From NCBI RefSeq assembly GCF_016907235.1, contig NZ_JAFBBO010000001.1:992001-1056000 (forward strand): 64,000 nt of DNA, in the 5' to 3' direction. Positions 1-64,000 of this stretch are shown one piece after another (within the stretch, counting starts at the first letter, position 1; each line of letters opens with the position of its first letter). The translations under genes were made by a program, and so were the position numbers. Under the pieces are notes generated by a model that had not been told where the DNA came from, did not search any database, and saw only the letters and a list, made by a program, of their open reading frames with translations. This stretch comes from Oerskovia jenensis. Its GTDB lineage: Bacteria > Actinomycetota > Actinomycetes > Actinomycetales > Cellulomonadaceae.

Positions 1-86
1 CCGCACCACCCCGCAGGACGCCCGCGCAGCGACTGTGATCCCGCTCACCGGTGGCGGCTCCGTCAGCCTTCCCTACAGTGGGTGGG

Positions 87-1493
87 GTGTCAGCCCCCGC
101 GAACACTGCCGTCCGTGGTGAGCACCAGCACACGCGAGCCGTGGACACGTTGGTGCGCTCCGCCGCTGCCGTCGACCCAGGCAGTCCTCTGCGCCTGTCG
201 AAGCGGACGACGAACCTGTTCCGCCCTCGACGCCCGTCGCCGGGTCCGGGTCTGGACGCGTCGGGGCTCACGGGCGTCGTCTGGATCGACCCCGTGACGG
301 GCACGGCCGACGTGCAGGGCATGTGCACGTACGAGGACCTCGTCGCCGCGACCCTCCCCCACGGCCTGGTCCCGACGGTCGTGCCTCAGCTCCGCACGAT
401 CACGGTGGGTGGCGCCCTCGCGGGGCTCGGCATCGAGTCGAGCTCGCTGCGCAACGGCCTGCCGCACGAGGCGGTCGTGGAGCTCGACGTCCTGACGCCG
501 TCCGGCGAGCTCGTCACGGCCGGGCCGACGGGCGAGCACGCCGACCTCTTCCACGCGTTCCCCAACTCGTACGGGACCCTCGGGTACGCGACGCGCGTGC
601 GGCTGCGCCTGGACCGGGCCGAGCCGTTCGTCGTGGTCCGCAACGTGCGCTTCGGGTCGGTCGCGGAGGTTGCCGCTGCGGTGGGCAAGATCGCGGCGGA
701 CGGGTCGTGGGAGGGGGAACGGGTCGACTTCTGCGACGGCGTCCTGTTCGGCCCGGGCGAGGCGTACCTGTGCCTGGGCCGCTTCGCGTCGCGCGAGCAG
801 GCGCAGCGGCTCGCCCCTGCGCCGAGCGACTACACGGGGCAGCGGATCTACTACCGCTCGGTGCGCGAGCGGTCGATCGACGTCCTGCGCACGATCGACT
901 ACCTGTGGCGCTGGGACACCGACTGGTTCTGGTGCTCGCGCGCTCTCGGGGTCCAGAACCCGGTGGTGCGCAGGCTCTGGCCGCGTCGGTGGCGACGTTC
1001 GGACGTCTACCGCCGGCTCGTGGGCCTCGACGAGCGCCTGGACCTGACGGGCCGGCTCGCGGACCTGCGGCGTCGGCCCCGTGCCGAGCGCGTGGTCCAG
1101 GACGTCGAGGTGCCGCTCGACCAGCTCGAGAGCTTCATGGCGTGGTTCACGGGCCACGTCCCCATGACGCCCGTGTGGTTGTGCCCCCTGCGGCTCACCT
1201 CGCCCGAGCCGTGGCCGCTGTACCCGCTCGAGCCACGGCGGGTGTACGTGAACGTGGGTTTCTGGGGCGGCGTCCCGATCGCACCGGGGGCCCGCGACGG
1301 CGACGTGAACCGTCAGATCGAGATGGCGGTCGCGGTCCGCCACGGTCACAAGTCGCTCTACTCCACGTCGACGTACGGCCGCGAGACGTTCGACACCCTC
1401 TACGGCGGCCTCGACTACGCGGCGGTCAAGGAGCGGTACGACCCGGCGGGACGCACGCCGACGCTCTACGAGAAGGCGGTGCTGGGAGCATGA
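87..1493 (+). CDS. FAD-binding oxidoreductase, candidate 10-methylene fatty acyl reductase (TmsA/BfaA-like)
   Basis: About 468 aa. The first 150 residues form an FAD-linked oxidase (PCMH-type) domain: a stretch around TVGGALAGLGIESSS is the usual pyrophosphate-binding signature, as in DprE1 and sterol delta-24 reductase relatives. The gene overlaps the next, a CFA-type methyltransferase, by 4 bases. Actinobacteria use such a pair (mycobacterial Rv0449c/Rv0447c, TmsA/TmsB) to make 10-methyl branched fatty acids: the methyltransferase makes a 10-methylene acyl chain and the flavoprotein reduces it. That role is inferred from pairing. Start: GTG 87 is preferred over GTG 51 because TACAGT (74-79) lies 7 bases ahead, the leaderless arrangement common in this window. 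Confidence 0.8.
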   Translation: MSAPANTAVRGEHQHTRAVDTLVRSAAAVDPGSPLRLSKRTTNLFRPRRPSPGPGLDASGLTGVVWIDPVTGTADVQGMCTYEDLVAATLPHGLVPTVVPQLRTITVGGALAGLGIESSSLRNGLPHEAVVELDVLTPSGELVTAGPTGEHADLFHAFPNSYGTLGYATRVRLRLDRAEPFVVVRNVRFGSVAEVAAAVGKIAADGSWEGERVDFCDGVLFGPGEAYLCLGRFASREQAQRLAPAPSDYTGQRIYYRSVRERSIDVLRTIDYLWRWDTDWFWCSRALGVQNPVVRRLWPRRWRRSDVYRRLVGLDERLDLTGRLADLRRRPRAERVVQDVEVPLDQLESFMAWFTGHVPMTPVWLCPLRLTSPEPWPLYPLEPRRVYVNVGFWGGVPIAPGARDGDVNRQIEMAVAVRHGHKSLYSTSTYGRETFDTLYGGLDYAAVKERYDPAGRTPTLYEKAVLGA

Positions 1494-2764
1494 CGCAGAT
1501 CGCGGTGGCCGAGATCCTCGACCGGCTGACGGAGGGACCGCTGCCGTTCGGCTTCAGCGCGTACGACGGTTCGAGCGCCGGTCCGGCCGACGCCCCGGTC
1601 CACGTGCACCTGGCGAACGAGCGGGGCCTGCGGTACGTCGCGACGTCGCCCGGTGGGCTGGGCCTCGGTCGTGCGTACGTCGCGGGCGACCTGCAGGTGG
1701 ACGGCGTGCCGGGCGGGGACCCGTACCCGTTGCTCAAGGCTGCTGCCGACGGGCTGCGGTTGCGCCGCCCGACTCCCGCCGAGGTCGCGCGGTGGGCACG
1801 CGGTCTGGGTCTGGGCGTCCTGCGGCCCCCCGCACCGCCGCCCGAGGAGCACCTGTCGCGCCTGCGTCGGCTGACCGAAGGGCTGCGGCACTCGCGGCAG
1901 CGGGACGCCGAGGCGATCAGCCACCACTACGACGTCTCGAACACGTTCTACGAGCACGTCCTGGGCCCGTCCATGACGTACACGTGCGCGTGCTTCCCCA
2001 CGCCGCAGTCGACGCTCGAGGAGGCGCAGGAGCACAAGTACGCACTCGTCGCGGGCAAGCTGGGGCTGCACCCGGGCATGCGGCTGCTCGACGTCGGGTG
2101 CGGCTGGGGCGGGATGGTCCGGCACGCGGCCCGCTCCGGGGTCCGGGCTCTGGGGGTCACGCTGTCCCGGCAGCAGGCCGGGTGGGCGCAGGCCCGGATC
2201 GAGGCCGAGGGGCTGTCCGACCTCGCGGAGGTCCGGTACGGCGACTATCGCGACGTGACCGACGGCGGCTTCGACGCCGTGAGCTCGATCGGGCTGACCG
2301 AGCACATCGGGGTCGCGAACTACCGTGCGTACTTCACGTTCCTCCAGGGGCGCCTGCGTGACGGCGGCCGGTTGCTCAACCACTCGATCACGCGCCCGAC
2401 GAACACGGCCCGTCCCCGCGCGGGCGGCTTCATCGACCGGTACGTCTTCCCTGACGGCGAGCTCACGGGCTCGGGTCGGATCATCTCGACCATGCAGGAC
2501 GTGGGCCTCGAGGTGCGGCACGAGGAGAACCTGCGCGAGCACTACGCGATGACCTTGCGCGAGTGGGGTGCGAACCTCACGCGCCACTGGGACGAGTGCG
2601 TGGCCGACGTCGGGATCGGTACGGCCCGCGTGTGGGGCCTGTACATGGCGGGGTCGCGGCTCGCGTTCGAGCGCAACGAGATCCAGCTCCACCAGGTGCT
2701 CGCGGTGCGCCCCGAACCCGGCGGGGCGTCGGGCTTCCCGCTGCGCCCGGACTGGACCCCGTAG
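1490..2764 (+). CDS. cyclopropane-fatty-acyl-phospholipid synthase family SAM methyltransferase (TmsB/UfaA1-like)
   Basis: 424 aa, the usual size of the CFA synthase family. Visible signatures are SHHYDVSNTFYEHVLGPSM (from residue 144), the SAM-binding loop LLDVGCGWGG (about residue 200), SIGLTEHIG and the Gly-rich C-terminal half. It transfers a methyl group from S-adenosylmethionine to the double bond of an acyl chain in a phospholipid. ATGA overlap with the upstream flavoprotein gene means coupled translation. The partner points to 10-methyl(ene) branching rather than a cyclopropane ring, but the sequence alone does not settle this. Confidence 0.88.
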   Translation: MTQIAVAEILDRLTEGPLPFGFSAYDGSSAGPADAPVHVHLANERGLRYVATSPGGLGLGRAYVAGDLQVDGVPGGDPYPLLKAAADGLRLRRPTPAEVARWARGLGLGVLRPPAPPPEEHLSRLRRLTEGLRHSRQRDAEAISHHYDVSNTFYEHVLGPSMTYTCACFPTPQSTLEEAQEHKYALVAGKLGLHPGMRLLDVGCGWGGMVRHAARSGVRALGVTLSRQQAGWAQARIEAEGLSDLAEVRYGDYRDVTDGGFDAVSSIGLTEHIGVANYRAYFTFLQGRLRDGGRLLNHSITRPTNTARPRAGGFIDRYVFPDGELTGSGRIISTMQDVGLEVRHEENLREHYAMTLREWGANLTRHWDECVADVGIGTARVWGLYMAGSRLAFERNEIQLHQVLAVRPEPGGASGFPLRPDWTP

Positions 2765-2813
2765 GCCCGACGGCGTCCCGCACAGTGGCCTGCTCGCCCA
2801 CGCCGGGCGAGAG

Positions 2814-3296
2814 TCAGGCCCGCACCGCTGGACGCACGTGGAACCACAGGGTGTTCGCCCAGCCCCACCCTCGCTCGGCTGCTTCGCGGTCCCGGCGGGC
2901 GACGAGCTCGACGTGGAGGTCGTCCGGCGGTCCCCAGGGCGTGGTCGGGTACGGGAGGTGGAGGCGGTCGCTGGTGTCAGGTCCCAGGAGGAGATGCTTC
3001 TCGCCGAGCACGTAGATCGACGGCGGTTCGTCCACGTCGAGCACCAGGTCGTGGAGCTCGGGCCTGCGCCGAGGCGGGTCCTCGGACTCGACCAGCGGTA
3101 TGGCCAGGGCTACCCGACAGGCAGCCGACTGGCCGCGGGTCGCCGTCACGAGGGTCTCGAGGACGCGGGGGACGTCCGCGAGCCCGTCCCAGCCCCAGCC
3201 CAGCTCGTCGAGATGCCTCGTGTCGAAGTGGTGGGGCACCTGTCCTGCCTGGATGCGACCGACAGCGGTCTCCAGCCAGGTTATCGTGTCGCTCAT
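2814..3296 (-). CDS. hypothetical protein
   Basis: 160 aa, acidic and Trp-rich (GWGWDG near the start, GWGWANTLWFH near the end), with no signal peptide or membrane segment. I do not recognise a family. The ATG at 3296 opens MSDTITWLETAVGRIQAG. It lies 137 bases downstream of the SnoaL-like gene in the same direction and converges on the methyltransferase gene, with only 49 bases between stops. Codon use matches the neighbours, so it is probably expressed. Confidence 0.6.
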   Translation of the reverse strand: MSDTITWLETAVGRIQAGQVPHHFDTRHLDELGWGWDGLADVPRVLETLVTATRGQSAACRVALAIPLVESEDPPRRRPELHDLVLDVDEPPSIYVLGEKHLLLGPDTSDRLHLPYPTTPWGPPDDLHVELVARRDREAAERGWGWANTLWFHVRPAVRA

Positions 3297-3433
3297 CGGG
3301 CCTTCCTGGTCGTCGTTCGTGCGGGCGCGAGCATGTCGGCCCCTGCCCCGCCCAGCAGGGTATCGGCGGGCGACTCGTCGGCCGCGGCCCGACGGCGGAG
3401 CTCGCCCGAGCCTACGGGTCCACTCGTCGCGGC

Positions 3434-3826
3434 TCAGGACGCGTCGCGGGCCGCCGTGAGGTGCGTGCGCACGCACCGCCACCCGTCGGGGCCACGGACG
3501 AAGACGTCGGTGATCCACTCGTCGGAGGCGAACGCCTGCCCCTGGTAGTGCCCGGTGTTGGCACCTCGTCCGACGAGGACCGCGGCGTCCCCGAGCGCGC
3601 GCACGCTGCCGGTGATCTTGCTCATCGACTCGTGCGTGAGGTCGCCCGAGCGCACGAGCGCCAGGAAGTCCTCCCGGGACGTGATGCCGTCCTCGCCCAC
3701 GATCTGCCAGTCGTCGGTCATGAATCGGCCGATCGCGTCGGCGTCGTTGGCGACGATGGCCCGTCCCCACGCCGCCTCGACCGCGTCCAGCGCGTTCCGG
3801 AGGTCGTCCTCGGTGCCGTGTCCCAT
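3434..3826 (-). CDS. SnoaL/DUF4440-like nuclear transport factor 2 family protein
   Basis: 130 aa. N-terminal helices (LRNALDAVEAAWGRAIVAND), then RFMTDDWQIVGEDG, then beta-strands with VTDVFV-like and GWRCVRTHLTAA segments: the cone-shaped alpha+beta NTF2 fold of DUF4440/SnoaL proteins. Such proteins are small ligand-binding or ketosteroid-isomerase-like enzymes, and no specific substrate can be read here. Start ATG 3826; GGAGG in the complementary strand lies just ahead. Confidence 0.72.
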   Translation of the reverse strand: MGHGTEDDLRNALDAVEAAWGRAIVANDADAIGRFMTDDWQIVGEDGITSREDFLALVRSGDLTHESMSKITGSVRALGDAAVLVGRGANTGHYQGQAFASDEWITDVFVRGPDGWRCVRTHLTAARDAS

Positions 3827-3989
3827 GCCACCCTCCTGGTGCTGACGGAGCTGCCCTGACGGGCTGCTCGGGACCTTCGTCCCGAGGCTCGGAACCGTTG
3901 GACCCTACGCTCCGCGGGGCCTCGCTCGATCACGGTTCCCGCCGTTGACACTCTGTCATCTCCGCGTGACGGAGGCCACAGTTTCTCGC

Positions 3990-4007
3990 TTGTGAAGGCA
4001 TTCACAA
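3990..4007. promoter_or_regulatory. Rex-type operator, perfect palindrome
   Basis: TTGTGAAGGCATTCACAA is a perfect 7+4+7 inverted repeat matching the Rex consensus TTGTGAAnnnnTTCACAA. Rex senses NADH/NAD+ and represses respiratory genes when NAD+ is plentiful. The site lies 113 bases before the ATG of the small membrane protein at 4121. Its right half (TTCACA, 4001-4006) could serve as a -35 with TTATCG (4024-4029) as a weak -10. A near-identical site precedes cydA at 26418. Confidence 0.75.
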
Positions 4008-4120
4008 GGTCTGTAGGGTCGACTTATCGAAGCGCTCCCAGCATAGGGATCGCAACGAAGTCAGACCCCTTCTGCACCTCATCTCAGGTCGCCTCGACCT
4101 CTTCTTCTGGGAGTCACACC

Positions 4121-4600
4121 ATGAGCACCAGCACCGCTGGTACCGCCCGGTCCGTCCGCCTCATCGGCCTCGTCACGATGATCGCAGGCCTCGTGCTGCT
4201 GCTCGCCGGCGCAGCCACCTGGGCCACCATCACCTCGCAGCTGGCCGCCGAGAAGATCACGGTCTCCGAGGACGCCTCGATGCTCGCCGGCTCGCCGGTC
4301 CGCGGCCCCTTCAGCGCCTACGCCCAGGCCGAGATCATCAACGAGCACGCGCTCAAGATGAGCGAGGGCAAGACCTACGCCGAGCTCGACAAGGAAGACC
4401 CGACCCGCGCGACGGTCATGAACGGCTCGTTCCTCCGCGCCTCGCTCTTCACCTCGGTCGTCTCCTACGGCGTCAGCGCACTGGTCATGGGTCTCGGTGT
4501 CCTGTTCGGCCTCCTCGGCTACGCCCTGCGTCGCATCGGAGCATCCCCCGCACTGAGCACCGGCACCGCGAAGCCCACCCCTGAGGTCGTCAACGCCTGA
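4121..4600 (+). CDS. small two-TM membrane protein, putative Rex regulon member
   Basis: 159 aa. Transmembrane segments at about residues 12-37 (LIGLVTMIAGLVLLLAGAAT) and 108-132 (VSYGVSALVMGLGVLFGLLG) flank an exported loop of about 70 residues rich in Glu/Lys. Similar proteins in related genomes are sometimes mislabelled aromatic ring-opening dioxygenase LigA, but no enzymatic motif is visible. GGGAG (4109-4113) sits 7 bases before the ATG. A perfect Rex-like operator upstream suggests induction when NADH accumulates or oxygen is low. Function unknown. Confidence 0.7.
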   Translation: MSTSTAGTARSVRLIGLVTMIAGLVLLLAGAATWATITSQLAAEKITVSEDASMLAGSPVRGPFSAYAQAEIINEHALKMSEGKTYAELDKEDPTRATVMNGSFLRASLFTSVVSYGVSALVMGLGVLFGLLGYALRRIGASPALSTGTAKPTPEVVNA

Positions 4601-4658
4601 CGCACCGCACCAGCACGACCAGCTCGGCAGATCACCCGGCAAGAATCTCCCGGCATGG

Positions 4659-4693
4659 TGAAGGCCCGACGAGCAACCGCTCGCCGGGCCTTC
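4659..4693. terminator. bidirectional hairpin terminator
   Basis: TGAAGGCCCG pairs with CGGGCCTTCA, extended inward by CGAGC/GCTCG around an AACC loop. It lies between the converging membrane-protein gene (ends 4600) and the ATP-grasp gene (ends 4749). Confidence 0.8.
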
Positions 4694-4748
4694 ATCACGT
4701 CCAGGGTCGGACGCCGTGACGTGCGCCCACCGGTCGAGGACCGGTCGG

Positions 4749-5669
4749 TCAGACCTCGGGGGTCGACCCGAGCCGCCCCGCCACCGCGTCGACGAAGCGG
4801 TCGAGCGACCCCTTGCCGAGCGAGAAGAAGAGCGAGGGCTCGGTGAGCTCGGCCTCGATGACCATGGGCGCGCCGTCGTCCCCGTTCACGAGGTCGACGC
4901 GTGCGTAGAGGTTCGGCTCCTGCCCGGGGACGGCCTGCGCCGCGACCGCGAGCGCCTGCTGGGCGACCGCGAGCTGCTCGGGAGTCGCCTCGAAGCGGCT
5001 CATCTCCTCCTGCTTGTACAGGCCCTGGGTGGGACGGTGCGGGCCCGTGAGCAGCGCGTTCTTGCGGACCGCGTGCGAGAACTCGCCGTCGATGAAGATC
5101 AGGCCGGTCTCGCCCGCGGTGTCGACGCTGCGGACGTACGGCTGGACCATGACCTGACGGCCGGAGGCGAGGAGGTTCTTGGCGTGCTGGATCGCGAGGC
5201 CGCGCGAGTGCGCCTCGCCCGACTGGTAGCGCCCGGTGTCCTTGGCGCCGGCGCTCACGACGGGCTTGATGACGAAGTCCCCCTGGGCCGGCAGGCGCGT
5301 GTGGATGGCACGCGAGGACAGGTTCTGGCTCGGGTCGAGCCAGAGCGTCGGGATGACCGGGACGCCCTGCTCCTCGAGCTCCTTGAGGTAGCGCTTGTCG
5401 GTGTTCCAGCTGATGACCGCGGCGGGGTTGAGCACGCGGCCCGCACGCTCGGCCCAGGCGACGAACTCGTCGCGGCGCGGGGCGTAGTCCCAGGCCGAGC
5501 GCACGACGACCGCGTCGAACGAGGCCCAGTCGACCGACTCGTCGTCCCAGACCGACGGCACGGCTTCGATCCCCCGGGCGGCGAGCGCTCCCACGAGGGG
5601 GGCGTCGTCGGGATCGAGGCGGGGCAGGACGGAGCAGGTGGCGAGGGCGATGCGCGCTGTGGTGGTCAC
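4749..5669 (-). CDS. ATP-grasp domain protein (RimK/glutathione-synthetase-like)
   Basis: 306 aa. It begins with a Rossmann-like preATP-grasp half (IALATCSVLPRLDPDDAPLV), then NTDKRYLKELEEQGVPVIPT, FVIKPVVSAGAKDT (ATP-binding Lys and loop), QPYV and the metal-binding acidic C-terminal part VIEAELTEPSLFF. Such enzymes join a carboxylate to an amine through an acyl-phosphate; the substrates are not readable. It stands alone, with no partner biosynthetic gene nearby. GTG 5669 is chosen because TAGGCT lies 7 bases upstream on the same strand (leaderless); a longer reading to 5705 lacks support. Confidence 0.8.
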   Translation of the reverse strand: MTTTARIALATCSVLPRLDPDDAPLVGALAARGIEAVPSVWDDESVDWASFDAVVVRSAWDYAPRRDEFVAWAERAGRVLNPAAVISWNTDKRYLKELEEQGVPVIPTLWLDPSQNLSSRAIHTRLPAQGDFVIKPVVSAGAKDTGRYQSGEAHSRGLAIQHAKNLLASGRQVMVQPYVRSVDTAGETGLIFIDGEFSHAVRKNALLTGPHRPTQGLYKQEEMSRFEATPEQLAVAQQALAVAAQAVPGQEPNLYARVDLVNGDDGAPMVIEAELTEPSLFFSLGKGSLDRFVDAVAGRLGSTPEV

Positions 5670-5735
5670 GCGTACGAGCCTAGACGCCCCGCGCGCGCCG
5701 TACACGCGCGGGCGGTGAGATCTCCGTCGCGCCCG

Positions 5736-6782
5736 CTAGACCGCGGCGGCGTCCGCGGTGCGCCGCAGCGCGGCGAGGATCCCGTCCGCGGTCAGGGACC
5801 CGACGACGTCGCCCGCCTCGTCCGCGACGGGCACCCGGCCCATCGCGGAGCCGGGCAGCGCCGCGATCGCCTCGAAGGCGACGGACAGCGGCGCGCCCAG
5901 GCGGATCGCGTCGGGGGCGGGCGCGGAGATGAGGTCCGCACCCTCGAGGTCCGCGCGCTGCACCATGGCCAGCCCGAGCATGCGGACCGGCGCGCCCTCC
6001 CCGATGAACTCCCGGACGGCGTCGCTCGCGGGGTGCGCCAGGACCGTCAGGGGCTCGGCGAGCTGTTCGAGGTGGCCGCCGAAGCTGAAGACCGCGATGC
6101 GGTCGGCGAGGTGGACGGCCTCGTCGATGTCGTGGGTCACGAACAGGACGGTGGTCCCGAGCTCGCGCTGGATGCGCCGGAACTCGGTCTGGAGCCGGCG
6201 CCGCCCTGCGGGGTCGACGGCACCGAAGGGCTCGTCCATGAGCAGGACCGGCGGGTCGGTCGCGAGCGCCCGGGCCACGCCGACGCGCTGGCGCTCGCCG
6301 CCCGACAGCTCGTGCGGGTAGCGCTTGGCGTAGGTGTCGGGGGCCAGGCCGACGAGCTCGAGCAGCTCACCGACCCGGGAGCGCGTGCGCGCCTTGTCCC
6401 AGCCGAGCAGCCCGGGGACGGTCGCGACGTTCTGGGCGACCGTGCGGTGCGGGAACAGGCCCACGTTCTGGATCACGTAGCCGATCCGCCGCCGCAGTGC
6501 CACGGGATCGCCCTGCGTGATGTCCTCGCCGCTCAGCAGGATGCGCCCGGCAGAGGGTTCGACGAGACGGTTGGTCATGCGCAGCGTCGTGGACTTCCCG
6601 CAGCCGGAGGGCCCGACGAGCGCGAGCATCTCGTGCTCGCGCACGCTCAGGGACAGGTCGCCCACGGCGACGGTCCCGTTGGGGTACTCCTTGCGGACGC
6701 CGTCGAACACGATGGCCGTCTCGTCGGTGATCGTCGGGAACGCTCTGGTGGCCTCGGTGGTGCCGGTCGGGGTGCTCGCCAT
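5736..6782 (-). CDS. glycine betaine/choline-type ABC transporter ATP-binding protein (OpuCA/ProV-like)
   Basis: 348 aa. Walker A GPSGCGKST, Q-loop region YVIQNVGLFPH, signature LSGGERQRVGVARAL, Walker B LLMDEPFGAVDP and H-loop VTHDIDEA are all intact. A C-terminal CBS-like region (about residues 255-340, ending VVGSLTADGILAAL) is typical of OpuCA and usually senses ionic strength or nucleotides. It powers the two permeases encoded divergently at 6851-8268. TAGCGT lies 6 bases before the ATG, indicating a leaderless start. Confidence 0.9.
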   Translation of the reverse strand: MASTPTGTTEATRAFPTITDETAIVFDGVRKEYPNGTVAVGDLSLSVREHEMLALVGPSGCGKSTTLRMTNRLVEPSAGRILLSGEDITQGDPVALRRRIGYVIQNVGLFPHRTVAQNVATVPGLLGWDKARTRSRVGELLELVGLAPDTYAKRYPHELSGGERQRVGVARALATDPPVLLMDEPFGAVDPAGRRRLQTEFRRIQRELGTTVLFVTHDIDEAVHLADRIAVFSFGGHLEQLAEPLTVLAHPASDAVREFIGEGAPVRMLGLAMVQRADLEGADLISAPAPDAIRLGAPLSVAFEAIAALPGSAMGRVPVADEAGDVVGSLTADGILAALRRTADAAAV

Positions 6783-6850
6783 GCCTCGACGCTACCTGGC
6801 GCGCCACCCCGTCGCGCGAGCGGTGGGTGGCTCGGGATAGGTTCGACGGC

Positions 6851-7591
6851 ATGCCGCCCAACCCGTGGTTCTCGTGGAGCTACGTCCAGAACAACTGGGG
6901 AGAGATCTCCCAGGCGCTCGTCGAGCACACGACGATCACCATCCAGGCCGTGCTCATCGCGCTCGTCATCGCCCTGCCGCTCGCGGCACTCGCGCACCGC
7001 GTGCGCTGGCTCGCGGTCCCCGTGCTCGGCACGACGGGCGTCATGTACACGATCCCCTCGCTCGCACTGTTCTCGATCCTCGTCCCGTTCACGGGCATCG
7101 GTCGGACGCCCGTGCTCATCGGTCTCGTGATGTACGCCCTGCTCATCCTGGTGCGCAACATCCTGGTGGGCCTGCAGGGCGTCGACCCCGACGTGCGCGA
7201 CGCGGCCAAGGGTCTGGGCTACGGTCCCACGCGGCTGCTGACCTCGGTCGAGATCCCCAACGCGCTGCCGAGCATCATGACCGGGGTACGGCTCGCGACG
7301 GTCTCGACCGTGGCGCTCGTCACGGTCGGGTTCGTCGCGGGGTACGGCGGGCTGGGCACCCTGATGTTCCGCGGCTTCCGGTCGAGCTACAACGCCCAGA
7401 TCATGACGGCGACGCTGCTGTGCCTGCTGCTGGCGGTCGTGCTCGACCTGCTCCTCCTGCTGCTGGGCCGGGCCCTGACCCCGTGGTCACGGACCCGTGC
7501 GCCGGGCTCGACGGACCGCTCGACGGGGCGGGGCGCGCGCGAGGCGGCCGTCGCCCACGCGGCCGAAGCGGCGAGCGAGCGGACCGCATGA
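6851..7591 (+). CDS. glycine betaine/choline-type ABC transporter permease (OpuCB-like)
   Basis: 246 aa integral membrane protein with about six helices and the binding-protein-dependent permease motif LLTSVEIPNALPSIMTGVRLATVS (EAA loop that docks on the ATPase). The N-terminus NPWFSWSYVQNNWGEI is typical of the OpuCB branch. ATG 6851 follows TAGGTT (6838-6843) by 7 bases, so transcription probably starts at the codon. It overlaps the next permease gene by 4 bases. The C-terminus carries an Arg/Ala-rich tail. Confidence 0.9.
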   Translation: MPPNPWFSWSYVQNNWGEISQALVEHTTITIQAVLIALVIALPLAALAHRVRWLAVPVLGTTGVMYTIPSLALFSILVPFTGIGRTPVLIGLVMYALLILVRNILVGLQGVDPDVRDAAKGLGYGPTRLLTSVEIPNALPSIMTGVRLATVSTVALVTVGFVAGYGGLGTLMFRGFRSSYNAQIMTATLLCLLLAVVLDLLLLLLGRALTPWSRTRAPGSTDRSTGRGAREAAVAHAAEAASERTA

Positions 7592-8268
7592 ACGTCGTCC
7601 AGGAAGCCCTGATCTGGCTCAACGACCCGCTCAACTGGACGGGACCCGACGGGCTGCTCGTGCGCACGGGCGAGCACCTGGAGATGACCGCGATCGCGGT
7701 CCTGCTGGCGGCGCTCATCGCGCTGCCCGCGGGGATCTGGCTCGGCCACTCGGGCAAGGGCGCGGGTCCGACGATCGTGGTCGTGAACACCTCGCGCGCC
7801 CTGCCGACGTTCGGGATCCTGCTGATCCTCGCGGCAGGCGGGCTGTTCGGGGATCGCGCCGCGGTCATCTCGGCCGTGATCTTCGCCATCCCGCTCATCC
7901 TCGCCAACGCCTACACGGGCGTCGCCGAGGTCGACCCCGACGTCAAGGACGCTGCCCGTGGCATGGGCATGAGCTCGCAGCGCTCGCTGTGGCTCGTCGA
8001 GGTGCCGCTCGCGGTGCCGTTGATCGCCGCCGGGCTGCGGACCGCGATCGTGCAGGTCATCGCGGTGCTCACGCTCGCGGCGTTCGTCGGCGGCGGGGGG
8101 CTCGGCGTCCCCCTGCGGGTCGGGTTCTCGAACCAGCGTTACGGGCAGGTCCTCGCGGTCGGCGTCGTGATCGCGGTGCTCTGCCTCGTGGTGGACGCGG
8201 TGCTGGCCCTCGTCCAGCGCGCGGTGACGCCCGCGCCGCTGCGCGTGAAGGCGGGCACCGTGCGCTGA
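7588..8268 (+). CDS. glycine betaine/choline-type ABC transporter permease (OpuCD-like)
   Basis: 226 aa, second permease of the importer. The EAA-type loop LWLVEVPLAVPLIAAGLRTA and the preceding EVDPDVKDAARGMGM match the OpuCB/OpuCD family. ATGA overlap with the first permease gives coupled translation, and the two probably form the transmembrane heterodimer. The lipoprotein gene follows 85 bases downstream. Confidence 0.9.
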   Translation: MNVVQEALIWLNDPLNWTGPDGLLVRTGEHLEMTAIAVLLAALIALPAGIWLGHSGKGAGPTIVVVNTSRALPTFGILLILAAGGLFGDRAAVISAVIFAIPLILANAYTGVAEVDPDVKDAARGMGMSSQRSLWLVEVPLAVPLIAAGLRTAIVQVIAVLTLAAFVGGGGLGVPLRVGFSNQRYGQVLAVGVVIAVLCLVVDAVLALVQRAVTPAPLRVKAGTVR

Positions 8269-8353
8269 GGCGGCCTCGGGTTGCCGGTGCCCTCCCCGGG
8301 GGGTGGAATGGGTTGTCCGTGCGAGCCGACGACCCGAGAGGCACCTGACACCC

Positions 8354-9364
8354 ATGTCACGGCGATCCACCACCTTCCGCACCCTGACCGTTTCCGCCCT
8401 CCTAGTCGTCGCTCTCGCGGCGTGCGGCGACGCCGGCTCCTCCGGCACCGAGGCGTCCGGCGGATCCACGTCGACCGCGAGCGGGACCGTGTGCGAGCCC
8501 GTCGCGGGCAAGGAGCTCGTCGTCCTCGAGGACGACAAGCACCTGCAGACCGTCGACAACATCATCCCGGCCGCCAATGCCGCGGCCGTCGCGAACCAGC
8601 CGGCCGTCCTGGAGCTGCTCGACACGGTGTCGGCGGCTCTCACCACCGACAAGCTCATCGCGCTCAACAAGGCCGTCGACGTGGACCGGCAGACGTCCTC
8701 GCAGGCCGCGCAGAAGTTCGTCGAGGACGAGGGCCTCGCGGCGACCTCGACCCCGGGGGCCGGCACGTCGCTCGTCGTGGGCGCGGCCAACTTCTCCGAG
8801 AGCACGACGCTCGCCGAGATCTACGCGGCGGTCCTGCGCTCGGGCGGCTACGACGTCACGGTGCAGACCGTCGACGCGCGCGAGACGTACCTGCCCGCGC
8901 TCGAGTCGGGCCAGCTCAGCGTGTTCCCCGAGTACGTGGGGACGCTGACCGAGTTCCTCAACAAGGAGATCAACGGCCCCGACGCCGAGCCCCTCGCGAG
9001 CGGGGACCTCGACACCACGGTGACCGCGCTGCGTGACCTGGGCACCCAGAAGGGCCTGACCTTCGGCGAACCGTCGGCGGCCCAGGACCAGAACGCGTTC
9101 GCCGTCACCACGGCCTTCGCCGAGGAGCACGACGTCTCGACCCTCAGCGAGCTGGCCGAGGCCTGCCCCGGCGGCATCACGCTGGGCGCCGGACCGGAGT
9201 GCCCCGAGCGCGCGTTCTGCCAGCCGGGGCTCGAGGAGACCTACGGCCTCAACATCACCAACTTCGTGAACCTCGACGTGGGCGGACCGCTGACCAAGTC
9301 GGCGCTCCTCCAGGGCGAGATCGTGCTCGGGCTCGTGTTCTCCTCGGACGGCCAGCTCGGCTGA
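8354..9364 (+). CDS. glycine betaine/choline-type ABC transporter substrate-binding lipoprotein, apparently circularly permuted
   Basis: 336 aa. Signal peptide with lipobox LAAC (Cys about 23), so anchored outside the membrane. The binding lobe VVGAANFSESTTLAEIYAAVL starts only at about residue 140. Before it, residues 54-128 (ELVVLEDDK ... AALTTDKLIALNKAVDVD ... FVEDEGL) look like the segment that normally forms the C-terminus of OpuAC/OpuCC proteins, and the protein ends at LVFSSDGQLG, where that segment would normally continue. The fold is therefore likely intact but with order changed. ATG 8354 follows GAGAGG (8336-8341) by 12 bases, a rather long spacing. Confidence 0.85.
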   Translation: MSRRSTTFRTLTVSALLVVALAACGDAGSSGTEASGGSTSTASGTVCEPVAGKELVVLEDDKHLQTVDNIIPAANAAAVANQPAVLELLDTVSAALTTDKLIALNKAVDVDRQTSSQAAQKFVEDEGLAATSTPGAGTSLVVGAANFSESTTLAEIYAAVLRSGGYDVTVQTVDARETYLPALESGQLSVFPEYVGTLTEFLNKEINGPDAEPLASGDLDTTVTALRDLGTQKGLTFGEPSAAQDQNAFAVTTAFAEEHDVSTLSELAEACPGGITLGAGPECPERAFCQPGLEETYGLNITNFVNLDVGGPLTKSALLQGEIVLGLVFSSDGQLG

Positions 9365-9394
9365 CCGAGCAGGCGGCTGCTCGGGACCCTGCGG

Positions 9395-10903
9395 CTACAG
9401 GCCGTAGGTCTCGAGCAGCCGTAGCCAGACCTCGCTGATCGTCGGGTAGGCGGGCACAGCGTGCCACAAGCGTGCAAGCGGCACCTGCCCGACGATCGCG
9501 ATGGTCGCGGCGTGCAGCATCTCCGCCGCGTCCGGCCCGACGAACGTCGCGCCCACGATCACCTGCCGGTCGGTGTCGACCACGATCTGCGCGGTCCCCT
9601 CGTAGCCTTCGGCGACGAGGACGGCCCCCGACACCGAGCCGAGCTTGTACGAGACCGCCTTGACCGCGAGCCCGGCCTTCCTGGCCTCGGCCTCGGTCAG
9701 TCCCACCGAGGCGACCTCGGGGCGGGAGAACACGACCTGGGTCTTCGCGGCGTGGTCGGCGGTCGCGGCGTAGCGGCTCCAGGGCTCGGGGGTCTCACCG
9801 TCCGCCCCGGCAGCCGCAGCCTCCCCCGGCTTCGCCCTCCCGAACCTCGCCGCGACCACGTCGCCCACGACGCGCCCCTGGTACTTGCCCTGGTGCGTGG
9901 TCGCCACGCGGCCCGTCACGTCACCGCACGCGAACAGCCAGCCGCCGTCGACACCCTCGACCTCGAGCTGGTCGTCGACCGCGAGCGCCTTCCCGGGTTC
10001 GAGCCCGACGGCGTCGACCCCCAGGTCCGCGGTACGCGGCACCCGCCCGGTCGCGACGAGCACCTGCGCGGCCGCGACCGACCCCTTGCCCTGGGGGCCG
10101 TCGTACGCGAGGCGCGCGCCGCCGTCGGGCAGGGACGTCGCTCCCGTGACGCTCACGCCCAGACGCACGTCCACGCCGATCGTCTTCAGGCCCGCCGCGA
10201 CGGCCTCGCTCGCGAAGGGCTCCGAGCGACCGAGCAGTCGTCCGCGCGAGAGCAGCGTGACCTGCGAGCCCAGGTCGCGGAACGCCGTCGCCATCTCGAC
10301 GCCCACGACTCCCCCGCCCAGGATCACGATCGAGGTCGGGACGTCCTGGACGCTCGTGGCCTCGCGGCTGCTCCACGGGTCGATCTCGGCCAGGCCCGGG
10401 GTGTCGGGCAGGACGGGCACGCTGCCCGTCGCGACGATCACGGCGTGCCGGGCGGCGAGCAGGCGGGTCTCGGGGAGGTCGTCGACGTCGGCGTCGGGGT
10501 CCTCGGGGCTGACCTCGACGAGCCGTGGCCCGACCAGCCGGCCGAGCCCGCGCACGAGCGAGATCCCGGCGCCGTCGAGCCACTGGACCTGCCCCGCGTC
10601 GTCCCAGTGCGAGACCATCTCGTCGCGCCGCGCCAGGATCGGTGCGGGGTCGAGCACGGGGCTCGCCTCGACCCCGGGGACCGCGCGCGCGGCCGCGAGG
10701 GCCGCGCCGGGGCGCAGCAGCGCCTTGGACGGCATGCACGCCCAGTAGGAGCACTCGCCGCCGACGAGCTCGGCCTCGACCACGGCGACGCTCAGCCCGG
10801 TGCGGCTCGCGCGGTCGGCGGCGTTCTCGCCGACGGGCCCACCACCGATCACGATCACGTCGTAGGTCTCGTCCGGGGTCTTGGTCTGCGGGTCGGCGCT
10901 CAT
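9395..10903 (-). CDS. pyridine nucleotide-disulfide oxidoreductase family flavoprotein
   Basis: 502 aa. N-terminal FAD site VIVIGGGPVGENAADRA, redox-active pair GGECSYWACMPSK (CxxxxC), second Rossmann site IVILGGGVVGVEMATAF for NAD(P)H, FAD motif LFACGDVTG, and a C-terminal dimerisation domain. This is the lipoamide dehydrogenase/mercuric reductase/soluble transhydrogenase family. The usual C-terminal HxxxxE of lipoamide dehydrogenase is replaced by HAVPAYPT, so a general NAD(P)H:disulfide or quinone reductase is likelier. It lies 78 bases behind the MarR gene on the same strand. The start is uncertain: ATG 10903 has GGGAGG immediately adjacent, while ATG 10912 region offers an alternative three codons earlier. 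Confidence 0.85.
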   Translation of the reverse strand: MSADPQTKTPDETYDVIVIGGGPVGENAADRASRTGLSVAVVEAELVGGECSYWACMPSKALLRPGAALAAARAVPGVEASPVLDPAPILARRDEMVSHWDDAGQVQWLDGAGISLVRGLGRLVGPRLVEVSPEDPDADVDDLPETRLLAARHAVIVATGSVPVLPDTPGLAEIDPWSSREATSVQDVPTSIVILGGGVVGVEMATAFRDLGSQVTLLSRGRLLGRSEPFASEAVAAGLKTIGVDVRLGVSVTGATSLPDGGARLAYDGPQGKGSVAAAQVLVATGRVPRTADLGVDAVGLEPGKALAVDDQLEVEGVDGGWLFACGDVTGRVATTHQGKYQGRVVGDVVAARFGRAKPGEAAAAGADGETPEPWSRYAATADHAAKTQVVFSRPEVASVGLTEAEARKAGLAVKAVSYKLGSVSGAVLVAEGYEGTAQIVVDTDRQVIVGATFVGPDAAEMLHAATIAIVGQVPLARLWHAVPAYPTISEVWLRLLETYGL

Positions 10904-10981
10904 GCCTCCCATCGTGACCCGGGGACGGCGCGGCTGCCTGCCGGGGCGCACGGGCGGGTGCCCCGGTAGGAGCGCGCCCTC

Positions 10982-11431
10982 CTAGCGGCGCGCGTCGCTC
11001 CCGGTGACCAGCGCACGCAGCAGAGCGACCAGCGCGTCGCGGTCCTCGTCCGGCAGCGCCGAGAGGAGCACGTCCTGCGCGTCGCCGAGCACGGCGCTGA
11101 GCTCGTCGAGCCGTCGCACCCCCCGGGGGGTCAGCGTGACGATGTTGCGACGCCGGTCGGACGGGTCGGGTCGGCGCTCGACGTCGCCGTCGGCCACCAG
11201 CCTGTCGAGCAGGGCGACCAGGTCGCTCCGGTCGATCCCGCACCGGCGCCCGAGCGCGGCCTGGCTCGCCGGGCCGAACTCCTCCAGGGCGGCGAGCACG
11301 GCGTAGTGGGACCGGTGCGCCCCCACGGCCGCGAGGTGCTCCGAGACGACGCGGGACGCCTCGAGCGCCGCCTGGGCGAGCAGCCAGCTGGGCAGTGCAC
11401 GGAGGCGTTCGGGGGCGGTCTGGGTCTGCAT
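10982..11431 (-). CDS. MarR family transcriptional regulator
   Basis: 149 aa winged-helix regulator: recognition region QAALGRRCGIDRSDLVALLDRLVADGDVER followed by the wing DPSDRRRNIVTLT, then a C-terminal dimerisation helix. MarR proteins usually repress themselves and a divergent gene until a phenolic or oxidising ligand binds. The divergent partner is the SnoaL-like gene at 11540, with a strong inverted repeat between (11456-11490). TAGGAT on the minus strand (11443-11438) is the probable -10, so the operator overlaps the -35 region. The flavoprotein gene follows in the same direction. Confidence 0.88.
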   Translation of the reverse strand: MQTQTAPERLRALPSWLLAQAALEASRVVSEHLAAVGAHRSHYAVLAALEEFGPASQAALGRRCGIDRSDLVALLDRLVADGDVERRPDPSDRRRNIVTLTPRGVRRLDELSAVLGDAQDVLLSALPDEDRDALVALLRALVTGSDARR

Positions 11432-11455
11432 CCCCCGATCCTACGCTTCGTTGGC

Positions 11456-11490
11456 GTTACCCATTGTGGGCACGACCAACGATGGGTAAC
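11456..11490. promoter_or_regulatory. inverted repeat, probable MarR operator
   Basis: GTTACCCATTGT (11456-11467) and ACGATGGGTAAC (11479-11490) are near-perfect reverse complements (11 of 12) around an 11-base spacer, between the divergent marR and SnoaL-like genes. CCAACGAT recurs at 11476-11483 and 11511-11518 with CGTTGG at 11449-11454, suggesting a second, overlapping set of half-sites. Confidence 0.65.
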
Positions 11491-11539
11491 GTGGGCGTCT
11501 CCAACGATTCGCCGTGGTACCCGACCCTCGGAGGCCGTC

Positions 11540-12019
11540 ATGCCCGACCACGACCACGCCCACCTTCCTGCCACGCACCAGGACGCCCTGCGCGACCTGC
11601 TCGACCGGGAGGAGATCACCCGCCTCGTCTCCCGGCTCACGGCCGCCCTCGACGAGGGCGACACCGAACGGCTCCGCGACCTGCTCACCGCGGACGGACG
11701 AGCCAGCACCCCCGGTGGCACCGCGCAGGGGATCGACGCCGTCGTCGCCCAGGCCGCGCGCAACCATCGGCCGGAGGACGGCGTCCAGCACCTCGTCGGC
11801 AACGTCCTGGTCGATCTCGCGCACGACCACGCAGACGTCCGGGCGAACGTGGTCGCCACGTTCGCCCGGCGCGAGCCGCAGGCGGACAGGCCCGTCACCC
11901 TCGGAGCGGTCTACCGGCTCAGGGCGCGCAGGACCGGCACCGGTTGGCGACTGACGCACATCACGACGGACCCGATCTGGACCTCGACCACACCCGTCAC
12001 GCGCGTCGGGTCGGCCTAG
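11540..12019 (+). CDS. SnoaL-like/DUF4440-type polyketide-cyclase-fold protein
   Basis: 159 aa. LLDREEITRLVSRLTAALDEGDTERLRDLLTADGRASTPGG is the standard opening of SnoaL_4 proteins (helices, then the first strands of an NTF2-like cone); YRLRARRTGTGWRLTHITTDPIW is the typical last strands. GGAGG (11530-11534) lies 5 bases before ATG 11540. Divergence from marR across a palindromic operator suggests that the protein belongs to that regulator's detoxification response. The ligand is unknown. Confidence 0.78.
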   Translation: MPDHDHAHLPATHQDALRDLLDREEITRLVSRLTAALDEGDTERLRDLLTADGRASTPGGTAQGIDAVVAQAARNHRPEDGVQHLVGNVLVDLAHDHADVRANVVATFARREPQADRPVTLGAVYRLRARRTGTGWRLTHITTDPIWTSTTPVTRVGSA

Positions 12020-12060
12020 CGGGACCTCGCGCGGTCGCCCGCCGCGGGGTGGCGCCCGCC

Positions 12061-12639
12061 TCAGGTCGCGTCGTCGACGCGGGCCTCGTCGAGACGGTCG
12101 AGGATCTGGGCGACCGTCTCCGCGACGGTCCACCCGGTCGTGTCGAGGTGCAGCCCGCCCGGGGTCTCGCGCGCGTACGCGGCGAACTCGTCCGGGGTCC
12201 ACGCGCCGTAGGCCCGCTTGTGCCGGGCGGCGTCACGCGCCGCGAGGGCCGCGGCGTCGGGCACCAGCACGACGGCGTAGCGTGGGCGGGTGCGCAGGCT
12301 CGCCGTGAAGCGGGCCAGGTCGGGCCCCAGCAGGATGTCCTGGACCACGGCCGTGATCCCCGCGGCCGCGTAGGTGTCGGCGACCTGGGCGGCGAGCGAG
12401 TGCCGCAGGTCGAGCTGGGCGCGGGCCGGCACCGAGAGCGGCGGGTCCATCGACGCCTGCCCGCTCACGACGAAGCGGCGGAACATGTCACCCCGCACGT
12501 GGGCCGCGAGGGGGAAGGACCGGGCCAGGGCCTCGGCGACCGTCGACTTGCCGGAGGCCATGGCCCCGGTGACGACGAGGACGGGAGCCGGCTCGCCGAC
12601 GCGAGCGCCGCCGTCGGGCAGGGAGGTCTCAGGAGGCAT
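12061..12639 (-). CDS. P-loop AAA/kinase-like protein
   Basis: 192 aa. Walker A GAMASGKST near residue 25, a downstream HVRGDMFRRF, and a lid-like stretch AARDAARHKRAYGAWTPDEF. Resembles small P-loop kinases of the zeta-toxin, chloramphenicol phosphotransferase or shikimate kinase type annotated simply as AAA family ATPase. No antitoxin-like gene is adjacent, so a toxin role is not supported. TAGGGT lies 7 bases before the ATG, indicating a leaderless start. Confidence 0.75.
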   Translation of the reverse strand: MPPETSLPDGGARVGEPAPVLVVTGAMASGKSTVAEALARSFPLAAHVRGDMFRRFVVSGQASMDPPLSVPARAQLDLRHSLAAQVADTYAAAGITAVVQDILLGPDLARFTASLRTRPRYAVVLVPDAAALAARDAARHKRAYGAWTPDEFAAYARETPGGLHLDTTGWTVAETVAQILDRLDEARVDDAT

Positions 12640-12761
12640 GCCCGGACCCTAGGACGGAGGGCGGACCGGACGCGAGCGAATTGTGGGTACTCGCCGGGTG
12701 CGCGGCTCGGGCCGTCGTGGACGCCCACGACGACCCGAGCCACACCCTCGGCACGCGCGAT

Positions 12762-14432
12762 CTAGTGGACGACCGCCTTCTCGGAGCCCGCTCCCGTCAA
12801 GGACCGAACCTCCATCTCGGCGAACTTCTCCGGGTGCGACGTCTCCTTGCTCAGGAACGTCCCCAGGACTCCCAGGAGGAACGCGAGCGGGATCGAGATC
12901 AGGCCCGGGTTCTCGAGCGGGATGATCGCGAAGTCGATGCTCGTGTCCTTGATCATCGACAGGCTCGCGCCCGTGACCGGGTCCACCTTGCCCGAGACGA
13001 CGGGCGAGAACGCGATGAGCACCAGGCACGAGACCAGGCCCCCGTACATGCTCCACAGCGCGCCCGACGTGTTGAACCGCTTCCAGAACAGGGAGTAGAT
13101 GATGGTCGGCAGGTTCGCGCTCGCCGCGACCGCGAAGGCCAGCGCCACGAGGAACGCGATGTTCTGGCCCTGCGCGAAGATGCCTCCCACGATCGCGAGG
13201 ACGCCGATCACGAGCACCGTGAGGCGCGCGACCTTGACCTCGCCGTCGGGCTTGACCTCGCCCTTCTTGATGACGTTGGCGTAGATGTCGTGTGCGAAGC
13301 TCGTCGCGGCCGTGATCGTCAGACCCGCGACGACCGCGAGGATCGTCGCGAACGCGACCGCCGAGATGATGCCCAGCAGGATCTCGCCGCCCAGCTCGTA
13401 GGCGAGCAGGAGTGCCGCGGAGTTCACGCCGCCGGGGGCCGACGAGATCGCCTCGGGACCCACGAGCGCGCCCGCGCCGTAGCCCAGCACGAGCGTGAAC
13501 AGGTAGAAGATGCCGATGAGCCAGATCGCCCACACCACGCTGCGACGGGCCTCCTTGCCCGTCGGCACCGTGTAGAAGCGGGTCAGGACGTGCGGCAGGC
13601 CCGCGGTGCCGAGGACCAGGGCCAGCGCGAGCGACAGGAAGTTGAGCTGCGACATGGGCGTCGCCCCGTACTGCTTGCCCGGCTCGATGAGCGCCTCCCC
13701 GCCCGGGCCTGCCTTGTCGATCGCACCCTGGAACAGGTCCGACAGGTTGAAGCCGAACTTCGCGAGCACCCAGAACGTCATGATCCCGGCGCCCGCGATG
13801 AGCAGGACCGCCTTGATGATCTGCACCCACGTGGTGCCCTTCATGCCGCCGATCATCACGTACGCGATCATCAGGATCCCCACGATCGCGATGACGACGG
13901 ACTGCCCCGCGGTCGACGAGATGCCGAGCAGCAGCGCGACCAGGCCGCCCGCCCCCGCCATCTGGGCCAGCAGGTAGAAGAACACGACCATGAGCGTCGC
14001 GAGCGCCGCCGCCATGCGCACCGGGCGCTGACGCAGGCGGAAGCTCAGGACGTCGGCCATGGTGAACTTGCCCGTGTTGCGCAACAGCTCGGCCACGAGC
14101 AGCAGCGCCACGAGCCACGCCACGAGGAAGCCGATCGAGTACAGGAACCCGTCGTAGCCGTTGATCGCGATGGCCCCGCAGATGCCCAGGAAGCTCGCGG
14201 CCGACAGGTAGTCGCCCGCGATCGCCGTCCCGTTCTGCGGGCCCGTGAAGTTACGCCCGCCCGCGTAGAAGTCCGCGGCGGACCGGTTCTGCTTCGAGGC
14301 CCGCAGCACGATCACCAAGGTCACCGCGACGAAGGCCGCGAAGATCCCGATGTTGATCCACGGGTTGCCGACGTCGGACGCCTCCGCGGCCAGGATCGCG
14401 ACGGGCGGCTCCGCCCCCACGGCCCCGCTCAC
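12762..14432 (-). CDS. sodium:solute symporter family cation acetate symporter (ActP/MctC-like)
   Basis: 556 aa, about 13 transmembrane helices. Motifs include SAADFYAGGRNFTGPQNGTAIAGDYLSAASFLGI (typical of acetate permeases), LATLMVVFFYLLAQMAGAG and GTAGLPHVLTRFYTVP. It takes up acetate and other short monocarboxylates with Na+ or H+. GTG 14432 overlaps the DUF485 stop (GTGA), the standard yjcH-actP arrangement. A 14.8-kb CRP/GlxR-like site lies ahead of the pair. Confidence 0.9.
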   Translation of the reverse strand: MSGAVGAEPPVAILAAEASDVGNPWINIGIFAAFVAVTLVIVLRASKQNRSAADFYAGGRNFTGPQNGTAIAGDYLSAASFLGICGAIAINGYDGFLYSIGFLVAWLVALLLVAELLRNTGKFTMADVLSFRLRQRPVRMAAALATLMVVFFYLLAQMAGAGGLVALLLGISSTAGQSVVIAIVGILMIAYVMIGGMKGTTWVQIIKAVLLIAGAGIMTFWVLAKFGFNLSDLFQGAIDKAGPGGEALIEPGKQYGATPMSQLNFLSLALALVLGTAGLPHVLTRFYTVPTGKEARRSVVWAIWLIGIFYLFTLVLGYGAGALVGPEAISSAPGGVNSAALLLAYELGGEILLGIISAVAFATILAVVAGLTITAATSFAHDIYANVIKKGEVKPDGEVKVARLTVLVIGVLAIVGGIFAQGQNIAFLVALAFAVAASANLPTIIYSLFWKRFNTSGALWSMYGGLVSCLVLIAFSPVVSGKVDPVTGASLSMIKDTSIDFAIIPLENPGLISIPLAFLLGVLGTFLSKETSHPEKFAEMEVRSLTGAGSEKAVVH

Positions 14433-14770
14433 TGGTCCTCCCCCTCGATCTGGCGGCGCATGTCGTCGGCGACCGGGTCGAACCGCTTGTTCGCCCAGCG
14501 TGCGTAGATCATGGTGATCGCGAACGTCGAGACGAACTGGCCCAGCCCGAACAGCAGCCCGACCGTGATGTTGCCCGACACCCTGATGCTCATGAAGTCG
14601 TGCGCGTAGTCCGCGAGCAGGACGTACACCAGGTACCAGACCAGGAACAGGGCCGTGACGGGGAAGACGAACAGACGGAACCTGCGGCGCAGGTCCTGGA
14701 ACTCGGGAGAACGTTGGACCCGCTGGTAGTCGGTCTCCGCGACGGGATCGTCCGTCGAGATGTCGGTCAT
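14429..14770 (-). CDS. DUF485 membrane protein (YjcH-like)
   Basis: 113 aa, two transmembrane segments. RVQRSPEFQDLRRRFRLFVFPVTALFLVWY and the later ITVGLLFGLGQFVSTFAITMIYARWANKRFDP are the family hallmarks. It is nearly always encoded directly before an acetate symporter, as here with a 4-base overlap, and probably assists or modulates it. GGAGG lies 5 bases before ATG 14770. Confidence 0.9.
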   Translation of the reverse strand: MTDISTDDPVAETDYQRVQRSPEFQDLRRRFRLFVFPVTALFLVWYLVYVLLADYAHDFMSIRVSGNITVGLLFGLGQFVSTFAITMIYARWANKRFDPVADDMRRQIEGEDQ

Positions 14771-14844
14771 GATGCCTCCGTTGGCTCATGCGTGCGGCAC
14801 GCGGCGTTGCGTGCCTCGGGCGGCTTTTTCACCCGCTCCGCCAA

Positions 14845-14860
14845 TGTGCCGTACATCACT
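14845..14860. promoter_or_regulatory. CRP/GlxR-like binding site upstream of DUF485-actP
   Basis: TGTGCCGTACATCACT matches TGTGAnnTAnnTCACA at all but two defined positions. It lies 75-90 bases upstream of the DUF485 start. In Corynebacterium, GlxR controls acetate genes through this motif; its use here is inference. Confidence 0.45.
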
Positions 14861-14918
14861 CTTGTCGCCAAACACCCGATCCGGGCGTGTCGGCGACGGA
14901 GGCTCCGGGCGTCCCCGC

Positions 14919-15656
14919 TCAGACCCGGCGGAACTCCAGGTCGGTGATGACCCGGCCGGCCGCGTGGCCCTTGTTCTCGAAGCTCGTGAGCACGCGTCCC
15001 TCGAAGCGCGGCGCGACCGCACCGACCCCGTGGACGTTCTCGAACGACGGGTTCGCGCCGACGACCTCCAGCATCCGGTCCGCGTACTCGGCCCAGTCGG
15101 TCGCGAGCCGCCACGTCCCCCCGGGGCGGATCGCGCGCGCCGCGAGCCCCGCGAGCTCGGGCGTCACGAGGCGACGCTTGTGGTGGCGGGCCTTGTGCCA
15201 CGGGTCGGGGAAGAAGACCCAGAGCTCGTCGACCGAGCCCGCGGGCAGGGTCGTCGTGAGCACCTCGGCCGCGTTCGCCTGCAGCAGGCGCAGATTCGTC
15301 AACCCCCGCTGCGTCGCCCGCAGCACCGTCTGCGCGAGGCCCGGCGTGTAGACCTCGACGGCCAGGAAGTCGCGCTCCGGGGTGGTCTCGGCGGCGTGGA
15401 CCACGGCCTCCCCCAGGCCCGACCCGACCTCCACCACGACCGGAGCCGTCCGCCCGAACGTCGCTGCGACGTCGAGCACGAAGGACGGGTCGACGGACGT
15501 GCGCGCGATCGACCGGGGGACGTCCAGGACGAACCGGTCGGCGTGGTCGTCCCACGCGCGCTGCTGGCGGGTGTTGAGGCGGCCGCTGCGGCGGACGAAG
15601 GACACGATGTCGGTACGGAAGCCCTGCTCGCGGGCCTCGGAGAGGGTCTCGGGCAC
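14919..15656 (-). CDS. trmB: tRNA (guanine-N7-)-methyltransferase TrmB
   Basis: 245 aa. VEVGSGLGEAVVHAA is the SAM loop; LWVFFPDPWHKARHHKRRLV is the diagnostic TrmB motif. It methylates G46 in the tRNA variable loop. GTG 15656 follows TAGACT by 6 bases (leaderless). It is a single gene here, between the actP and trpB2 transcription units and on the same strand. Confidence 0.95.
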   Translation of the reverse strand: MPETLSEAREQGFRTDIVSFVRRSGRLNTRQQRAWDDHADRFVLDVPRSIARTSVDPSFVLDVAATFGRTAPVVVEVGSGLGEAVVHAAETTPERDFLAVEVYTPGLAQTVLRATQRGLTNLRLLQANAAEVLTTTLPAGSVDELWVFFPDPWHKARHHKRRLVTPELAGLAARAIRPGGTWRLATDWAEYADRMLEVVGANPSFENVHGVGAVAPRFEGRVLTSFENKGHAAGRVITDLEFRRV

Positions 15657-15672
15657 GCGACCAGTCTAGGCG

Positions 15673-15735
15673 GGCCGTCGGGGTGTCCCCGGGGCGCGCG
15701 GCGACTCGCCGCGTCCCGGGTCCGCCCCGACGGCC
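15673..15735 (-). terminator. long hairpin after trpB2
   Basis: GGCCGTCGGGG (15673-15683) pairs with CCCCGACGGCC (15725-15735) around further G/C-rich inner repeats. It lies just past the trpB2 stop on the minus strand; no T-run is visible. Confidence 0.5.
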
Positions 15736-15741
15736 GGACCG

Positions 15742-17079
15742 TCACACGTACTGCGCGTACGCCGGCAGGTCGAGCTGACCGTTGCCCGACAGGCCGATGA
15801 CGACGACCTCGGGCTCGGTGAGCGTGCGCGCGTACGCGATGGCGGCAGCCACCGCGTGCGTCGACTCGGGCGCCGGGAGGATGCCCTCCGAGCGGGCGAA
15901 CTCGAGCCCCGCCCGGAACGCCTCGTCCTGGTCGATCGCGATCGCGTCCATGAGCCCCAGGTTCACGGCGTGCGAGACCATGGGCGACATGCCGTGGTAG
16001 CGCAGACCGCCCGCGTGGATGGCCGGCGGCACGAAGTCCTTGCCCAGCGTGTGCATCTTGAGCAGCGGCGTGAGCCCCGCGACGTCGCCGTGGTCGTAGC
16101 GGTACTCGCCCCGCGTGAGCGACGGGCACGCCGAGGGCTCGCACGCGACGAGCCGCGTCGTCGTGCCCTCGCGCAGGTTGCGCCCCAGGAACGGGAACGT
16201 GAGCCCCGCGAGGTTGGACCCTCCGCCCGCGCACCCGAACACGACGTCGGCGACCGGCTCCCCCGCCTCCTCGAGCTGGACCAGTGCCTCCTGACCGATG
16301 ACCGTCTGGTGCAGCATCACGTGGTTGAGCACGCTGCCCAGCGAGTAGTGCGCCTGCGGGTCCTGCGCCGCGACCTCGACGGCCTCGCTGATCGCCATGC
16401 CGAGCGAGCCCGTGGTGTCCGGGTCGCTCGCGAGGATCGCACGGCCCGACGCCGTCAGCTCCGAGGGCGACGAGTGGCACACGCCCCCGTAGGCCTCCAT
16501 CTGGAAGCGGCGGTACGGCTTCGAGTCGTACGACGCCCGCACCTGCCACACCTCGCACGTGAGCCCCAGCAGGGCTGCGGCCATCGACAGCGAGGCCCCC
16601 CACTGCCCCGCGCCGGTCTCGGTCGTGAGCCGCGTCGTGCCCTCCATCGCGTTGTAGTACGCCTGCGCGATCGCCGTGTTGGGCTTGTGCGACCCGACCG
16701 GGCTCACGCCCTCGTACTTGTAGTAGATCCGGGCGGGCGTGCCGAGCGCGCGCTCGAGGCGGTGCGCGCGGATGAGCGGCGCGGGCCTCCACATCGCGTA
16801 GATCTCACGGATCGTCTGCGGGATCTCGATGTAGCGCTCGGTGCTGACCTCCTGCTCGATCAGCGCCAGGGGGAACAGCGGCGCCAGGTCCGCGGGCACG
16901 AGCGGCTCGAGCGTGCCCGGGTGCAGGTGCGGCGGCACGGGCTCGGGCAGGTCCGCGTTGAGGTTGTACCAGTGCGTCGGGACGGTGGAGGGGACCTCGA
17001 CGCCGAGCGGCTCGAGCGAGCGAGCGGTCGGGGCGGCCGGCGCCGAGGGCGCCGAGGTGGGGAGGGGGGACGTCGACAA
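15742..17079 (-). CDS. tryptophan synthase beta chain, TrpB2 type
   Basis: 445 aa, longer than TrpB1 (about 400) as expected for TrpB2. PLP lysine in [32 protein letters not shown], and the phosphate loop GCAGGGSN. TrpB2 condenses indole and serine to tryptophan without a stable TrpA partner; no trpA is nearby. Start TTG 17079 is chosen because AAGGAGAG sits about 7 bases upstream; the longer reading to 17118 has no ribosome site. An upstream leader peptide with two adjacent Trp codons and attenuator-like hairpins (17147-17238) implies control by charged tRNA-Trp. Confidence 0.9.
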
Positions 17080-17146
17080 GGAACTCTCTCCTTCGTGGAT
17101 GGGCACGTGCGGGGGCACGTTCCGGGCGATCCACTCCGGGAGACCT

Positions 17147-17207
17147 GCTGGACCGCCCGTCGTCGGGCTCGGTCAGCACGCCACAGCGTCCGACCGTCAG
17201 CGGTCGG
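17147..17207 (-). promoter_or_regulatory. putative tryptophan attenuator (segments 1-4)
   Basis: On the minus strand, segment 1 CCGACCG (17207-17201, in the leader ORF) pairs perfectly with segment 2 CGGTCGG (17196-17190). Segment 2 can instead pair over 7 positions with CTGACCG of segment 3 (17177-17164). Segment 3 pairs with segment 4 (17159-17147) to give a 12-pair stem: GCT, GACC, GCCCG against CGGGC, GGTC, AGC. This is the 1:2, 2:3, 3:4 logic of classical attenuation. The 3:4 stem lacks a clear T-run, as often seen in high-GC actinobacteria. Confidence 0.65.
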
Positions 17208-17238
17208 GCCACCAGGTGTGTGCGGTGAGCAGGTTCAC
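17197..17238 (-). CDS. trpL: trp leader peptide MNLLTAHTWWPDR
   Basis: 13 codons from GTG 17238 to TGA 17197, with tandem TGG codons at positions 9-10. TATGGT lies 6 bases upstream of the GTG, so the leader mRNA is probably leaderless. The stop codon falls between attenuator segments 1 and 2, so a ribosome stalled at the Trp codons would cover segment 1 and free segment 2. The main gene downstream is trpB2. Too short for routine gene finders. Confidence 0.7.
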   Translation of the reverse strand: MNLLTAHTWWPDR

Positions 17239-17244
17239 GGGCAG

Positions 17245-17274
17245 ACCATAGCCCGCGGGGCGCCGAGTTGTGAA
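17245..17274 (-). promoter_or_regulatory. promoter of the trp leader-trpB2 unit
   Basis: Minus strand TTCACA (17274-17269), 18-base spacer, TATGGT (17250-17245), then 6 bases to the leader GTG. Confidence 0.6.
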
Positions 17275-17309
17275 GCGCGTCTCACGGAGAGGCCGTGCAC
17301 CGGGGACGA

Positions 17310-17351
17310 CGAAGGCCCCTCCCCCGCGTCTCCGCAGGTGAGGGGCCTTCG
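17310..17351. terminator. hairpin after the tRNA-Lys pair
   Basis: CGAAGGCCCCTC (17310-17321) and GAGGGGCCTTCG (17340-17351) are perfect complements around an 18-base loop, directly after the first-listed tRNA-Lys 3' end in the minus direction. Confidence 0.8.
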
Positions 17352-17354
17352 TGG

Positions 17355-17430
<76 letters not shown>

Positions 17431-17482
17431 GTGGTGGTGCTGGTCGTGCGGTGCTGCGTGCCCGCCGCTGCGGACGTCACGA

Positions 17483-17502
17483 CGGCCCCGTCCCCGGGGC
17501 CG
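17483..17502. terminator. small hairpin between the two tRNA-Lys genes
   Basis: CGGCCCC (17483-17489) pairs with GGGGCCG (17496-17502). Could be a terminator or a processing signal in a two-tRNA transcript. Confidence 0.45.
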
Positions 17503-17508
17503 TGATCG

Positions 17509-17584
<76 letters not shown>

Positions 17585-17607
17585 GCGAGAAGAAACACTA
17601 CTGAACC

Positions 17608-17634
17608 GGCCCCCTGGAGACAAATCAGGGGGCC
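17608..17634 (-). terminator. hairpin overlapping the tRNA-Lys -35 box
   Basis: GGCCCCCTG (17608-17616) and CAGGGGGCC (17626-17634) are perfect complements. It lies downstream of the GroES-like gene (stop at 17698) and its loop contains the tRNA-Lys -35 box (17619-17624). Confidence 0.7.
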
Positions 17635-17697
17635 TCGCGAGGCTGTGACCTGCACGACAACCGGCTGCGCGGGCCCCCGCCCGGGTGCCCGCGCCCG

Positions 17698-18150
17698 CTA
17701 CAGGTACAGCCCGGTCTTGCCGCTCGTCTCCTCGGGCTGGGACACCGCGCTGACGTCCTTCTCGCGCAGCAGCACGAAGCTCTTGCCGTTCAGCTCGACC
17801 TCGGCCCGCTCCTCGGGGTCGAACAGCACGCGGTCGCCCCGGCTCACGTGCCGCACGTTCTCGCCCGTCGCCACGACCTGGGCCCACGCGAGCCGCTTGG
17901 GCCCGACGGCCGTCGCGGGGATCACGAGCCCCGCCGACGACTGCCGCTCGGACGAGTCGACCTCGGGAAGGACCAGGAGGCGGTCGTGCAGCATGCGCAG
18001 CGGCAGCCGCTCGGGCTCGCTGCCCGACGACGTCGCACGCGTCGCGGAGGTCTTCTTCCGGGAGGTCGTGGCCGGGGTGGCGGCCTGCTCGGGCCGTGCG
18101 TCCGGCTCGGGTGCGGGGGCGTCGTTCGGAGTGGGGGTCGTCATGCTCAC
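17698..18150 (-). CDS. GroES-like co-chaperonin family protein
   Basis: 150 aa. Residues 1-48 are a low-complexity Pro/Ala/Thr tail; the rest is a GroES fold: LRMLHDRLLVLPEVDSS, an AGLVIPA segment like the GroES mobile loop region, and GDRVLFDPEERAEVELNGKSFVLLREKDVSAV. It is longer than the canonical 97-residue GroES and not next to groEL, so it is likely a divergent paralogue. Start at GTG 18150 is supported by TAGCGT six bases ahead; ATG 18144 is possible. Confidence 0.8.
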   Translation of the reverse strand: MSMTTPTPNDAPAPEPDARPEQAATPATTSRKKTSATRATSSGSEPERLPLRMLHDRLLVLPEVDSSERQSSAGLVIPATAVGPKRLAWAQVVATGENVRHVSRGDRVLFDPEERAEVELNGKSFVLLREKDVSAVSQPEETSGKTGLYL

Positions 18151-18213
18151 GGTCCCACGCTACCGGTGTCCTCTAGGCTCGGTGTGAACCGCGAACGCAC
18201 CACGAGGAGTCCC

Positions 18214-18693
18214 ATGACCACGCGCCTTGCCGTCGGAGACGACGCCCCCGACTTCACCCTCCCGACCGCCGACGGCGGCTCCGTGACCCTGTCCGAGCTG
18301 CGTGGCAGCTCGGTCATCGTCTACTTCTACCCGGCGGCCTCGACCCCCGGCTGCACCAAGGAGGCGTGCGACTTCCGCGACTCTCTCGCGTCGCTCCAGG
18401 GCGCGGGCTACAAGGTCGTCGGGATCTCGCCCGACGCGCTGCCCAAGCTCGTGAAGTTCGCCGAGGAGGAGGCGCTGACGTTCCCGCTCGCGTCCGACGA
18501 GTCCAAGGAGACGCTCGAGGCGTACGGGGCGTGGGGCGAGAAGAAGCTCTACGGCAAGACCGTGACGGGCGTGATCCGCTCGACCGTCGTCGTCGACCCC
18601 GACGGCAAGGTCGCGCTCGCGCAGTACAACGTCAAGGCGACCGGTCACGTGGCCAAGCTCCGCCGTGACCTCGGGATCGACCCCACGAAGTAG
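18214..18693 (+). CDS. bcp: thioredoxin-dependent thiol peroxidase Bcp (peroxiredoxin Q)
   Basis: 159 aa. YFYPAASTPGCTKEACDFRDS carries the peroxidatic Cys with a second Cys five residues on, the PrxQ/Bcp signature. It reduces hydroperoxides using thioredoxin. GAGGAG lies about 5 bases before ATG 18214, and TAGGCT (18173-18178) is the likely -10. Divergent from the GroES-like gene. Confidence 0.95.
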   Translation: MTTRLAVGDDAPDFTLPTADGGSVTLSELRGSSVIVYFYPAASTPGCTKEACDFRDSLASLQGAGYKVVGISPDALPKLVKFAEEEALTFPLASDESKETLEAYGAWGEKKLYGKTVTGVIRSTVVVDPDGKVALAQYNVKATGHVAKLRRDLGIDPTK

Positions 18694-18754
18694 GTCGCCC
18701 GGCCTGCGAGCCGACGACCGACCCACGCCTCGCGCGCCCGTAGACTGTGCGGGC

Positions 18755-18839
18755 GCGCGAGTGGCGTAATTGGCAGCCGCGCCAGGTTTAGGTCCTGGTG
18801 TCTTCGGACGTGCGGGTTCGAGTCCCGCCTCGCGCACCA
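18755..18839 (+). tRNA. tRNA-Leu (anticodon UAG)
   Basis: 85 nt with encoded CCA. Acceptor GCGCGAG/CTCGCGC, anticodon stem CCAGG/CCTGG with loop TTTAGGT giving UAG, and the long variable arm TGTCTTCGGACG typical of Leu. TAGACT (18741-18746) is a -10 candidate. No duplicate of its 3' end is seen downstream, so it does not appear to be an integration site. Confidence 0.93.
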
Positions 18840-18933
18840 CGGTCGGTGTGCTGCGGAACCCTCGGCGAGCCGCCTGAAACGGGCTGGTGTCGCTCGACCC
18901 CGGACCGGGCTTCGTACGCAAGGGGAGACGATG

Positions 18934-20256
18934 ATGCACGATCATGAGTCCGTCGTGCCGGTGTGGACCCTGACGACCGGCGAGGCACGTCTGCCCTCGG
19001 TGCCCCTCGAAGGGGCGATGACGGCAGAGCGACTTGCGGAGCTGCGGGGCGTTCTGGCGACCTTGGCCGACCAGCCGATCACCACCCTCGAACAGCACCC
19101 GCTGCCGCACCAGCTCGACCGGAGCCGGGGCCTCGCCCTGGACGCGGCGAGCCCCCTGGCTCAGCACCTGTCGCAGCTCGTCACACAGACAGCCCGCACC
19201 TCGTCGACGGTGACCACGGCACCGGCCACCGGCGAGGCCCTGTACCGCATGGTGGTGCCCGCGAAGGTCGCCGCCCAGTTCGGTCAAGGTCTCGTTCGCC
19301 CGATGAAGGCCGCCACGGGTGGCATCCACAGCGCCCTCTTGGGCGCGTCGGGGATCAAGGCCAACGCGTCGTTCATCCCTGTCGGCGGTGCGGCCACCGC
19401 GGGCGCCGTGGGTGGGGCCGGCGCGACAGCCGGCGTGGCGGTCGGTGGTAGCGCCGCGCTCACCGTGGCCGCACCGCTCGTACTCATGGCCGTCGCGGTG
19501 GGGTTCAGCGCGTACGCCGACCACAAGCGCCAGGAGTCCATCGAGCACATCACCAAGCTGCTGGAGAGCCTGCACGAGCAGACGCTCGACGACGAGCGCA
19601 ACGAGCTCGACGGGTGCCGCGACGCCATCGACAAGGCGACCGCCATCCTGCTGGACCAGGGCACGCTCGGCGTCTCGCTCGGGCTCGACTCGGCGGTGCA
19701 CGCGATCGGCAAGGCGCTCGCCGCGGCCGACCGACGACTCGACCGGTGGCGGGGCGCACTCGACGCGCTGCCGGAAGGCAAGGGCATCGACGTCGGCACA
19801 CTGTCCAAGTCGTTCCCCGGCATCTCCGAGGACGGAGGCACCTTCCGTGCCCACCTCGAGCTCGCCGCACTAGCCATCGCGCTGAAGCAGCGGGTGATCG
19901 TCCTGCAGGCCGTGGAGCACGCCCAGCTGGACCAGGGGAACCTGTTCGAGAACTTCGCACGAGCTCTGAAGGGCGACGGGCAGCGGCTCGAACGGCTCGA
20001 ATCGGGGATCGCGGGCGTCCTGGTTCGTCTCTCGGCGCTCGAGCTGGCGCGACCGCACGGCCTCCGGGCTCCCGTCTTCACCGCCCCTGAGGTCGATCGA
20101 CTGTTGCGTGCCGCGCACCGGATACGTGCACTGGGGGACGGCGTCGATGTCGGCGGCCGGACGACCGACGTGGCGATCGAGATCGCCCGGGAGAAGGACG
20201 GCTCCGTGGTCGTCTTTCCCGCCGCGCCCGCGCAGGTCGCGCCCCTCGGCGCCTGA
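18934..20256 (+). CDS. orphan protein with a Gly/Ala-rich hydrophobic core
   Basis: 440 aa, family not recognised. Residues 1-150 are mainly helical and soluble. About 150-194 is a glycine-zipper-like hydrophobic stretch (AGAVGGAGATAGVAVGG then LTVAAPLVLMAVAVGF). It is followed by charged helices (HKRQESIEHITKLLESLHEQ), more long helices, and a short beta-rich C-terminus ending in small residues. Overall it resembles a soluble helical protein able to place one or two helices in a membrane, as pore-forming or membrane-remodelling proteins do; that is inference. ATG 18934 is 6 bases after GGGGAG; ATG 18931 is also possible. It stands alone between tRNA-Leu and a methyltransferase gene. Confidence 0.7.
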   Translation: MHDHESVVPVWTLTTGEARLPSVPLEGAMTAERLAELRGVLATLADQPITTLEQHPLPHQLDRSRGLALDAASPLAQHLSQLVTQTARTSSTVTTAPATGEALYRMVVPAKVAAQFGQGLVRPMKAATGGIHSALLGASGIKANASFIPVGGAATAGAVGGAGATAGVAVGGSAALTVAAPLVLMAVAVGFSAYADHKRQESIEHITKLLESLHEQTLDDERNELDGCRDAIDKATAILLDQGTLGVSLGLDSAVHAIGKALAAADRRLDRWRGALDALPEGKGIDVGTLSKSFPGISEDGGTFRAHLELAALAIALKQRVIVLQAVEHAQLDQGNLFENFARALKGDGQRLERLESGIAGVLVRLSALELARPHGLRAPVFTAPEVDRLLRAAHRIRALGDGVDVGGRTTDVAIEIAREKDGSVVVFPAAPAQVAPLGA

Positions 20257-20340
20257 GGCGTCCTGCCGTGGCCGCGTCCGACGTTCGGCCACGCGGCTCC
20301 CCGGTTACCCTGGAAAGTGGTCCCGAGGAGGCGATCCCCA

Positions 20341-20937
20341 GTGCCGAACGGTCGGAGAACCCAGGCCATCTACGCGCACGAGGTCTCGGCGGCGATGTCG
20401 GCGATCGACCGGCGGCGCTTCCTGCCGCGCAACCAGCGCCCGTACGCCCGTGACGACCGGCCGCTGCCGATCGGTCACGGCCAGACGAACTCCCAGCCCC
20501 GGACGGTCGCCGACACGCTGCGCCTGCTCCAGGTGCCACGGGGCGCGCGCGTCCTGGACGTGGGGTCCGGCTCGGGCTGGACGACGGCGCTGCTCGCCCA
20601 CCTGGTCGGGTCGAGCGGGAGCGTCGTGGGGGTCGAGATCGACCCGGACCTCGCGGAGTGGGGGGCGGCGAACCTCGCGACCTACCCCCTGTCGTGGGCG
20701 CGGATCGAGGTCGCCGAGCCGGGAGTGCTCGGGCGCCCGACCATGGGCGGCTACGACCGCATCCTCGTCTCCGCGGCGGCGCAGGTGCTCCCGCAGACCC
20801 TGGTCGACCAGCTCGCGATCGGTGGGCGCCTCGTCATCCCGGTCCAGCACGTCCTGGTCCTCGTGGAGCAGCACCTCACGGGCACCGTCACGAGCAGGCA
20901 CGGGACCTACAGCTTCGTGCCGCTCGTCGGGTCGTGA
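20341..20937 (+). CDS. protein-L-isoaspartate O-methyltransferase family protein
   Basis: 198 aa. DRPLPIGHGQTNSQPRTVADTL matches the PCMT substrate motif, with VLDVGSGSGWTTALLAHL as SAM loop, and YDRILVSAAAQVLPQTLVDQLAIGGRLVIPV as the typical C-terminal strands. It would repair isoaspartyl residues in aged proteins or act on a related carboxylate. GAGGAG (20325-20330) lies 10 bases before GTG 20341; GTG 20317 behind TACCCT is a leaderless alternative adding eight residues. Confidence 0.85.
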   Translation: MPNGRRTQAIYAHEVSAAMSAIDRRRFLPRNQRPYARDDRPLPIGHGQTNSQPRTVADTLRLLQVPRGARVLDVGSGSGWTTALLAHLVGSSGSVVGVEIDPDLAEWGAANLATYPLSWARIEVAEPGVLGRPTMGGYDRILVSAAAQVLPQTLVDQLAIGGRLVIPVQHVLVLVEQHLTGTVTSRHGTYSFVPLVGS

Positions 20938-20968
20938 CGCGGCCGGCACCCCATGCGGTCGCCACGGG

Positions 20969-21580
20969 TCAGGACGTCGACGCACCCTCGCGCCAGCGTG
21001 CGGCCGAGAAGTGGACCCGGCACCGCGCCTGGTAGGACTCGACGCCCCCGACGTGCTCGGCCCCCGCCGTGAGGGCGTCGCCACGTCCGTCGTCGCCACG
21101 TCCGACCACGACGCGCTCGTGGAAGGGGGCGTCCTCGCCGCAGACCGTGCAGACGGCCGTGAGGCGGTCGGACCGCTCGGCCAGCGCGCCGAGCGCCGGG
21201 ATCGGCTCGAAGGGTCGTCCGTCGAACGTCACGTCGAGCCCCGCGACGATCATCACGAGGCCGCTGTCCGCGGCGCGCTGGACGACGTCGAGGAGGTCGG
21301 GACCGAAGAACTGCGCCTCGTCGACCGCGACGAGCTCGACCGCGGGGTCGATCAGGTCGAGGATCTCCGCGGCGGACGTCGCCGCGCGCGAGGGGAGGTC
21401 GAGGCCCGAGTGCGAGCTCACGACGCCCTCGCCACGCCGGTCGTCGAGCGCGTGGTGCACGACCTCGACGCGGCGACCAGCGATCTGCGCCCGGCGCACG
21501 CGCCGCAGCAGCTCCTCGGTCTTGCCCGCGAACATGGGCCCGCTGATGACCTCGACCCGTCCCCGCCGCACGTCGTCCAC
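20969..21580 (-). CDS. tdk: thymidine kinase
   Basis: 203 aa, class II thymidine kinase. P-loop VISGPMFAGKTEELLRR, VAVDEAQFFGPDLLDVV (Walker B-like with catalytic Glu), lasso region YQARCRVHF, and zinc cysteines CTVC with the later Cys of ARCRVH. It phosphorylates thymidine for salvage. GTG 21580 is the first start that gives a normal N-terminus; a longer frame upstream is not coding-like. Confidence 0.93.
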   Translation of the reverse strand: MDDVRRGRVEVISGPMFAGKTEELLRRVRRAQIAGRRVEVVHHALDDRRGEGVVSSHSGLDLPSRAATSAAEILDLIDPAVELVAVDEAQFFGPDLLDVVQRAADSGLVMIVAGLDVTFDGRPFEPIPALGALAERSDRLTAVCTVCGEDAPFHERVVVGRGDDGRGDALTAGAEHVGGVESYQARCRVHFSAARWREGASTS

Positions 21581-21638
21581 GCAGCCAGTAGACCATGTCG
21601 CGGCCCCGGGAGCGGGTCGGTCCAGCGCCCCACGAGGC

Positions 21639-22223
21639 TCAGCCCCGCGCGTCCCACTCGGAGCGCAGCACACCCATGACGACCGAGTCGTACCGCCGCC
21701 CACGCACGATCCGCGCGTCCCGGAAGCGGCCCTCCTCGACGAATCCGAGGCGTCGGCCGACGCCCAGCATCGGCGCGTTGCCGGACCACGTCGCGAAGTC
21801 CAGCCGCGCCCAGTCGGTCGCCGAGAACAGGTAGGTCGTCCACAGCGCGAGCGCCTCGCGACCGATCCCTCGCCCGCGCACGGCCGGGTCGTAGACACCG
21901 ATGCCCATGCGCGCCCACGCGGTCTCCTGCGACTCCCAGTACCAGGAGACGGTGCCGACGAGGTGGTCGTCGGCGTCCGCGATCACGGCCGAGCGGGGTG
22001 GCAGACCGTCCACCACCCCGTGCGGTGTCTGCGCGATGGCGGCGACGCGCGCGTCGGCCTGCGCGTCGTCGGGCACGGGGTAGTACGGCCCGTCCCACTC
22101 GTGCCACTCGTGGTGGGGACGCAGCCACTCACGGAAGACGGCGAGGTCCGCGGGCCGCCAGCCTCGGAGCCGGGCAGCATGCCCGACGCCGTAGACCGGC
22201 ACCTGCGGATCCCTCGCCGTCAT
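21639..22223 (-). CDS. GNAT family N-acetyltransferase (RimJ/RimL-like)
   Basis: 194 aa. The acetyl-CoA loop appears as VYDPAVRGRGIGREAL, with the later SGNAPMLGVGRRLGFVEEGRFRDA typical of the RimJ/RimL branch, and the N-terminal WRPADLAVFREWL. Substrate unknown. It lies 19 bases downstream of the RNase E/G gene stop on the same strand in genome order, but its start precedes nothing else, so it may be the last gene of that unit. Confidence 0.85.
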   Translation of the reverse strand: MTARDPQVPVYGVGHAARLRGWRPADLAVFREWLRPHHEWHEWDGPYYPVPDDAQADARVAAIAQTPHGVVDGLPPRSAVIADADDHLVGTVSWYWESQETAWARMGIGVYDPAVRGRGIGREALALWTTYLFSATDWARLDFATWSGNAPMLGVGRRLGFVEEGRFRDARIVRGRRYDSVVMGVLRSEWDARG

Positions 22224-22242
22224 CGGTGGTACAGCGCGTGCG

Positions 22243-25200
22243 TCAGTCGGCGTCGCCCTGCGGCGCGGCGCCCTCGTCGGGCGCCTCGTCGGTCACGTCA
22301 GCCGCCGACGCAGCCTCCCCAGCAGGCGTCTCGTCAGCGGCGGCCTGCTCGACCGGAAACGAGTCCTGGTCGTCGGCGACCTCCGGGGCACCCTCCGTGG
22401 ACTCGGCGTCCGTCAGCGCGGTCTCGATCCCGACCGCCTCGGCCTCGGCCGACTCGGTCCCGACCTCGGTGACCTCGGTGACCTCGGTGACCGAGGCCTC
22501 GGCGACCGTGACCTGCTCGGCCGGCGCGACGCCGTCGTGCTCGTGGTCGTGCTCGTGGGCGTGCGCCGCCGCGGCCGCGATCGTGGCGAGCGTGGCCTTG
22601 ACGGCCTCGCGCGCCTCCGAGGTGACCTCGGGCAGCACCGGGACCACGGGGGCGGCAGCCGGCGCCGTCTCCTTGGTCGCACGCTTGCGGCGCGACCGGG
22701 AGCGCGAGCCCTCCGACTCGGCCGGCTCCTCCTGCTCGGCGACGGGCGCGGCGACGTGCTGGTGACCGCCGCCGTTGTTCGAGCCGCCCGACTTCTCGAT
22801 CGGGTCGGTGTGCACGATGAACCCGCGACCGTTGCAGTGGTCGCACGTCTCGCTGAACGCCTCGACCAGGCCCTGGCCCACGCGCTTGCGGGTCATCTGG
22901 ACCAGGCCGAGCGAGGTGACCTCGGCGACCTGGTGCTTGGTGCGGTCGCGGCCCAGGCACTCGACGAGGCGACGCAGCACCAGGTCACGGTTGGACTCGA
23001 GCACCATGTCGATGAAGTCGATGACGATGATGCCGCCGATGTCGCGCAGGCGGAGCTGACGGACGATCTCCTCGGCCGCTTCGAGGTTGTTGCGCGTCAC
23101 GGTCTCCTCGAGCGTGCCACCGGAACCGGTGAACTTGCCCGTGTTGACGTCGACGACCGTCATGGCCTCGGTGCGGTCGATCACGAGCGAACCGCCCGAG
23201 GGCAGCCAGACCTTGCGGTCCATGCCCTTGGCGAGCTGCTCGTCGACGCGGTGCGCCGAGAAAGCGTCCTTCTCGGACGTCCAGCGCGAGACGCGCTCCT
23301 TGAGGTCCGGTGCGAGCTCGGCGACGTAGCTCGAGATCTCGTTCCAGGCGTTGTCGCCCGAGACGACGAGCGAGCTGAAGTCGTCGTTGAAGATGTCGCG
23401 GACGACGCGGATCGCGAGGTCCGGCTCACCCTGGAGCAGCGCCGGGGCGGAGACCGACTTGGCCTTCTTCTCGATCGCCTCCCACTGGCTCTGCAGGCGC
23501 TCGACGTCGGCGCGCAGCTCGTCCTCGCTCGCGCCCTCGGCGGCCGTGCGCACGATCACGCCCGAGCCCTCGGGGACGACCTCGCGCAGGATCTTCTTGA
23601 GCCGGGCACGCTCGGTGTCCGGGAGCTTGCGCGAGATGCCGGTCATGCCGCCGCCCGGCACGAACACGAGGTAGCGGCCCGCGAGCGTGATCTGCGACGT
23701 CAGGCGAGCGCCCTTGTGACCGATCGGGTCCTTGGTGACCTGGACCAGCACGGAGTCGCCCGACTTGAGCGCCTGCTCGATACGACGCGGCTGCCCGTCG
23801 AGGCCCACGGCGTCCCAGTTGACCTCGCCCGCGTACAGGACCGCGTTGCGGCCCTTGCCGACGTCGATGAACGCGGCCTCCATGGACGGCAGGACGTTCT
23901 GGACGCGGCCCAGGTAGACGTTGCCGGCCATCGAGACCTGCGACTGCTGCGAGACGTAGTGCTCGACGAGCACACCGTCCTCGAGCACCGCGATCTGGGT
24001 ACGGCCGTTCTTCTCGCGCACGATCATCGAGCGCTCGACCGACTCGCGGCGGGCCAGGAACTCGGCCTCGGTGATGATCTGACGGCGACGGCCGGCGTCG
24101 CGGCCCTCACGGCGGCGCTGACGCTTGGCCTCGAGGCGCGTCGAGCCCTTGAGCGCGGTCACCTCGTCCGAGGACGTGCTGCCGCTGCGCTCGCGGGTGC
24201 GGGTGCGGGTCGACGAGGACGTCGAGACCGTCGTGGAGACGCTCGCACCGTCGCCGCCCTCGGCACGGCCCCCACGACGACGACGGCGGCGGCGACGGCT
24301 CGATCCCGAGCCCTCCTCGCCGTCGTGCTCGTCGTGCTCCTCGGAGGTCGGCTCGTCGGCGTGCTCGTCCCTGTCTCCTGCTCCTCCTGCGGCCGTGTCC
24401 GACGGCTGCTCGGAGCTGTCGTCGGAGGGCTCGTCGTCCCCGTCGTCGTCGCCGTCCGTGCGCAGGTCACCGCCGCGCGAGCGGCGGCCGCGGCCACCGC
24501 GTCGACGGCGACGGCGCGGCGCGCCCTGCTCGTCGTCCTCGTCGGACGCCGGCTGCTCGTCGGTCTCGACGACGATCTCGAGGTCGTCGGCCTCGAACGC
24601 GTCGGCGGGGATCTCGACGCCCTCGGCGACGAGCTCGGCCTCGATCAGCTCGATCTCCTCGACCGCGGCGAGGTCCGCCCCGGCGAGCTCGACCTCCACG
24701 GCGGGCGACGGGTCGGCTGCGGGCTCCGCGACGGGAGCCGCGGGGCCCTGGGCGGAGGGCGTCGTCGACCCGCTGGTCGACGGTGCGCCCGCGCCACGGC
24801 GGGCCGACCGGCCACGTCCGCCGCGCGTGCGTGCGGGGGCCTCACGCTGCTCGACCTGGGCCGGCTCGGCGGGCGCCTGCGTGGCCTGCGCGGCGGGAGC
24901 CTCGGGGGCCGGCGTCTCCTCGCGGGCGGGTGCCTCCTCGACCGAGCGCGTGCCCGGCGTGGCGAAGCTCGGCATGGCGTCGGTGGGCGACGTCGTGGGG
25001 CGCACGACACGGCGCGAACGGCGCGGCGCGGCCGCCGGGTCCGGCGCCTGGAACAGGAGCGCGGTCGTCGCGAGACGCGGCGTGGCCGAGCCGCCGCCGG
25101 TCGAGGCGGTGGACGCCGTCGGCGCCGGGGTCTCGTCGGTGGCGGGCACCTCGGCCTCTGCCTCGGCCTTGGCCGCTGCCGAGACCTTGTTGACGCGGCG

Positions 25201-26067
25201 CGAACGCACCTTGGGCGCGACGGGCTCGGCGGGAACCTCGACCACGGGCGCGGTCTCCTCGACGGGGGCCTTGGACGTCGCACGGCGACGCTTGGCGGGC
25301 GCCTTCTCGGCGGGAGCGTCGACGGGCGCCTGCGTGGTGGTCTCCTCGACCGACGGTGCGAGGGTCTGCGCCGCGGAGGAGCGCGTGGCCCGACGGCGCG
25401 TCGTCGCCGGGGCGGCCGGCTCGTCCACGGCAGGGGTCGCCTCGGCGGCAGGGGCAGCTGCGGGCACCTCGACCGCGGGCTCCGCTGCGGGCTTGCGGGT
25501 ACGACGGGCGCGGGCGGGCTTCTCGGCCGGCTCCTGCTCGGCGGCGGGCTTGAGCCCGAGCTCGGAGAGCACGTCGAGGACCGGCGCGTCAGCGGCGGCG
25601 CGGGCCGCGGCACCGCGCTTGCCGCCACGGCGGGGAGCGTCGGCCGTCGTGGACGGGGCGGACGCCTGCGCCGAGGCGGTCGGGGCCTTCTCGGCGGGCG
25701 CGTCGACCGGCGTGCTCGTCCGAGCGCTCGTGACGGGCGCGGCGTCGTCGGCGGTGGGCGCCGAGGCGGGGGTCGTCGTCGGGCGCACGACACGACGCGA
25801 GCGGCGCGGCGCGGCCTCGGCGGAGGGGAGCTCGATCCCGAGCGAGCCCGTGGGGGCCTCGGGGTTGACGGGGTTGACGGCCGCGGCCTGCGCGGGGGCC
25901 TTCGCGGCGGGGAGGGAGAGCTGGACCGCGGGCGCCTGGGCGGCGACCTCGGCAGAACCGGGCGCTGCCGCGGTCCGGGTGACCCGTCGTCGGGCCGGCT
26001 TCTTGGTGGGTGCTGCGTCCTGGCCGGCGGTCGAGCTCGTCGAGTCAGGGGTGTTGTCGAGGGTCAC
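22243..26067 (-). CDS. rne: ribonuclease E/G family endoribonuclease
   Basis: 1274 aa, with catalytic domain C-terminal as in actinobacteria. Residues 1-670 are disordered, rich in Ala/Pro/Glu/Arg, with repeated RRSRRVVRPTT and VDAPAEKAP motifs. The core starts near 680 (SMIVREKNGRTQIAVLEDG), S1 domain near 711 (GNVYLGRVQNVLPSMEAAFIDVG), catalytic aspartates in VDVNTGKFTG (about 970) and IDFIDM (about 1015), and the zinc-link CDHCNGRGF (about 1074). It initiates mRNA decay and processes rRNA and tRNA. Another low-complexity tail follows. GTG 26067 is 8 bases after AGGAG; the frame open further upstream is Arg/Pro-rich and unlikely coding. Confidence 0.92.
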   Translation of the reverse strand: MTLDNTPDSTSSTAGQDAAPTKKPARRRVTRTAAAPGSAEVAAQAPAVQLSLPAAKAPAQAAAVNPVNPEAPTGSLGIELPSAEAAPRRSRRVVRPTTTPASAPTADDAAPVTSARTSTPVDAPAEKAPTASAQASAPSTTADAPRRGGKRGAAARAAADAPVLDVLSELGLKPAAEQEPAEKPARARRTRKPAAEPAVEVPAAAPAAEATPAVDEPAAPATTRRRATRSSAAQTLAPSVEETTTQAPVDAPAEKAPAKRRRATSKAPVEETAPVVEVPAEPVAPKVRSRRVNKVSAAAKAEAEAEVPATDETPAPTASTASTGGGSATPRLATTALLFQAPDPAAAPRRSRRVVRPTTSPTDAMPSFATPGTRSVEEAPAREETPAPEAPAAQATQAPAEPAQVEQREAPARTRGGRGRSARRGAGAPSTSGSTTPSAQGPAAPVAEPAADPSPAVEVELAGADLAAVEEIELIEAELVAEGVEIPADAFEADDLEIVVETDEQPASDEDDEQGAPRRRRRRGGRGRRSRGGDLRTDGDDDGDDEPSDDSSEQPSDTAAGGAGDRDEHADEPTSEEHDEHDGEEGSGSSRRRRRRRRGGRAEGGDGASVSTTVSTSSSTRTRTRERSGSTSSDEVTALKGSTRLEAKRQRRREGRDAGRRRQIITEAEFLARRESVERSMIVREKNGRTQIAVLEDGVLVEHYVSQQSQVSMAGNVYLGRVQNVLPSMEAAFIDVGKGRNAVLYAGEVNWDAVGLDGQPRRIEQALKSGDSVLVQVTKDPIGHKGARLTSQITLAGRYLVFVPGGGMTGISRKLPDTERARLKKILREVVPEGSGVIVRTAAEGASEDELRADVERLQSQWEAIEKKAKSVSAPALLQGEPDLAIRVVRDIFNDDFSSLVVSGDNAWNEISSYVAELAPDLKERVSRWTSEKDAFSAHRVDEQLAKGMDRKVWLPSGGSLVIDRTEAMTVVDVNTGKFTGSGGTLEETVTRNNLEAAEEIVRQLRLRDIGGIIVIDFIDMVLESNRDLVLRRLVECLGRDRTKHQVAEVTSLGLVQMTRKRVGQGLVEAFSETCDHCNGRGFIVHTDPIEKSGGSNNGGGHQHVAAPVAEQEEPAESEGSRSRSRRKRATKETAPAAAPVVPVLPEVTSEAREAVKATLATIAAAAAHAHEHDHEHDGVAPAEQVTVAEASVTEVTEVTEVGTESAEAEAVGIETALTDAESTEGAPEVADDQDSFPVEQAAADETPAGEAASAADVTDEAPDEGAAPQGDAD

Positions 26068-26580
26068 GCGATGCGCTCCTGGTACCCCGAAGGTCCGTCC
26101 CACATCGTGCGGCCCGTTCGGGCGGTTGTCGTCGCTCGGGACGTGCGCATCGCAGCGCTGTCGTCCCCGCGACGGAAGTCGGCGGTGGCGGCTCGGGCAA
26201 GGGCGGGCGGCGGGGGGCGCCTCGCCGTCCGGGCCATTCATCCCGTCCGGCGGCGCTCCGCGAGCCGCGGACTGCGGTTGCGTCGAGCACGTACTGGGCG
26301 CGGAGGAGATGTGGTCCCCCTTGCTGGGTCAAGTATCGCACAGCCGACGTCGATCAGATGGGCATCTACCGGTCCGTCGTCCGTGTCGTCCAGAGGACCA
26401 AGGTCCCGACTCGGACCTTGTGAAGGTTCTCACAAACTGTCGTTTCCCGAGAGTTTTGGCGCCTGCTCCCCTCGCCGATGGTGCAGATTGGTCATAGCGT
26501 CGGCAGTAGGAACGCTGACCCTGCCCTGAGACCCCCCTCAGGATCCCCCGGTAGCCCCCAGGAACCCCCCAGGAGCGTTT
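26068..26580. promoter_or_regulatory. 512-base divergent intergenic region between rne and cydA
   Basis: No gene seen. It carries a Rex-type operator at 26418-26435, a -10-like GATACT for rne on the minus strand (26337-26332) that would leave a leader of about 260 bases, and a C-rich stretch (26528-26572) just before the cydA start with several CCCCC runs and AGGAG. The long rne leader is reminiscent of the autoregulatory leader of E. coli rne. Confidence 0.55.
26418..26435. promoter_or_regulatory. Rex-type operator upstream of cydA
   Basis: TTGTGAAGGTTCTCACAA matches TTGTGAAnnnnTTCACAA except one base. It lies 146 bases before the cydA start. In Streptomyces Rex represses cydABCD through such a site; the context makes the assignment strong. 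Confidence 0.82.
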
Positions 26581-28101
26581 GTGGACGTCCTCGATCTCGC
26601 GAGGTGGCAGTTCGCCATCACGACCGTCTACCACTTCATCTTCGTGCCGTTGACGATCGGGCTCGCTCCTCTCGTCGCCATCATGCAGACCGCATGGGTG
26701 CGCACGGGGAACGAGCGGTGGCTCAAGCTCACCAAGTTCTTCGGCAAGCTCCTCCTGATCAACTTCGCGATCGGCGTCGTGACCGGGATCGTGCAGGAGT
26801 TCCAGTTCGGCATGAACTGGAGCGAGTACTCGCGCTTCGTCGGAGACGTCTTCGGTGCCCCGCTCGCCATGGAGGCGCTCGCCGCGTTCTTCATCGAGTC
26901 CACGTTCCTGGGCCTGTGGATCTTCGGCTGGGACCGCCTGTCCAAGAAGGTGCACCTCGCGTGCATCTGGGCCGTGGCGATCGCCGTGAACCTCTCCGCG
27001 TTCTTCATCCTCGCGGCCAACTCCTGGATGCAGCACCCCGTCGGGACCATCTACAACCCCGAGACCGGGCGCGCCGAGATGAACGACATCTGGGCCGTGC
27101 TGTCCAACAACACGCTGTGGGCCGCGTTCCCGCACACCATCACCGCGGCGTTCCTCACCGCGGGCACCTTCGTCGCCGGCATCGCCGCCTGGTGGATGGT
27201 GCGCCTCGTGCGCACCAAGAAGGCCGAGAACATCGAGCTCGCGCGCAACGTCTACCGCCCGGCCATCACACTCGGCGTCATCGCGATGATCGTCGGCGGG
27301 CTCGGGGTCGCGGTCAGCGGCGACTTCCAGGCCAAGCTCATGTTCCAGCAGCAGCCCATGAAGATGGCCGCCGCCGAGGCCCTGTGCGAGAGCTCGCCCG
27401 ACGGCGCCCCCTTCTCGATCCTCGCGATCGGCGACCTGTCCGACTCGTGCGAGGGCGTCAACCACATCCTCGAGATCCCGGGCCTGACGTCCTACCTCGC
27501 CGAGGGCAGCTTCAACGCTCCCCTCCCGGGCGTCGACGAGGTCCAGCAGTCCATGACCGAGCGGTACGGCGACGTCACCGCGGACGGCGAGCCCGTCAAC
27601 TACTCCCCCAACCTGGCCCTGACCTACTGGAGCTTCCGGCTCATGATCGGCTTCGCGATCGGGTCGATCGTCCTGTCCGCCATGGCGCTGTGGCTGACCC
27701 GCAAGGGCCGGGTCACGGACAACAAGTGGTTCGCCCGCGTCGGCATCTGGGCCATCCCCATGCCGTTCATCGCGTCGTCCTTCGGCTGGATCTTCACCGA
27801 GACAGGGCGCCAGCCGTGGGTCGTCGCGCCCAACCCGTCGGGCATCGACTCGATCCGCCTGCTGACCGAGCGTGGCGTGTCGACGGTCGTCAGTCCCGGC
27901 ATGGTGCTGACCTCGATGATCGTCTTCACGCTGGTCTACGGAGCCCTCGCGGTCGTGTGGTTCAAGCTCATCCACCGCTACTCGGTCGAGGGCGTGCCCG
28001 AGATCGTGCACGACGACTCCCCCGAGGCGCGCGCCAAGGGCGACCCCGACGACCCGGACTCGGCCGACGAGTCCGACCGCCCCCTGTCCTTCGCGTACTG
28101 A
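26581..28101 (+). CDS. cydA: cytochrome bd ubiquinol oxidase subunit I
   Basis: 506 aa. Membrane subunit carrying all three haems. The N-terminal RWQFAITTVYHFIFVPLTIGL holds the haem b595 ligand His, and GRQPW occurs in FTETGRQPWVVAP. The Q-loop is of the short type usual in actinobacteria. The enzyme reduces O2 to water with menaquinol/ubiquinol electrons at high affinity, without proton pumping. GTG 26581 follows AGGAG closely. First gene of cydABDC, 33 bases before cydB, and behind a Rex operator. Confidence 0.96.
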   Translation: MDVLDLARWQFAITTVYHFIFVPLTIGLAPLVAIMQTAWVRTGNERWLKLTKFFGKLLLINFAIGVVTGIVQEFQFGMNWSEYSRFVGDVFGAPLAMEALAAFFIESTFLGLWIFGWDRLSKKVHLACIWAVAIAVNLSAFFILAANSWMQHPVGTIYNPETGRAEMNDIWAVLSNNTLWAAFPHTITAAFLTAGTFVAGIAAWWMVRLVRTKKAENIELARNVYRPAITLGVIAMIVGGLGVAVSGDFQAKLMFQQQPMKMAAAEALCESSPDGAPFSILAIGDLSDSCEGVNHILEIPGLTSYLAEGSFNAPLPGVDEVQQSMTERYGDVTADGEPVNYSPNLALTYWSFRLMIGFAIGSIVLSAMALWLTRKGRVTDNKWFARVGIWAIPMPFIASSFGWIFTETGRQPWVVAPNPSGIDSIRLLTERGVSTVVSPGMVLTSMIVFTLVYGALAVVWFKLIHRYSVEGVPEIVHDDSPEARAKGDPDDPDSADESDRPLSFAY

Positions 28102-28134
28102 CGCGCTCTGACGGCTCAAGGAGACCCAGTACTC

Positions 28135-29310
28135 ATGGAACTCACCATTCTCTGGTTCGTGCTCATCGCGATCCTGTGGATCGGCTACCTGGTCCTCGAA
28201 GGCTTCGACTTCGGCGTGGGCATGCTCCTGCCGATCCTGTCCCGCAGCAAGGACAAGGCGAAGAAGGACACCGAGCGTCGGCTCGTCATCAACACGATCG
28301 GCCCGGTCTGGGACGGCAACGAGGTCTGGCTCATCACCGCCGGTGGTGCGACGTTCGCGGCCTTCCCCGAGTGGTACGCCACGCTCTTCTCCGGGTTCTA
28401 CATCCCGCTCTTCCTGATCCTGCTCGCGCTCATCGTGCGCGGCGTCGCGTTCGAGTACCGCGGCAAGATCAACGACGACCGGTGGCGTGCCCGGTGCGAC
28501 CAGGCGATCGTCTTCGGGTCGTGGATCCCCGCGATCCTGTGGGGCGTCGCGTTCGCCAACCTCGTCCGGGGCGTCGAGCTCGACGCCGCGCACCAGTACG
28601 TGGGCGGCTTCTGGGCCCTGCTCAACCCGTTCGCGCTGCTGGGCGGCCTGACCACGACGCTCCTGTTCCTCATGCACGGTGCCGTGTTCATCGCGCTCAA
28701 GACCGACGGCGAGATCCGCGTCAAGGCCCGCCGCCTGGCCGGGTACTTCTCGATCGCCTCGGTCGTCGTGGCCGGTGGTTGGGCCGTGTGGGCGCAGGTC
28801 GCCTACTCGGTGCCGTGGACCTGGGCAGCGGTCGCCGTGGCGGCCCTCTCGCTCATCGGCGTGGTGCTCGCCAACGCCAAGGCCCGCGAGGGCTGGGCGT
28901 TCCTGTTCTCCGCGCTCGCGATCCTCTCCGCGACCGTGCTGATCTTCGGGTCGATGTACCCCGACGTGATGCCGGCGCTCGACCCCGCGAACTCGCTGAA
29001 CATCGACAACGCGTCCTCGACGCAGTACACGTTGACCGTCATGACGTGGGTCGCCGTGTTCCTGGTACCGCTCGTGCTGGTCTACCAGTCGTGGACGTAC
29101 TGGGTGTTCCGCCGTCGCCTGTCGACCAAGGACATCCCGCCGCCCATCGGGCTCTCGCTCAAGAAGCTCAAGGACTCGGCGTTCGGCGGGCCGTCCTCGG
29201 GCAGCGCCAAGAACCTGGACCTGACCCCCGCCACGGGTGAGCGGGACCCGGGGACGGACGCGGCGGCGTCGGGCCGGACGAACGACGACCCCGGCAGCAC
29301 CTCCGCGTGA
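28135..29310 (+). CDS. cydB: cytochrome bd ubiquinol oxidase subunit II
   Basis: 391 aa. LWFVLIAILWIGYLVLEGFDFGVGMLLP at the N-terminus and GPVWDGNEVWLITAGGATFAAFPEWYA are the CydB signatures, with eight or more helices. The last 60 residues are a cytoplasmic polar tail. It pairs with CydA. AAGGAGA lies before ATG 28135. The stop overlaps the cydD GTG start by 4 bases. Confidence 0.96.
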   Translation: MELTILWFVLIAILWIGYLVLEGFDFGVGMLLPILSRSKDKAKKDTERRLVINTIGPVWDGNEVWLITAGGATFAAFPEWYATLFSGFYIPLFLILLALIVRGVAFEYRGKINDDRWRARCDQAIVFGSWIPAILWGVAFANLVRGVELDAAHQYVGGFWALLNPFALLGGLTTTLLFLMHGAVFIALKTDGEIRVKARRLAGYFSIASVVVAGGWAVWAQVAYSVPWTWAAVAVAALSLIGVVLANAKAREGWAFLFSALAILSATVLIFGSMYPDVMPALDPANSLNIDNASSTQYTLTVMTWVAVFLVPLVLVYQSWTYWVFRRRLSTKDIPPPIGLSLKKLKDSAFGGPSSGSAKNLDLTPATGERDPGTDAAASGRTNDDPGSTSA

Positions 29311-31109
29311 AGCCCCTCGATCCACGGCTCCTGCGTCAGGCGCGGGCGGCCCGCGGGTACGTCGTGCTCACGGCGGTGCTCGGCCTCTTCACGGCCGGGC
29401 TCGTCGTGGCCCAGGCGCTGCTCATCGCGAGCGTCCTCGCCCCCGCGATCCAGGGCAGCCTCTCGCTGCCCGACGTCGCCACCCCCCTCACGTGGCTCGC
29501 CGCGGTCGTGGTGGCGCGCGCCGTGGTCGCGTGGGCGCAGGAACGGTTCGCGCTCAAGGCCGCGATCACGACCGTCGCGGAGCTCCGCGAGCAGGTCGTC
29601 AGCCACGCGGTGGCCCTCGGGCCCCGCTGGCTGGCGACCGGCCGCGGGCCGGCCGTCGCGACGCTCGCCACGCGCGGGCTCGACGACCTCGAGCCCTACA
29701 TGGTCCGGTACCTGCCCCAGCTCCTGCTGGCCGCGACCGTCACCCCCGCGACGCTCGCCGTCGTGCTGGGCCTCGACTGGATCTCCGCGATCATCATCGC
29801 GGTCACGATCCCCCTCGTCCCGCTCTTCATGATCCTCGTCGGGCAGCTCACGGCCGGGACCTCCGAGCGACGCCTCCAGGTCATGCAGCGGCTCGGCTCC
29901 CAGGTCCTGGACCTGCTGGCCGGTCTCCCGACCCTGCGCGCGTTCGGGCGCGAGCACGGCCCCGAGAAGCGCGTGCGCGCGCTCGGCGACGCCAACCGCC
30001 GCGCGACCATGGGGACCCTGCGCGTCGCCTTCCTGTCCGGCATGGTCCTCGAGCTGCTCACGACGCTGTCGGTCGCGCTCGTCGCGGTCGGGATCGGGCT
30101 GCGCCTGGTGTACGGCGAGGTCGGGCTCGAACCCGCGATCGCCGTCCTGGTCCTGGCGCCCGAGGTCTACCTGCCGCTGCGGCAGGTCGGCCTGCACTTC
30201 CACGCCTCGACCGACGGGATCGCCGCGGCCAACCAGGTGTTCGAGGTGCTCGACGAGCCGCTGCGGCCCGTCGGGACCACCCCGGCCCCCGCCCTGGCCG
30301 GGGCCCGGATCACGTTCGACGGGGTGAGCGTGCGTGCGGGAGACCGCGACGTGCTGGCCCCGGCCGCGCTGACGGCGTCGTTCGGGACCCCGCCGACGCC
30401 GGGGGGTGACGGGGCCTCCGGAACCGGCGCGGCGCCGTCGGGCACCGTGGTGGCGCTGACCGGGCCCAGCGGCTCCGGCAAGACGACCACGGCCCTGGTG
30501 CTCCTCGGCCTGCTCGCGCCCGACGCGGGACGCGTCCTGGTGACCCCCGCGGACGGCGAGCCCGTCGACCTCGCGGACGTCGACCCCAGCACGTGGTGGC
30601 CGCAGGTCGCCTGGGTGCCGCAGCGCCCCACGCTCACCCCGGGCACCGTGCGCGACGTGGTCCTCGACGGTCGCGACGTCTCCGAGCACGAGCTCGCCGA
30701 CGCAGCCCGCCTGTCCGGGCTCGACGCCGTGCTCGAGACCCTGCCCGACGGCTGGGCGACCAGGATCGGCCAAGGCGGGGTGGGCCTGAGCGTGGGCCAG
30801 CGCCAGCGCGTGGCCCTCACGTCCGCGCTGCTGGGGGACCCCTCCCGCGTCCCCCTCGTGGTGCTCGACGAGCCCACGGCCCACCTCGACGCGCGCGGGG
30901 AGCAGGCCGTGCTCGACGCGGTCCGTGCCTGGCGCGACCAGGGACGCACGGTCGTCGTCGTCGCGCACCGCACGAGCCTCGTCGAGCTCGCCGACCAGGT
31001 CGTGACGGTGGCCTCGGCCGCGCTCCCGCCCTCCTCCCCGGACGGGGCTCCCGACGGCGATCCCGTCGCACCCGCGTCGTCCGCCCCGTCGTCAGGAGCC
31101 GTCGCATGA
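29307..31109 (+). CDS. cydD: thiol reductant ABC exporter subunit CydD
   Basis: 600 aa: membrane domain of about six helices (residues 1-310) and a nucleotide-binding domain with Walker A GPSGSGKTTT, signature LSVGQRQRVALTSALL and Walker B LVVLDEPTAHLD. The signature has Val in place of the usual second Gly (LSGGQ). With CydC it exports cysteine/glutathione needed to assemble cytochrome bd. Start GTG overlaps cydB; the stop overlaps cydC ATG (ATGA). Confidence 0.93.
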   Translation: MKPLDPRLLRQARAARGYVVLTAVLGLFTAGLVVAQALLIASVLAPAIQGSLSLPDVATPLTWLAAVVVARAVVAWAQERFALKAAITTVAELREQVVSHAVALGPRWLATGRGPAVATLATRGLDDLEPYMVRYLPQLLLAATVTPATLAVVLGLDWISAIIIAVTIPLVPLFMILVGQLTAGTSERRLQVMQRLGSQVLDLLAGLPTLRAFGREHGPEKRVRALGDANRRATMGTLRVAFLSGMVLELLTTLSVALVAVGIGLRLVYGEVGLEPAIAVLVLAPEVYLPLRQVGLHFHASTDGIAAANQVFEVLDEPLRPVGTTPAPALAGARITFDGVSVRAGDRDVLAPAALTASFGTPPTPGGDGASGTGAAPSGTVVALTGPSGSGKTTTALVLLGLLAPDAGRVLVTPADGEPVDLADVDPSTWWPQVAWVPQRPTLTPGTVRDVVLDGRDVSEHELADAARLSGLDAVLETLPDGWATRIGQGGVGLSVGQRQRVALTSALLGDPSRVPLVVLDEPTAHLDARGEQAVLDAVRAWRDQGRTVVVVAHRTSLVELADQVVTVASAALPPSSPDGAPDGDPVAPASSAPSSGAVA

Positions 31110-32953
31110 GCGACCTCGACCAGTCCCCCGGCGCCACCGCCACCGGCCGCGCGAACCGCGGCGGCACGTCGACCACGTCCGGCACCGACCCGCTGTGGCG
31201 CGCGGTCCGGCTCCTCGACGTGAGCTGGGGCCGGGCCGCCAAGGCCGTCGGCCTCGGGTCGCTGGCCCTGGCGAGCTCGGTGGGCCTCGCGGCCGTGGCC
31301 GCCTGGCTCATCGCGCGCGCCTCGCAGATGCCCCCCGTGCTCCAGCTGTCCATGGCGACCGTGGCCGTGCGCGCGTTCGGCATCTCGCGCGGCGTGTTCC
31401 GCTACCTCGAACGCCTGGCCTCGCACGACGTGGCGCTGCGCGGCATGGCCTCGCTGCGCGCGAACGTGTACACCTCGTTGGCCTCGGGGCGTACAGCAGC
31501 CGTGGCAGGTGTACGACGCGGCGACCTGCTCGCCCGCGTGGGGGCCGACGTCGACTCCGTGGGCGACGTCGTCGTCAAGGCCATGATCCCCGCCGGGGTC
31601 GCGCTCGTGGTGTCGGTCGGGTCGGTGGTCCTGGTCGGGGCGTTCCTGCCCTCGGCCGGCCTGGCCCTGCTCGCGTGCCTGCTCCTCGCCGGGGTCCTGG
31701 GGCCGTGGCTCTCCGCGCTGGCCGCCCGCCGGACCGAGGAGCGCGGGGCCACGGCGCGCGCCGAGATGACCTCGACCGTGCTCGAGACGCTCGAAGGAGC
31801 GGGTCCCCTGACCGTCTCGGGGCGCCTCGCCCAGCGGATGGACGCGCTGCGGCGCACCGACCACGAGCTGGCGGCCGTCACGAACTCGGGCGCGCGGACC
31901 TCGGGCACGGCTGCCGCGATCAACAACGCGGCGATCGGGCTCGCGGTCCTGGCCGCGCTGCTGCTCGGCATCCCCGCCGTCGCGGCAGGGACGCTGACCC
32001 CGGTCGAGCTCGCCGTCGTCGTGCTCACGCCGCTCGCGGTGTTCGAGGCTGCGGGTGTGCTGCCCGGCGCGGCCGTACAGATGCACCGCTCGCGCCAGGC
32101 CGCCCGCCGCATCATGGAGCTGCTGGACGCCGCGGCCGCCCCCGGACCGGGAGACGTGTCAGAACCAGCGAGCGCCAGAGGTCACGCTCGTTCTGACAAG
32201 CCGGCAGTCAGCCTCCGCAGCGCGGCGTGCGGCTGGGACGGTCGAGCGGCCGTGGCCGGGGTCGACCTCGTGGTGCGCCCGGGCCGTGCGGTCGCGGTCG
32301 TCGGCCCGTCCGGTGTGGGCAAGACGACCCTGCTCATGACGACCGCGGGGCTCATCCCGCAGGTCGCGGGGAGCGTGTCCCTCGACGACGCACCGATCGC
32401 GACCTTCCCGCCCGACGACGTCGCGCACCAGGTCGTCTTCGTCGCCGAGGACGGGCACGTCTTCGACACCACGGTGCTCGAGAACCTGCGGGTCGCCCGG
32501 GGCGACGTGACCCCGGACGAGGCGTCGGCCGCGCTGGTCGACGTGGGCCTCGGCGAGTGGCTCGCGGGGCTGCCCGAGGGCGTCGACACGACCCTCGGGC
32601 CGGACGCGACGACGATCTCCGGCGGGGAACGCCGCCGGCTCCTCGTCGCACGGGCACTGCTGGCTCCCGCTCCCCTGCTGCTCGTCGACGAGCCCGCCGA
32701 GCACCTCGACCCGGCGACCGCCGACGAGCTGCTCACCCACCTCGTGCAGACCACCCGCACCGGCGAGCGCGGGATCGTGATCGCGACGCACCGGTTGTCG
32801 GCGCTCGCCGCGGTCGACGAGGTGCTGCTCCTGGGGCGGGCGGCCGACGCGTCACCCGACGCACCGGCGACCGTGCTGGCCCGGGGCACCCACGCGGAGC
32901 TGCTGGCACACGACGAGGGCTACCGCTGGGCGCTGGCGCAAGAGGCCGTCTGA
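31106..32953 (+). CDS. cydC: thiol reductant ABC exporter subunit CydC
   Basis: 615 aa: N-terminal membrane domain (GRAAKAVGLGSLALASSVGLA through about residue 340) and NBD with Walker A GPSGVGKTTLL, signature ISGGERRRLLVARALL, Walker B LLLVDEPAEHLDP. A patch around 32160-32215 (the linker) has slightly lower GC and a short inverted segment, AGAACCAGCGAG/CTCGTTCT, without breaking the frame. Last gene of the cyd operon. Confidence 0.93.
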   Translation: MSDLDQSPGATATGRANRGGTSTTSGTDPLWRAVRLLDVSWGRAAKAVGLGSLALASSVGLAAVAAWLIARASQMPPVLQLSMATVAVRAFGISRGVFRYLERLASHDVALRGMASLRANVYTSLASGRTAAVAGVRRGDLLARVGADVDSVGDVVVKAMIPAGVALVVSVGSVVLVGAFLPSAGLALLACLLLAGVLGPWLSALAARRTEERGATARAEMTSTVLETLEGAGPLTVSGRLAQRMDALRRTDHELAAVTNSGARTSGTAAAINNAAIGLAVLAALLLGIPAVAAGTLTPVELAVVVLTPLAVFEAAGVLPGAAVQMHRSRQAARRIMELLDAAAAPGPGDVSEPASARGHARSDKPAVSLRSAACGWDGRAAVAGVDLVVRPGRAVAVVGPSGVGKTTLLMTTAGLIPQVAGSVSLDDAPIATFPPDDVAHQVVFVAEDGHVFDTTVLENLRVARGDVTPDEASAALVDVGLGEWLAGLPEGVDTTLGPDATTISGGERRRLLVARALLAPAPLLLVDEPAEHLDPATADELLTHLVQTTRTGERGIVIATHRLSALAAVDEVLLLGRAADASPDAPATVLARGTHAELLAHDEGYRWALAQEAV

Positions 32954-32978
32954 CCCCCGGCAGCCGTGCTCCTGGGCC

Positions 32979-34367
32979 TCAGGCTCCGGACGCCCCCAGG
33001 CGAGACAGGAACAGTGCCTCGCCGACCGCGAGCTGCTCGATCTCGCTCGGTGCGACCGACTCGTTGGGCGCGTGGATGAGGCACGCGGGCTCCTCGACGC
33101 CGAGCAGCACGATCTGCGCGTCGGGATACCCGGACGCGAGCACGTTGCACAGCGGGATCGAGCCGCCCTGCCCGGCCGTCACGGTCTCCTTGCCGAACGC
33201 GTCGGCCAGGGCTCGCGAGAGCGTGTCGAACACGGGCCCGTCGGTCCGTGCCTGGAACGGCTGTCCGACGGCGTCGCGCACCGTCGTGACCTTGACCCCC
33301 CAAGGCGCGTGCGCCTCCAGGTGGGCCACGAGCTTGTCCTGGAGGTCGCGCGCGTCCGCGCCCGGCGGGATGCGCAGGTTGAGGCGGGCGGCCGCGCGCG
33401 GCTGGATCGCGGCGGCCGAGCCCACGACGCTCGGTGCGTCGATGCCCAGGATCGTCACGGCCGGACGTGCCCAGAGCTGGTCGGAGACGCGCCCCGACCC
33501 GAGGAGGCGCGTGCCGGGAAGCATCCCGGCGTCGCTGCGGAACTGGTCCGGGTCGTAGTCGACCCCGGGCCACGTCGCGTCGGCGATCTCCGCCGGGATG
33601 CCGTCGATCGTGGTGTTGCCGACCTCGTCGCGCAACGAGGACAGGAGGTGGACGAGGGCCGCGAGCGCGTCGGGGGCCGCGCCCCCGAACATGCCCGAGT
33701 GGATCTCCCCCTCGAGGGCCTCGACCGTCACGACCACGTTGGCCGCGCCGCGCAGCGACACGGTGAGCGTCGGCAGGCCCAGCGTCGCGTTGCCCGTGTC
33801 CGCGACGAGGATCGCGTCCGCGGAGAGGTCGCCCGGGTGGGCCTCGACGTACTGGTCGAGCCCTGCGGTGCCCTGCTCCTCGGAGCCCTCGATGACGATA
33901 CGGATGCCGACCGGGTAGTCGTCGCCGCCGAGCGCTCGCAGGGCCCGCAGCGCCGTGAGGTGCGTGACGATGTTGCCCTTGCAGTCCGCGGAGCCCCGGC
34001 CGTAGAGGCGCCCGTCCCGCTCGGTCAGCTCGAACGGGGGTGTGCGCCACGCCGCGTCGTCGAGCGGCGGCTGCACGTCGTAGTGCGAGTACAGCAGGAC
34101 GGTCGGCGCCCCGGGAGGCCCGGGGCGGTACCCCAGGACCACGTGCGACCCGTCGGGGGTCTCCTCGAGGTGCGCGTCGTCGATCCCCTCGGCCCGGAAC
34201 GCGTCGGCGACCCAGTGGGCCGCCCGCTCGCAGTTCTCCTTCGGGAACAGCCGTTCGTCGGCGACCGACGGGATCGCGACGAGCGTCCGCAGGTCGTCGA
34301 GCGCTCGAGGCAGCAGCGACGCCACCTGCTGCTGGACAGGGGTCAGGTCTACCGGTGTGCTGGTCAC
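32979..34367 (-). CDS. M20 family dipeptidase
   Basis: 462 aa zinc exopeptidase. Metal ligands: LLYSHYDVQP (His), GRGSADCKGN (bridging Asp), EGSEEQGT (catalytic Glu and ligand), ILVADTGN (Asp) and the late IHAPNESV (His). A lid/dimerisation domain sits between. It hydrolyses dipeptides in the cytoplasm. GTG 34367 overlaps the stop of the small membrane protein (GTGA), and a permease gene heads the unit, suggesting peptide/amino-acid use. Confidence 0.92.
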   Translation of the reverse strand: MTSTPVDLTPVQQQVASLLPRALDDLRTLVAIPSVADERLFPKENCERAAHWVADAFRAEGIDDAHLEETPDGSHVVLGYRPGPPGAPTVLLYSHYDVQPPLDDAAWRTPPFELTERDGRLYGRGSADCKGNIVTHLTALRALRALGGDDYPVGIRIVIEGSEEQGTAGLDQYVEAHPGDLSADAILVADTGNATLGLPTLTVSLRGAANVVVTVEALEGEIHSGMFGGAAPDALAALVHLLSSLRDEVGNTTIDGIPAEIADATWPGVDYDPDQFRSDAGMLPGTRLLGSGRVSDQLWARPAVTILGIDAPSVVGSAAAIQPRAAARLNLRIPPGADARDLQDKLVAHLEAHAPWGVKVTTVRDAVGQPFQARTDGPVFDTLSRALADAFGKETVTAGQGGSIPLCNVLASGYPDAQIVLLGVEEPACLIHAPNESVAPSEIEQLAVGEALFLSRLGASGA

Positions 34368-34864
34368 GAGTCCTCCGGGGTGGTCGTGTTCTCGTCGAGG
34401 TTGAGGGAGTCGACGTAGGCGTCGAAGTCGTCGAGCTGCTCGGGGCAGTACACCTCGATCACGAGGCGGTCCCCGGCGAGTCGTCGCTCGTCGACGAGCG
34501 ACGGCCTGCTGCCCGGCCCCGTGGCCCCGTTCGTGGACCCGAGGTTGGCCGTCGCCTTCACCAGGGCGGCCGGGTCGGTGCAGAACCCGCCACCGTCGGC
34601 GCCGAGGACCGCGACGATCTGGTCCTCGTCGAAGGCCGTGATGCCGATCGCCTCGAACTCGGCGTGCAGCTCGGCGGCCCGCTGCTCCGCGAGCTCACGG
34701 TCCTGCGCGGCGTGGTAGTTGGTGTAGAGCACCGCCATGAGGAGTCCCACCGCGACCGCGAGCAGCGCTGCGGCGGTGTAGAGGATCCACCGTCGGGAGT
34801 CGCCCGGCTCGTCCTCGTGCTGTGGCAGGCCACCCGGGCCGTCCGTCGTCGACGTCGTGGTCAT
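34364..34864 (-). CDS. single-pass membrane protein, unknown
   Basis: 166 aa: cytoplasmic N-terminus, one membrane helix at about 27-48 (ILYTAAALLAVAVGLLMAVLY), then an exported domain with two Cys (GGGFCTD and IEVYCPE) that could form a disulfide. No family recognised. Encoded one base after the permease stop and overlapping the dipeptidase start, so co-transcribed with both. Confidence 0.72.
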   Translation of the reverse strand: MTTTSTTDGPGGLPQHEDEPGDSRRWILYTAAALLAVAVGLLMAVLYTNYHAAQDRELAEQRAAELHAEFEAIGITAFDEDQIVAVLGADGGGFCTDPAALVKATANLGSTNGATGPGSRPSLVDERRLAGDRLVIEVYCPEQLDDFDAYVDSLNLDENTTTPEDS

Positions 34865-34865
34865 G

Positions 34866-36418
34866 TCAGCCCTCCTGCGGTCCGTCGGCGGGGGCGTCGA
34901 CGAGCGGTTCCTCCGGCCTCCCGACGTTGGCCGGGTTCTTCCACCCCGGCTTGCGCAGGAAGTAGAAGAGCGCGGGCACCAGGATCCCGACGACCCCGAG
35001 ACCGCCGCCCACGATCAGCAGGTAGGCCCCGCCGCTGCCGCTCGAGAACTGCGCAGGCGGCACGAAGCCGATGATCATGGCCGCGACCGACGCGAGGAAG
35101 CCGACCGTGCACAGCAGCGTGAGCGCCGGTGCGCGATACCGCGCGGGTGGTCGGGCTGGTTGCGTCGCAGCCGGACGGCCGCGACGAACAGCAGCAGGTA
35201 CATGATCAGGTAGACCTGCGTCGTGATGACCGACAGGATCCAGTACGAGCTCGACACGTCGGGGATGAACGCGTACAGCAGGGCGATCACCGTCGTCACG
35301 AGGCCCTGCGAGACCAGGATGTTCTGCTGGACGCCGTGCTTGTTGAGCTTCTGCAGGAAGGGCGGCAGGTAGCCCTCCTCGCGCGCCACGGTCAGCAGGC
35401 CCTTGGACGGTCCGGCGAGCCACGTGAGCATGCCACCGAGCGAGGCCGCGATGAGCATGAGGCCCAGGATCGGGGTCAGCCAGCTCACACCGAAGTTGGC
35501 GAAGAACGCGTCGAAGGCCTGCATGACGCCCGCCGTGAGGCTGAGCTGGTCGGCCGGGATGACCCAGCTGATCGCGAGCGCCGGGAGGATGAAGATCACC
35601 AGGACCAGGCCGATCGCGAGGAACATCGAGCGCGGGAACTCCTTGGCCGGCTTGCGCAGGCTCGTCACGTGCACCGCGTTCATCTCCATGCCCGCGTACG
35701 ACAGGAAGTTGTTGACGATGAGCACGAGGGACGCGATCCCGGTCCACTGCGGCAGCAGGTGGGAGGCGTCCATCGGGGCGGCCGAGGTGTTGCCCTGCCC
35801 GAGGAACACGAGCCCCAGGACGACGAGCAGTGCGCCGGGCACCAGCGTCCCGATGACGAGCCCGAAGCTCGACAGCCCTGCGACGGCCTTGGTGCCCTGC
35901 GACGAGACCCAGACCCCCGTCCAGAACAGCACCACGATGACGATCGCGACGTAGACCCCGTTGCTCGCGAGCGACGGGTTGATGACGTACGCGAAGGTGC
36001 TCGCCACGTACCCGAGCAGGCTCGGGTAGTAGAAGATCGTCATCGCGAACTGGCACCAGATCGCGAGGAAGCCCGCGGGCTTCGAGATGCCGTCCGCGAC
36101 CCAGCGGTAGACACCTCCGGACCAGCCGGACGCGAGCTCGGCCGAGACGAGCGACGTCGGCAGCAGGAACACGAGCGCGGGCACGATGTAGAGGAACACC
36201 GCCGCCAGCCCGTAGACCGCCATGGTCGGCGCGGCACGCAGGCTCGCGACCGACGACGTGATCATGAAGGCGAGCATCAGCCACGTGATGTAGTTCTTGG
36301 GGGTCCTCGCCGTGATCGCCGCGCGCATCTCCTCACGGGTGGGCGGGGTCCCGCGGGTGCCTGTCGCGGCCGTCGAGGTCGCCCCCGTCTCGCCCGACTC
36401 CGCAGTGGATGAGGCCAT
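34866..36418 (-). pseudogene. APC family amino-acid permease (GadC-like) with a frameshift
   Basis: About 517 codons once joined, the size of glutamate:GABA antiporter-type APC proteins. From ATG 36418 the frame reads twelve-helix permease sequence (NYITWLMLAFMITSSVASL, WSGGVYRWVADGISKPAGF, FLSYAGMEMNAVHV) until LRRNQPDHPR near 35145. There it departs into Arg-rich nonsense ending at 35075. The sequel, YRAPALTLLCTVGFLASVAAMI through KPGWKNPANVGRPEEPLVD, continues in another frame to 34866. The break sits in CCGCGCGG (about 35139-35147) and equals +2 or -1. Either the last two helices are lost or the assembly has an error in a GC repeat. Confidence 0.75.
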
Positions 36419-36680
36419 CGTTCCTCCGTGCCGCCAAGACCCCCGGGACGGGCGGGTCGCCGTGAACCGCTGGGATGTGCCAGACGTTGCGAACATATCG
36501 CCAGGGACCGGTTTGCGCCCCTGGAACGCGAGGAGCCCCGCACGGTGGTCCGCCTGGTCGGATCGGACGGCGTCGGCGCTGGTAGCGTCGGCGTGTCCGT
36601 CGCACCGCGGGCCGCGAGCCGCTCGGCGCCCGACGTCCGCACCACGACCGCCCGCCGCACCTGCCCCCGTCTGGAGCCCC

Positions 36681-37676
36681 GTGAAGATCCTCGTCCCCGA
36701 CACGATCTCGCTCGATCTCGTCCCGGGACCCGAGGACGGCCCGACGGGGGCCGGCTCGACTCCCCCGGACCTGACGGCCGCCACGGACGAGGTCGTCGAG
36801 TACGACGCCGCCGCTCCCCTCCCCGTCGAGCACCGCGACGCGGACGTCCTGGTCGCCTGGGCCAACACCCCCGAGAACCTCTCCGACGCAGCGGCCCACC
36901 TCCCTCGGCTCCGCTGGGTCCAGACGCTCGCGGCCGGTCCGGACGCGGTCCTGGCGGCCGGCTTCGCCCACGAGGTGGTCGTGACGAACGGCCGGTCGCT
37001 GCACGACGGCCCGGTGGCCGAGCACGCCCTGGCGCTCACGCTCGCGGCCGTCCGACGCCTCGACCGGACCGGCGTGGCACAGCGCGAGCACCGGTGGGAC
37101 TCCGCGATGGTCGACGAGCAGGCAGACCCGGCGACGAGCGGACGATTCACACTGCACGGCGCGCGCGTGACGATCTGGGGGTTCGGGTCGATCGCGTCGG
37201 CCCTCGCGCCCCTCTACGCGGCACTGGGAGCGCACGTCACCGGGGTCGCGAGCACGGCGGGCGACCGGCACGGCTTCCCGGTCGTGACGGACGAGGACCT
37301 GCCGTGGGTCCTCGCCACGACCGACGTCCTGGTCTCGTTGCTGCCCGCGGTCCCCGCCACGCGGCACGCGTTCGACGCGACGCGCATCGGTCAGCTCCCC
37401 GCGCACGCGTGGTTCGTCAACGTCGGGCGGGGGGCCACGGTCGACGAGGGTGCCCTGGTCGCCGCGCTGCGCGAGGGCCGGCTCGGCGGCGCGGCCCTGG
37501 ACGTGACGGAGACCGAGCCTCTGCCCGCAGACTCCCCGCTCTGGGACGCCCCGCGCACGATCATCACGCCGCACGTCGCGGGCGGGCGTCCGCAGGGCGC
37601 GGCGGCCCTGGTCCGGGAGAACCTGGCGAACCTGCGTGCGGGCCGACCGCTGCGCAACGTGGTCCCGCGCGGCTGA
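36681..37676 (+). CDS. D-isomer-specific 2-hydroxyacid dehydrogenase
   Basis: 331 aa. NAD-binding VTIWGFGSIASALAPLYAALGAHV; catalytic Arg in FVNVGRGATVDEGAL, Glu in DVTETEPLP, His in IITPHVAGG. The family reduces 2-keto acids or phosphoglycerate-like substrates; the substrate cannot be read. The first Gly of the usual GxGxxG is kept (GFGSIA). GTG 36681 is 4 bases after GGAG. Divergent from the permease unit across 262 bases with no other clear feature beyond TAGCGT at 36583-36588. Confidence 0.88.
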   Translation: MKILVPDTISLDLVPGPEDGPTGAGSTPPDLTAATDEVVEYDAAAPLPVEHRDADVLVAWANTPENLSDAAAHLPRLRWVQTLAAGPDAVLAAGFAHEVVVTNGRSLHDGPVAEHALALTLAAVRRLDRTGVAQREHRWDSAMVDEQADPATSGRFTLHGARVTIWGFGSIASALAPLYAALGAHVTGVASTAGDRHGFPVVTDEDLPWVLATTDVLVSLLPAVPATRHAFDATRIGQLPAHAWFVNVGRGATVDEGALVAALREGRLGGAALDVTETEPLPADSPLWDAPRTIITPHVAGGRPQGAAALVRENLANLRAGRPLRNVVPRG

Positions 37677-37757
37677 GAACGGTCCGGCCGCGCCCGACCC
37701 ACCTCGGCCGCGCCCGGGTCGACCGGCTCGTCCGGCTCGGCCGGCTCGTCCGGGCGC

Positions 37758-38741
37758 CTACCAGCGAGCGTTCCGCGGCACCTTCTGGCACACGGGGCAC
37801 GTGTACGACGACCGGTTCATGAACTCGTCCCGCCGCACGAGCGCCCCGCAGCGCGTGCACTCCTCGCCCTCGCGCCCGTACACCGCGAGCGAGCGCGAGA
37901 AGTACCCGGACTGCCCGTTGACGTTGACGTAGAGCTCGTCGAAGCTGGTCCCGCCCTGGGCGAGGGCCTCACGCATGACCTCCTCGGCGGCGTCGAGCAC
38001 GCGGTGCGCCTCGGCGAGCCGGAGGGTGTCGGTGGGGCGCGCGTAGTGCAGGCCGGCGCGCCACAGCGCTTCGTCGGCGTAGATGTTCCCCACCCCGGAC
38101 ACGAGGCGCTGGTCGAGGAGGGCTCGCTTGATGCCGGTCCGACGACGGCGGATCGCCCTCGCGAGGTCGTCACGCCGCAGCGCGGGGTCGAGCAGGTCGC
38201 GCGCGATGTGGGCGGCGGGCTCGGGGATCTCCGCGAGCGCGGAGCCCCAGCCTCCGGGACCACCGTCGGCGGTCGGCGCGAGGTCTGTCACGGACAGGTG
38301 CCCGAAGGTCCGCTGGTCCACGAAGTCGAGGGTTCGCGGCGTCCCGGGCTCCCCGGGGAGCGCGGACAGCTCGAGCCGGACGCGCAGGTGCGGCACCTTG
38401 TCCACCGCAGCCGTACCCGAGCGGACCAGCAGCTGGCCGCTCATGCCCAGGTGCGCCATGAGCGCGGTGACGTGCGCGCCCGCGGGCGCCGCGCCGTCGG
38501 GCAGGGGGATGCGACCCGAGGCGTCGGCGGGCGCCTGCGACAGAAGCAGCCACAGGTACTTGCCGCGGCGCACCGCCGCGCCCACGTGCTGGCCGACGAG
38601 CTGGCCGCGGAAGCTCTCGGGGCCGCCCTCGTGGCGACGGACCGAGTAGTCGCGCAGGACCTCGACGCCCGTGACGACCCGGCCCGTGACGTGCCGGGCG
38701 AGGCCGTCCCGGACGGTCTCGACCTCGGGGAGCTCAGGCAA
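37758..38741 (-). CDS. mutM: formamidopyrimidine-DNA glycosylase
   Basis: 327 aa, from an unusual TTG start that gives the required Pro2-Glu3 catalytic pair ([13 protein letters not shown]). VRRGKYLWL supplies the beta-hairpin Lys; the C-terminal zinc finger is [25 protein letters not shown] with all four Cys. It excises 8-oxoguanine and cuts the strand. The start lies inside the 3' end of rnc (8-base overlap), so translation is probably coupled; no independent ribosome site is obvious. Confidence 0.95.
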
Positions 38742-39495
38742 CGGTGGTGCCCGGCTCGTCGGGCTCGTCCTGGTCCTGGTCGGGTGCCCGCGAGGCGGGC
38801 AGCGGCAGCTCGACGATCGCCCGGTAGGCCATCTCGGCGGCGTCCTGCTCGGCGTACTTCTTGGCCGAGCCGTTGCCCGTGCCGTAGACGACGCCGTCGA
38901 GCGAGACCTCGGACATGAAGGTGCGGGCGTGGTCGGGTCCGTCACCCTGGCTCGTGTAGGCGGGCGCACCGAGGTTCCGTGCGGCCGCGGCCTCCTGGAG
39001 CGACGTCTTCCAGTCGAGGCCCGCACCCAGGTCTGCGGCGACGGCGAGCGTCGGGTCCACGAGCCGGTGCACCAGCTCGCGCGTGACCTCGAGGCCGTGG
39101 CTCAGGTAGGTCGCGCCGATGAGGGCCTCGACGGTGTCCGACAGGATCGAGTCCTTGTCGTTCCCGCGCGTGCGCACCTCGCCCTTGCCGAGCAGGATGT
39201 ACCCGCCGAGCCCCAGGGTGCGCGCGATCGCGGCGAGGGACTTCTGCGAGACCGTGGCGGCACGCATCTTGGCGAGCTCACCCTCGGGGAGGTCCGGGTG
39301 TCGGCGGTACAGGGCCTCGGTCACGACCAGGCCCAGGACCGCGTCGCCGAGGAACTCGAGGCGCTCGTTGGTGGGGATCCCGCCGTGCTCGTGCGCGAAG
39401 GAACGGTGCGTCAGTGCAAGCACGAGAAGCTCGGGATCCAGGTGGATCCCGAGCCTCTCGAGAAGACCGGCGGCCGCGGGGGCGTCCGGCGTCAC
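38734..39495 (-). CDS. rnc: ribonuclease III
   Basis: 253 aa. Catalytic signature [20 protein letters not shown], second acidic site [12 protein letters not shown], and a C-terminal double-strand RNA-binding domain ([15 protein letters not shown] ... [19 protein letters not shown]). It processes rRNA and structured mRNA. GTG 39495 begins five bases after the rpmF stop. Confidence 0.95.
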
Positions 39496-39500
39496 GCTAT

Positions 39501-39695
39501 TCAGCCTGCGTGCTCGGTGCGCAGCGCCTCGACGTACTGACGGCTCTTGTAGGTGCCGCAGGTCGGGCACGCAGCGTGCGACAGCTTGTCGCCCTTGCAC
39601 TGCGGGCAGGTCGTGAGGTTCGCGGCGGTGGTCTTCCACTGCGAACGACGCGCACGGGTGTTGCTGCGCGACATCTTGCGCTTCGGAACAGCCAC
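39501..39695 (-). CDS. rpmF: 50S ribosomal protein L32
   Basis: 64 aa. Begins [21 protein letters not shown] and has a zinc-binding C4 set ([17 protein letters not shown]). Start GTG 39695 behind GAGAG (spacing 6). Two bases separate it from the yceD stop. Confidence 0.97.
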
Positions 39696-39697
39696 GG

Positions 39698-40312
39698 CTA
39701 GCTCTCTTTCGTCTCGTCGGACACGCTCGGATCCTCGAGCATGCTCTGTAGTGCCGACCACCGGGGATCGACAATGTCGTGCGAGTGATCAGGATCCTCA
39801 GCCAGACGTGCTCCGCACTCGGAGCACAGGCCCTGGCAATCGGGCTGACACAACGGTCTGAATGGTAGTGCAGTGACGACGGAATCCCGAAGCGCGGGCT
39901 CGAGATCGATCAGGTCGCCCTCGAGCTCGTACACCTCGTCCTCGTCGTCACCGGACTCTGCCGCGGCCTTCGCACGCTCGGGATACACGAACAGCTCCTG
40001 GATGTCCGCGACGACGTCAGCCGTCACCGGTTCCAAGCACCGCACGCATTCCCCGACCGCCTGGGCCTGAGCAGTCCCCGTCACCAGCACACCGTCCATC
40101 ACCGATTCGAGCCGGACGTCCAGCTCGAGGTCGGTGCCTTCAGGGATGCCGATCACGACGGTTCCGAGGTCGGCCGGGGCCTTGACCGAGCGAGTCACCT
40201 CACGCATCGATCCGGGACGCCGACCGAGCTCGTACGTGTCGAGCACAAGAGGCGAGCGCGAGTCGAGAGTGATGGGTTCCTCCACAGGGTTTCGACGACC
40301 CGAGCGGGCCAT
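39698..40312 (-). CDS. YceD family protein (DUF177)
   Basis: 204 aa. [27 protein letters not shown] and the C-terminal [24 protein letters not shown] are diagnostic of YceD/DUF177, almost always directly before rpmF. In plants and E. coli the family assists 23S rRNA accumulation; likely a ribosome assembly factor. ATG 40312 is the longest start; a promoter at 40412-40441 lies about 100 bases upstream. Confidence 0.9.
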
Positions 40313-40411
40313 CGGTGTTCAAGGTCACAGCACACGAGCCGTCCCCGCGAGAAGTCGGGGGATGGACAGGTGTCCTCGGTCCCAGCCGATGACAGGCAGG
40401 ACCAACGGACT

Positions 40412-40441
40412 ATCTTACGGCATCCCCGAACCACCGTCGAA
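40412..40441 (-). promoter_or_regulatory. promoter of yceD-rpmF-rnc-mutM
   Basis: Minus-strand TTCGAC (40441-40436), 18-base spacer, TAAGAT (40417-40412). The region 40313-40506 otherwise holds no gene. Confidence 0.55.
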
Positions 40442-40506
40442 CCTCGCGAACTGCCCGACGTGCGGCGCACCGCACCCCGCGACGACCCGCCCCCGGGAGG
40501 CCCGGG

Positions 40507-41025
40507 CTACTCCCCCGACCCCTGGTAGTCCCCGATGCGCTGGGCGAGCTTGGCACGCCCCGCGTGGACCTGCGCCATGATCTTGCCCAGGTCCACCTCG
40601 AACTCCGCGAGGCGACGGTCGCAGTAGTCGTCGGCGTCGACACGCAGCTCGGCCGCGGTGCGTTCGGCCTCCGCGACGATGGACCGCGCCTGCGCCTCGG
40701 CCTGGACCGTGACCTGCTCCTTCTGGACCAGCTCGATCGCCCGTGCCCGCGCCGTGGTGAGGATGTCCTCGGCCTGCCGGTTGGCGTCCTCCAGGACCGT
40801 GTTGGCCTCGGCCAGGACCTCGTCCGCGTGCGCGAGCTGCTCGGGCAACGCCTGACGCATCTCGTCGACGAGCGCCAGGGCGTCGGCCTTGTGCACGAGG
40901 ACCGAGGACGACATGGGCATGGCCCGGGCGTTCTCGACGAGCAGCGCGAGGTCGTCGAGGATCACGTGGAGACCCGCCTCGGTCTGCGCCTCGTCCTCGG
41001 TCTGCCCGAGCGGGTGGTCGTTCAT
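40507..41025 (-). CDS. SepIVA-like coiled-coil cell-division protein
   Basis: 172 aa, almost wholly helical, with heptad-like stretches from about residue 45 to 160 (ADEVLAEANTVLEDANRQAEDIL, QAEAQARSIVAEAERTAAEL). This resembles DivIVA/ATP-synthase-b-like coiled coils. Mycobacterial SepIVA (Rv2927c) lies beside yceD, rnc and fpg, exactly as here, which makes SepIVA the best match. SepIVA is needed for septation and polar growth. ATGA overlap with the coaD stop. Confidence 0.72.
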   Translation of the reverse strand: MNDHPLGQTEDEAQTEAGLHVILDDLALLVENARAMPMSSSVLVHKADALALVDEMRQALPEQLAHADEVLAEANTVLEDANRQAEDILTTARARAIELVQKEQVTVQAEAQARSIVAEAERTAAELRVDADDYCDRRLAEFEVDLGKIMAQVHAGRAKLAQRIGDYQGSGE

Positions 41026-41579
41026 CGGCCTGTTCCTTCCGTGGTGGGGGTGCCCTGCTGCGACTGCTCGCCGGCCGGCGACGCGCCTGCCGCGCGGTCC
41101 GCGAGCGCCTGGCGGACGAGGTCACCGACGCCCGCGGGCACCAGGTCGTCGACGGGACCGCCGAAGCGGGCCACGTCCTTGACGAGCGAGGACGCGACGT
41201 GGGCGAGCGCGGGGTCGCCGGGCACGAACACGGTCTCGACGCCCACGAGGTGGCGGTTCATGAGGGCCATGGGCAGCTCGGCGTCGAAGTCCGCGCCGCC
41301 GCGCAGCCCCTTGACGACGGCCGCCGCCCCGACCTCGCGGCAGAAGTCCACGAGCAGACCGGGCACGATCTCGACGCGGACGTCCTCGAGCCCCGGGCTC
41401 ACGGCGAGCGCCGCGCGGGCGATCTCGACACGCTGCTCGGCGGTCAGCAGGGCGGACTTGGACGAGTTGCGGGCGACCCCCAGGACGACCTCGTCGAACA
41501 GGGACCGCGCTCGGCGGACGATGTCGAGGTGGCCGAGGGTGAGGGGGTCGAACGACCCCGGGCAGACGGCGATGGTCAC
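41022..41579 (-). CDS. coaD: pantetheine-phosphate adenylyltransferase
   Basis: 185 aa. TIAVCPGSFDPLTLGHLDIVRRA carries the HxGH nucleotidyltransferase motif (GHLD context), with VKGLRGGADFDAELPMALMNR and the SSS/T-like SSLVKDVARFGG. It makes dephospho-CoA from phosphopantetheine and ATP. A 25-residue polar tail extends beyond the usual 160. GTG 41579; the gene overlaps the SepIVA-like start. Confidence 0.95.
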   Translation of the reverse strand: MTIAVCPGSFDPLTLGHLDIVRRARSLFDEVVLGVARNSSKSALLTAEQRVEIARAALAVSPGLEDVRVEIVPGLLVDFCREVGAAAVVKGLRGGADFDAELPMALMNRHLVGVETVFVPGDPALAHVASSLVKDVARFGGPVDDLVPAGVGDLVRQALADRAAGASPAGEQSQQGTPTTEGTGR

Positions 41580-41717
41580 CTCGCCACGGTAGTACACGCC
41601 CCGCAGGATTCCGGGCAGGTCAGGGGGGTCGGGCGCCGTGCGGACCGGCCGAGGTGGGCGGACGAGGCCCTGGCAGCCGCGCTGCGGGCCGGTCCGGGGA
41701 GCGGCAGGATGGGGGCC

Positions 41718-42605
41718 ATGCCTCCCGAGTCCGGTCCCGTCGTCGTCCCCCTGCGTTCCGTCGAGCAGCTCACGCAGCTCTACCGGGACGTGCTCAGCCC
41801 GTCCTTCCCGCCCGCCGAGCTCGTCTCGCTCGACTCGTTCCTCGCGGACCACGCGGCGGGGCACCTGGAGTCGTTGGGCGTCGTCGAGGTGCCCGACGGC
41901 GCCGCTCCCCCGGCCGGTCCGGCCACGGCGGGCTCGGGGCCGGGCGGGGCAGGCACCGGGCCGGGCGGGGCAGGCACCGGCTCGGGCGGGTCCGGCGGGG
42001 CGAGCACCGCGTCGGACGAGACCGGTCCGGGATCGAGCACCCGTGTGGTGGCGGGCGTCGTCGGGTCGTGGTCGGCCGAGGCGCGCGTCCTGCTGGTGCA
42101 GTACCTGGCGATCGCCCCGGGGCGCCGCGGGGGCGGCATCGGTGCCGCGCTGCTCGGGGCCGCGGTCTCCGCGTGGCTCACGAACCTGCGCCCGGTCATG
42201 GTGCTCGGCGAGGTCGAGCACCCGCGGTTCCACGCCGCGAGCGAGGCGCACGGCGATCCCGAGGCGCGGCTGCGGTTCTACGCGCGCCACGGTGGGCGCG
42301 TGCTCGCGGTGCCGTACTTCCAGCCGGGCAACGAGCCCGGGGCCGAGCGGGTCCCCGCGCTGCTGCTCATGACGCTCGCGACCGAGGACCCGGACGCGAC
42401 GAGCGTCCCCGCCGCGCCGCTGCGCACGTTCCTGCGGGAGTACTTCGAGGGCAGCGAGGGATCCCTCGCGGACGACGCGCCCACGCGCGCCCTGCTCGAC
42501 GCGGTGTCGGGCGACCGGGTCGAGCTGCTCGGGGTGGACGAGCTCGACCGGGTGCCCGTGGGGCTGCTCGACGGGTCGTCGCTGCGGGCGCCTGCTGCGG
42601 GCTGA
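41718..42605 (+). CDS. GNAT-like acetyltransferase with glycine-rich linker
   Basis: 295 aa. The acetyl-CoA loop appears as LAIAPGRRGGGIGAALLGAAVSAW and FYARHGGRVLAVPYFQPG is the usual GNAT strand region. Between residues 75 and 100 is a low-complexity insertion of GPGGAGTG/GSGGSGG repeats within the N-terminal half. CAGGAT (41705-41710) precedes ATG 41718 by 7 bases (leaderless). Divergent from coaD. Substrate unknown. Confidence 0.78.
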   Translation: MPPESGPVVVPLRSVEQLTQLYRDVLSPSFPPAELVSLDSFLADHAAGHLESLGVVEVPDGAAPPAGPATAGSGPGGAGTGPGGAGTGSGGSGGASTASDETGPGSSTRVVAGVVGSWSAEARVLLVQYLAIAPGRRGGGIGAALLGAAVSAWLTNLRPVMVLGEVEHPRFHAASEAHGDPEARLRFYARHGGRVLAVPYFQPGNEPGAERVPALLLMTLATEDPDATSVPAAPLRTFLREYFEGSEGSLADDAPTRALLDAVSGDRVELLGVDELDRVPVGLLDGSSLRAPAAG

Positions 42606-42719
42606 GCCCGACCGCCCGTGAGACGGGTGGTCCGGTCCGGGACGGGCGCCGCGGCCCGTGACGGGAGGACCGTCTCGGACCTCAGCACCCGTCCGTCGCC
42701 GGCAGGAGGCGAACCGGCC

Positions 42720-43304
42720 TCAGGAGGCGTCGGTCTGCGACTCCTCGGCCGGCGCGGGGCCCGCGTAGTACACCGCGGTCTCGCCGTAGTCCTTGCGGGC
42801 GAGCAGCTCCCACCCGGTCGGCCAGGTCGGCTCGGGGCTGCGCGTCGACCGCTCGACCACGACGACCGCGTCCTCGACGAGCGCCGAGGTGTGCGCGAGC
42901 TGGCGCAGGAGCTCGGCGACGACGTCCTCGGAGACGTCGTAGGGCGGGTCGATGAAGACGACGTCCCACGTGGTCGACGGGCGGGACTGGACGAACTTCT
43001 CGGCCTTGTCCTGGACGACCTGCACGTTCGTCAGGCCCAGCGTCCTGACGTTGGCCCGGCAGACCTCGGCCGCGACGCGCGCCGCGTCCACGAGCACGAC
43101 CCGCTGAGCCCCTCGCGAGGCCGCCTCGAGCCCGAGCGCGCCCGATCCCGCGTACAGGTCCAGGACGTAGGCGCCGTCGAGCACCCCGTAGTGCTCGAGC
43201 CGCGAGAAGATCGCCTCGCGCACCCGGTCGCTCGTGGGTCGCGTCCCCCTGGGGGGCACCTGCAGGCTGCGTCCACCGACCGTCCCGGCCACGATCCTCG
43301 TCAT
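42720..43304 (-). CDS. rsmD: 16S rRNA (guanine(966)-N(2))-methyltransferase
   Basis: 194 aa. TRIVAGTVGGRSLQVPPRGTRPTSDRVREAIFS, SAM loop LDLYAGSGALGLEA, and catalytic VFIDPPYD (DPPY) are diagnostic. Modifies G966 of 16S rRNA. TAGGCT lies 6 bases ahead of ATG 43304 (leaderless). Usually adjacent to coaD; here separated only by the divergent GNAT gene. Confidence 0.95.
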   Translation of the reverse strand: MTRIVAGTVGGRSLQVPPRGTRPTSDRVREAIFSRLEHYGVLDGAYVLDLYAGSGALGLEAASRGAQRVVLVDAARVAAEVCRANVRTLGLTNVQVVQDKAEKFVQSRPSTTWDVVFIDPPYDVSEDVVAELLRQLAHTSALVEDAVVVVERSTRSPEPTWPTGWELLARKDYGETAVYYAGPAPAEESQTDAS

Positions 43305-43374
43305 GCGGACAGCCTAGACGGGCGGCACGGTCACCCTCGGCGGGCGAGCCGGTCACCCTCGGCAGGCAGAACCG

Positions 43375-45738
43375 TCACGCGCGTTCCAGGAACTCCTCGC
43401 GCTCGGGGTCGAGCCCGCTCGCGATCGCGGCGCGCAGCTCGGGGTGCTGCTCGAGGTCCGGGTCGGCGGCGACGACCTCGGCCGCGTCGGCGCGCGCCTG
43501 CTCGATCACCGCGACGTCCTTGACGACGCGCAGCAGCCGCAGCGAGCTCGCTCTGCCGGACTGCGCCGCGCCGAGCACGTCGCCCTCGCTGCGCAGCTCG
43601 AGGTCCACGGTCGCGAGGCGGAAGCCGTCGGTCGTCTCGGCCATGGTCTCGACGCGCACGGCCGCGGGCGTCCCGGGCTCGACGGTCGAGACGAGCAGGC
43701 ACAGCCCCGGCGCGGACCCACGGCCCACGCGCCCGCGGAGCTGGTGGAGCTGCGAGAGGCCGAAGCGGTCGGCGTCGAACACGACCATGACGGTGGCCTC
43801 GGGGACGTCCACGCCGACCTCGACCACGGTCGTGGAGACCAGCACCTGGACGACCCCGGACGCGAAGTCGGCCATGACCTTCTCCTTGTCCGCGGGGGGC
43901 ATCTGCCCGTGCAGGACCCCGACGGCGAGCCCCCGCAGGGCCGGCACGCTCGCGAGCTCCTCGGCGACCTCGAGCACCGCGCGCAGCGGTGGGCGGTCGG
44001 AGCCGGTGGCGCTCTCGTCGAGGTCGAGGAAGTCGGGCACCTCGTCGAAGTCGTCGGTCCGGGTCTTCCTCTTCGCGGTGGCGCCCGGTCCGTCGACGGC
44101 TCCCGGGCCCGCCGCGGGCTCGTCGGGGTGGATCCGCGCGCACACCACATAGGCGCGGTGGCCTGCGTCGACCTCCTCCCGCACACGCTGCCACGTCCGG
44201 TTCATCCAGGCCTCGTTGTCCGCGGGGACGACGTGCGTCGTGATGCCCGCTCGTCCGGCCGGGATCTCGGTGAGCGAGGACGTCTCGAGGTCGCCGAACA
44301 CCGTCATCGCGACCGTGCGTGGGATGGGGGTCGCGGTCATGACGAGCAGGTGCGGGCTGGTGCGGGCCTTGGCGCGCAGCGCGTCGCGCTGCTCGACGCC
44401 GAACCGGTGCTGCTCGTCGACCACGACGAGGCCGAGATCCGCGAACTGCACGTTCTCGCTCAGCAGCGCGTGGGTCCCGACGACGATCCCCGCCCGGCCG
44501 CTCGCCGCGTCGAGCAGCGCGCCCTTCTTGGCCGCGGCACTCATCGACCCCGTGAGGAGCGCGACGCGCGTGCCGTGGTCGGCCCCGCCCAGCATCCCTT
44601 CTTCCGCGAGCGGCCCCAGCAGGGTCCGCAGCGTGCGGGCGTGCTGGGAGGCGAGCACCTCGGTGGGCGCCAGGAGCGCGGCCTGCCCTCCGGCGTCGAC
44701 CACCTGGAGCATCGCGCGCAGCGCGACGACCGTCTTGCCCGAGCCCACCTCGCCCTGGAGCAGACGCTGCATGGGCCGCGAGCGAGCGAGCTCGCCGGAG
44801 ATCTCCTCGCCGATCTCGCGCTGGCCGGCCGTGAGCGTGAACGGCAGGGACGCGTCGAAGTCCGTGAGCGCGCTGGGCTCGCCCGGTGCGCGCAGCGGCC
44901 GCGCCGTCGCCTCCTCGGCCTCGGCCCGTGCGCGCCGCTGGGCCAGCGCGGCCTGGAGCACGAACGCCTCCTCGTAGCGCAGCCGGTCGCGGCCGTGCTG
45001 CCACTGGCGGGTGTCGAAGGGCTCGTGGACGTCCTTGAGCGCACCGTGTCGCGACCCGAACCCTCGGGCCTCGCGCACGTGGGGTGGCAGCGGGTCCGGC
45101 ACCTCGTCCTCGGTCAGCGGGTCGAGGACCTGCCGGACGGCCTTCTGGATGCGCCAGCTCGGGATCGAGGCGCTCGCCGGGTAGAGCGGGATGGGGCGGC
45201 GCGCCTCGATGAGGGCGGCCTCCTCGTCGTCGGCGTCGACCCCGATGATCAGGTAGTCCGGGTGCGTGAGCTGGCGGGCCCCCCGGTAGGCGCTCACCAC
45301 GCCGGTGAACAGGCCCGTGCGGCCGGGCTGGAGACGGCTCTCGTGGGTCCGGAGCGCGCCCGTGCCCTTGGCGAAGAACGTCAGCGAGAGGCGGTGGACG
45401 CCGTCGGTGACCTCGGCCTGGAGCATGGCCCCGCCGCGCGAGCGCATGGCCCGCACGGTCGCCTGGACGACGCGCGCCATGATCGTGACGTGCTCGCCCA
45501 GCACCAGGCCGCCGAGGTCGGTGAGCCTGCCCGGGTCGCCGTAGCGGCGCGGGTAGTGGCCCAGCAGGTCGCCCGTGGTCTCGAGACCCAGCTTGGCGAG
45601 GGCACCCGCCGAGCGCGGGCCGAGCACCTTGGTCAGGGGTTCGGCGAAGCGGTCCACGGATCCCGTGACGAGGTCACCGGCCAGCACCCCAGGTGCGGTC
45701 ACGTGGTCCGGACTCTCGGACGTGAGGTCCTTGCTCAT
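43375..45738 (-). CDS. recG: ATP-dependent DNA helicase RecG
   Basis: 787 aa. N-terminal wedge/OB domain (VLGEHVTIMARVVQATVRAM), helicase motifs: Walker A LLQGEVGSGKTVVA, DEQHRFGV (DExH), TATPIPRT, and motif VI QLRGRVGRG. Remodels stalled replication forks and Holliday junctions. An insertion of about 30 residues between motifs III and IV (PDEPAAGPGAVDGPG onward) is Pro/Gly-rich. ATG 45738 overlaps the DAK2 gene stop (ATGA). Confidence 0.95.
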   Translation of the reverse strand: MSKDLTSESPDHVTAPGVLAGDLVTGSVDRFAEPLTKVLGPRSAGALAKLGLETTGDLLGHYPRRYGDPGRLTDLGGLVLGEHVTIMARVVQATVRAMRSRGGAMLQAEVTDGVHRLSLTFFAKGTGALRTHESRLQPGRTGLFTGVVSAYRGARQLTHPDYLIIGVDADDEEAALIEARRPIPLYPASASIPSWRIQKAVRQVLDPLTEDEVPDPLPPHVREARGFGSRHGALKDVHEPFDTRQWQHGRDRLRYEEAFVLQAALAQRRARAEAEEATARPLRAPGEPSALTDFDASLPFTLTAGQREIGEEISGELARSRPMQRLLQGEVGSGKTVVALRAMLQVVDAGGQAALLAPTEVLASQHARTLRTLLGPLAEEGMLGGADHGTRVALLTGSMSAAAKKGALLDAASGRAGIVVGTHALLSENVQFADLGLVVVDEQHRFGVEQRDALRAKARTSPHLLVMTATPIPRTVAMTVFGDLETSSLTEIPAGRAGITTHVVPADNEAWMNRTWQRVREEVDAGHRAYVVCARIHPDEPAAGPGAVDGPGATAKRKTRTDDFDEVPDFLDLDESATGSDRPPLRAVLEVAEELASVPALRGLAVGVLHGQMPPADKEKVMADFASGVVQVLVSTTVVEVGVDVPEATVMVVFDADRFGLSQLHQLRGRVGRGSAPGLCLLVSTVEPGTPAAVRVETMAETTDGFRLATVDLELRSEGDVLGAAQSGRASSLRLLRVVKDVAVIEQARADAAEVVAADPDLEQHPELRAAIASGLDPEREEFLERA

Positions 45739-47462
45739 TCGGCACCCAGCTCCAGGTCGGCGTGGTCGCGACCCGAGTCGAGGACGACGACCTCGATGCC
45801 CGGGACGCACTGGCGGGCGATGCCGGCGACGACCTCGATCACGACCGGGTCGACGTGCCGCCCCGGCAGGACGGTCAGCACCTCGTCGTCGCTGCGCAGG
45901 AGCCCTTCGAGCGCGGGCCGGACGAGCGTCCCGTCGGCAGGGACCTGGACCGCGCGGACGTCCTCGAGGGTCGATCGCATGAGGGAGACGACGTCGTCGC
46001 CGCCCAGGGTCGCCGTGGCGAGCGCGGCCACGACGTGCAGGTCGGTGGGGGCGTCGAGCACCTCGATGCCGCGCAGGTCTCCGGCTCCCGGGCCGACGAG
46101 CCCCCCGGCCGCACGGGCCGCGTCGGCCGCGAGCACGCTCCCGGGCAGGACCACGACCTGTCGCGCTCCGGTGTCCACCGAGACACGCAGCACCTCCCCC
46201 GGCGTCGGCGCGTGGTCGGTCGCCAGGAGGACGACCGCGCCGCTGCGCGCCAGGTCCGGCACGAGGCCGGGGGCCGACGTGATGGCCACGACGCCCTGCT
46301 CAGGGGCCTCCCCCGGCACCGGGACCGCGTGCTCGTGCAGGCCGCGCGCCGCGACCTGGGTCGCGAGGTGGCGCACGCACACCTGGCGCACCCGGGCGTC
46401 ACCGGCCACGGTCCGGGCGGCGTGCACGGCACGCGCCGGGTCGTCGGTGTGCACGTGCGCCTGCCAGACGCCCTCGCCCACGACCACGACCGAGTCCCCG
46501 ACCTGCGTGAGGGCTGCGCGCAGCGCGTCGGCCAGGGGCCGCGTCGCGAGGCCCGGGGAGCTCGTGCCGTCGACCACGAGCATGACCTCGAACTCGCCGT
46601 CGATCCCCACGGGGGCGTGCTCGGGGAGCGTCGGACCGGCCCCCGGCCCGACCCCGTCGCTCCCGTCCACGGTCGCCCCCGCCGGAGCGGCGCCTCCTGT
46701 CGTGAGGTACCTCACGTCGCCGACGTCGGTCACCCTGCTCACCATGGGGGTCATGGTGCCGCCCGCCACCGACACGTCACCGGGGCCGGGGCCGAGCACG
46801 TCGACGGCGTCGACGGCGTCGGCCGGGTCGACGACGACCCCCAGCGCCCGGCACAGCGCGTCGAGGACGAGGACGAGCCCGCACGCCCCGGCGTCGAGCA
46901 CTCCCGCACGCGAGAGGACGTCGAGCTCGCGGGGGCTGCGCAGCATGGCCTCGCGGGCCCCCGTGCGCGCCGCGAGCACGACGCCGCCCAGGTCCGCCCC
47001 GGCGCCCGCCGCCGTGCGGGCCGCGACGGCGGCCCCGTCGGCCGCGGTGAGGATCGTGCCGGGGACGGGGACGGCGACGGCCGCGTAGGACGAGCGGGCC
47101 GCGGCCTCGAGCCGGGTCGCGACCCGTAGCGAGCCCACGGGTTCGTCGGCGACCGTGGTCGCCCCCGCGAACCCCCGCAGGAACTCGCTCAGGATCACGC
47201 CCGAGTTGCCGCGGGCCCCGATCAGGGCGCCCCGCGCGAACGCGAGCAGCAACGTGTCCACGGGCGCGCCGTCGGGCACCTCACGCACAGCGCGCGCCCC
47301 CTCGGTGACGGTCAGGAACAGGTTGGTGCCCGTGTCCGCGTCCGCGACGGGGAACACGTTCGCGCTGTCGATGCGCCCCCTGGCCTCTCCCAGCGTCCGG
47401 ACCGTCTCCGCCACCCATGCCCGCACCACCGCGGGCTCGATGTGTTCCGTGCCGTCCGTCAC
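45735..47462 (-). CDS. DAK2 domain protein, FakA/YloV-like
   Basis: 575 aa. N-terminal DAK2 kinase domain: [18 protein letters not shown] holds the phosphate/Mg-binding aspartates, and [15 protein letters not shown] follows. The C-terminal half is the FakA-type degV-binding region. In Firmicutes FakA phosphorylates fatty acids bound to FakB (DegV) for phospholipid synthesis; no degV gene is visible here. AAGGAG lies about 10 bases before GTG 47462; the arrangement with recG and divergent rpmB is conserved in actinobacteria. Confidence 0.85.
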
Positions 47463-47587
47463 GCTCGTGGGGCTCCTTGATCGAGGTCGGGGCACGCGAG
47501 GGTGCCGAACCCCCGCAGAGCCTGCGATACTTACCGGACCACCGTAGTCCGCCCCGCTCGCTGCTCACCGCACGCGCTCGGGTCGGT

Positions 47588-47617
47588 TTGGGGTGGAGGG
47601 CGGCCATCGGCTACCCT
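47588..47617 (+). promoter_or_regulatory. rpmB promoter
   Basis: TTGGGG (47588-47593), 18-base spacer, TACCCT (47612-47617); would give a leader of about 130 bases. Confidence 0.45.
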
Positions 47618-47755
47618 ATGGAGGTTGCCCGGACAGATCCGGGCGACCACGGACGTTCCCTGGCCCTGTGCCGGTTCGGAACGTTCACCCCACAGACCAT
47701 TCACTACGTCGCCGCTGTCCTTTCGCGGAGGCGTGCACGACGATCAGGAGAAATC

Positions 47756-47947
47756 GTGGCTGCCAACTGCGAAGTCTGCGGCAAGGGCCCGAGCTTCGGG
47801 CACAGCATCTCGCACTCGCACATCCGTACGAAGCGTCGCTGGAACCCGAACATCCAGCGCGTCCGTGCGATCGTCTCGGGTACCCCGAAGCGTCTCTACG
47901 TGTGCACCTCGTGCCTGAAGGCCGGCAAGGTCGTCCGTCACGTCTGA
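47756..47947 (+). CDS. rpmB: 50S ribosomal protein L28
   Basis: 63 aa. [21 protein letters not shown] and [12 protein letters not shown] are L28 signatures; Cys in CEVC and CTSC form the zinc site, so this is the zinc-binding (C+) form. AGGAG lies 7 bases before GTG 47756. Confidence 0.97.
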
Positions 47948-47967
47948 GCCTCACCGCTCGTTCGCCG

Positions 47968-47999
47968 AAAGCCCGCCAGGACTCGTCCTGGCGGGCTTT
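47968..47999 (+). terminator. rpmB terminator
   Basis: AAAGCCCGCCAGG and CCTGGCGGGCTTT are perfect 13-base arms around ACTCGT, ending in T residues. Confidence 0.9.
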
Positions 48000-48117
48000 C
48001 GCGTTCCTCGACCACGGTCCTGCCCCGTTCCTCGACCACAGGCCCGCCCCACGGTGGCGGCCCCGGCACCGGGTCAGGGCACGGCCGGGTCGCCGCGGCG
48101 AGCGAGGTCCGGCCGGT

Positions 48118-48720
48118 TCAGTCGCGTCGCCGCTTGGGCCGCGCCCGGAAGTGGGCCCGCTCCCCCTGGGGTCCGTGCAGCACGAGCAGCTCGACCGGGT
48201 GCTCGTCGGCGTTGAGGACCGCGTGCGGGGTGCGCGTGTCGAACTCGGCGGCCTCCCCCTCGCCCAGGACGAGGTCGTGCTCGCCGAGCAGGAGCCGCAA
48301 CCGCCCGCCCAGGACGTACAACCACTCGTACCCCTCGTGCACCTTGGTCTCCGGCAGCACGTCCGAGGCGCGCCCGTGCAGGACCTGCTTGTAGGCCTGC
48401 ACCCCGCCGGGCCGGCGGGACAGCGGCAGGATCGTCGAGTCGCCCCGTTTCACGGGCCGTGCGTGGATGCGCGGGTCGCCCGTGGGCGGGGCGCCGACGA
48501 GCTCGTCGAGCGGTACCTCGTGCTCGCGGGCGAGCGGCAGCAGCAGCTCGAGCGTGGGGCGCCGCCCGCCCGACTCCAGGCGGGACAGGGTGCTCACCGA
48601 GATGCCCGTGCGGTCCGAGAGCTCGGCGAGGGTGAGGTGACGCCGCTGCCTCAGCGCGCGCAGTCGTGGCCCGACGGCCTCGAGTGCTGCGGCGAAGGGG
48701 TCGTCCACGGGTGCATCCAT
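48118..48720 (-). CDS. XRE family transcriptional regulator with cupin sensor domain
   Basis: 200 aa. Helix-turn-helix at residues 16-70 (RLRALRQRRHLTLAELSDRTGISVSTLSRLESG), cupin at about 115-190 (HEGYEWLYVLGGRLRLLLGEHDLVL). Such regulators bind small ligands in the cupin. Start ATG 48720; the upstream frame is not coding-like. It diverges from a flavoprotein gene, with three TTGCC half-sites between (48731-48756), the likely target. Confidence 0.88.
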   Translation of the reverse strand: MDAPVDDPFAAALEAVGPRLRALRQRRHLTLAELSDRTGISVSTLSRLESGGRRPTLELLLPLAREHEVPLDELVGAPPTGDPRIHARPVKRGDSTILPLSRRPGGVQAYKQVLHGRASDVLPETKVHEGYEWLYVLGGRLRLLLGEHDLVLGEGEAAEFDTRTPHAVLNADEHPVELLVLHGPQGERAHFRARPKRRRD

Positions 48721-48730
48721 GCCTGCGAGT

Positions 48731-48756
48731 TTGCCACTCCGGCAAGCAGAATTGCC
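48731..48756. promoter_or_regulatory. triple TTGCC operator for the XRE-cupin regulator
   Basis: TTGCC (48731-48735), GGCAA (48741-48745) and TTGCC (48752-48756) recur about one helical turn apart, alternating in orientation, 11 bases ahead of the regulator start. Confidence 0.55.
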
Positions 48757-48800
48757 AACGATCCTCCCCAGCGCAGATGCTCGGAACGGAGGTGGTCCCC

Positions 48801-49832
48801 ATGACCCGAGAGAGCACGGCACCCACGACGGGTGCGAACCCCGCGACCGACGAGGCGCAGGTCACCTACGACGTGGTCGTCGTCGGAGGCGGAGCAGCCG
48901 GACTGAGCGGAGCGCTGACGCTCGCCCGCGCGCGCCGTACCGTCCTGGTCGTCGACGCGGGTCGCCCCCGCAACGCCCCCGCCGCGCACCTGCACGGCTA
49001 CCTGTCCCGCGACGGCGAGGACCCGTCCGCGCTGCTGGCGGGGGGCCGGGGCGAGGTCGCGGCGTACGGCGGCCGGATCACGCAGGGCACGGTCGAGGCG
49101 GCGGCCCCGTTGCCGGACGGCGGGTTCGTGGTCCGGCTCACCGACGGCCGGGACGTCCACGCCCGTCACCTGCTCGTGACGACAGGTCTGGTCGACGAGC
49201 TGCCCGAGGTCCCCGGGGTCGCCGAGCGCTGGGGCCAGGACGTCCTGCACTGCCCGTACTGCCACGGGTGGGAGGTGCGCGACCAGGCAGTGGGCATCCT
49301 CGCGACGAGCCCCATGGCGCTCCACCAGGCCCAGATGTGGCGGCAGTGGACCGAGGACGTGACGCTCTTCCTGCACGGGTCGCCCACCCCGGACCCGGCG
49401 TCCCTGGCCGCGCTCGACGCTCGTGGCGTCCGGGTGGTCGAGGGCCGGGTCGAGGCGCTGGAGATCGCGGGCGACACGCTGAGCGGGGTCCGGCTCGAGT
49501 CCGGGGAGACCGTGCCCTGCGCGGCCCTCGTGGTCGCTCCCCGCTTCACGGCCCGGTCCGCGGTCCTGGAGTCCCTCGGCATCGAGACCGCGGAGCAGGT
49601 CGTCGACGGCACCGTGGTCGGGACGTACGTGCCCTCCGACCCGACGGGCGCGACCACGCTGCCCGGCGTCCGCGTCGCGGGCAACGTCACGAACATCATG
49701 GCGCAGGTCGTCGCCGCCGCTGCGGCAGGGGTCCAGGCCGCGGCGGCGATCAACGGCGACCTGATCGCCGACGAGGTCCAGCGGGCCGTCGCCGGGCGTC
49801 CCACCCGGCAGGCGGTGGTCGCCAAAGGCTGA
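48801..49832 (+). CDS. thioredoxin-reductase-like NAD(P)/FAD oxidoreductase
   Basis: 343 aa. FAD site VVVVGGGAAGLSGALTLARA, redox pair CPYCHGWE (CxxC as in low-molecular-weight thioredoxin reductases), and the C-terminal GVRVAGNVTNIMAQVVAAAAAGVQAAAAIN. The central NADPH domain motif is less obvious (ILATSPMALHQAQ rather than GxGxxA), so it may not use NADPH in the standard way. GGAGG lies 7 bases before ATG 48801. Divergent from the XRE-cupin regulator, the likely controller. Confidence 0.85.
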   Translation: MTRESTAPTTGANPATDEAQVTYDVVVVGGGAAGLSGALTLARARRTVLVVDAGRPRNAPAAHLHGYLSRDGEDPSALLAGGRGEVAAYGGRITQGTVEAAAPLPDGGFVVRLTDGRDVHARHLLVTTGLVDELPEVPGVAERWGQDVLHCPYCHGWEVRDQAVGILATSPMALHQAQMWRQWTEDVTLFLHGSPTPDPASLAALDARGVRVVEGRVEALEIAGDTLSGVRLESGETVPCAALVVAPRFTARSAVLESLGIETAEQVVDGTVVGTYVPSDPTGATTLPGVRVAGNVTNIMAQVVAAAAAGVQAAAAINGDLIADEVQRAVAGRPTRQAVVAKG

Positions 49833-49943
49833 GAGGATCGGTGGACGGCGAGCCGGACTCCGGCTCCGAAGAACGCGCCCGGCCCGTCTCCTCGCCGACA
49901 ACAGGTCCCGTTGGGGAGATTTGCTGAAGATCCGGACAAAAGT

Positions 49944-49973
49944 CTTGGCGGATCTCCACGGAAGTGGCAGGAT
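49944..49973 (+). promoter_or_regulatory. promoter of a leaderless GNAT gene
   Basis: TTGGCG (49944-49949), 18-base spacer, CAGGAT (49968-49973), then 6 bases to ATG 49980. Confidence 0.55.
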
Positions 49974-49979
49974 TTGGTC

Positions 49980-50498
49980 ATGGTGACGGAACTCAACGAG
50001 GTAACGATCCGCACGGCGACACCGCAGGACGCGGCGTCGATCGCCCAGGTCCACATCGCCTCCTGGCGTGGGGCCTATGCCGGGATCGTCCCCGACGACT
50101 ACCTGGCCTCTCTCGACCACGACCAGCGCGAGGCCGCCTGGACCACGAACCTCACGAACTCCGGGGCGGACATCCTGCTCGCCGAGGCCGACGGGCGAGC
50201 GCTCGGCTTCGCCAGCATCGGGCCGGCGCGCGACGAGGACGCCGAGGACGGGGACCTCGAGATCTACGCGATCTACCTCGATCCCGAGGCCTGGGGCCGC
50301 GGCGTGGCACGCGACCTCATGCGCACCATGCTCGGCAAGGTTCCTCCGCGGGTCCCGGTCTCCCTGTGGGTGCTCAAGGACAACGACCGCGCCCAGCACT
50401 TCTACCGACGCCACGGTTTCGCCCCGGACGGGGTCGAGCGCCGCGACGACATCGGTGGTCGTGACCTCACCCAGGTCCGGTACCGCCGCAGGTCCTGA
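49980..50498 (+). CDS. GNAT family N-acetyltransferase
   Basis: 172 aa. IRTATPQDAASIAQVHIASWRGAYAGIVPDDYL is the common opening of this GNAT branch; acetyl-CoA loop IYLDPEAWGRGVARDLM, then LWVLKDNDRAQHFYRRHGFAPDG. Substrate unknown. Own promoter, leaderless ATG. Confidence 0.88.
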   Translation: MVTELNEVTIRTATPQDAASIAQVHIASWRGAYAGIVPDDYLASLDHDQREAAWTTNLTNSGADILLAEADGRALGFASIGPARDEDAEDGDLEIYAIYLDPEAWGRGVARDLMRTMLGKVPPRVPVSLWVLKDNDRAQHFYRRHGFAPDGVERRDDIGGRDLTQVRYRRRS

Positions 50499-50531
50499 GA
50501 GGGCGCGATCGCCCGGACTCGGTCTCCCGTC

Positions 50532-50563
50532 GAGGGGGTCGTCCCGCGAGGGGCGACCCCCTC
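50532..50563. terminator. bidirectional terminator
   Basis: GAGGGGGTCG (50532-50541) pairs with CGACCCCCTC (50554-50563), between the converging GNAT and thiL genes. Confidence 0.8.
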
Positions 50564-50584
50564 GGTCGTCCGCAAGCCCTGCGC

Positions 50585-51637
50585 TCAGCCTCGGAAGTGG
50601 TCCCACCCCACGCCGTGCGCGCGCGGCGCGGCCCCGTCGACGGTGACGGACGATCCCGCGGCCACCACACGCCCCACCGCACGGAACGGCCCGGGGAGCG
50701 CTGTTCCGACGGGGAAGGTCGCGAGCAGCCCGTGGTCCTCGCCACCTGTCAGGACCCAGTCGCGCGCCAGCGCGGACGCCTCCCCGGCGCCTCCGACGCC
50801 GGGTCCCGCAGACGGCCACTCCCCGGCCGGCCGCGTGCCGGCCGACGCGCTCACCGCGGACGCCGCACCGGCCAACCGCGTCAGGTCGGCCGCGAACGCG
50901 CCGAGATCCAGGTCGATGCCGACGCCGCTCGCGCGTGCCACACGCCCTGCGTCCCGCAGCAGGCCGTCGGACAGGTCGAGCATCGCGGTCGCCCCGGCGT
51001 CGGCGGCGGCAGGCCCGGCCTCGAGCGGCGGCTCGGGCCGCAGGTACGCGTCGACCAGCTCCCGGTCCACGTCCCCCAGGTCGTGGTCGAGCAGGGCGAG
51101 CCCCGCGGCGGACCACCCCCTGCGCCCGGCGTGCGCGACGACGTCGGACACCTGGGCACCCGAGCGCAGGACCGGCGCCCGCCCGCCCAGGTCCCCGTGG
51201 ACCGTGACGGCGACGACCACGTCGTCGCCACTCGACAGGTCTCCCCCGACGACGGCGGCACCGCTCGGCGCACAGGCCGCGGCGAGGCCGCGAGCCAGTC
51301 CCGTGACCCACTCGACGGGCAGGTGCCCGGGGATCACGAGCGAGACCACGAGCGACGTCGGACGCGCGCCCATGGCCGCGATGTCCGCGAGGTTCTGCAT
51401 CGCGGCGCGCCACCCGACGTCGTACCCCGTGGACCACTCCGGCCGGAAGTGACGGCGCTCGACCAGGACGTCCGTCGAGACGACGAAACGCCCGTCCGGC
51501 GCTCTCACCACGGCGGAGTCGTCGCCCGGGCCCACGAGGGTCGCCGCCCCCGTCGGCAGGAGCGGGAAGATCGCCGCGAGCAGCTCCTCCTCCGAGGTCT
51601 CGCGCACCAGGGTCGGGTTCACGTTCGGATCGGTCAC
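50585..51637 (-). CDS. thiL: thiamine-monophosphate kinase
   Basis: 350 aa, AIRS/PurM fold. VGPGDDSAVVRAPDGRFVVSTDVLVERRHF, AAMQNLADIAAMGARP, GGDLSSGDD and LDLSDGLLRDAGRVA are the ThiL nucleotide and metal sites. It makes thiamine diphosphate. Length is normal apart from an Ala/Gly-rich stretch near residue 260. TAAGGT lies 6 bases before GTG 51637. Divergent from the DUF3515 gene. Confidence 0.95.
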   Translation of the reverse strand: MTDPNVNPTLVRETSEEELLAAIFPLLPTGAATLVGPGDDSAVVRAPDGRFVVSTDVLVERRHFRPEWSTGYDVGWRAAMQNLADIAAMGARPTSLVVSLVIPGHLPVEWVTGLARGLAAACAPSGAAVVGGDLSSGDDVVVAVTVHGDLGGRAPVLRSGAQVSDVVAHAGRRGWSAAGLALLDHDLGDVDRELVDAYLRPEPPLEAGPAAADAGATAMLDLSDGLLRDAGRVARASGVGIDLDLGAFAADLTRLAGAASAVSASAGTRPAGEWPSAGPGVGGAGEASALARDWVLTGGEDHGLLATFPVGTALPGPFRAVGRVVAAGSSVTVDGAAPRAHGVGWDHFRG

Positions 51638-51690
51638 GGCGCCACCTTACGCGGGACCGGCGCACCTGCCGGAGCGGCTACCGTTGGAGG

Positions 51691-52182
51691 GTGCTGAACG
51701 CCCCCCGTACCCCTGCCCGACGCCGGACGCTCACCGGGATCCTGCTGGTCGCCGTGGCCGCGGGCCTCAGTGCCTGCACCCCCACGATCGGCGTCCCGGT
51801 CGCGGACGACGCCGCGAACCCGAAGTGCGCCGAGGTCGTCCTCGCGCTGCCCGACGAGCTCGGCGAGATGCCGAAGGTCAAGACCGACAGCCAGGCCACC
51901 GCCGCGTGGGGCGAGCCCGGCGCGGCCGTGACGCTGCGGTGCGGCGTGACGCCGCCCGAGCCCACCACGGACCTCTGCCAGAGCGTGTCCAGCACTGCGG
52001 GCAGCGTCGACTGGATCGTGACCGACGACGGCAAGGACACCTGGACGTTCGTCACCTACGGACGCGACCCCGCGGTCGAGGTCCAGATCTCCCCTGCCGT
52101 GAAGAACTCCCGGTCCACGGACTTCGTCTCCGACCTCAACCGCGCGGTGTCCAAGGTCGGGCAGACGCGCTACTGCATGTAG
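51691..52182 (+). CDS. DUF3515 lipoprotein
   Basis: 163 aa. Lipobox LSAC after a 28-residue signal, then an exported domain with conserved Cys and the final RYCM. DUF3515 proteins sit between ddl and thiL throughout actinobacteria, as here; their role is unknown. TACCGT precedes GTG 51691 by 6 bases, overlapping GGAGG. Confidence 0.88.
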   Translation: MLNAPRTPARRRTLTGILLVAVAAGLSACTPTIGVPVADDAANPKCAEVVLALPDELGEMPKVKTDSQATAAWGEPGAAVTLRCGVTPPEPTTDLCQSVSSTAGSVDWIVTDDGKDTWTFVTYGRDPAVEVQISPAVKNSRSTDFVSDLNRAVSKVGQTRYCM

Positions 52183-52220
52183 GTCGGCGCAGCACCTGGG
52201 CAAGCGCCGCCAGGACGCGA

Positions 52221-52270
52221 CGACGCGAGGAGCGCGCCGCCCCGTGAGGGGTGGCGCGCTCCTCGCGTCG
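52221..52270. terminator. bidirectional terminator
   Basis: Perfect 18-base arms 52221-52238 and 52253-52270 around a 14-base loop, between the converging DUF3515 and ddl genes. Confidence 0.88.
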
Positions 52271-52293
52271 ACCGGGTCAGGCGGCCGGGACCG

Positions 52294-53433
52294 TCAGCGC
52301 AGGCCCGTGGGGCGCTGCAACGCGAGCTGGATGAGTTCGTCGATCAGCTCCGGGTACGTGATCCCCGACTTCTCCCACATGCGCGGGTACATCGAGAACG
52401 GCGTGAAGCCCGGCATCGTGTTGATCTCGTTGACGATGACCTGACCGTCCGTCGTCACGAAGACATCGACGCGCGAGAGACCCTCCGCGCCCACGGCCTC
52501 GAACGTGCGGACCGCGATGTCACGGACCTCGTCGACGAGGTGCGGGGGCAGGTCGGCCGGGCAGCTCAGCTCGACGCCCGCCTCGTCGAGGTACTTGGCC
52601 TCGAAGTCGTAGAAGGCGTGGTGCGCGTCGGTCACGACGATCTCGCCGGGCAGGGAGGCGCGCGGCCGCTCGCCCTCGCGCCCGCCGAGGACCGCGCACT
52701 CGATCTCGCGTCCCACGACCCCGGCCTCGACCACGACCTTCGGGTCGTGCCGGCGCGCCTCGGCGATCGCCGCGGGCAGGTCCGCGAGGTCGTCGACCTT
52801 GGTGATCCCGAGGCTCGACCCGGCACGGGCGGGCTTGACGAACACGGGCAGGCCCAGGCCGGCGACGGTCTCGGTCCAGGCGGCCGGGTTGCGGTCCCAC
52901 TCCCCCGGGCGGATGACCGTGTACGGAGCGATGGGCAGGCCCTGACCCGCGAGCACGAGTTTCATGAACTGCTTGTCCATCCCCACGGCCGACGCGAGCA
53001 CGCCCGCGCCCACGTAGGGGACGTCGGCGAGCTCGAGCAGGCCCTGGAGCGTGCCGTCCTCGCCGAACGGCCCGTGGAGCAGCGGGAAGACGACGTCGAC
53101 CTCGCCCAGCTCGCGCGGGAACTGGCCCGGCTCCAGGACGCGCAGCGCGCGCTGACCCACCGCGAGCGGCAGCAGCACCTCACCACCCGTCGCCGTGACC
53201 TCCGGCAGGTTGCCGGGCGTGATCTCCCAGCGCTCGGGCTCGTCGGCCGCGAGGACCCACTGCCCCGCCTTGGTGATCCCGACGGGGATGACCTCGTAGC
53301 GCTCGCGGTCGATCGCGCGCATCACGCCACCCGCGGTGGCGCACGAGATCACGTGCTCGCCGGAGCGTCCGCCGAAGAGGAGGAGGACGCGCGTCTTGCG
53401 CGCGGGAGCACTGGGTTCTGGCTGGCTGGACAT
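52294..53433 (-). CDS. ddl: D-alanine--D-alanine ligase
   Basis: 379 aa ATP-grasp enzyme. LLLFGGRSGEHVISCATAGGV, HGPFGEDGTLQGLLEL, PYVGAGVLASAVGMDKQFMK, FVKPARAGSSLGI, NEINTMPGFTPFSMYPRMW are the Ddl signatures. Supplies the D-Ala-D-Ala terminus of peptidoglycan precursors. TAGGGT lies 8 bases before ATG 53433. Confidence 0.95.
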   Translation of the reverse strand: MSSQPEPSAPARKTRVLLLFGGRSGEHVISCATAGGVMRAIDRERYEVIPVGITKAGQWVLAADEPERWEITPGNLPEVTATGGEVLLPLAVGQRALRVLEPGQFPRELGEVDVVFPLLHGPFGEDGTLQGLLELADVPYVGAGVLASAVGMDKQFMKLVLAGQGLPIAPYTVIRPGEWDRNPAAWTETVAGLGLPVFVKPARAGSSLGITKVDDLADLPAAIAEARRHDPKVVVEAGVVGREIECAVLGGREGERPRASLPGEIVVTDAHHAFYDFEAKYLDEAGVELSCPADLPPHLVDEVRDIAVRTFEAVGAEGLSRVDVFVTTDGQVIVNEINTMPGFTPFSMYPRMWEKSGITYPELIDELIQLALQRPTGLR

Positions 53434-53528
53434 CGCCGACGACCCTACCGGAACCGCGCTCGACACCGTGAACAGGAGCGGGCCGCGGAGGTGCCCGGGA
53501 GGTGGAGAAGCAGTGATAGAACGAAGGC

Positions 53529-54701
53529 ATGACCTCTCCGCTGCTGACCGACGACCTGCTCGACCGCATCCGCTCACGCGCCGCGACCTACGACCGGGAG
53601 AACACGTTCTTCACCGAGGACTTCGAGGAGCTGACCGCGGCCGGCTACCTGCAGGCGTTCGTGCCCGCGGCGATGGGCGGCCCGGGCCTGGGCCTGCGCG
53701 ACGTGGCGCACGAGCAGATCCGCCTCGCGGGAGCGGCACCGGCGACCGCGCTCGCCGTGAACATGCACCACGTGTGGACCGGCGTCGCGCGCTACCTGTA
53801 CGAGCGGGGCGACCACTCGCTCGACTTCGTCCTGGAGGAGGCCGCGCGCGGCGAGGTCTTCGCGTTCGGCTACTCCGAGCCGGGCAACGACCTGGTGCTG
53901 TTCGGCTCGCGGACGCAGGCCCGCCCCGACGGTGAGGGCGGCTACTCCTTCCACGGCCGGAAGATCTTCACGTCGCTGTCGCCCGCGTGGACCCGGCTCG
54001 GGGTGCTCGGGATCGAGACGGCCACCGAGGACGGCCCCGGGCCGGCGGGCGACCCGCGCCTCGTGCACGCGTTCGTGACGCGCGAGGGTGGCGGCGTCGA
54101 CGTCCTCGACGACTGGGACACCGTGGGCATGCGCGCGAGCCAGAGCCGCACGACCCTGCTCGTGGGCGCGCACGCCCCGGCGGACCGGGTGGTCCGGCGC
54201 CTCGCCCCCGGGCCCTCGACCGACCCGCTCGTGCTCGCGATCTTCACGACGTTCGAGGTCCTCCTGGCGTCGGTGTACACGGGCATCGGCAGGCGCGCCC
54301 TGGAGCTCGCGGTCGAGAACGCTCGCCGGCGCACCTCGATGAAGAACGGTGGCAGGCCGCTCTCCCAGGACCCCGACATCCGTTGGCGGGTCGCCGACGC
54401 GGGCATCGCGATGGACGGCATCTACCCGCAGATCGACCAGCTCGCGGGCGAGATCGACGCCCTCGTGGACCGGGGCGCGGGCTGGTTCACGGCCGTCGCG
54501 GGGCTCAAGGTGCGGGCCACCGAGACGGCGCGCGTCGTCGTCGACCAGGCGATCCGGGTGTCCGGCGGGTCGTCGTACTTCGCGTCCTCCGAGCTCGGGC
54601 GGCTGTACCGCGACGTGCTCGCAGGCATCTTCCACCCCTCCGACGACGAGTCGGCGCACTCGACGTTCGCGAGCGCGCTCCTGGGCCCGGTCGAGGAGTG
54701 A
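53529..54701 (+). CDS. acyl-CoA dehydrogenase family protein
   Basis: 390 aa with the ACAD three-domain layout: N-terminal helices (ELTAAGYLQAFVPAAMGGPGLGL), central beta domain (FAFGYSEPGND, GRKIFTSLSPAWTRLGVLG) and C-terminal helices (TGIGRRALELAVENARRRT ... IRVSGGSSYFASSELGRLYRDVLAGIF). No clear catalytic Glu at the usual position, so it could be a flavin-dependent monooxygenase of the DszC/SfnB type. It lies next to a trans-sulfuration gene. First of four genes interrupting the usual ddl-gpsA neighbourhood. Confidence 0.85.
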   Translation: MTSPLLTDDLLDRIRSRAATYDRENTFFTEDFEELTAAGYLQAFVPAAMGGPGLGLRDVAHEQIRLAGAAPATALAVNMHHVWTGVARYLYERGDHSLDFVLEEAARGEVFAFGYSEPGNDLVLFGSRTQARPDGEGGYSFHGRKIFTSLSPAWTRLGVLGIETATEDGPGPAGDPRLVHAFVTREGGGVDVLDDWDTVGMRASQSRTTLLVGAHAPADRVVRRLAPGPSTDPLVLAIFTTFEVLLASVYTGIGRRALELAVENARRRTSMKNGGRPLSQDPDIRWRVADAGIAMDGIYPQIDQLAGEIDALVDRGAGWFTAVAGLKVRATETARVVVDQAIRVSGGSSYFASSELGRLYRDVLAGIFHPSDDESAHSTFASALLGPVEE

Positions 54702-54731
54702 GCGAGGACTGACCGGCGCGGGCGTCGGGCG

Positions 54732-54774
54732 TGCGGCGCGGACCGTCCTGCCGCGGCAGACGGTCCGCGCCGCA
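54732..54774 (+). terminator. terminator after the acyl-CoA dehydrogenase-like gene
   Basis: TGCGGCGCGGACCGT (54732-54746) and ACGGTCCGCGCCGCA (54760-54774) are perfect complements. Confidence 0.85.
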
Positions 54775-54846
54775 TCCTCGACGCCCCCGTCTTCACCTGC
54801 GGTTGCCCGCGGCACCCACCCGGCCGCCAGGCGTAATCTCACCTCC

Positions 54847-56025
54847 ATGACGACCGAGCCGACCGAGCCGACCGAGCCCACCGTCCACCGCTCACCGCTG
54901 TCCCCCGCCACGATCGCGGTCGCGGCGGGGCGCCCGCCCCGCGAGCAGGGCGGGCCGGTCAACCCGCCCGTGGTCCTGTCCTCGACGTACGTGTCGCGCG
55001 GGGTGCAGCAGCCGGGCGAGCTCCTCTACACACGCATGGACACCGAGACGTGGCACCCGTTCGAGGAGGCGCTCGCGACCCTGGAGGGCGCGGCCGAGCC
55101 CGGCATCGTGTTCAGCAGCGGCATGGCCGCGATCGCGGCGGTCTTCGCGTTCGTCCCCGCGGGCGGCAAGGTCGTGCTGCCGCGGCACGCCTACCAGGTG
55201 ACGCTGGGCTTCGCGGACGACCTCGCGGCCCGGCACGGGGTCGAGGTCGTCCGGGTCGACGTCGCTGACACCGACCAGGTGCTCGCCGCGATCGACGGCG
55301 CGGACCTGTTGCTCGTCGAGTCGCCGACCAACCCCATGCTCGAGGTCGCGGACCTGCCCGTGCTCCTCGCCGCCGCCCGCGAGCGCGGGGTGCTCACGGC
55401 GGTCGACAACACGTTCGCGACGCCGCTCGGCCAGCAGCCGCTCGCCCTGGGCGCGGACCTCGTCGTGCACTCGGTCACGAAGTACCTCGCGGGACACTCC
55501 GACGTCGTGCTCGGGGCCGTCGTCACGAACGACGCGGAGCTGGCCGCGAAGGTGCGTGCCTACCGGACGCTGCACGGCGCGATCGCCGGGCCGTGGGAGG
55601 TGTGGCTCGCGCTGCGCGGGCTGCGCACGCTCGCGCTGCGCGTCGAGCGCTCGCAGGCCAACGCCGCGGAGATCGCGCGGCGCCTCGCGGAGCACCCGCT
55701 CGTCGAGGAGGTCCGGCACCCGAGCCTGCCGACCGACCCAGGACACGAGCGCGCGGCCCGCACCATGACGGGCTTCGGGGCGATCCTCGGCCTGCGCCCC
55801 CGTGGGGGGCGCGAGGCCGCGGACGCGCTCGTCGAGGCCGTCGAGCTGTGGGTTCCCGCGACGAGCCTCGGAGGGGTCGAGTCGAGCCTCGAGCGGCGGC
55901 GTCGGTTCGCGACCGAGTCGCACACGGTCCCCGACGACCTGCTGCGTCTGAGCGTCGGCATCGAGGACGTCGAGGACCTGTGGGCGGACCTCGACCGGGC
56001 GCTGCGGGCGGCGGCCCGCGCCTAG
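54847..56025 (+). CDS. trans-sulfuration enzyme family PLP protein (cystathionine gamma-lyase/synthase-like)
   Basis: 392 aa. PLP lysine in HSVTKYLAGHSDVVLG, upstream LVESPTNPMLEVADLP and AVDNTFATP, and substrate Arg in SLGGVESSLERRR. Acts on cysteine, cystathionine, homocysteine or O-acyl-homoserine; which cannot be told. TAATCT (54834-54839) lies 7 bases before ATG 54847 (leaderless). The N-terminus has a triplicated 9-base repeat encoding TEP-TEP-TEP. Confidence 0.88.
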   Translation: MTTEPTEPTEPTVHRSPLSPATIAVAAGRPPREQGGPVNPPVVLSSTYVSRGVQQPGELLYTRMDTETWHPFEEALATLEGAAEPGIVFSSGMAAIAAVFAFVPAGGKVVLPRHAYQVTLGFADDLAARHGVEVVRVDVADTDQVLAAIDGADLLLVESPTNPMLEVADLPVLLAAARERGVLTAVDNTFATPLGQQPLALGADLVVHSVTKYLAGHSDVVLGAVVTNDAELAAKVRAYRTLHGAIAGPWEVWLALRGLRTLALRVERSQANAAEIARRLAEHPLVEEVRHPSLPTDPGHERAARTMTGFGAILGLRPRGGREAADALVEAVELWVPATSLGGVESSLERRRRFATESHTVPDDLLRLSVGIEDVEDLWADLDRALRAAARA

Positions 56026-56122
56026 GGGGCCCGACGGCGCCACTCGCCCCGGCCACCCGGCACCGGGTCGCGTGCTGGTCAGGTCCGCGACGACACGGCG
56101 CGGGAGTCGGCTCCTGCCGAGA

Positions 56123-56506
56123 TCAGGGACGCGCGGGCGCCGGGCCTGCGGCGTCCTGCGGCTCGGCGTCCGGCGAACCGGTGGTCGGTGCCTCGTGGAC
56201 GTCCGCGCTGAAGACGACGACGCCAGACTCGAGGTCCACGTCGATCGGCGGAGCCGTGGACGGCGCCTGCGCGATGTCGAGCCGCTGCCGCTCCTTCTCC
56301 TCGGTGAGGTGGACCCGGCTGGGCTGGAACACGTCGACGAGCTCGCCGAACGCGCCCGCTCCGGCGCTCTCGCCCGACCCGCGCCCGTCGCCCTGCCGCC
56401 GCTCCTCGGCTCGTCCGCCGACCATGCGCTCGATCGCGACGACGGCGACGATCACGACCACGACGACGACGAACAGGGGTGCGCCCGCGCTGCTGATCCA
56501 CTCCAT
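56123..56506 (-). CDS. single-pass membrane protein, hypothetical
   Basis: 127 aa. One N-terminal helix (LFVVVVVVIVAVVAI), then a disordered Gly/Glu/Arg linker, a short conserved-looking FGELVDVFQPSRVHLTEEKERQR block as in small DUF6191-type proteins, and a Pro/Ala-rich tail. Function unknown. TACCGT lies 6 bases ahead of ATG 56506. Confidence 0.7.
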   Translation of the reverse strand: MEWISSAGAPLFVVVVVVIVAVVAIERMVGGRAEERRQGDGRGSGESAGAGAFGELVDVFQPSRVHLTEEKERQRLDIAQAPSTAPPIDVDLESGVVVFSADVHEAPTTGSPDAEPQDAAGPAPARP

Positions 56507-56688
56507 GAGGCCACGGTAGGGCGGGCTGGAGCCCCAGTCATCCCACGTGCGAGGGAGTGTCGACGGGCGGCGACGACGGCCGGGACCGGTCTTCCTCGTG
56601 GGAGCCCGTGCGGCCGCGCCTGTGCACGCCTAGGCTCGAAGGTCACCCGGGAAGAGGTCCCGGACGGACTCTCTCGGAGGCGAAACCC

Positions 56689-57360
56689 ATGAAGGGCACG
56701 ACCCGACGTCGGCGAACCGCAGCACTCACCGCTGGGAGCGTGACCGCGGTCCTTGTGCTCACGGCGTGCTCGGGCGGGGACGACCGGGACGACGAGGGAC
56801 CGAGCACCCCGTCCCCGGCCGCCTCGTCGCCCCTCGACCCGTCCGCGTCGGCGGGCGCGACGGACACCCCGACCGGGTCCACGGACGACGACGGCTCGAC
56901 CTCCGCTGCCCCGTTCCCCGCGGACACCGAGCCCGACACGTCGGAGCCCTCCGCGGGCGCGGCCCTGACCGTGACCGACGTGCGCGTCGGGCGGCACGAC
57001 GGGTTCGACCGCGTGGTCTTCGAGCTCGGCGGGACGGGCACACCCGGCTGGCGGGTCGAGTACGTGCCGGAAGCGGTCGAGGACGGGAGCGGGAACGTGG
57101 TCCACCTCGACGGCGACGGCACCCTGCAGGTCATGATCTCCGGCTCGGGCTACCCCACGGACACGGGCGTGGCCGAGTACTCGGGGCCCAACCCCGTGCG
57201 GGTCGCCGAGACCGACGAGGTCGAGGAGGTCCTGCTCGGCAGCGTCTTCGAGGGGTCCACCCAGGCGTTCGTCGGGACGGACGAGGTCAGCCCGTTCCGG
57301 GTCTACGCCCTGACCGACCCGACGCGGGTCGTGGTCGAGGTGCGCAACGACGACGTGTGA
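56689..57360 (+). CDS. AMIN-like domain lipoprotein
   Basis: 223 aa. Lipobox LTAC near residue 27, a 60-residue Ser/Thr/Pro/Asp linker, then a beta-rich domain from about 95 (LTVTDVRVGRHDGFDRVVFELGG ... PTRVVVEVRND) of the AMIN-like type found in actinobacterial cell-surface proteins. Probably cell-wall associated. GGAGG lies about 8 bases before ATG 56689. Confidence 0.82.
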   Translation: MKGTTRRRRTAALTAGSVTAVLVLTACSGGDDRDDEGPSTPSPAASSPLDPSASAGATDTPTGSTDDDGSTSAAPFPADTEPDTSEPSAGAALTVTDVRVGRHDGFDRVVFELGGTGTPGWRVEYVPEAVEDGSGNVVHLDGDGTLQVMISGSGYPTDTGVAEYSGPNPVRVAETDEVEEVLLGSVFEGSTQAFVGTDEVSPFRVYALTDPTRVVVEVRNDDV

Positions 57361-57366
57361 CGGCTG

Positions 57367-57398
57367 CCGGCTCGGCGCCCGTCAGGGCGCCGAGCCGG
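57367..57398. terminator. bidirectional terminator
   Basis: CCGGCTCGGCGCCC and GGGCGCCGAGCCGG are perfect 14-base arms around GTCA, between the converging lipoprotein and gpsA genes. Confidence 0.88.
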
Positions 57399-57416
57399 CG
57401 GAGCGGCGCGGTCGCC

Positions 57417-58442
57417 TCAGCGCCCCGACGTCACGCCCTCGGACTTCTGCGGCCGCGCGAGCAGTCCGCGGGCCATGTCGTCGACCGGCATGCCCTGGTG
57501 CAGGACGGCGACCACACCGGCCGTGATGGGCATGTCGACGCCCACCTTCTGCGCGAGCTCGAGCACCGACCGGCAGGACTTGACTCCCTCTGCCGTGCCG
57601 CCCGTGGCCGCGACGGCCTCGTCGAGGCTCATGCCACGGCCGATGTGCTTGCCCAGCGTGTGGTTGCGCGACAAGGGGGACGTGCACGTCGCGACCAGGT
57701 CCCCCATGCCCGCGAGGCCCGAGAACGTCTCGGCGTCGGCACCGAGCGCGAGCCCGAGCCGGGTGATCTCCACCAGGCCGCGCGTGATGACCGTCGCGGT
57801 CGTGTTGTACCCGAACCCTCGCCCCTGGGCGATGCCCACGGCGAGCGCGATGACGTTCTTCACGGCTCCGCACAGCTCCACGCCCACGACGTCGGAGTTG
57901 GTGTACGGGCGGAAGTACGACGACGAGCAGGCCGCCGCGACGAAGCGCGCGGTCTCCTCGTTCGTCGCCGAGACGACGGTCGCGGTCGGCTGGTGCTCGG
58001 CGATCTCGCGGGCGAGGTTCGGTCCGGACACGACCGCGACCCGGTCGAGCGGCAGGTCCCAGACCTCGGCGACGACCTCGCTCATGCGACGGTCGGTGCT
58101 GAGCTCGACGCCCTTCATGAGCGAGACCGCGACGACCCCCTCGGCGAGGTGCTCTCGCAGCGGCGCGAGCGTCGCACGGGCACTCTGCGACGGGATCGCG
58201 ACCACGACGAGCTGCGCACCGGCGAGAGCCTGCGCGGCGTCGGTCGTGGCTGTGAGCCCCGCGGGCAGGTCGATGTCGGGCAGGTACGCGGAGTTGCGCC
58301 GGGTCGCGTTGATGTCCGCGGCGACGTCGGCGTTGCGACCCCACAGACGGACCTCGCACCCCGCGTCGGCCAGGACCGCGGCGAAGGTCGTGCCCCACGC
58401 CCCGGACCCCAGGACGGTCGCGGTGATCTGCTGGGCGCTCAC
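57417..58442 (-). CDS. gpsA: glycerol-3-phosphate dehydrogenase (NAD(P)+)
   Basis: 341 aa. NAD site VLGSGAWGTTFAAVLADAG, KGVE, SGPNLAREIA, catalytic Lys in CGAVKNVIALAVGIA, and AGMGDLVATCTSPLSRN. Makes sn-glycerol-3-phosphate for phospholipids. GTG 58442 overlaps the plsC stop (GTGA), a logical pairing. Confidence 0.96.
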   Translation of the reverse strand: MSAQQITATVLGSGAWGTTFAAVLADAGCEVRLWGRNADVAADINATRRNSAYLPDIDLPAGLTATTDAAQALAGAQLVVVAIPSQSARATLAPLREHLAEGVVAVSLMKGVELSTDRRMSEVVAEVWDLPLDRVAVVSGPNLAREIAEHQPTATVVSATNEETARFVAAACSSSYFRPYTNSDVVGVELCGAVKNVIALAVGIAQGRGFGYNTTATVITRGLVEITRLGLALGADAETFSGLAGMGDLVATCTSPLSRNHTLGKHIGRGMSLDEAVAATGGTAEGVKSCRSVLELAQKVGVDMPITAGVVAVLHQGMPVDDMARGLLARPQKSEGVTSGR

Positions 58443-59167
58443 TTGCGTTCCTCCGAGCCGGGGTTCTTGCGGACGTCGAACCGCTCGGCCGGGGCCTTCT
58501 CGCCGCGGATCTCCTCGAGCAGCGCCGTGATGGCGTCCATGATGCGGTTGGTGGCCTCTCGCAGGGTCACGGTGTCGACGGGACGCTCGTAGAGGTCCGA
58601 CAGGTCGACGGGCGGGCCCGCGTGCACCGCGACGTTCTTGGGCGGGATCGGCCGGAACCGCTTGCTGTAGCGCGGCAGGATGTCCTGCATGCCCCACTGC
58701 GCGATCGGCACCACGGGCATGCGGCTCGCCAGGGCCAGGCGTGCTGCGCCCGTCTTGCCGACCATGGGCCACAGGTCCGGGTCACGGGTCAGGGTGCCCT
58801 CGGGGAAGACCGCGACGCACTCGCCCAGCGCGAGCTGGTCGACCGCCGCGCTCACCGAGGACGCAGCCCCTGCCGTGTTGCGCTGCACCGGGATCATCCC
58901 GGTGCGGTCCAGGAGCAGACGCAGGCCGGGGATCTTCCAGAGCGACGCCTTGGCGAGGATCTTGGGCGCCCGGCCGTGGTCGTACAGGAAGTGGGCGAAC
59001 GTCAACGGGTCGATGTTCGACATGTGGTTGCCGGCAGCGATGAATCCGCCCGAGGCAGGGATGTTCTCCGCACCCTGCCAGTCGCGGCGGGTGATGGCGA
59101 ACATGAGGGGTCGCACGATGAGCGCGACGATGCGGTACGCGCGGCTGTCAGGATGAGCTTTCGGCAC
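58439..59167 (-). CDS. 1-acyl-sn-glycerol-3-phosphate acyltransferase family protein
   Basis: 242 aa PlsC-fold acyltransferase. NHMSNID is the H(x)4D catalytic motif, VFPEGTLTRD the substrate-phosphate motif, and PVVPIAQWG follows. Transfers acyl to lysophosphatidate. GTG 59167 is chosen because TAGGCT lies 8 bases ahead; GTG 59173 would be too close to the box. Overlaps gpsA by 4 bases. Confidence 0.9.
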   Translation of the reverse strand: MPKAHPDSRAYRIVALIVRPLMFAITRRDWQGAENIPASGGFIAAGNHMSNIDPLTFAHFLYDHGRAPKILAKASLWKIPGLRLLLDRTGMIPVQRNTAGAASSVSAAVDQLALGECVAVFPEGTLTRDPDLWPMVGKTGAARLALASRMPVVPIAQWGMQDILPRYSKRFRPIPPKNVAVHAGPPVDLSDLYERPVDTVTLREATNRIMDAITALLEEIRGEKAPAERFDVRKNPGSEERK

Positions 59168-59238
59168 GGTCACCGAGCCTACCGGGCGACGTGGCGTCGT
59201 CGGGCCCGACGACGCCGCGCGCCCCGGGTGCGCAGGAT

Positions 59239-59295
59239 CGAGATGCGGCCATCTGGGGTTCTGGCGGGCTCTCGACCCCCGTTGGCCGCATCTCG
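59239..59295 (-). terminator. long inverted repeat after the two-component system
   Basis: CGAGATGCGGCCA (59239-59251) and TGGCCGCATCTCG (59283-59295) are perfect complements; inside them GGGGT (59255-59259) faces ACCCC. The position downstream of the response regulator fits a terminator, without a T-run. Confidence 0.55.
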
Positions 59296-59344
59296 ACGGA
59301 CGGTCACGCCCGTGACCCCGAGCCCACGCGGCGAGCCCGGCAGG

Positions 59345-59950
59345 TCAGATCCAGCCGTGCCGCCGCGCGAGGTGCACGGCCTCGTGCCGGTTGGTCGCCC
59401 CGAGCTTCGCGGCGGCCGAGGACAGGTAGTTGCGCACCGTGCCCGGGGCGAGCGACGCGCGGGTCGCGATCTCCTCGACGGGGGCTCCCCCGGCCGCGAG
59501 CTCCAGGACGTCGGCCTCGCGAGGCGTCAGCGGGCTCGAGCCCGCCGCGATGGCCTCGGCCGCGAGCTCGGGGTCGACGTAGCGTCCGCCGGCCTGGACC
59601 TGGCGCACCACGTCCGCGAGGACGCGCGAGGAGACCGTCTTGGGCAGGAAGGCCCCGACACCCGCCTCGAGCGCGCGCTTGAGATACCCGGGGCGACCGT
59701 GGCTCGTGACCATGACGACCCTGCACCCCGGCACCTCGACGGCCAGTGCCCGGGCGACCTCGATGCCGTCGAGGCCGGGCATCTGGAGGTCGAGCACCGC
59801 GACGTCCGGGGTGTGCTTGCGCGCGGCCGCGAGCGCCTCCGGCCCGGACGCGGCCTGGACGACGACCTCGAGGTCGTCCTCGAGCGAGAGCAGGGTGGCC
59901 AGGGCGTCGCGGATGAGGTTCTCGTCGTCGGCGAGCAGGATGCGGATCAC
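59345..59950 (-). CDS. LuxR/NarL-family response regulator
   Basis: 201 aa. Receiver domain with acidic ILLADDEN, phosphoacceptor Asp in VAVLDLQMPGLDG, Thr in VMVTSHG, Lys in FLPKTVSS; LuxR helix-turn-helix at the C-terminus (LTPREADVLELAAGGAPVEEIATRA). Overlaps the histidine kinase stop (ATGA). Likely controls the adjacent ABC transporter. Confidence 0.93.
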   Translation of the reverse strand: MIRILLADDENLIRDALATLLSLEDDLEVVVQAASGPEALAAARKHTPDVAVLDLQMPGLDGIEVARALAVEVPGCRVVMVTSHGRPGYLKRALEAGVGAFLPKTVSSRVLADVVRQVQAGGRYVDPELAAEAIAAGSSPLTPREADVLELAAGGAPVEEIATRASLAPGTVRNYLSSAAAKLGATNRHEAVHLARRHGWI

Positions 59951-61293
59951 GCGGTGGGGCCTTCCTCGGTGGGGCTGGGGGTTCCTGTGCTACGGCCCCG
60001 GGAGCCGCGCGGCAGGCGCGGGACGAGGCTACCCATGCCGGGGCTCGGCAGCGGGACGCTGGCCGTGAGGCGGAAGACGGGCGGCAGGAGATGGGTCTCG
60101 AGGCGCCCACCGGTCTCGGCGAGCCGTTCGCCCAGGCCGATCAGGCCGGACCCGCTGGGGCTCCCCGGGCTGGTGGTGGTGCGGTCGAGGTCGGGGACGC
60201 CGTCGTTCGTGACGGTCAGCACCGCCTCGCCGCGGTCGACGCGCAGCGTGATCTCGCACCGGGCGGCGTCCGAGTGCCGCACCACGTTGGTCACGGCCTC
60301 GCGCACGACCCAGGCGAGCGCCTCCTGCGTGGCCAGGGGCAGCGCTGTCTCCTGCTCGTCGCCGCAGGACTCGATCGTGGTCTCGATGTCGGCCGACCGC
60401 AGGACCGAGCGGGCTCCGCTGAGCTCCGCCGGCAGGTCCGTGGCCCGGTACCCGGCGACCACGGCCCGCACCTCGCGCAGCGAGTCCTGCGCGATCTGGC
60501 GCACCTCGAGCATCTGCTCGGCCGCTCCCGGGCGACCGCGTGCGGCGAGCTCGGCGGCCAGCTCGCTCTTGACGGCCACGACCGAGAGCGTGCGGCCGAA
60601 CACGTCGTGCAGGTCGCGCGAGAACCGCAGCCGCTCCTCGGCGACGGCCAGGCGCGCGTGCAGGACACGGTTGCGCTCCTGCTCCCACACGATCCCCAGC
60701 ATCCAGACGGACACGCGGTAGGACGCGAAGATGCCGACGCACATGAGGACGACGCCGATGCCCTGGCCCACCGCGATGCCCGCCGCCGTCTCGTCGCGGA
60801 CCGGGGCGACGACCCACGAGACGAGCCCCGAGACCGCCGCGACACCGACCGCCCCGAGCGCCAACCACCGGAAGGCCAGGAGCGGCGCGCAGGCCGCGAC
60901 CGAGAACGCGGTCGCCGCGGTCACGACCAGGACCGGGGTGTTGCCCTGGAACATGGACCCCTCACCCGTGGGGTACGCCGCGAGGCCGACCACGCAGGTC
61001 GCGAGCGCGAGCCCCCACATGGCGCCCAGGGCCCACCGGGGAGGCACCGGGCCGCCGAGGAACCGGGTGACCCCGTACCGGATCACGACGACGCACGACG
61101 CGGTGTGCGCGAGGCACAGCCCGATCAGGGGGGCGAGCAGGGCCGGGTGCCCCGTGGGTACCTCACCGACGACCCAGAGCACCACGAAGAGCTCGAACGT
61201 CGCCACCACGTACAGCGACCAGCGCGTGTAGGTGTCGAACCGTTCGGGGTTGGAGCGGCGCGACCACGCGCCGACGAAGGGGTTCCGGCTCAC
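59947..61293 (-). CDS. sensor histidine kinase (NarL-system, HisKA_3 type)
   Basis: 448 aa. Several N-terminal membrane helices (about residues 20-200), then the phospho-His in RLRFSRDLHDVFGRTLSVVAVKSELA and the ATPase N-box VVREAVTNVVRHSDA. The transmembrane input with almost no outer loop suggests sensing within the membrane, as in DesK-like kinases. GTG 61293 is preferred over 61329 as GGGTGG lies about 5 bases before it. Confidence 0.88.
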   Translation of the reverse strand: MSRNPFVGAWSRRSNPERFDTYTRWSLYVVATFELFVVLWVVGEVPTGHPALLAPLIGLCLAHTASCVVVIRYGVTRFLGGPVPPRWALGAMWGLALATCVVGLAAYPTGEGSMFQGNTPVLVVTAATAFSVAACAPLLAFRWLALGAVGVAAVSGLVSWVVAPVRDETAAGIAVGQGIGVVLMCVGIFASYRVSVWMLGIVWEQERNRVLHARLAVAEERLRFSRDLHDVFGRTLSVVAVKSELAAELAARGRPGAAEQMLEVRQIAQDSLREVRAVVAGYRATDLPAELSGARSVLRSADIETTIESCGDEQETALPLATQEALAWVVREAVTNVVRHSDAARCEITLRVDRGEAVLTVTNDGVPDLDRTTTSPGSPSGSGLIGLGERLAETGGRLETHLLPPVFRLTASVPLPSPGMGSLVPRLPRGSRGRSTGTPSPTEEGPTA

Positions 61294-61388
61294 GGGCACC
61301 ACCCTTTCATGCGCGCGGGCGGCGCCCACGGTGCCGAGGACGAGGTCGCGGTCGTCCTCGGCAGGGGAACGACCACGACCTCGTCCTC

Positions 61389-61412
61389 GGCGGCCCCCTC
61401 GAGGGAGCCGCC
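61389..61412 (-). terminator. hairpin between ABC and two-component genes
   Basis: GGCGGC, CCCTCGAGGG and GCCGCC stack into a strong stem just after the permease stop. Two copies of TCGTCCTCGGC (61352-61362, 61381-61391) compete for one complement (61333-61343) further on, so transcription into the kinase gene may be attenuated. Confidence 0.5.
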
Positions 61413-61420
61413 GGCAGGAC

Positions 61421-62293
61421 TCAACGACGCGGCTCCCACCGCATGTACCGGGTCGCGAGCCACGCGCCGAGCACGCACCAGGCGGCCAGGACCGCGAGGG
61501 GCTCCGCCGCCAGGGCGAACGTCTCCCCGAAGCCCACCGCGACGCCGTCGGGACCGAGACCCGTGAGGCCGATCGTCAGGAGCTCGGCGACCGGGTGCAG
61601 GGGCGTGAGCTCGGCGAGGGTCTGGACGCGCTCGGGGAGCAACGTGAGCGGGAGCGTCGTCCCGGACAGGAGCAGCGCGAGCGCCATGATCGGCAGCGTC
61701 GAGAGCTGCGCGGACTCGAGCGTGCGAGTGAACGCGGTGCTCGCGGCCGCGAGCGCCGTGAAGACGAACGTCCCCCCGAGGACCGCGACGAGCAGCAGCA
61801 GGACGTTCGCCGGGGCGTCGAGCCCGATCCAGAGCGCGATCGCGACCCCACCCAGGACGAGCTGTCCCAGCATGGTCACGACCGCGGGCGTCGCGGCTCC
61901 CGCCAGGATCTCCGCGTCGGAGCACTGCCCGGTCCGCAGCCGCTTGAGCACGAGCTCCTCGCGCCGGGCCACGTAGGCGCTGGCCAGGTTGTAGTAGACG
62001 ACGAACATGAGGGCGAAGCAGACGAGGCTCGTGAGCGCGAACGCGCCGATGATCGAGTCTCCCGCGTCGTCGCCCACGAAGGCCCCGAACGCGCCCGAGA
62101 AGTGCAGGAAGGCCACCATGGCCGGGGCGAGCAGCACCCCGTTGAACAGGGCCGTCCGGTTGCGCAGGAGGAGGGTGGTCTCGGCGCGGACGAGCGCGGA
62201 GACGCGGCGCAGCGAGCCGGTGAGGCCGCTCGCTGCTCGCGGCGTCGACCGGGCGCCCGGGGCGCGGGTCGAGGTGGGGGCGAGGGTGGTCAT
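61421..62293 (-). CDS. ABC-2 type transporter permease
   Basis: 290 aa, six helices, with RAETTLLLRNRTALFNGVLLAPAMV at the N-terminus and a VLKRLRTGQCSDAEILAG cytoplasmic stretch typical of ABC-2 permeases (drug, lipid or peptide export). Overlaps the ATPase gene by 4 bases. Confidence 0.88.
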   Translation of the reverse strand: MTTLAPTSTRAPGARSTPRAASGLTGSLRRVSALVRAETTLLLRNRTALFNGVLLAPAMVAFLHFSGAFGAFVGDDAGDSIIGAFALTSLVCFALMFVVYYNLASAYVARREELVLKRLRTGQCSDAEILAGAATPAVVTMLGQLVLGGVAIALWIGLDAPANVLLLLVAVLGGTFVFTALAAASTAFTRTLESAQLSTLPIMALALLLSGTTLPLTLLPERVQTLAELTPLHPVAELLTIGLTGLGPDGVAVGFGETFALAAEPLAVLAAWCVLGAWLATRYMRWEPRR

Positions 62294-63321
62294 GCGGCAC
62301 GCTCCGTCGGGTCGGTGGTGGACGCGGACGCGGTGCGGGCGGCGCCCGGCCCGTCCGCGATGGCGAGGAACGCCTGCTCGAGCGACGCGGGGCGCGCCTC
62401 GATGCGTCCGAAGGTCACGTCGCGGTCGGTCGCCCAGGCGAGCAGCACCGCGAGGCTGCGCTGGAGGTCGCGGGTCGCGATCGCCACGGTGCCGCCCTCG
62501 ACACGCGTGAGCGTCTCCCCGGGCAGCAACGGAAGGTCGGCCAGGTGGGGGCGCACGCTCGCCTCGTCGACGTACACGTGCGCGGGCTCGGCCTCGACGA
62601 TCTCCGCGACCGTCCCCTCCTGCACGATCCGGCCACCGTGCATGATCGCGAGGCGGTCGGCGAGGCGCTCGGCCTCCTCCAGGTAGTGGGTCGTCAGGAC
62701 GACGGTCGTGCCGTCGTCGAGCAGTCCCCGGACCAGGTCCCAGGCCGAGCGGCGGCTCTCGGGGTCGAGCCCCGTGGTCGGCTCGTCGAGGAACAGGACC
62801 TCGGGGCGACCGAGGAGCGCCAGGGCGAGGTCCAGACGGCGTCGCTCACCACCCGAGAGCGAGCTCACCGTGACGTCGGCGCGGCCGCGCAGCGCGACGA
62901 GGTCGAGGGCCTCCTCGACGCGGCGGGGCGCGGCGAGCGTCCCGGCCCACATGCGCGCGGTCTCGATCGCCGTCAGGTCGGACGGGAAGCCCGCCTCCTG
63001 CAGCATGATCCCGATGCGAGGGCGGACCTGGGCGCGCTGGCGGTAGGGGTCCTTGCCGAAGACCTGGACCGTGCCGCCCGTGGGGCGAGCCAGCCCCTCG
63101 ACGACCTCGAGGAGCGAGGTCTTGCCCGCGCCGTTGGTCCCGAGGAGTGCGAAGAGCTCGCCGCGCCGGACCTGGAGGTCCACGCCCGCGACGGCCTCGA
63201 AGCCCGTGGCGCCGCGAGAGCTGCTCGCGTAGCGGCGGCGTAGGCCGCGCACGTCGATGACGAGGTCGTCCCGGGAGGCAGCGCGGCCCGGGGCGCCGCT
63301 GCCGAAGGTGTCGTTGTCCAT
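62290..63321 (-). CDS. ABC transporter ATP-binding protein (exporter)
   Basis: 343 aa. Walker A LLGTNGAGKTSL, Q-loop ILQEAGFPSD, signature VSSLSGGERRRLDLALALLG, Walker B LFLDEPTTGLDP, H-loop LTTHYLEEAE; the C-terminal regulatory segment (about 240-330) is as in DrrA/CcmA-like exporters. GGAGG lies just before ATG 63321. Controlled presumably by the two-component system behind it. Confidence 0.92.
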   Translation of the reverse strand: MDNDTFGSGAPGRAASRDDLVIDVRGLRRRYASSSRGATGFEAVAGVDLQVRRGELFALLGTNGAGKTSLLEVVEGLARPTGGTVQVFGKDPYRQRAQVRPRIGIMLQEAGFPSDLTAIETARMWAGTLAAPRRVEEALDLVALRGRADVTVSSLSGGERRRLDLALALLGRPEVLFLDEPTTGLDPESRRSAWDLVRGLLDDGTTVVLTTHYLEEAERLADRLAIMHGGRIVQEGTVAEIVEAEPAHVYVDEASVRPHLADLPLLPGETLTRVEGGTVAIATRDLQRSLAVLLAWATDRDVTFGRIEARPASLEQAFLAIADGPGAARTASASTTDPTERAA

Positions 63322-63387
63322 GCCTCCAGCCTGGCGCCGACAGGAGAGGTCAGGCAGTGCGCCCCGTCACCCGTTCCGTCGGGTTCG

Positions 63388-63654
63388 TCACCGGTGCTCG
63401 GTGACGTTTGTCATGTCGTCCGCGCCGGTGTCCGCGCTGGTGACCGAGGCCGCCGGTGCGACCGAGGCCCCCGGGCCGGCGTCCGTCGCGGGCGTGCTCC
63501 CGCCGGTCCCCGCGGGTGCGCTCAGCGCGAGCCCGCCCAGGGTCAGGACGCTGAAGGTGAGCGCTCCCGCTCCCCAGGTCAGCGCCCGCCGACGGGGCGC
63601 GCGCGGTTCGGGGGTGTTCTCGGGGGACGTCTCGGACGGCCGCTCGCTCGACAT
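63388..63654 (-). CDS. small single-pass membrane protein
   Basis: 88 aa: polar N-terminus, Arg-rich PRRRALTWGAGALTFSVLTLGG leading into a hydrophobic helix (about 24-46), and an Ala/Thr/Ser/Asp-rich exported tail. GGAGGAG precedes ATG 63654 by 4 bases. It starts the five-gene unit, 66 bases before the ABC ATPase gene. Function unknown; could be an accessory or immunity-like partner of the exporter. Confidence 0.6.
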   Translation of the reverse strand: MSSERPSETSPENTPEPRAPRRRALTWGAGALTFSVLTLGGLALSAPAGTGGSTPATDAGPGASVAPAASVTSADTGADDMTNVTEHR

Positions 63655-63756
63655 GTCGCTCCTCCAGCCCGGGCGAGCCGTTCGCCCGTGCCCCCACTGT
63701 GGTCCCCGGACCTGCGCGGAGGATGACGTGAGCCTGTGGAACGCCTGGGAGGACGA

Positions 63757-63798
63757 CGACGGGCGCGGTGCGTGCCGTCGCACGTACCGCGCCCGTCG
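63757..63798 (-). terminator. terminator after murA
   Basis: CGACGGGCGCGGT (63757-63769) and ACCGCGCCCGTCG (63786-63798) are perfect complements around a 16-base loop, 48 bases past the murA stop on the minus strand. Confidence 0.82.
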
Positions 63799-63845
63799 GG
63801 TGTCGGGACCCTCCGATCGGCCCTGCGGCCGCCGGAGGAGCCGGG

Positions 63846-64000
63846 TCAGCCGCGGCTGACGTCCGCGCCCAGCGCCTCGAGCTTGTCCTGGAAGTACTCG
63901 TACCCGCGGTCGATCAGACCGATCCCCCGCACGGTCGAGGTGCCCTTGGCCGCGAGCGCCGCGATGAGGTGGCTGAACCCGCCGCGCAGGTCCGGGACCT
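63846..64000 (-). CDS. murA: UDP-N-acetylglucosamine 1-carboxyvinyltransferase, C-terminal 50 residues (partial)
   Basis: The visible end reads VPDLRGGFSHLIAALAAKG and IGLIDRGYEYFQDKLEALG before TGA, which is the conserved MurA C-terminus (DLRxG and the final dimer/helix region). It transfers enolpyruvyl from PEP to UDP-GlcNAc, the first committed peptidoglycan step. The gene continues past the window's right edge. Confidence 0.88.
   Translation of the reverse strand, partial: VPDLRGGFSHLIAALAAKGTSTVRGIGLIDRGYEYFQDKLEALGADVSRG

Follow-up and report, generated by a model that had tools for sequence, protein, structure and literature searches.

Does a trpB2 gene that stands alone carry its own tryptophan sensor and, if so, at which step of expression would that sensor act? 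We addressed this question for the trpB2 gene of Oerskovia jenensis, which lies in a 64,000-nt stretch of genomic DNA (hereafter the window) and in front of which a Trp leader peptide and attenuator had been proposed (hereafter the original prediction). The role of TrpB2 is debated: according to PMC1854888, it has been suggested to act as a serine deaminase, and certain TrpB2 enzymes showed poor activity. A leader that ties the gene to the tryptophan supply would make this debated role experimentally testable.

The trpB2 locus and its leader ORF

The trpB2 gene (15742..17079, minus strand, TTG start) encodes a TrpB-like PLP enzyme, which scores above the curated cut-offs of both NF009057 (691 bits) and TIGR01415 (587 bits) and is 99% identical to its O. 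rustica counterpart. Among solved structures, the chains closest to it are 6hul, 6hte and 4qys, which are of the TrpB2 type. As originally predicted, the gene stands alone: no trpA adjoins it, and the next gene is trmB (14919-15656; TIGR00091, 147 bits).

Upstream of trpB2, the minus strand carries a leader ORF of 13 codons, MNLLTAHTWWPDR (17197..17238), which starts with GTG at 17238 rather than ATG, contains two adjacent Trp codons (TGGTGG, 17209..17214) and ends in TGA (17199-17197). The leader itself thus agrees with the original prediction, as does its promoter (17245..17274, minus strand; -35 TTCACA at 17274-17269, an 18-nt spacer and -10 TATGGT at 17250-17245), which, on the minus strand, proved to be the sole sigma-70-like match in 16900-17500, where 50 shuffles average 0.0. 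The GTG lies 6 nt downstream of TATGGT, and a TANNNT box ends 6–7 nt upstream of the leader GTG in all 32 leader loci collected here (5–8 nt upstream examined). With this spacing, transcription would begin on the start codon or directly beside it, and the leader mRNA is probably leaderless, with its 5' end at or near 17238. In PMC8079986, several leader peptides of S. lividans, two for Trp among them, are described as being transcribed leaderless.

Two tandem tRNA-Lys (CTT) genes (17355-17430 and 17509-17584, minus strand) are located just upstream of trpB2. Between them and the trpB2 promoter there is a strong GC hairpin, GAAGGCCCCTC...GAGGGGCCTTC (17311-17350, minus strand), with almost no U-run. 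It may be the terminator of the tRNA genes, and it hints at U-less termination here.

Conservation of the leader

DNA upstream of trpB2 was gathered from relatives, and the WW leader was recognised in Oerskovia and in other genera, giving 32 leader loci with 31 distinct leader-to-start sequences. The peptide has 13 residues in 31 of the 32 loci and 12 in locus L207. As in leader-peptide attenuators for amino acids, the short ORF carries putative regulatory codons for the amino acid made through the downstream gene, with WW present before trpB2 in 30 of the 32 loci; WW is kept in 11 of 12 distinct peptides while other residues vary. The two remaining loci, L122 and L123 of genus g25, have a leader with one Trp codon that ends in WRHH (VILLTALDGWRHH). 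Two further g25 genomes, G025 and G045 (trpB2 loci L125 and L129), gave no match to the leader model described below at E ≤ 1e-5.

A sequence-only leader model of 62 positions, built from 22 leaders, was run on whole genomes. Among 221 genomes of the family it gave 21 matches of 44.8–66.9 bits, every one of them directly before trpB2: 7/7 Oerskovia, ten genomes of genus g8, two of g20 and two of g25, the g20 loci being near-copies of those of Sanguibacter L014 and L015. As 19 of the 21 matches were training rows, scoring by construction, the weight of this result rests on the absence of other matches, and apart from trpB2 leaders nothing in the 221 genomes scored above 26.4 bits. In the R. erythropolis genus, 11 of 28 genomes have leader matches of at least 30.7 bits, all 11 before trpB2 and eight of them outside the training set, and six other matches reach at most 21.2 bits with no trpB2 adjoining. 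The original prediction had staked itself on leader and stems being conserved in relatives, and for the leader this is borne out by these 21 family genomes and 11 genomes of the R. erythropolis genus.

In the O. jenensis genome itself, the single match at E ≤ 0.01 is the trpB2 leader. Under strict filters, 396 genomes of the order gave matches at E ≤ 1e-5 in three Oerskovia only, in a sample that has 35 family genomes and includes none of the 14 leader-bearing genomes outside Oerskovia; in 396 genomes of the phylum, likewise under strict filters, the window's own leader was the only match at E ≤ 1e-5. The leader is not a general companion of the gene: a hand count in a listing of 200 family genomes gave 74 near-full-length trpB2 places versus 21 leaders, so that many trpB2 genes lack one. 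A leader pattern search of the 396 order genomes and the O. jenensis genome returned background only, besides the known Oerskovia leaders; locus L170, which came from that search, was rejected since by eye it looks like coding DNA. In Rfam, the window's matches at gathering score are tRNAs only, and membership of an Rfam family was dismissed, the lone match at E ≤ 5 in 17060-17300 being unrelated (E = 4, opposite strand).

Possible helices between the leader and the trpB2 start

Six segments of the minus strand can pair in mutually exclusive ways. Segment 1 (CCGACCG, 17201..17207) pairs with segment 2 (CGGTCGGACGC, 17186..17196) in the hairpin CCGACCG-CTGA-CGGTCGG, and the leader stop codon, which had been placed between the two segments, sits in its loop. 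Segment 2 can pair instead with segment 3 (GCGTGCTGACCG, 17170..17181), and segment 3 in turn (17177-17164) with segment 4 (CGGGCGGTCCAGC, 17147..17159). The mutually exclusive hairpins 1:2, 2:3 and 3:4 of the original prediction are thus possible, and they are kept in relatives. Segment 4 has a second potential partner in segment 5 (17123..17143), which comprises TCTCC (17143-17139), GTGGAT (17134-17129) and GGATCGCCCG (17132-17123); the last is fully complementary, with one G-U, to CGGGCGGTCC of segment 4. GTGGAT, which overlaps GGATCGCCCG, and TCTCC can pair with segment 6 (17087..17100), that is, GTGGAT with ATCCAC (17100-17095) and TCTCC with GGAGA (17091-17087), the trpB2 Shine-Dalgarno sequence (SD). 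The original prediction was hence right about segments 1–4 and missed segments 5 and 6 as well as the probable leaderless start; its coordinates were correct but too narrow, as the RNA element extends to the trpB2 start at 17079.

Taken over 16 aligned leaders, the predicted helices 1:2, 2:3 and 4:5 provide the mutually exclusive pairings, starting from the regulatory codons, by which attenuators are recognised. In helix 1:2 of these 16 rows, one pair is C-G in seven, U-A in five and a broken C.A in four, and another is broken in two. In helix 2:3, two of ten counted pairs are broken in Rhodococcus rows (9/16 and 5/16 rows). Helix 4:5 has 12 unbroken pairs in Rhodococcus L202, L203, L204 and L206, and helix 3:4 is, by eye, the least regular of the helices in Rhodococcus.

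Other lineages differ in detail near the trpB2 start. In genus g8, a conserved block CGTCGTCGGCCCAGC complements CGACGACG in the 3:4 loop, GACGAC just past the trpB2 start and GCTGG of the SD. The trpB2 start ATGACGAC in ten g8 loci (L097-L100, L102, L104-L107 and L113) resembles the leader-loop sequence CGACGAC, and a single complementary block is thereby able to pair with the loop or with the start. The g25 loci have a hairpin, CTTCGTG...CACGAAG, that extends to the SD edge, a free segment 4 is able to pair with the trpB2 start itself in Rhodococcus, and the SD has a further, local pairing option (AAGGAG/UUCCUU) in the window and in L010.

Statistical support for the helices

In alignment A3, a sequence alignment of 16 Oerskovia and Rhodococcus leaders, helices 2:3 and 4:5 together are paired in 94.7% of cells versus 16–46% when slid, and helices 1:2 and 5:6 in 93.0% versus 24–44%, although most pairs are invariant and uninformative either way. 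Two-sided changes, each possibly one event, are seen in 4:5 (U-A/C-G, columns 84-116) in seven rows and in 1:2 (columns 33-48) in five, with a mismatch at the same pair in four. Covarying stems, proposed as a check by the original prediction, are found by one measure but not by the other: the covariation score was matched in 0/500 column shuffles for 2:3 with 4:5 and in 14/500 for 1:2 with 5:6, but the number of pairs with two-sided changes was not above chance, 365/500 and 461/500 shuffles being as high.

In a helix-shuffle test, shuffling was confined to the nucleotides that separate segment 4 from the ribosome-binding site. The best 4:5 helix had p values of 0.029 in the window, 0.031 in L012, 0.002 in L202, 0.657 in L207, 0.202 in L014, 0.020 in L099 and 0.035 in L122, that is, p ≤ 0.035 in five of these seven representative rows. 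Combined by Fisher's method, the seven rows gave 4e-5 for 4:5, 4e-5 for the chain of 4:5 with the mutually exclusive 5:6, and a non-significant 0.055 for 5:6 alone (p 0.035–0.60), values that are optimistic, since the rows share ancestry, which overstates their independence; the seven were our choice among 13 run. The six rows outside these sums (chain p: L096 0.059, L011 0.071, L203 0.002, L015 0.408, L104 0.023, L107 0.006) match their relatives, with the exception of L015, which is clearly negative (p 0.39 for 4:5 and 0.41 for the chain). For L014 and L122, the script picked as best a helix other than the one seen by eye. Both this test and the two-state folding described below were designed once inspection by eye had revealed 4:5 and 5:6, with the ends of segment 4 set by hand for each lineage. 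Duplex-energy shuffles of 18 rows, a test that is too permissive, gave p 0.004–0.66 for 4:5 and values below 0.05 for 5:6 only in three g8 rows. Judged from these alignments and shuffles, 4:5 is supported as a conserved helix.

Folding of the ribosome-binding site

Two-state ensemble folding, with segment 4 free or not, was carried out on 21 of the 32 leaders. Freeing segment 4 left the SD more open in 5/5 Oerskovia (by 0.10–0.27, p 0.025–0.055), in L207 (0.34, p 0.035) and in L014 (0.16, p 0.040). In five g8 rows the gain was slight (0.05–0.10) and not above shuffles in any of the five; in Rhodococcus, SD openness stayed level or fell slightly in five of the six rows, while L012 gained 0.16 (p 0.08), and a drop was seen in L015 as well as in the two g25 rows. 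The start codon opened in g8 (from 0.62–0.65 to 0.93–0.94 in four rows, from 0.13 to 0.91 in L098) and a little in L207, and it closed in 5/5 Oerskovia (in the window from 0.86 to 0.07), both Sanguibacter, all six Rhodococcus and both g25 rows.

In a rough co-transcriptional folding heuristic applied to 16 leaders, SD openness changed as predicted in four (L096, L012, L014 and L098), in the opposite direction in four (L011, L099, L104 and L107) and not at all in eight, and masked folding of whole leaders revealed no consistent SD change among the rows listed. Taken together, the hiding of the trpB2 ribosome-binding site by 5:6 is weakly supported, and control of the SD is our best guess at what helix 4:5 would be for.

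A proposed mechanism and its alternatives

We tentatively propose a Trp-responsive leader-peptide attenuator for trpB2, with translation initiation as its most likely output. That the element responds to the tryptophan supply is highly probable; the choice of translation initiation as the output is a good deal less secure, falling somewhat below an even chance. RNA polymerase would begin on the leader GTG or right beside it, leaving a bare 5' end for ribosomes to load onto. When charged tRNA-Trp runs short, a ribosome would stall on the WW codons and cover segment 1, upon which 2:3 could form, freeing segment 4 to pair with segment 5; helix 4:5 would then keep segment 5 off the SD and start region of trpB2, and TrpB2 would be made. 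When Trp is plentiful, the ribosome would reach the stop codon and mask segment 2, helix 3:4 could form, and segment 5 would be free to pair with segment 6 and hide the trpB2 ribosome-binding site. The leader ORF, its conservation, the potential of 1:2, 2:3 and 4:5 to form and the lack of a U-tract can be read from the DNA; we infer that ribosomes stall, that the mRNA is leaderless, which way the switch turns and that the SD is its last step. Attenuation may here work as a relay and dispense with a terminator.

No run of more than two T occurs between the leader stop and the trpB2 start in any of the 32 loci, which excludes a classical U-tract terminator, and a terminator scan found no terminator before trpB2. 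The attenuator of the original prediction therefore fails in its classical, transcriptional form. In an unlikely alternative, the leader would respond to Trp at the level of transcription, with 3:4 serving as an intrinsic terminator that lacks a U-run. This alternative draws on the 1:2/2:3/3:4 topology, on the strong hairpin with almost no U-run after the tRNA-Lys genes (17350-17311), on the mixed outcome of the folding tests of the translational model and on S. lividans trpL2 before trpS, which PMC8079986 describes as ending at hairpins that no U-rich stretch accompanies. Against this stand the short T-runs in all 32 loci and the irregularity of 3:4 in Rhodococcus; moreover, a terminator at 3:4 leaves the conserved segment 5 and helix 4:5 unexplained.

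A Trp-responsive leader could instead act through Rho, which would stop transcription before trpB2 if early release of the leader ribosome bared an untranslated stretch. The stretch in question is only 88–143 nt long and able to fold strongly, and a conserved 4:5 is not predicted, which makes Rho an improbable agent here despite the lack of any intrinsic terminator found and despite the weak prediction of Rho action for terminator-less cys leader peptides (Seliverstov 2005, PMC1262725).

More doubtful still is a conserved leader ORF that does not respond to Trp at all, either a constitutive uORF or one encoding a trans-acting peptide. The Trp response is a prediction from sequence, the g25 leaders retain one Trp codon only, and a 29-row clade of g21-type and related TrpB2 does without the leader; yet WW outlasts the variation of other residues in 11 of 12 distinct peptides, the stop codon lies in the 1:2 loop, and the leader precedes a Trp-synthesis gene. 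A chance short ORF in GC-rich, folding DNA, which the near-chance folding energy by itself would allow (z -1.83, 10/200 shuffles equally low), is ruled out for practical purposes by the whole-genome leader-model matches, namely the eight new ones in the R. erythropolis genus, every one before trpB2, and the family genomes, in which only trpB2 leaders surpass 26.4 bits.

Relation to known attenuators

The E. coli trp attenuator resembles the trpB2 leader in its Trp codons and segments 1–4, and differs from it in having an SD-led leader, a U-tract terminator and the trp operon as its target. Closer in kind are the S. lividans Trp leader peptides trpL2 and trpL1, which according to PMC8079986 are leaderless, as the trpB2 leader probably is, and like it are actinobacterial; trpL2 shares with it a length of 13 aa and the lack of a U-rich stretch, but has one Trp codon, whereas trpL1 has a U-rich stretch, and their targets are different (trpL2 before trpS, trpL1 before trpE). 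The trp attenuators of Corynebacterium and Streptomyces, including that of C. diphtheriae trpB2A, also stand before trp genes and share competing hairpins and a leader with a UGG doublet or triplet, but have GC-rich terminators followed by poly-U (PMC1262725). Mycobacterial poly-cysteine short ORFs (Canestrari 2020, as cited in PMC13236596, where they are given as translation attenuation) are leaderless, as the trpB2 leader probably is, and carry regulatory codons, but concern cysteine codons and cys genes, and the likeness is one of ORF description, hairpins aside.

In a literature search that reached few subscription papers, no attenuator on a stand-alone trpB2 was found. The one match for trpB2 with a leader peptide was Seliverstov 2005, on the C. 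diphtheriae trpB2A operon (PMC1262725), where 'trpB2' is named in an operon with trpA, unlike the lone gene of Oerskovia. The kind of element, a leaderless leader-peptide attenuator of Actinobacteria, is known; the trpB2 leader looks like a new member of it, with the lone trpB2 as a new target.

Role and history of TrpB2

The O. jenensis genome has trpE, trpC, trpB1 and trpA in one stretch beside hisI. Within 16 kb around this trp operon, no ORF of 7–45 codons with two Trp codons adjacent or one apart was found on the trp strand; two overlapping WW-type ORFs lie on the opposite strand. At least one more TrpB-like match is present in every one of the 21 family genomes with the leader. The finding of a putative Trp sensor on trpB2, and of none on the trp operon, is in keeping with a TrpB2 that makes Trp during starvation, plausibly from free indole. 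TrpB2 proteins are described as binding indole with high affinity and O-phosphoserine as a substrate of TrpB2 enzymes (PMC11917138), and both TrpB paralogs of Thermococcus are reported in indole salvage (a title cited in PMC11085991). The presence of a Trp-codon leader on a lone trpB2 in several genera and in Rhodococcus suggests that selection treats this TrpB2 as a Trp source in shortage, so that, from its apparent regulation, the enzyme may be a tryptophan supplier.

In a quick-search tree with SH-aLRT support, built from 122 TrpB2 proteins, the 26 leader-bearing rows fall in one clade (support 95) together with 31 rows that have no leader. The leader label requires three changes on this tree, for which one gain and two losses are possible; leaders are absent from all 29 rows of the clade that holds g21-type and related TrpB2. 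Leader-bearing Rhodococcus TrpB2 falls within the support-95 clade, which is mainly Micrococcales, apart from that of other Nocardiaceae such as R. ruber. Given this position, trpB2 and its leader were most likely transferred jointly into Rhodococcus. The fullest account is of a tryptophan switch with a design of its own. A relay of five helices (1:2, 2:3, 3:4, 4:5 and 5:6) would be driven by a leaderless WW peptide of 13 codons, and its last step would hide or free the trpB2 start; the switch would govern the lone TrpB2, an indole user, rather than the trp operon, and would have reached Rhodococcus together with its gene. This account is possible but asks for more, and we hold it with greater reserve than the attenuator proposed above.

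A diverged leader of the Rhodococcus set, the 12-aa WW leader of L207 (1514-1673), also lies before trpB2; it belongs to a genome of 10.3 Mb and has an acyl-CoA-ligase-like ORF, named by eye, upstream of it.
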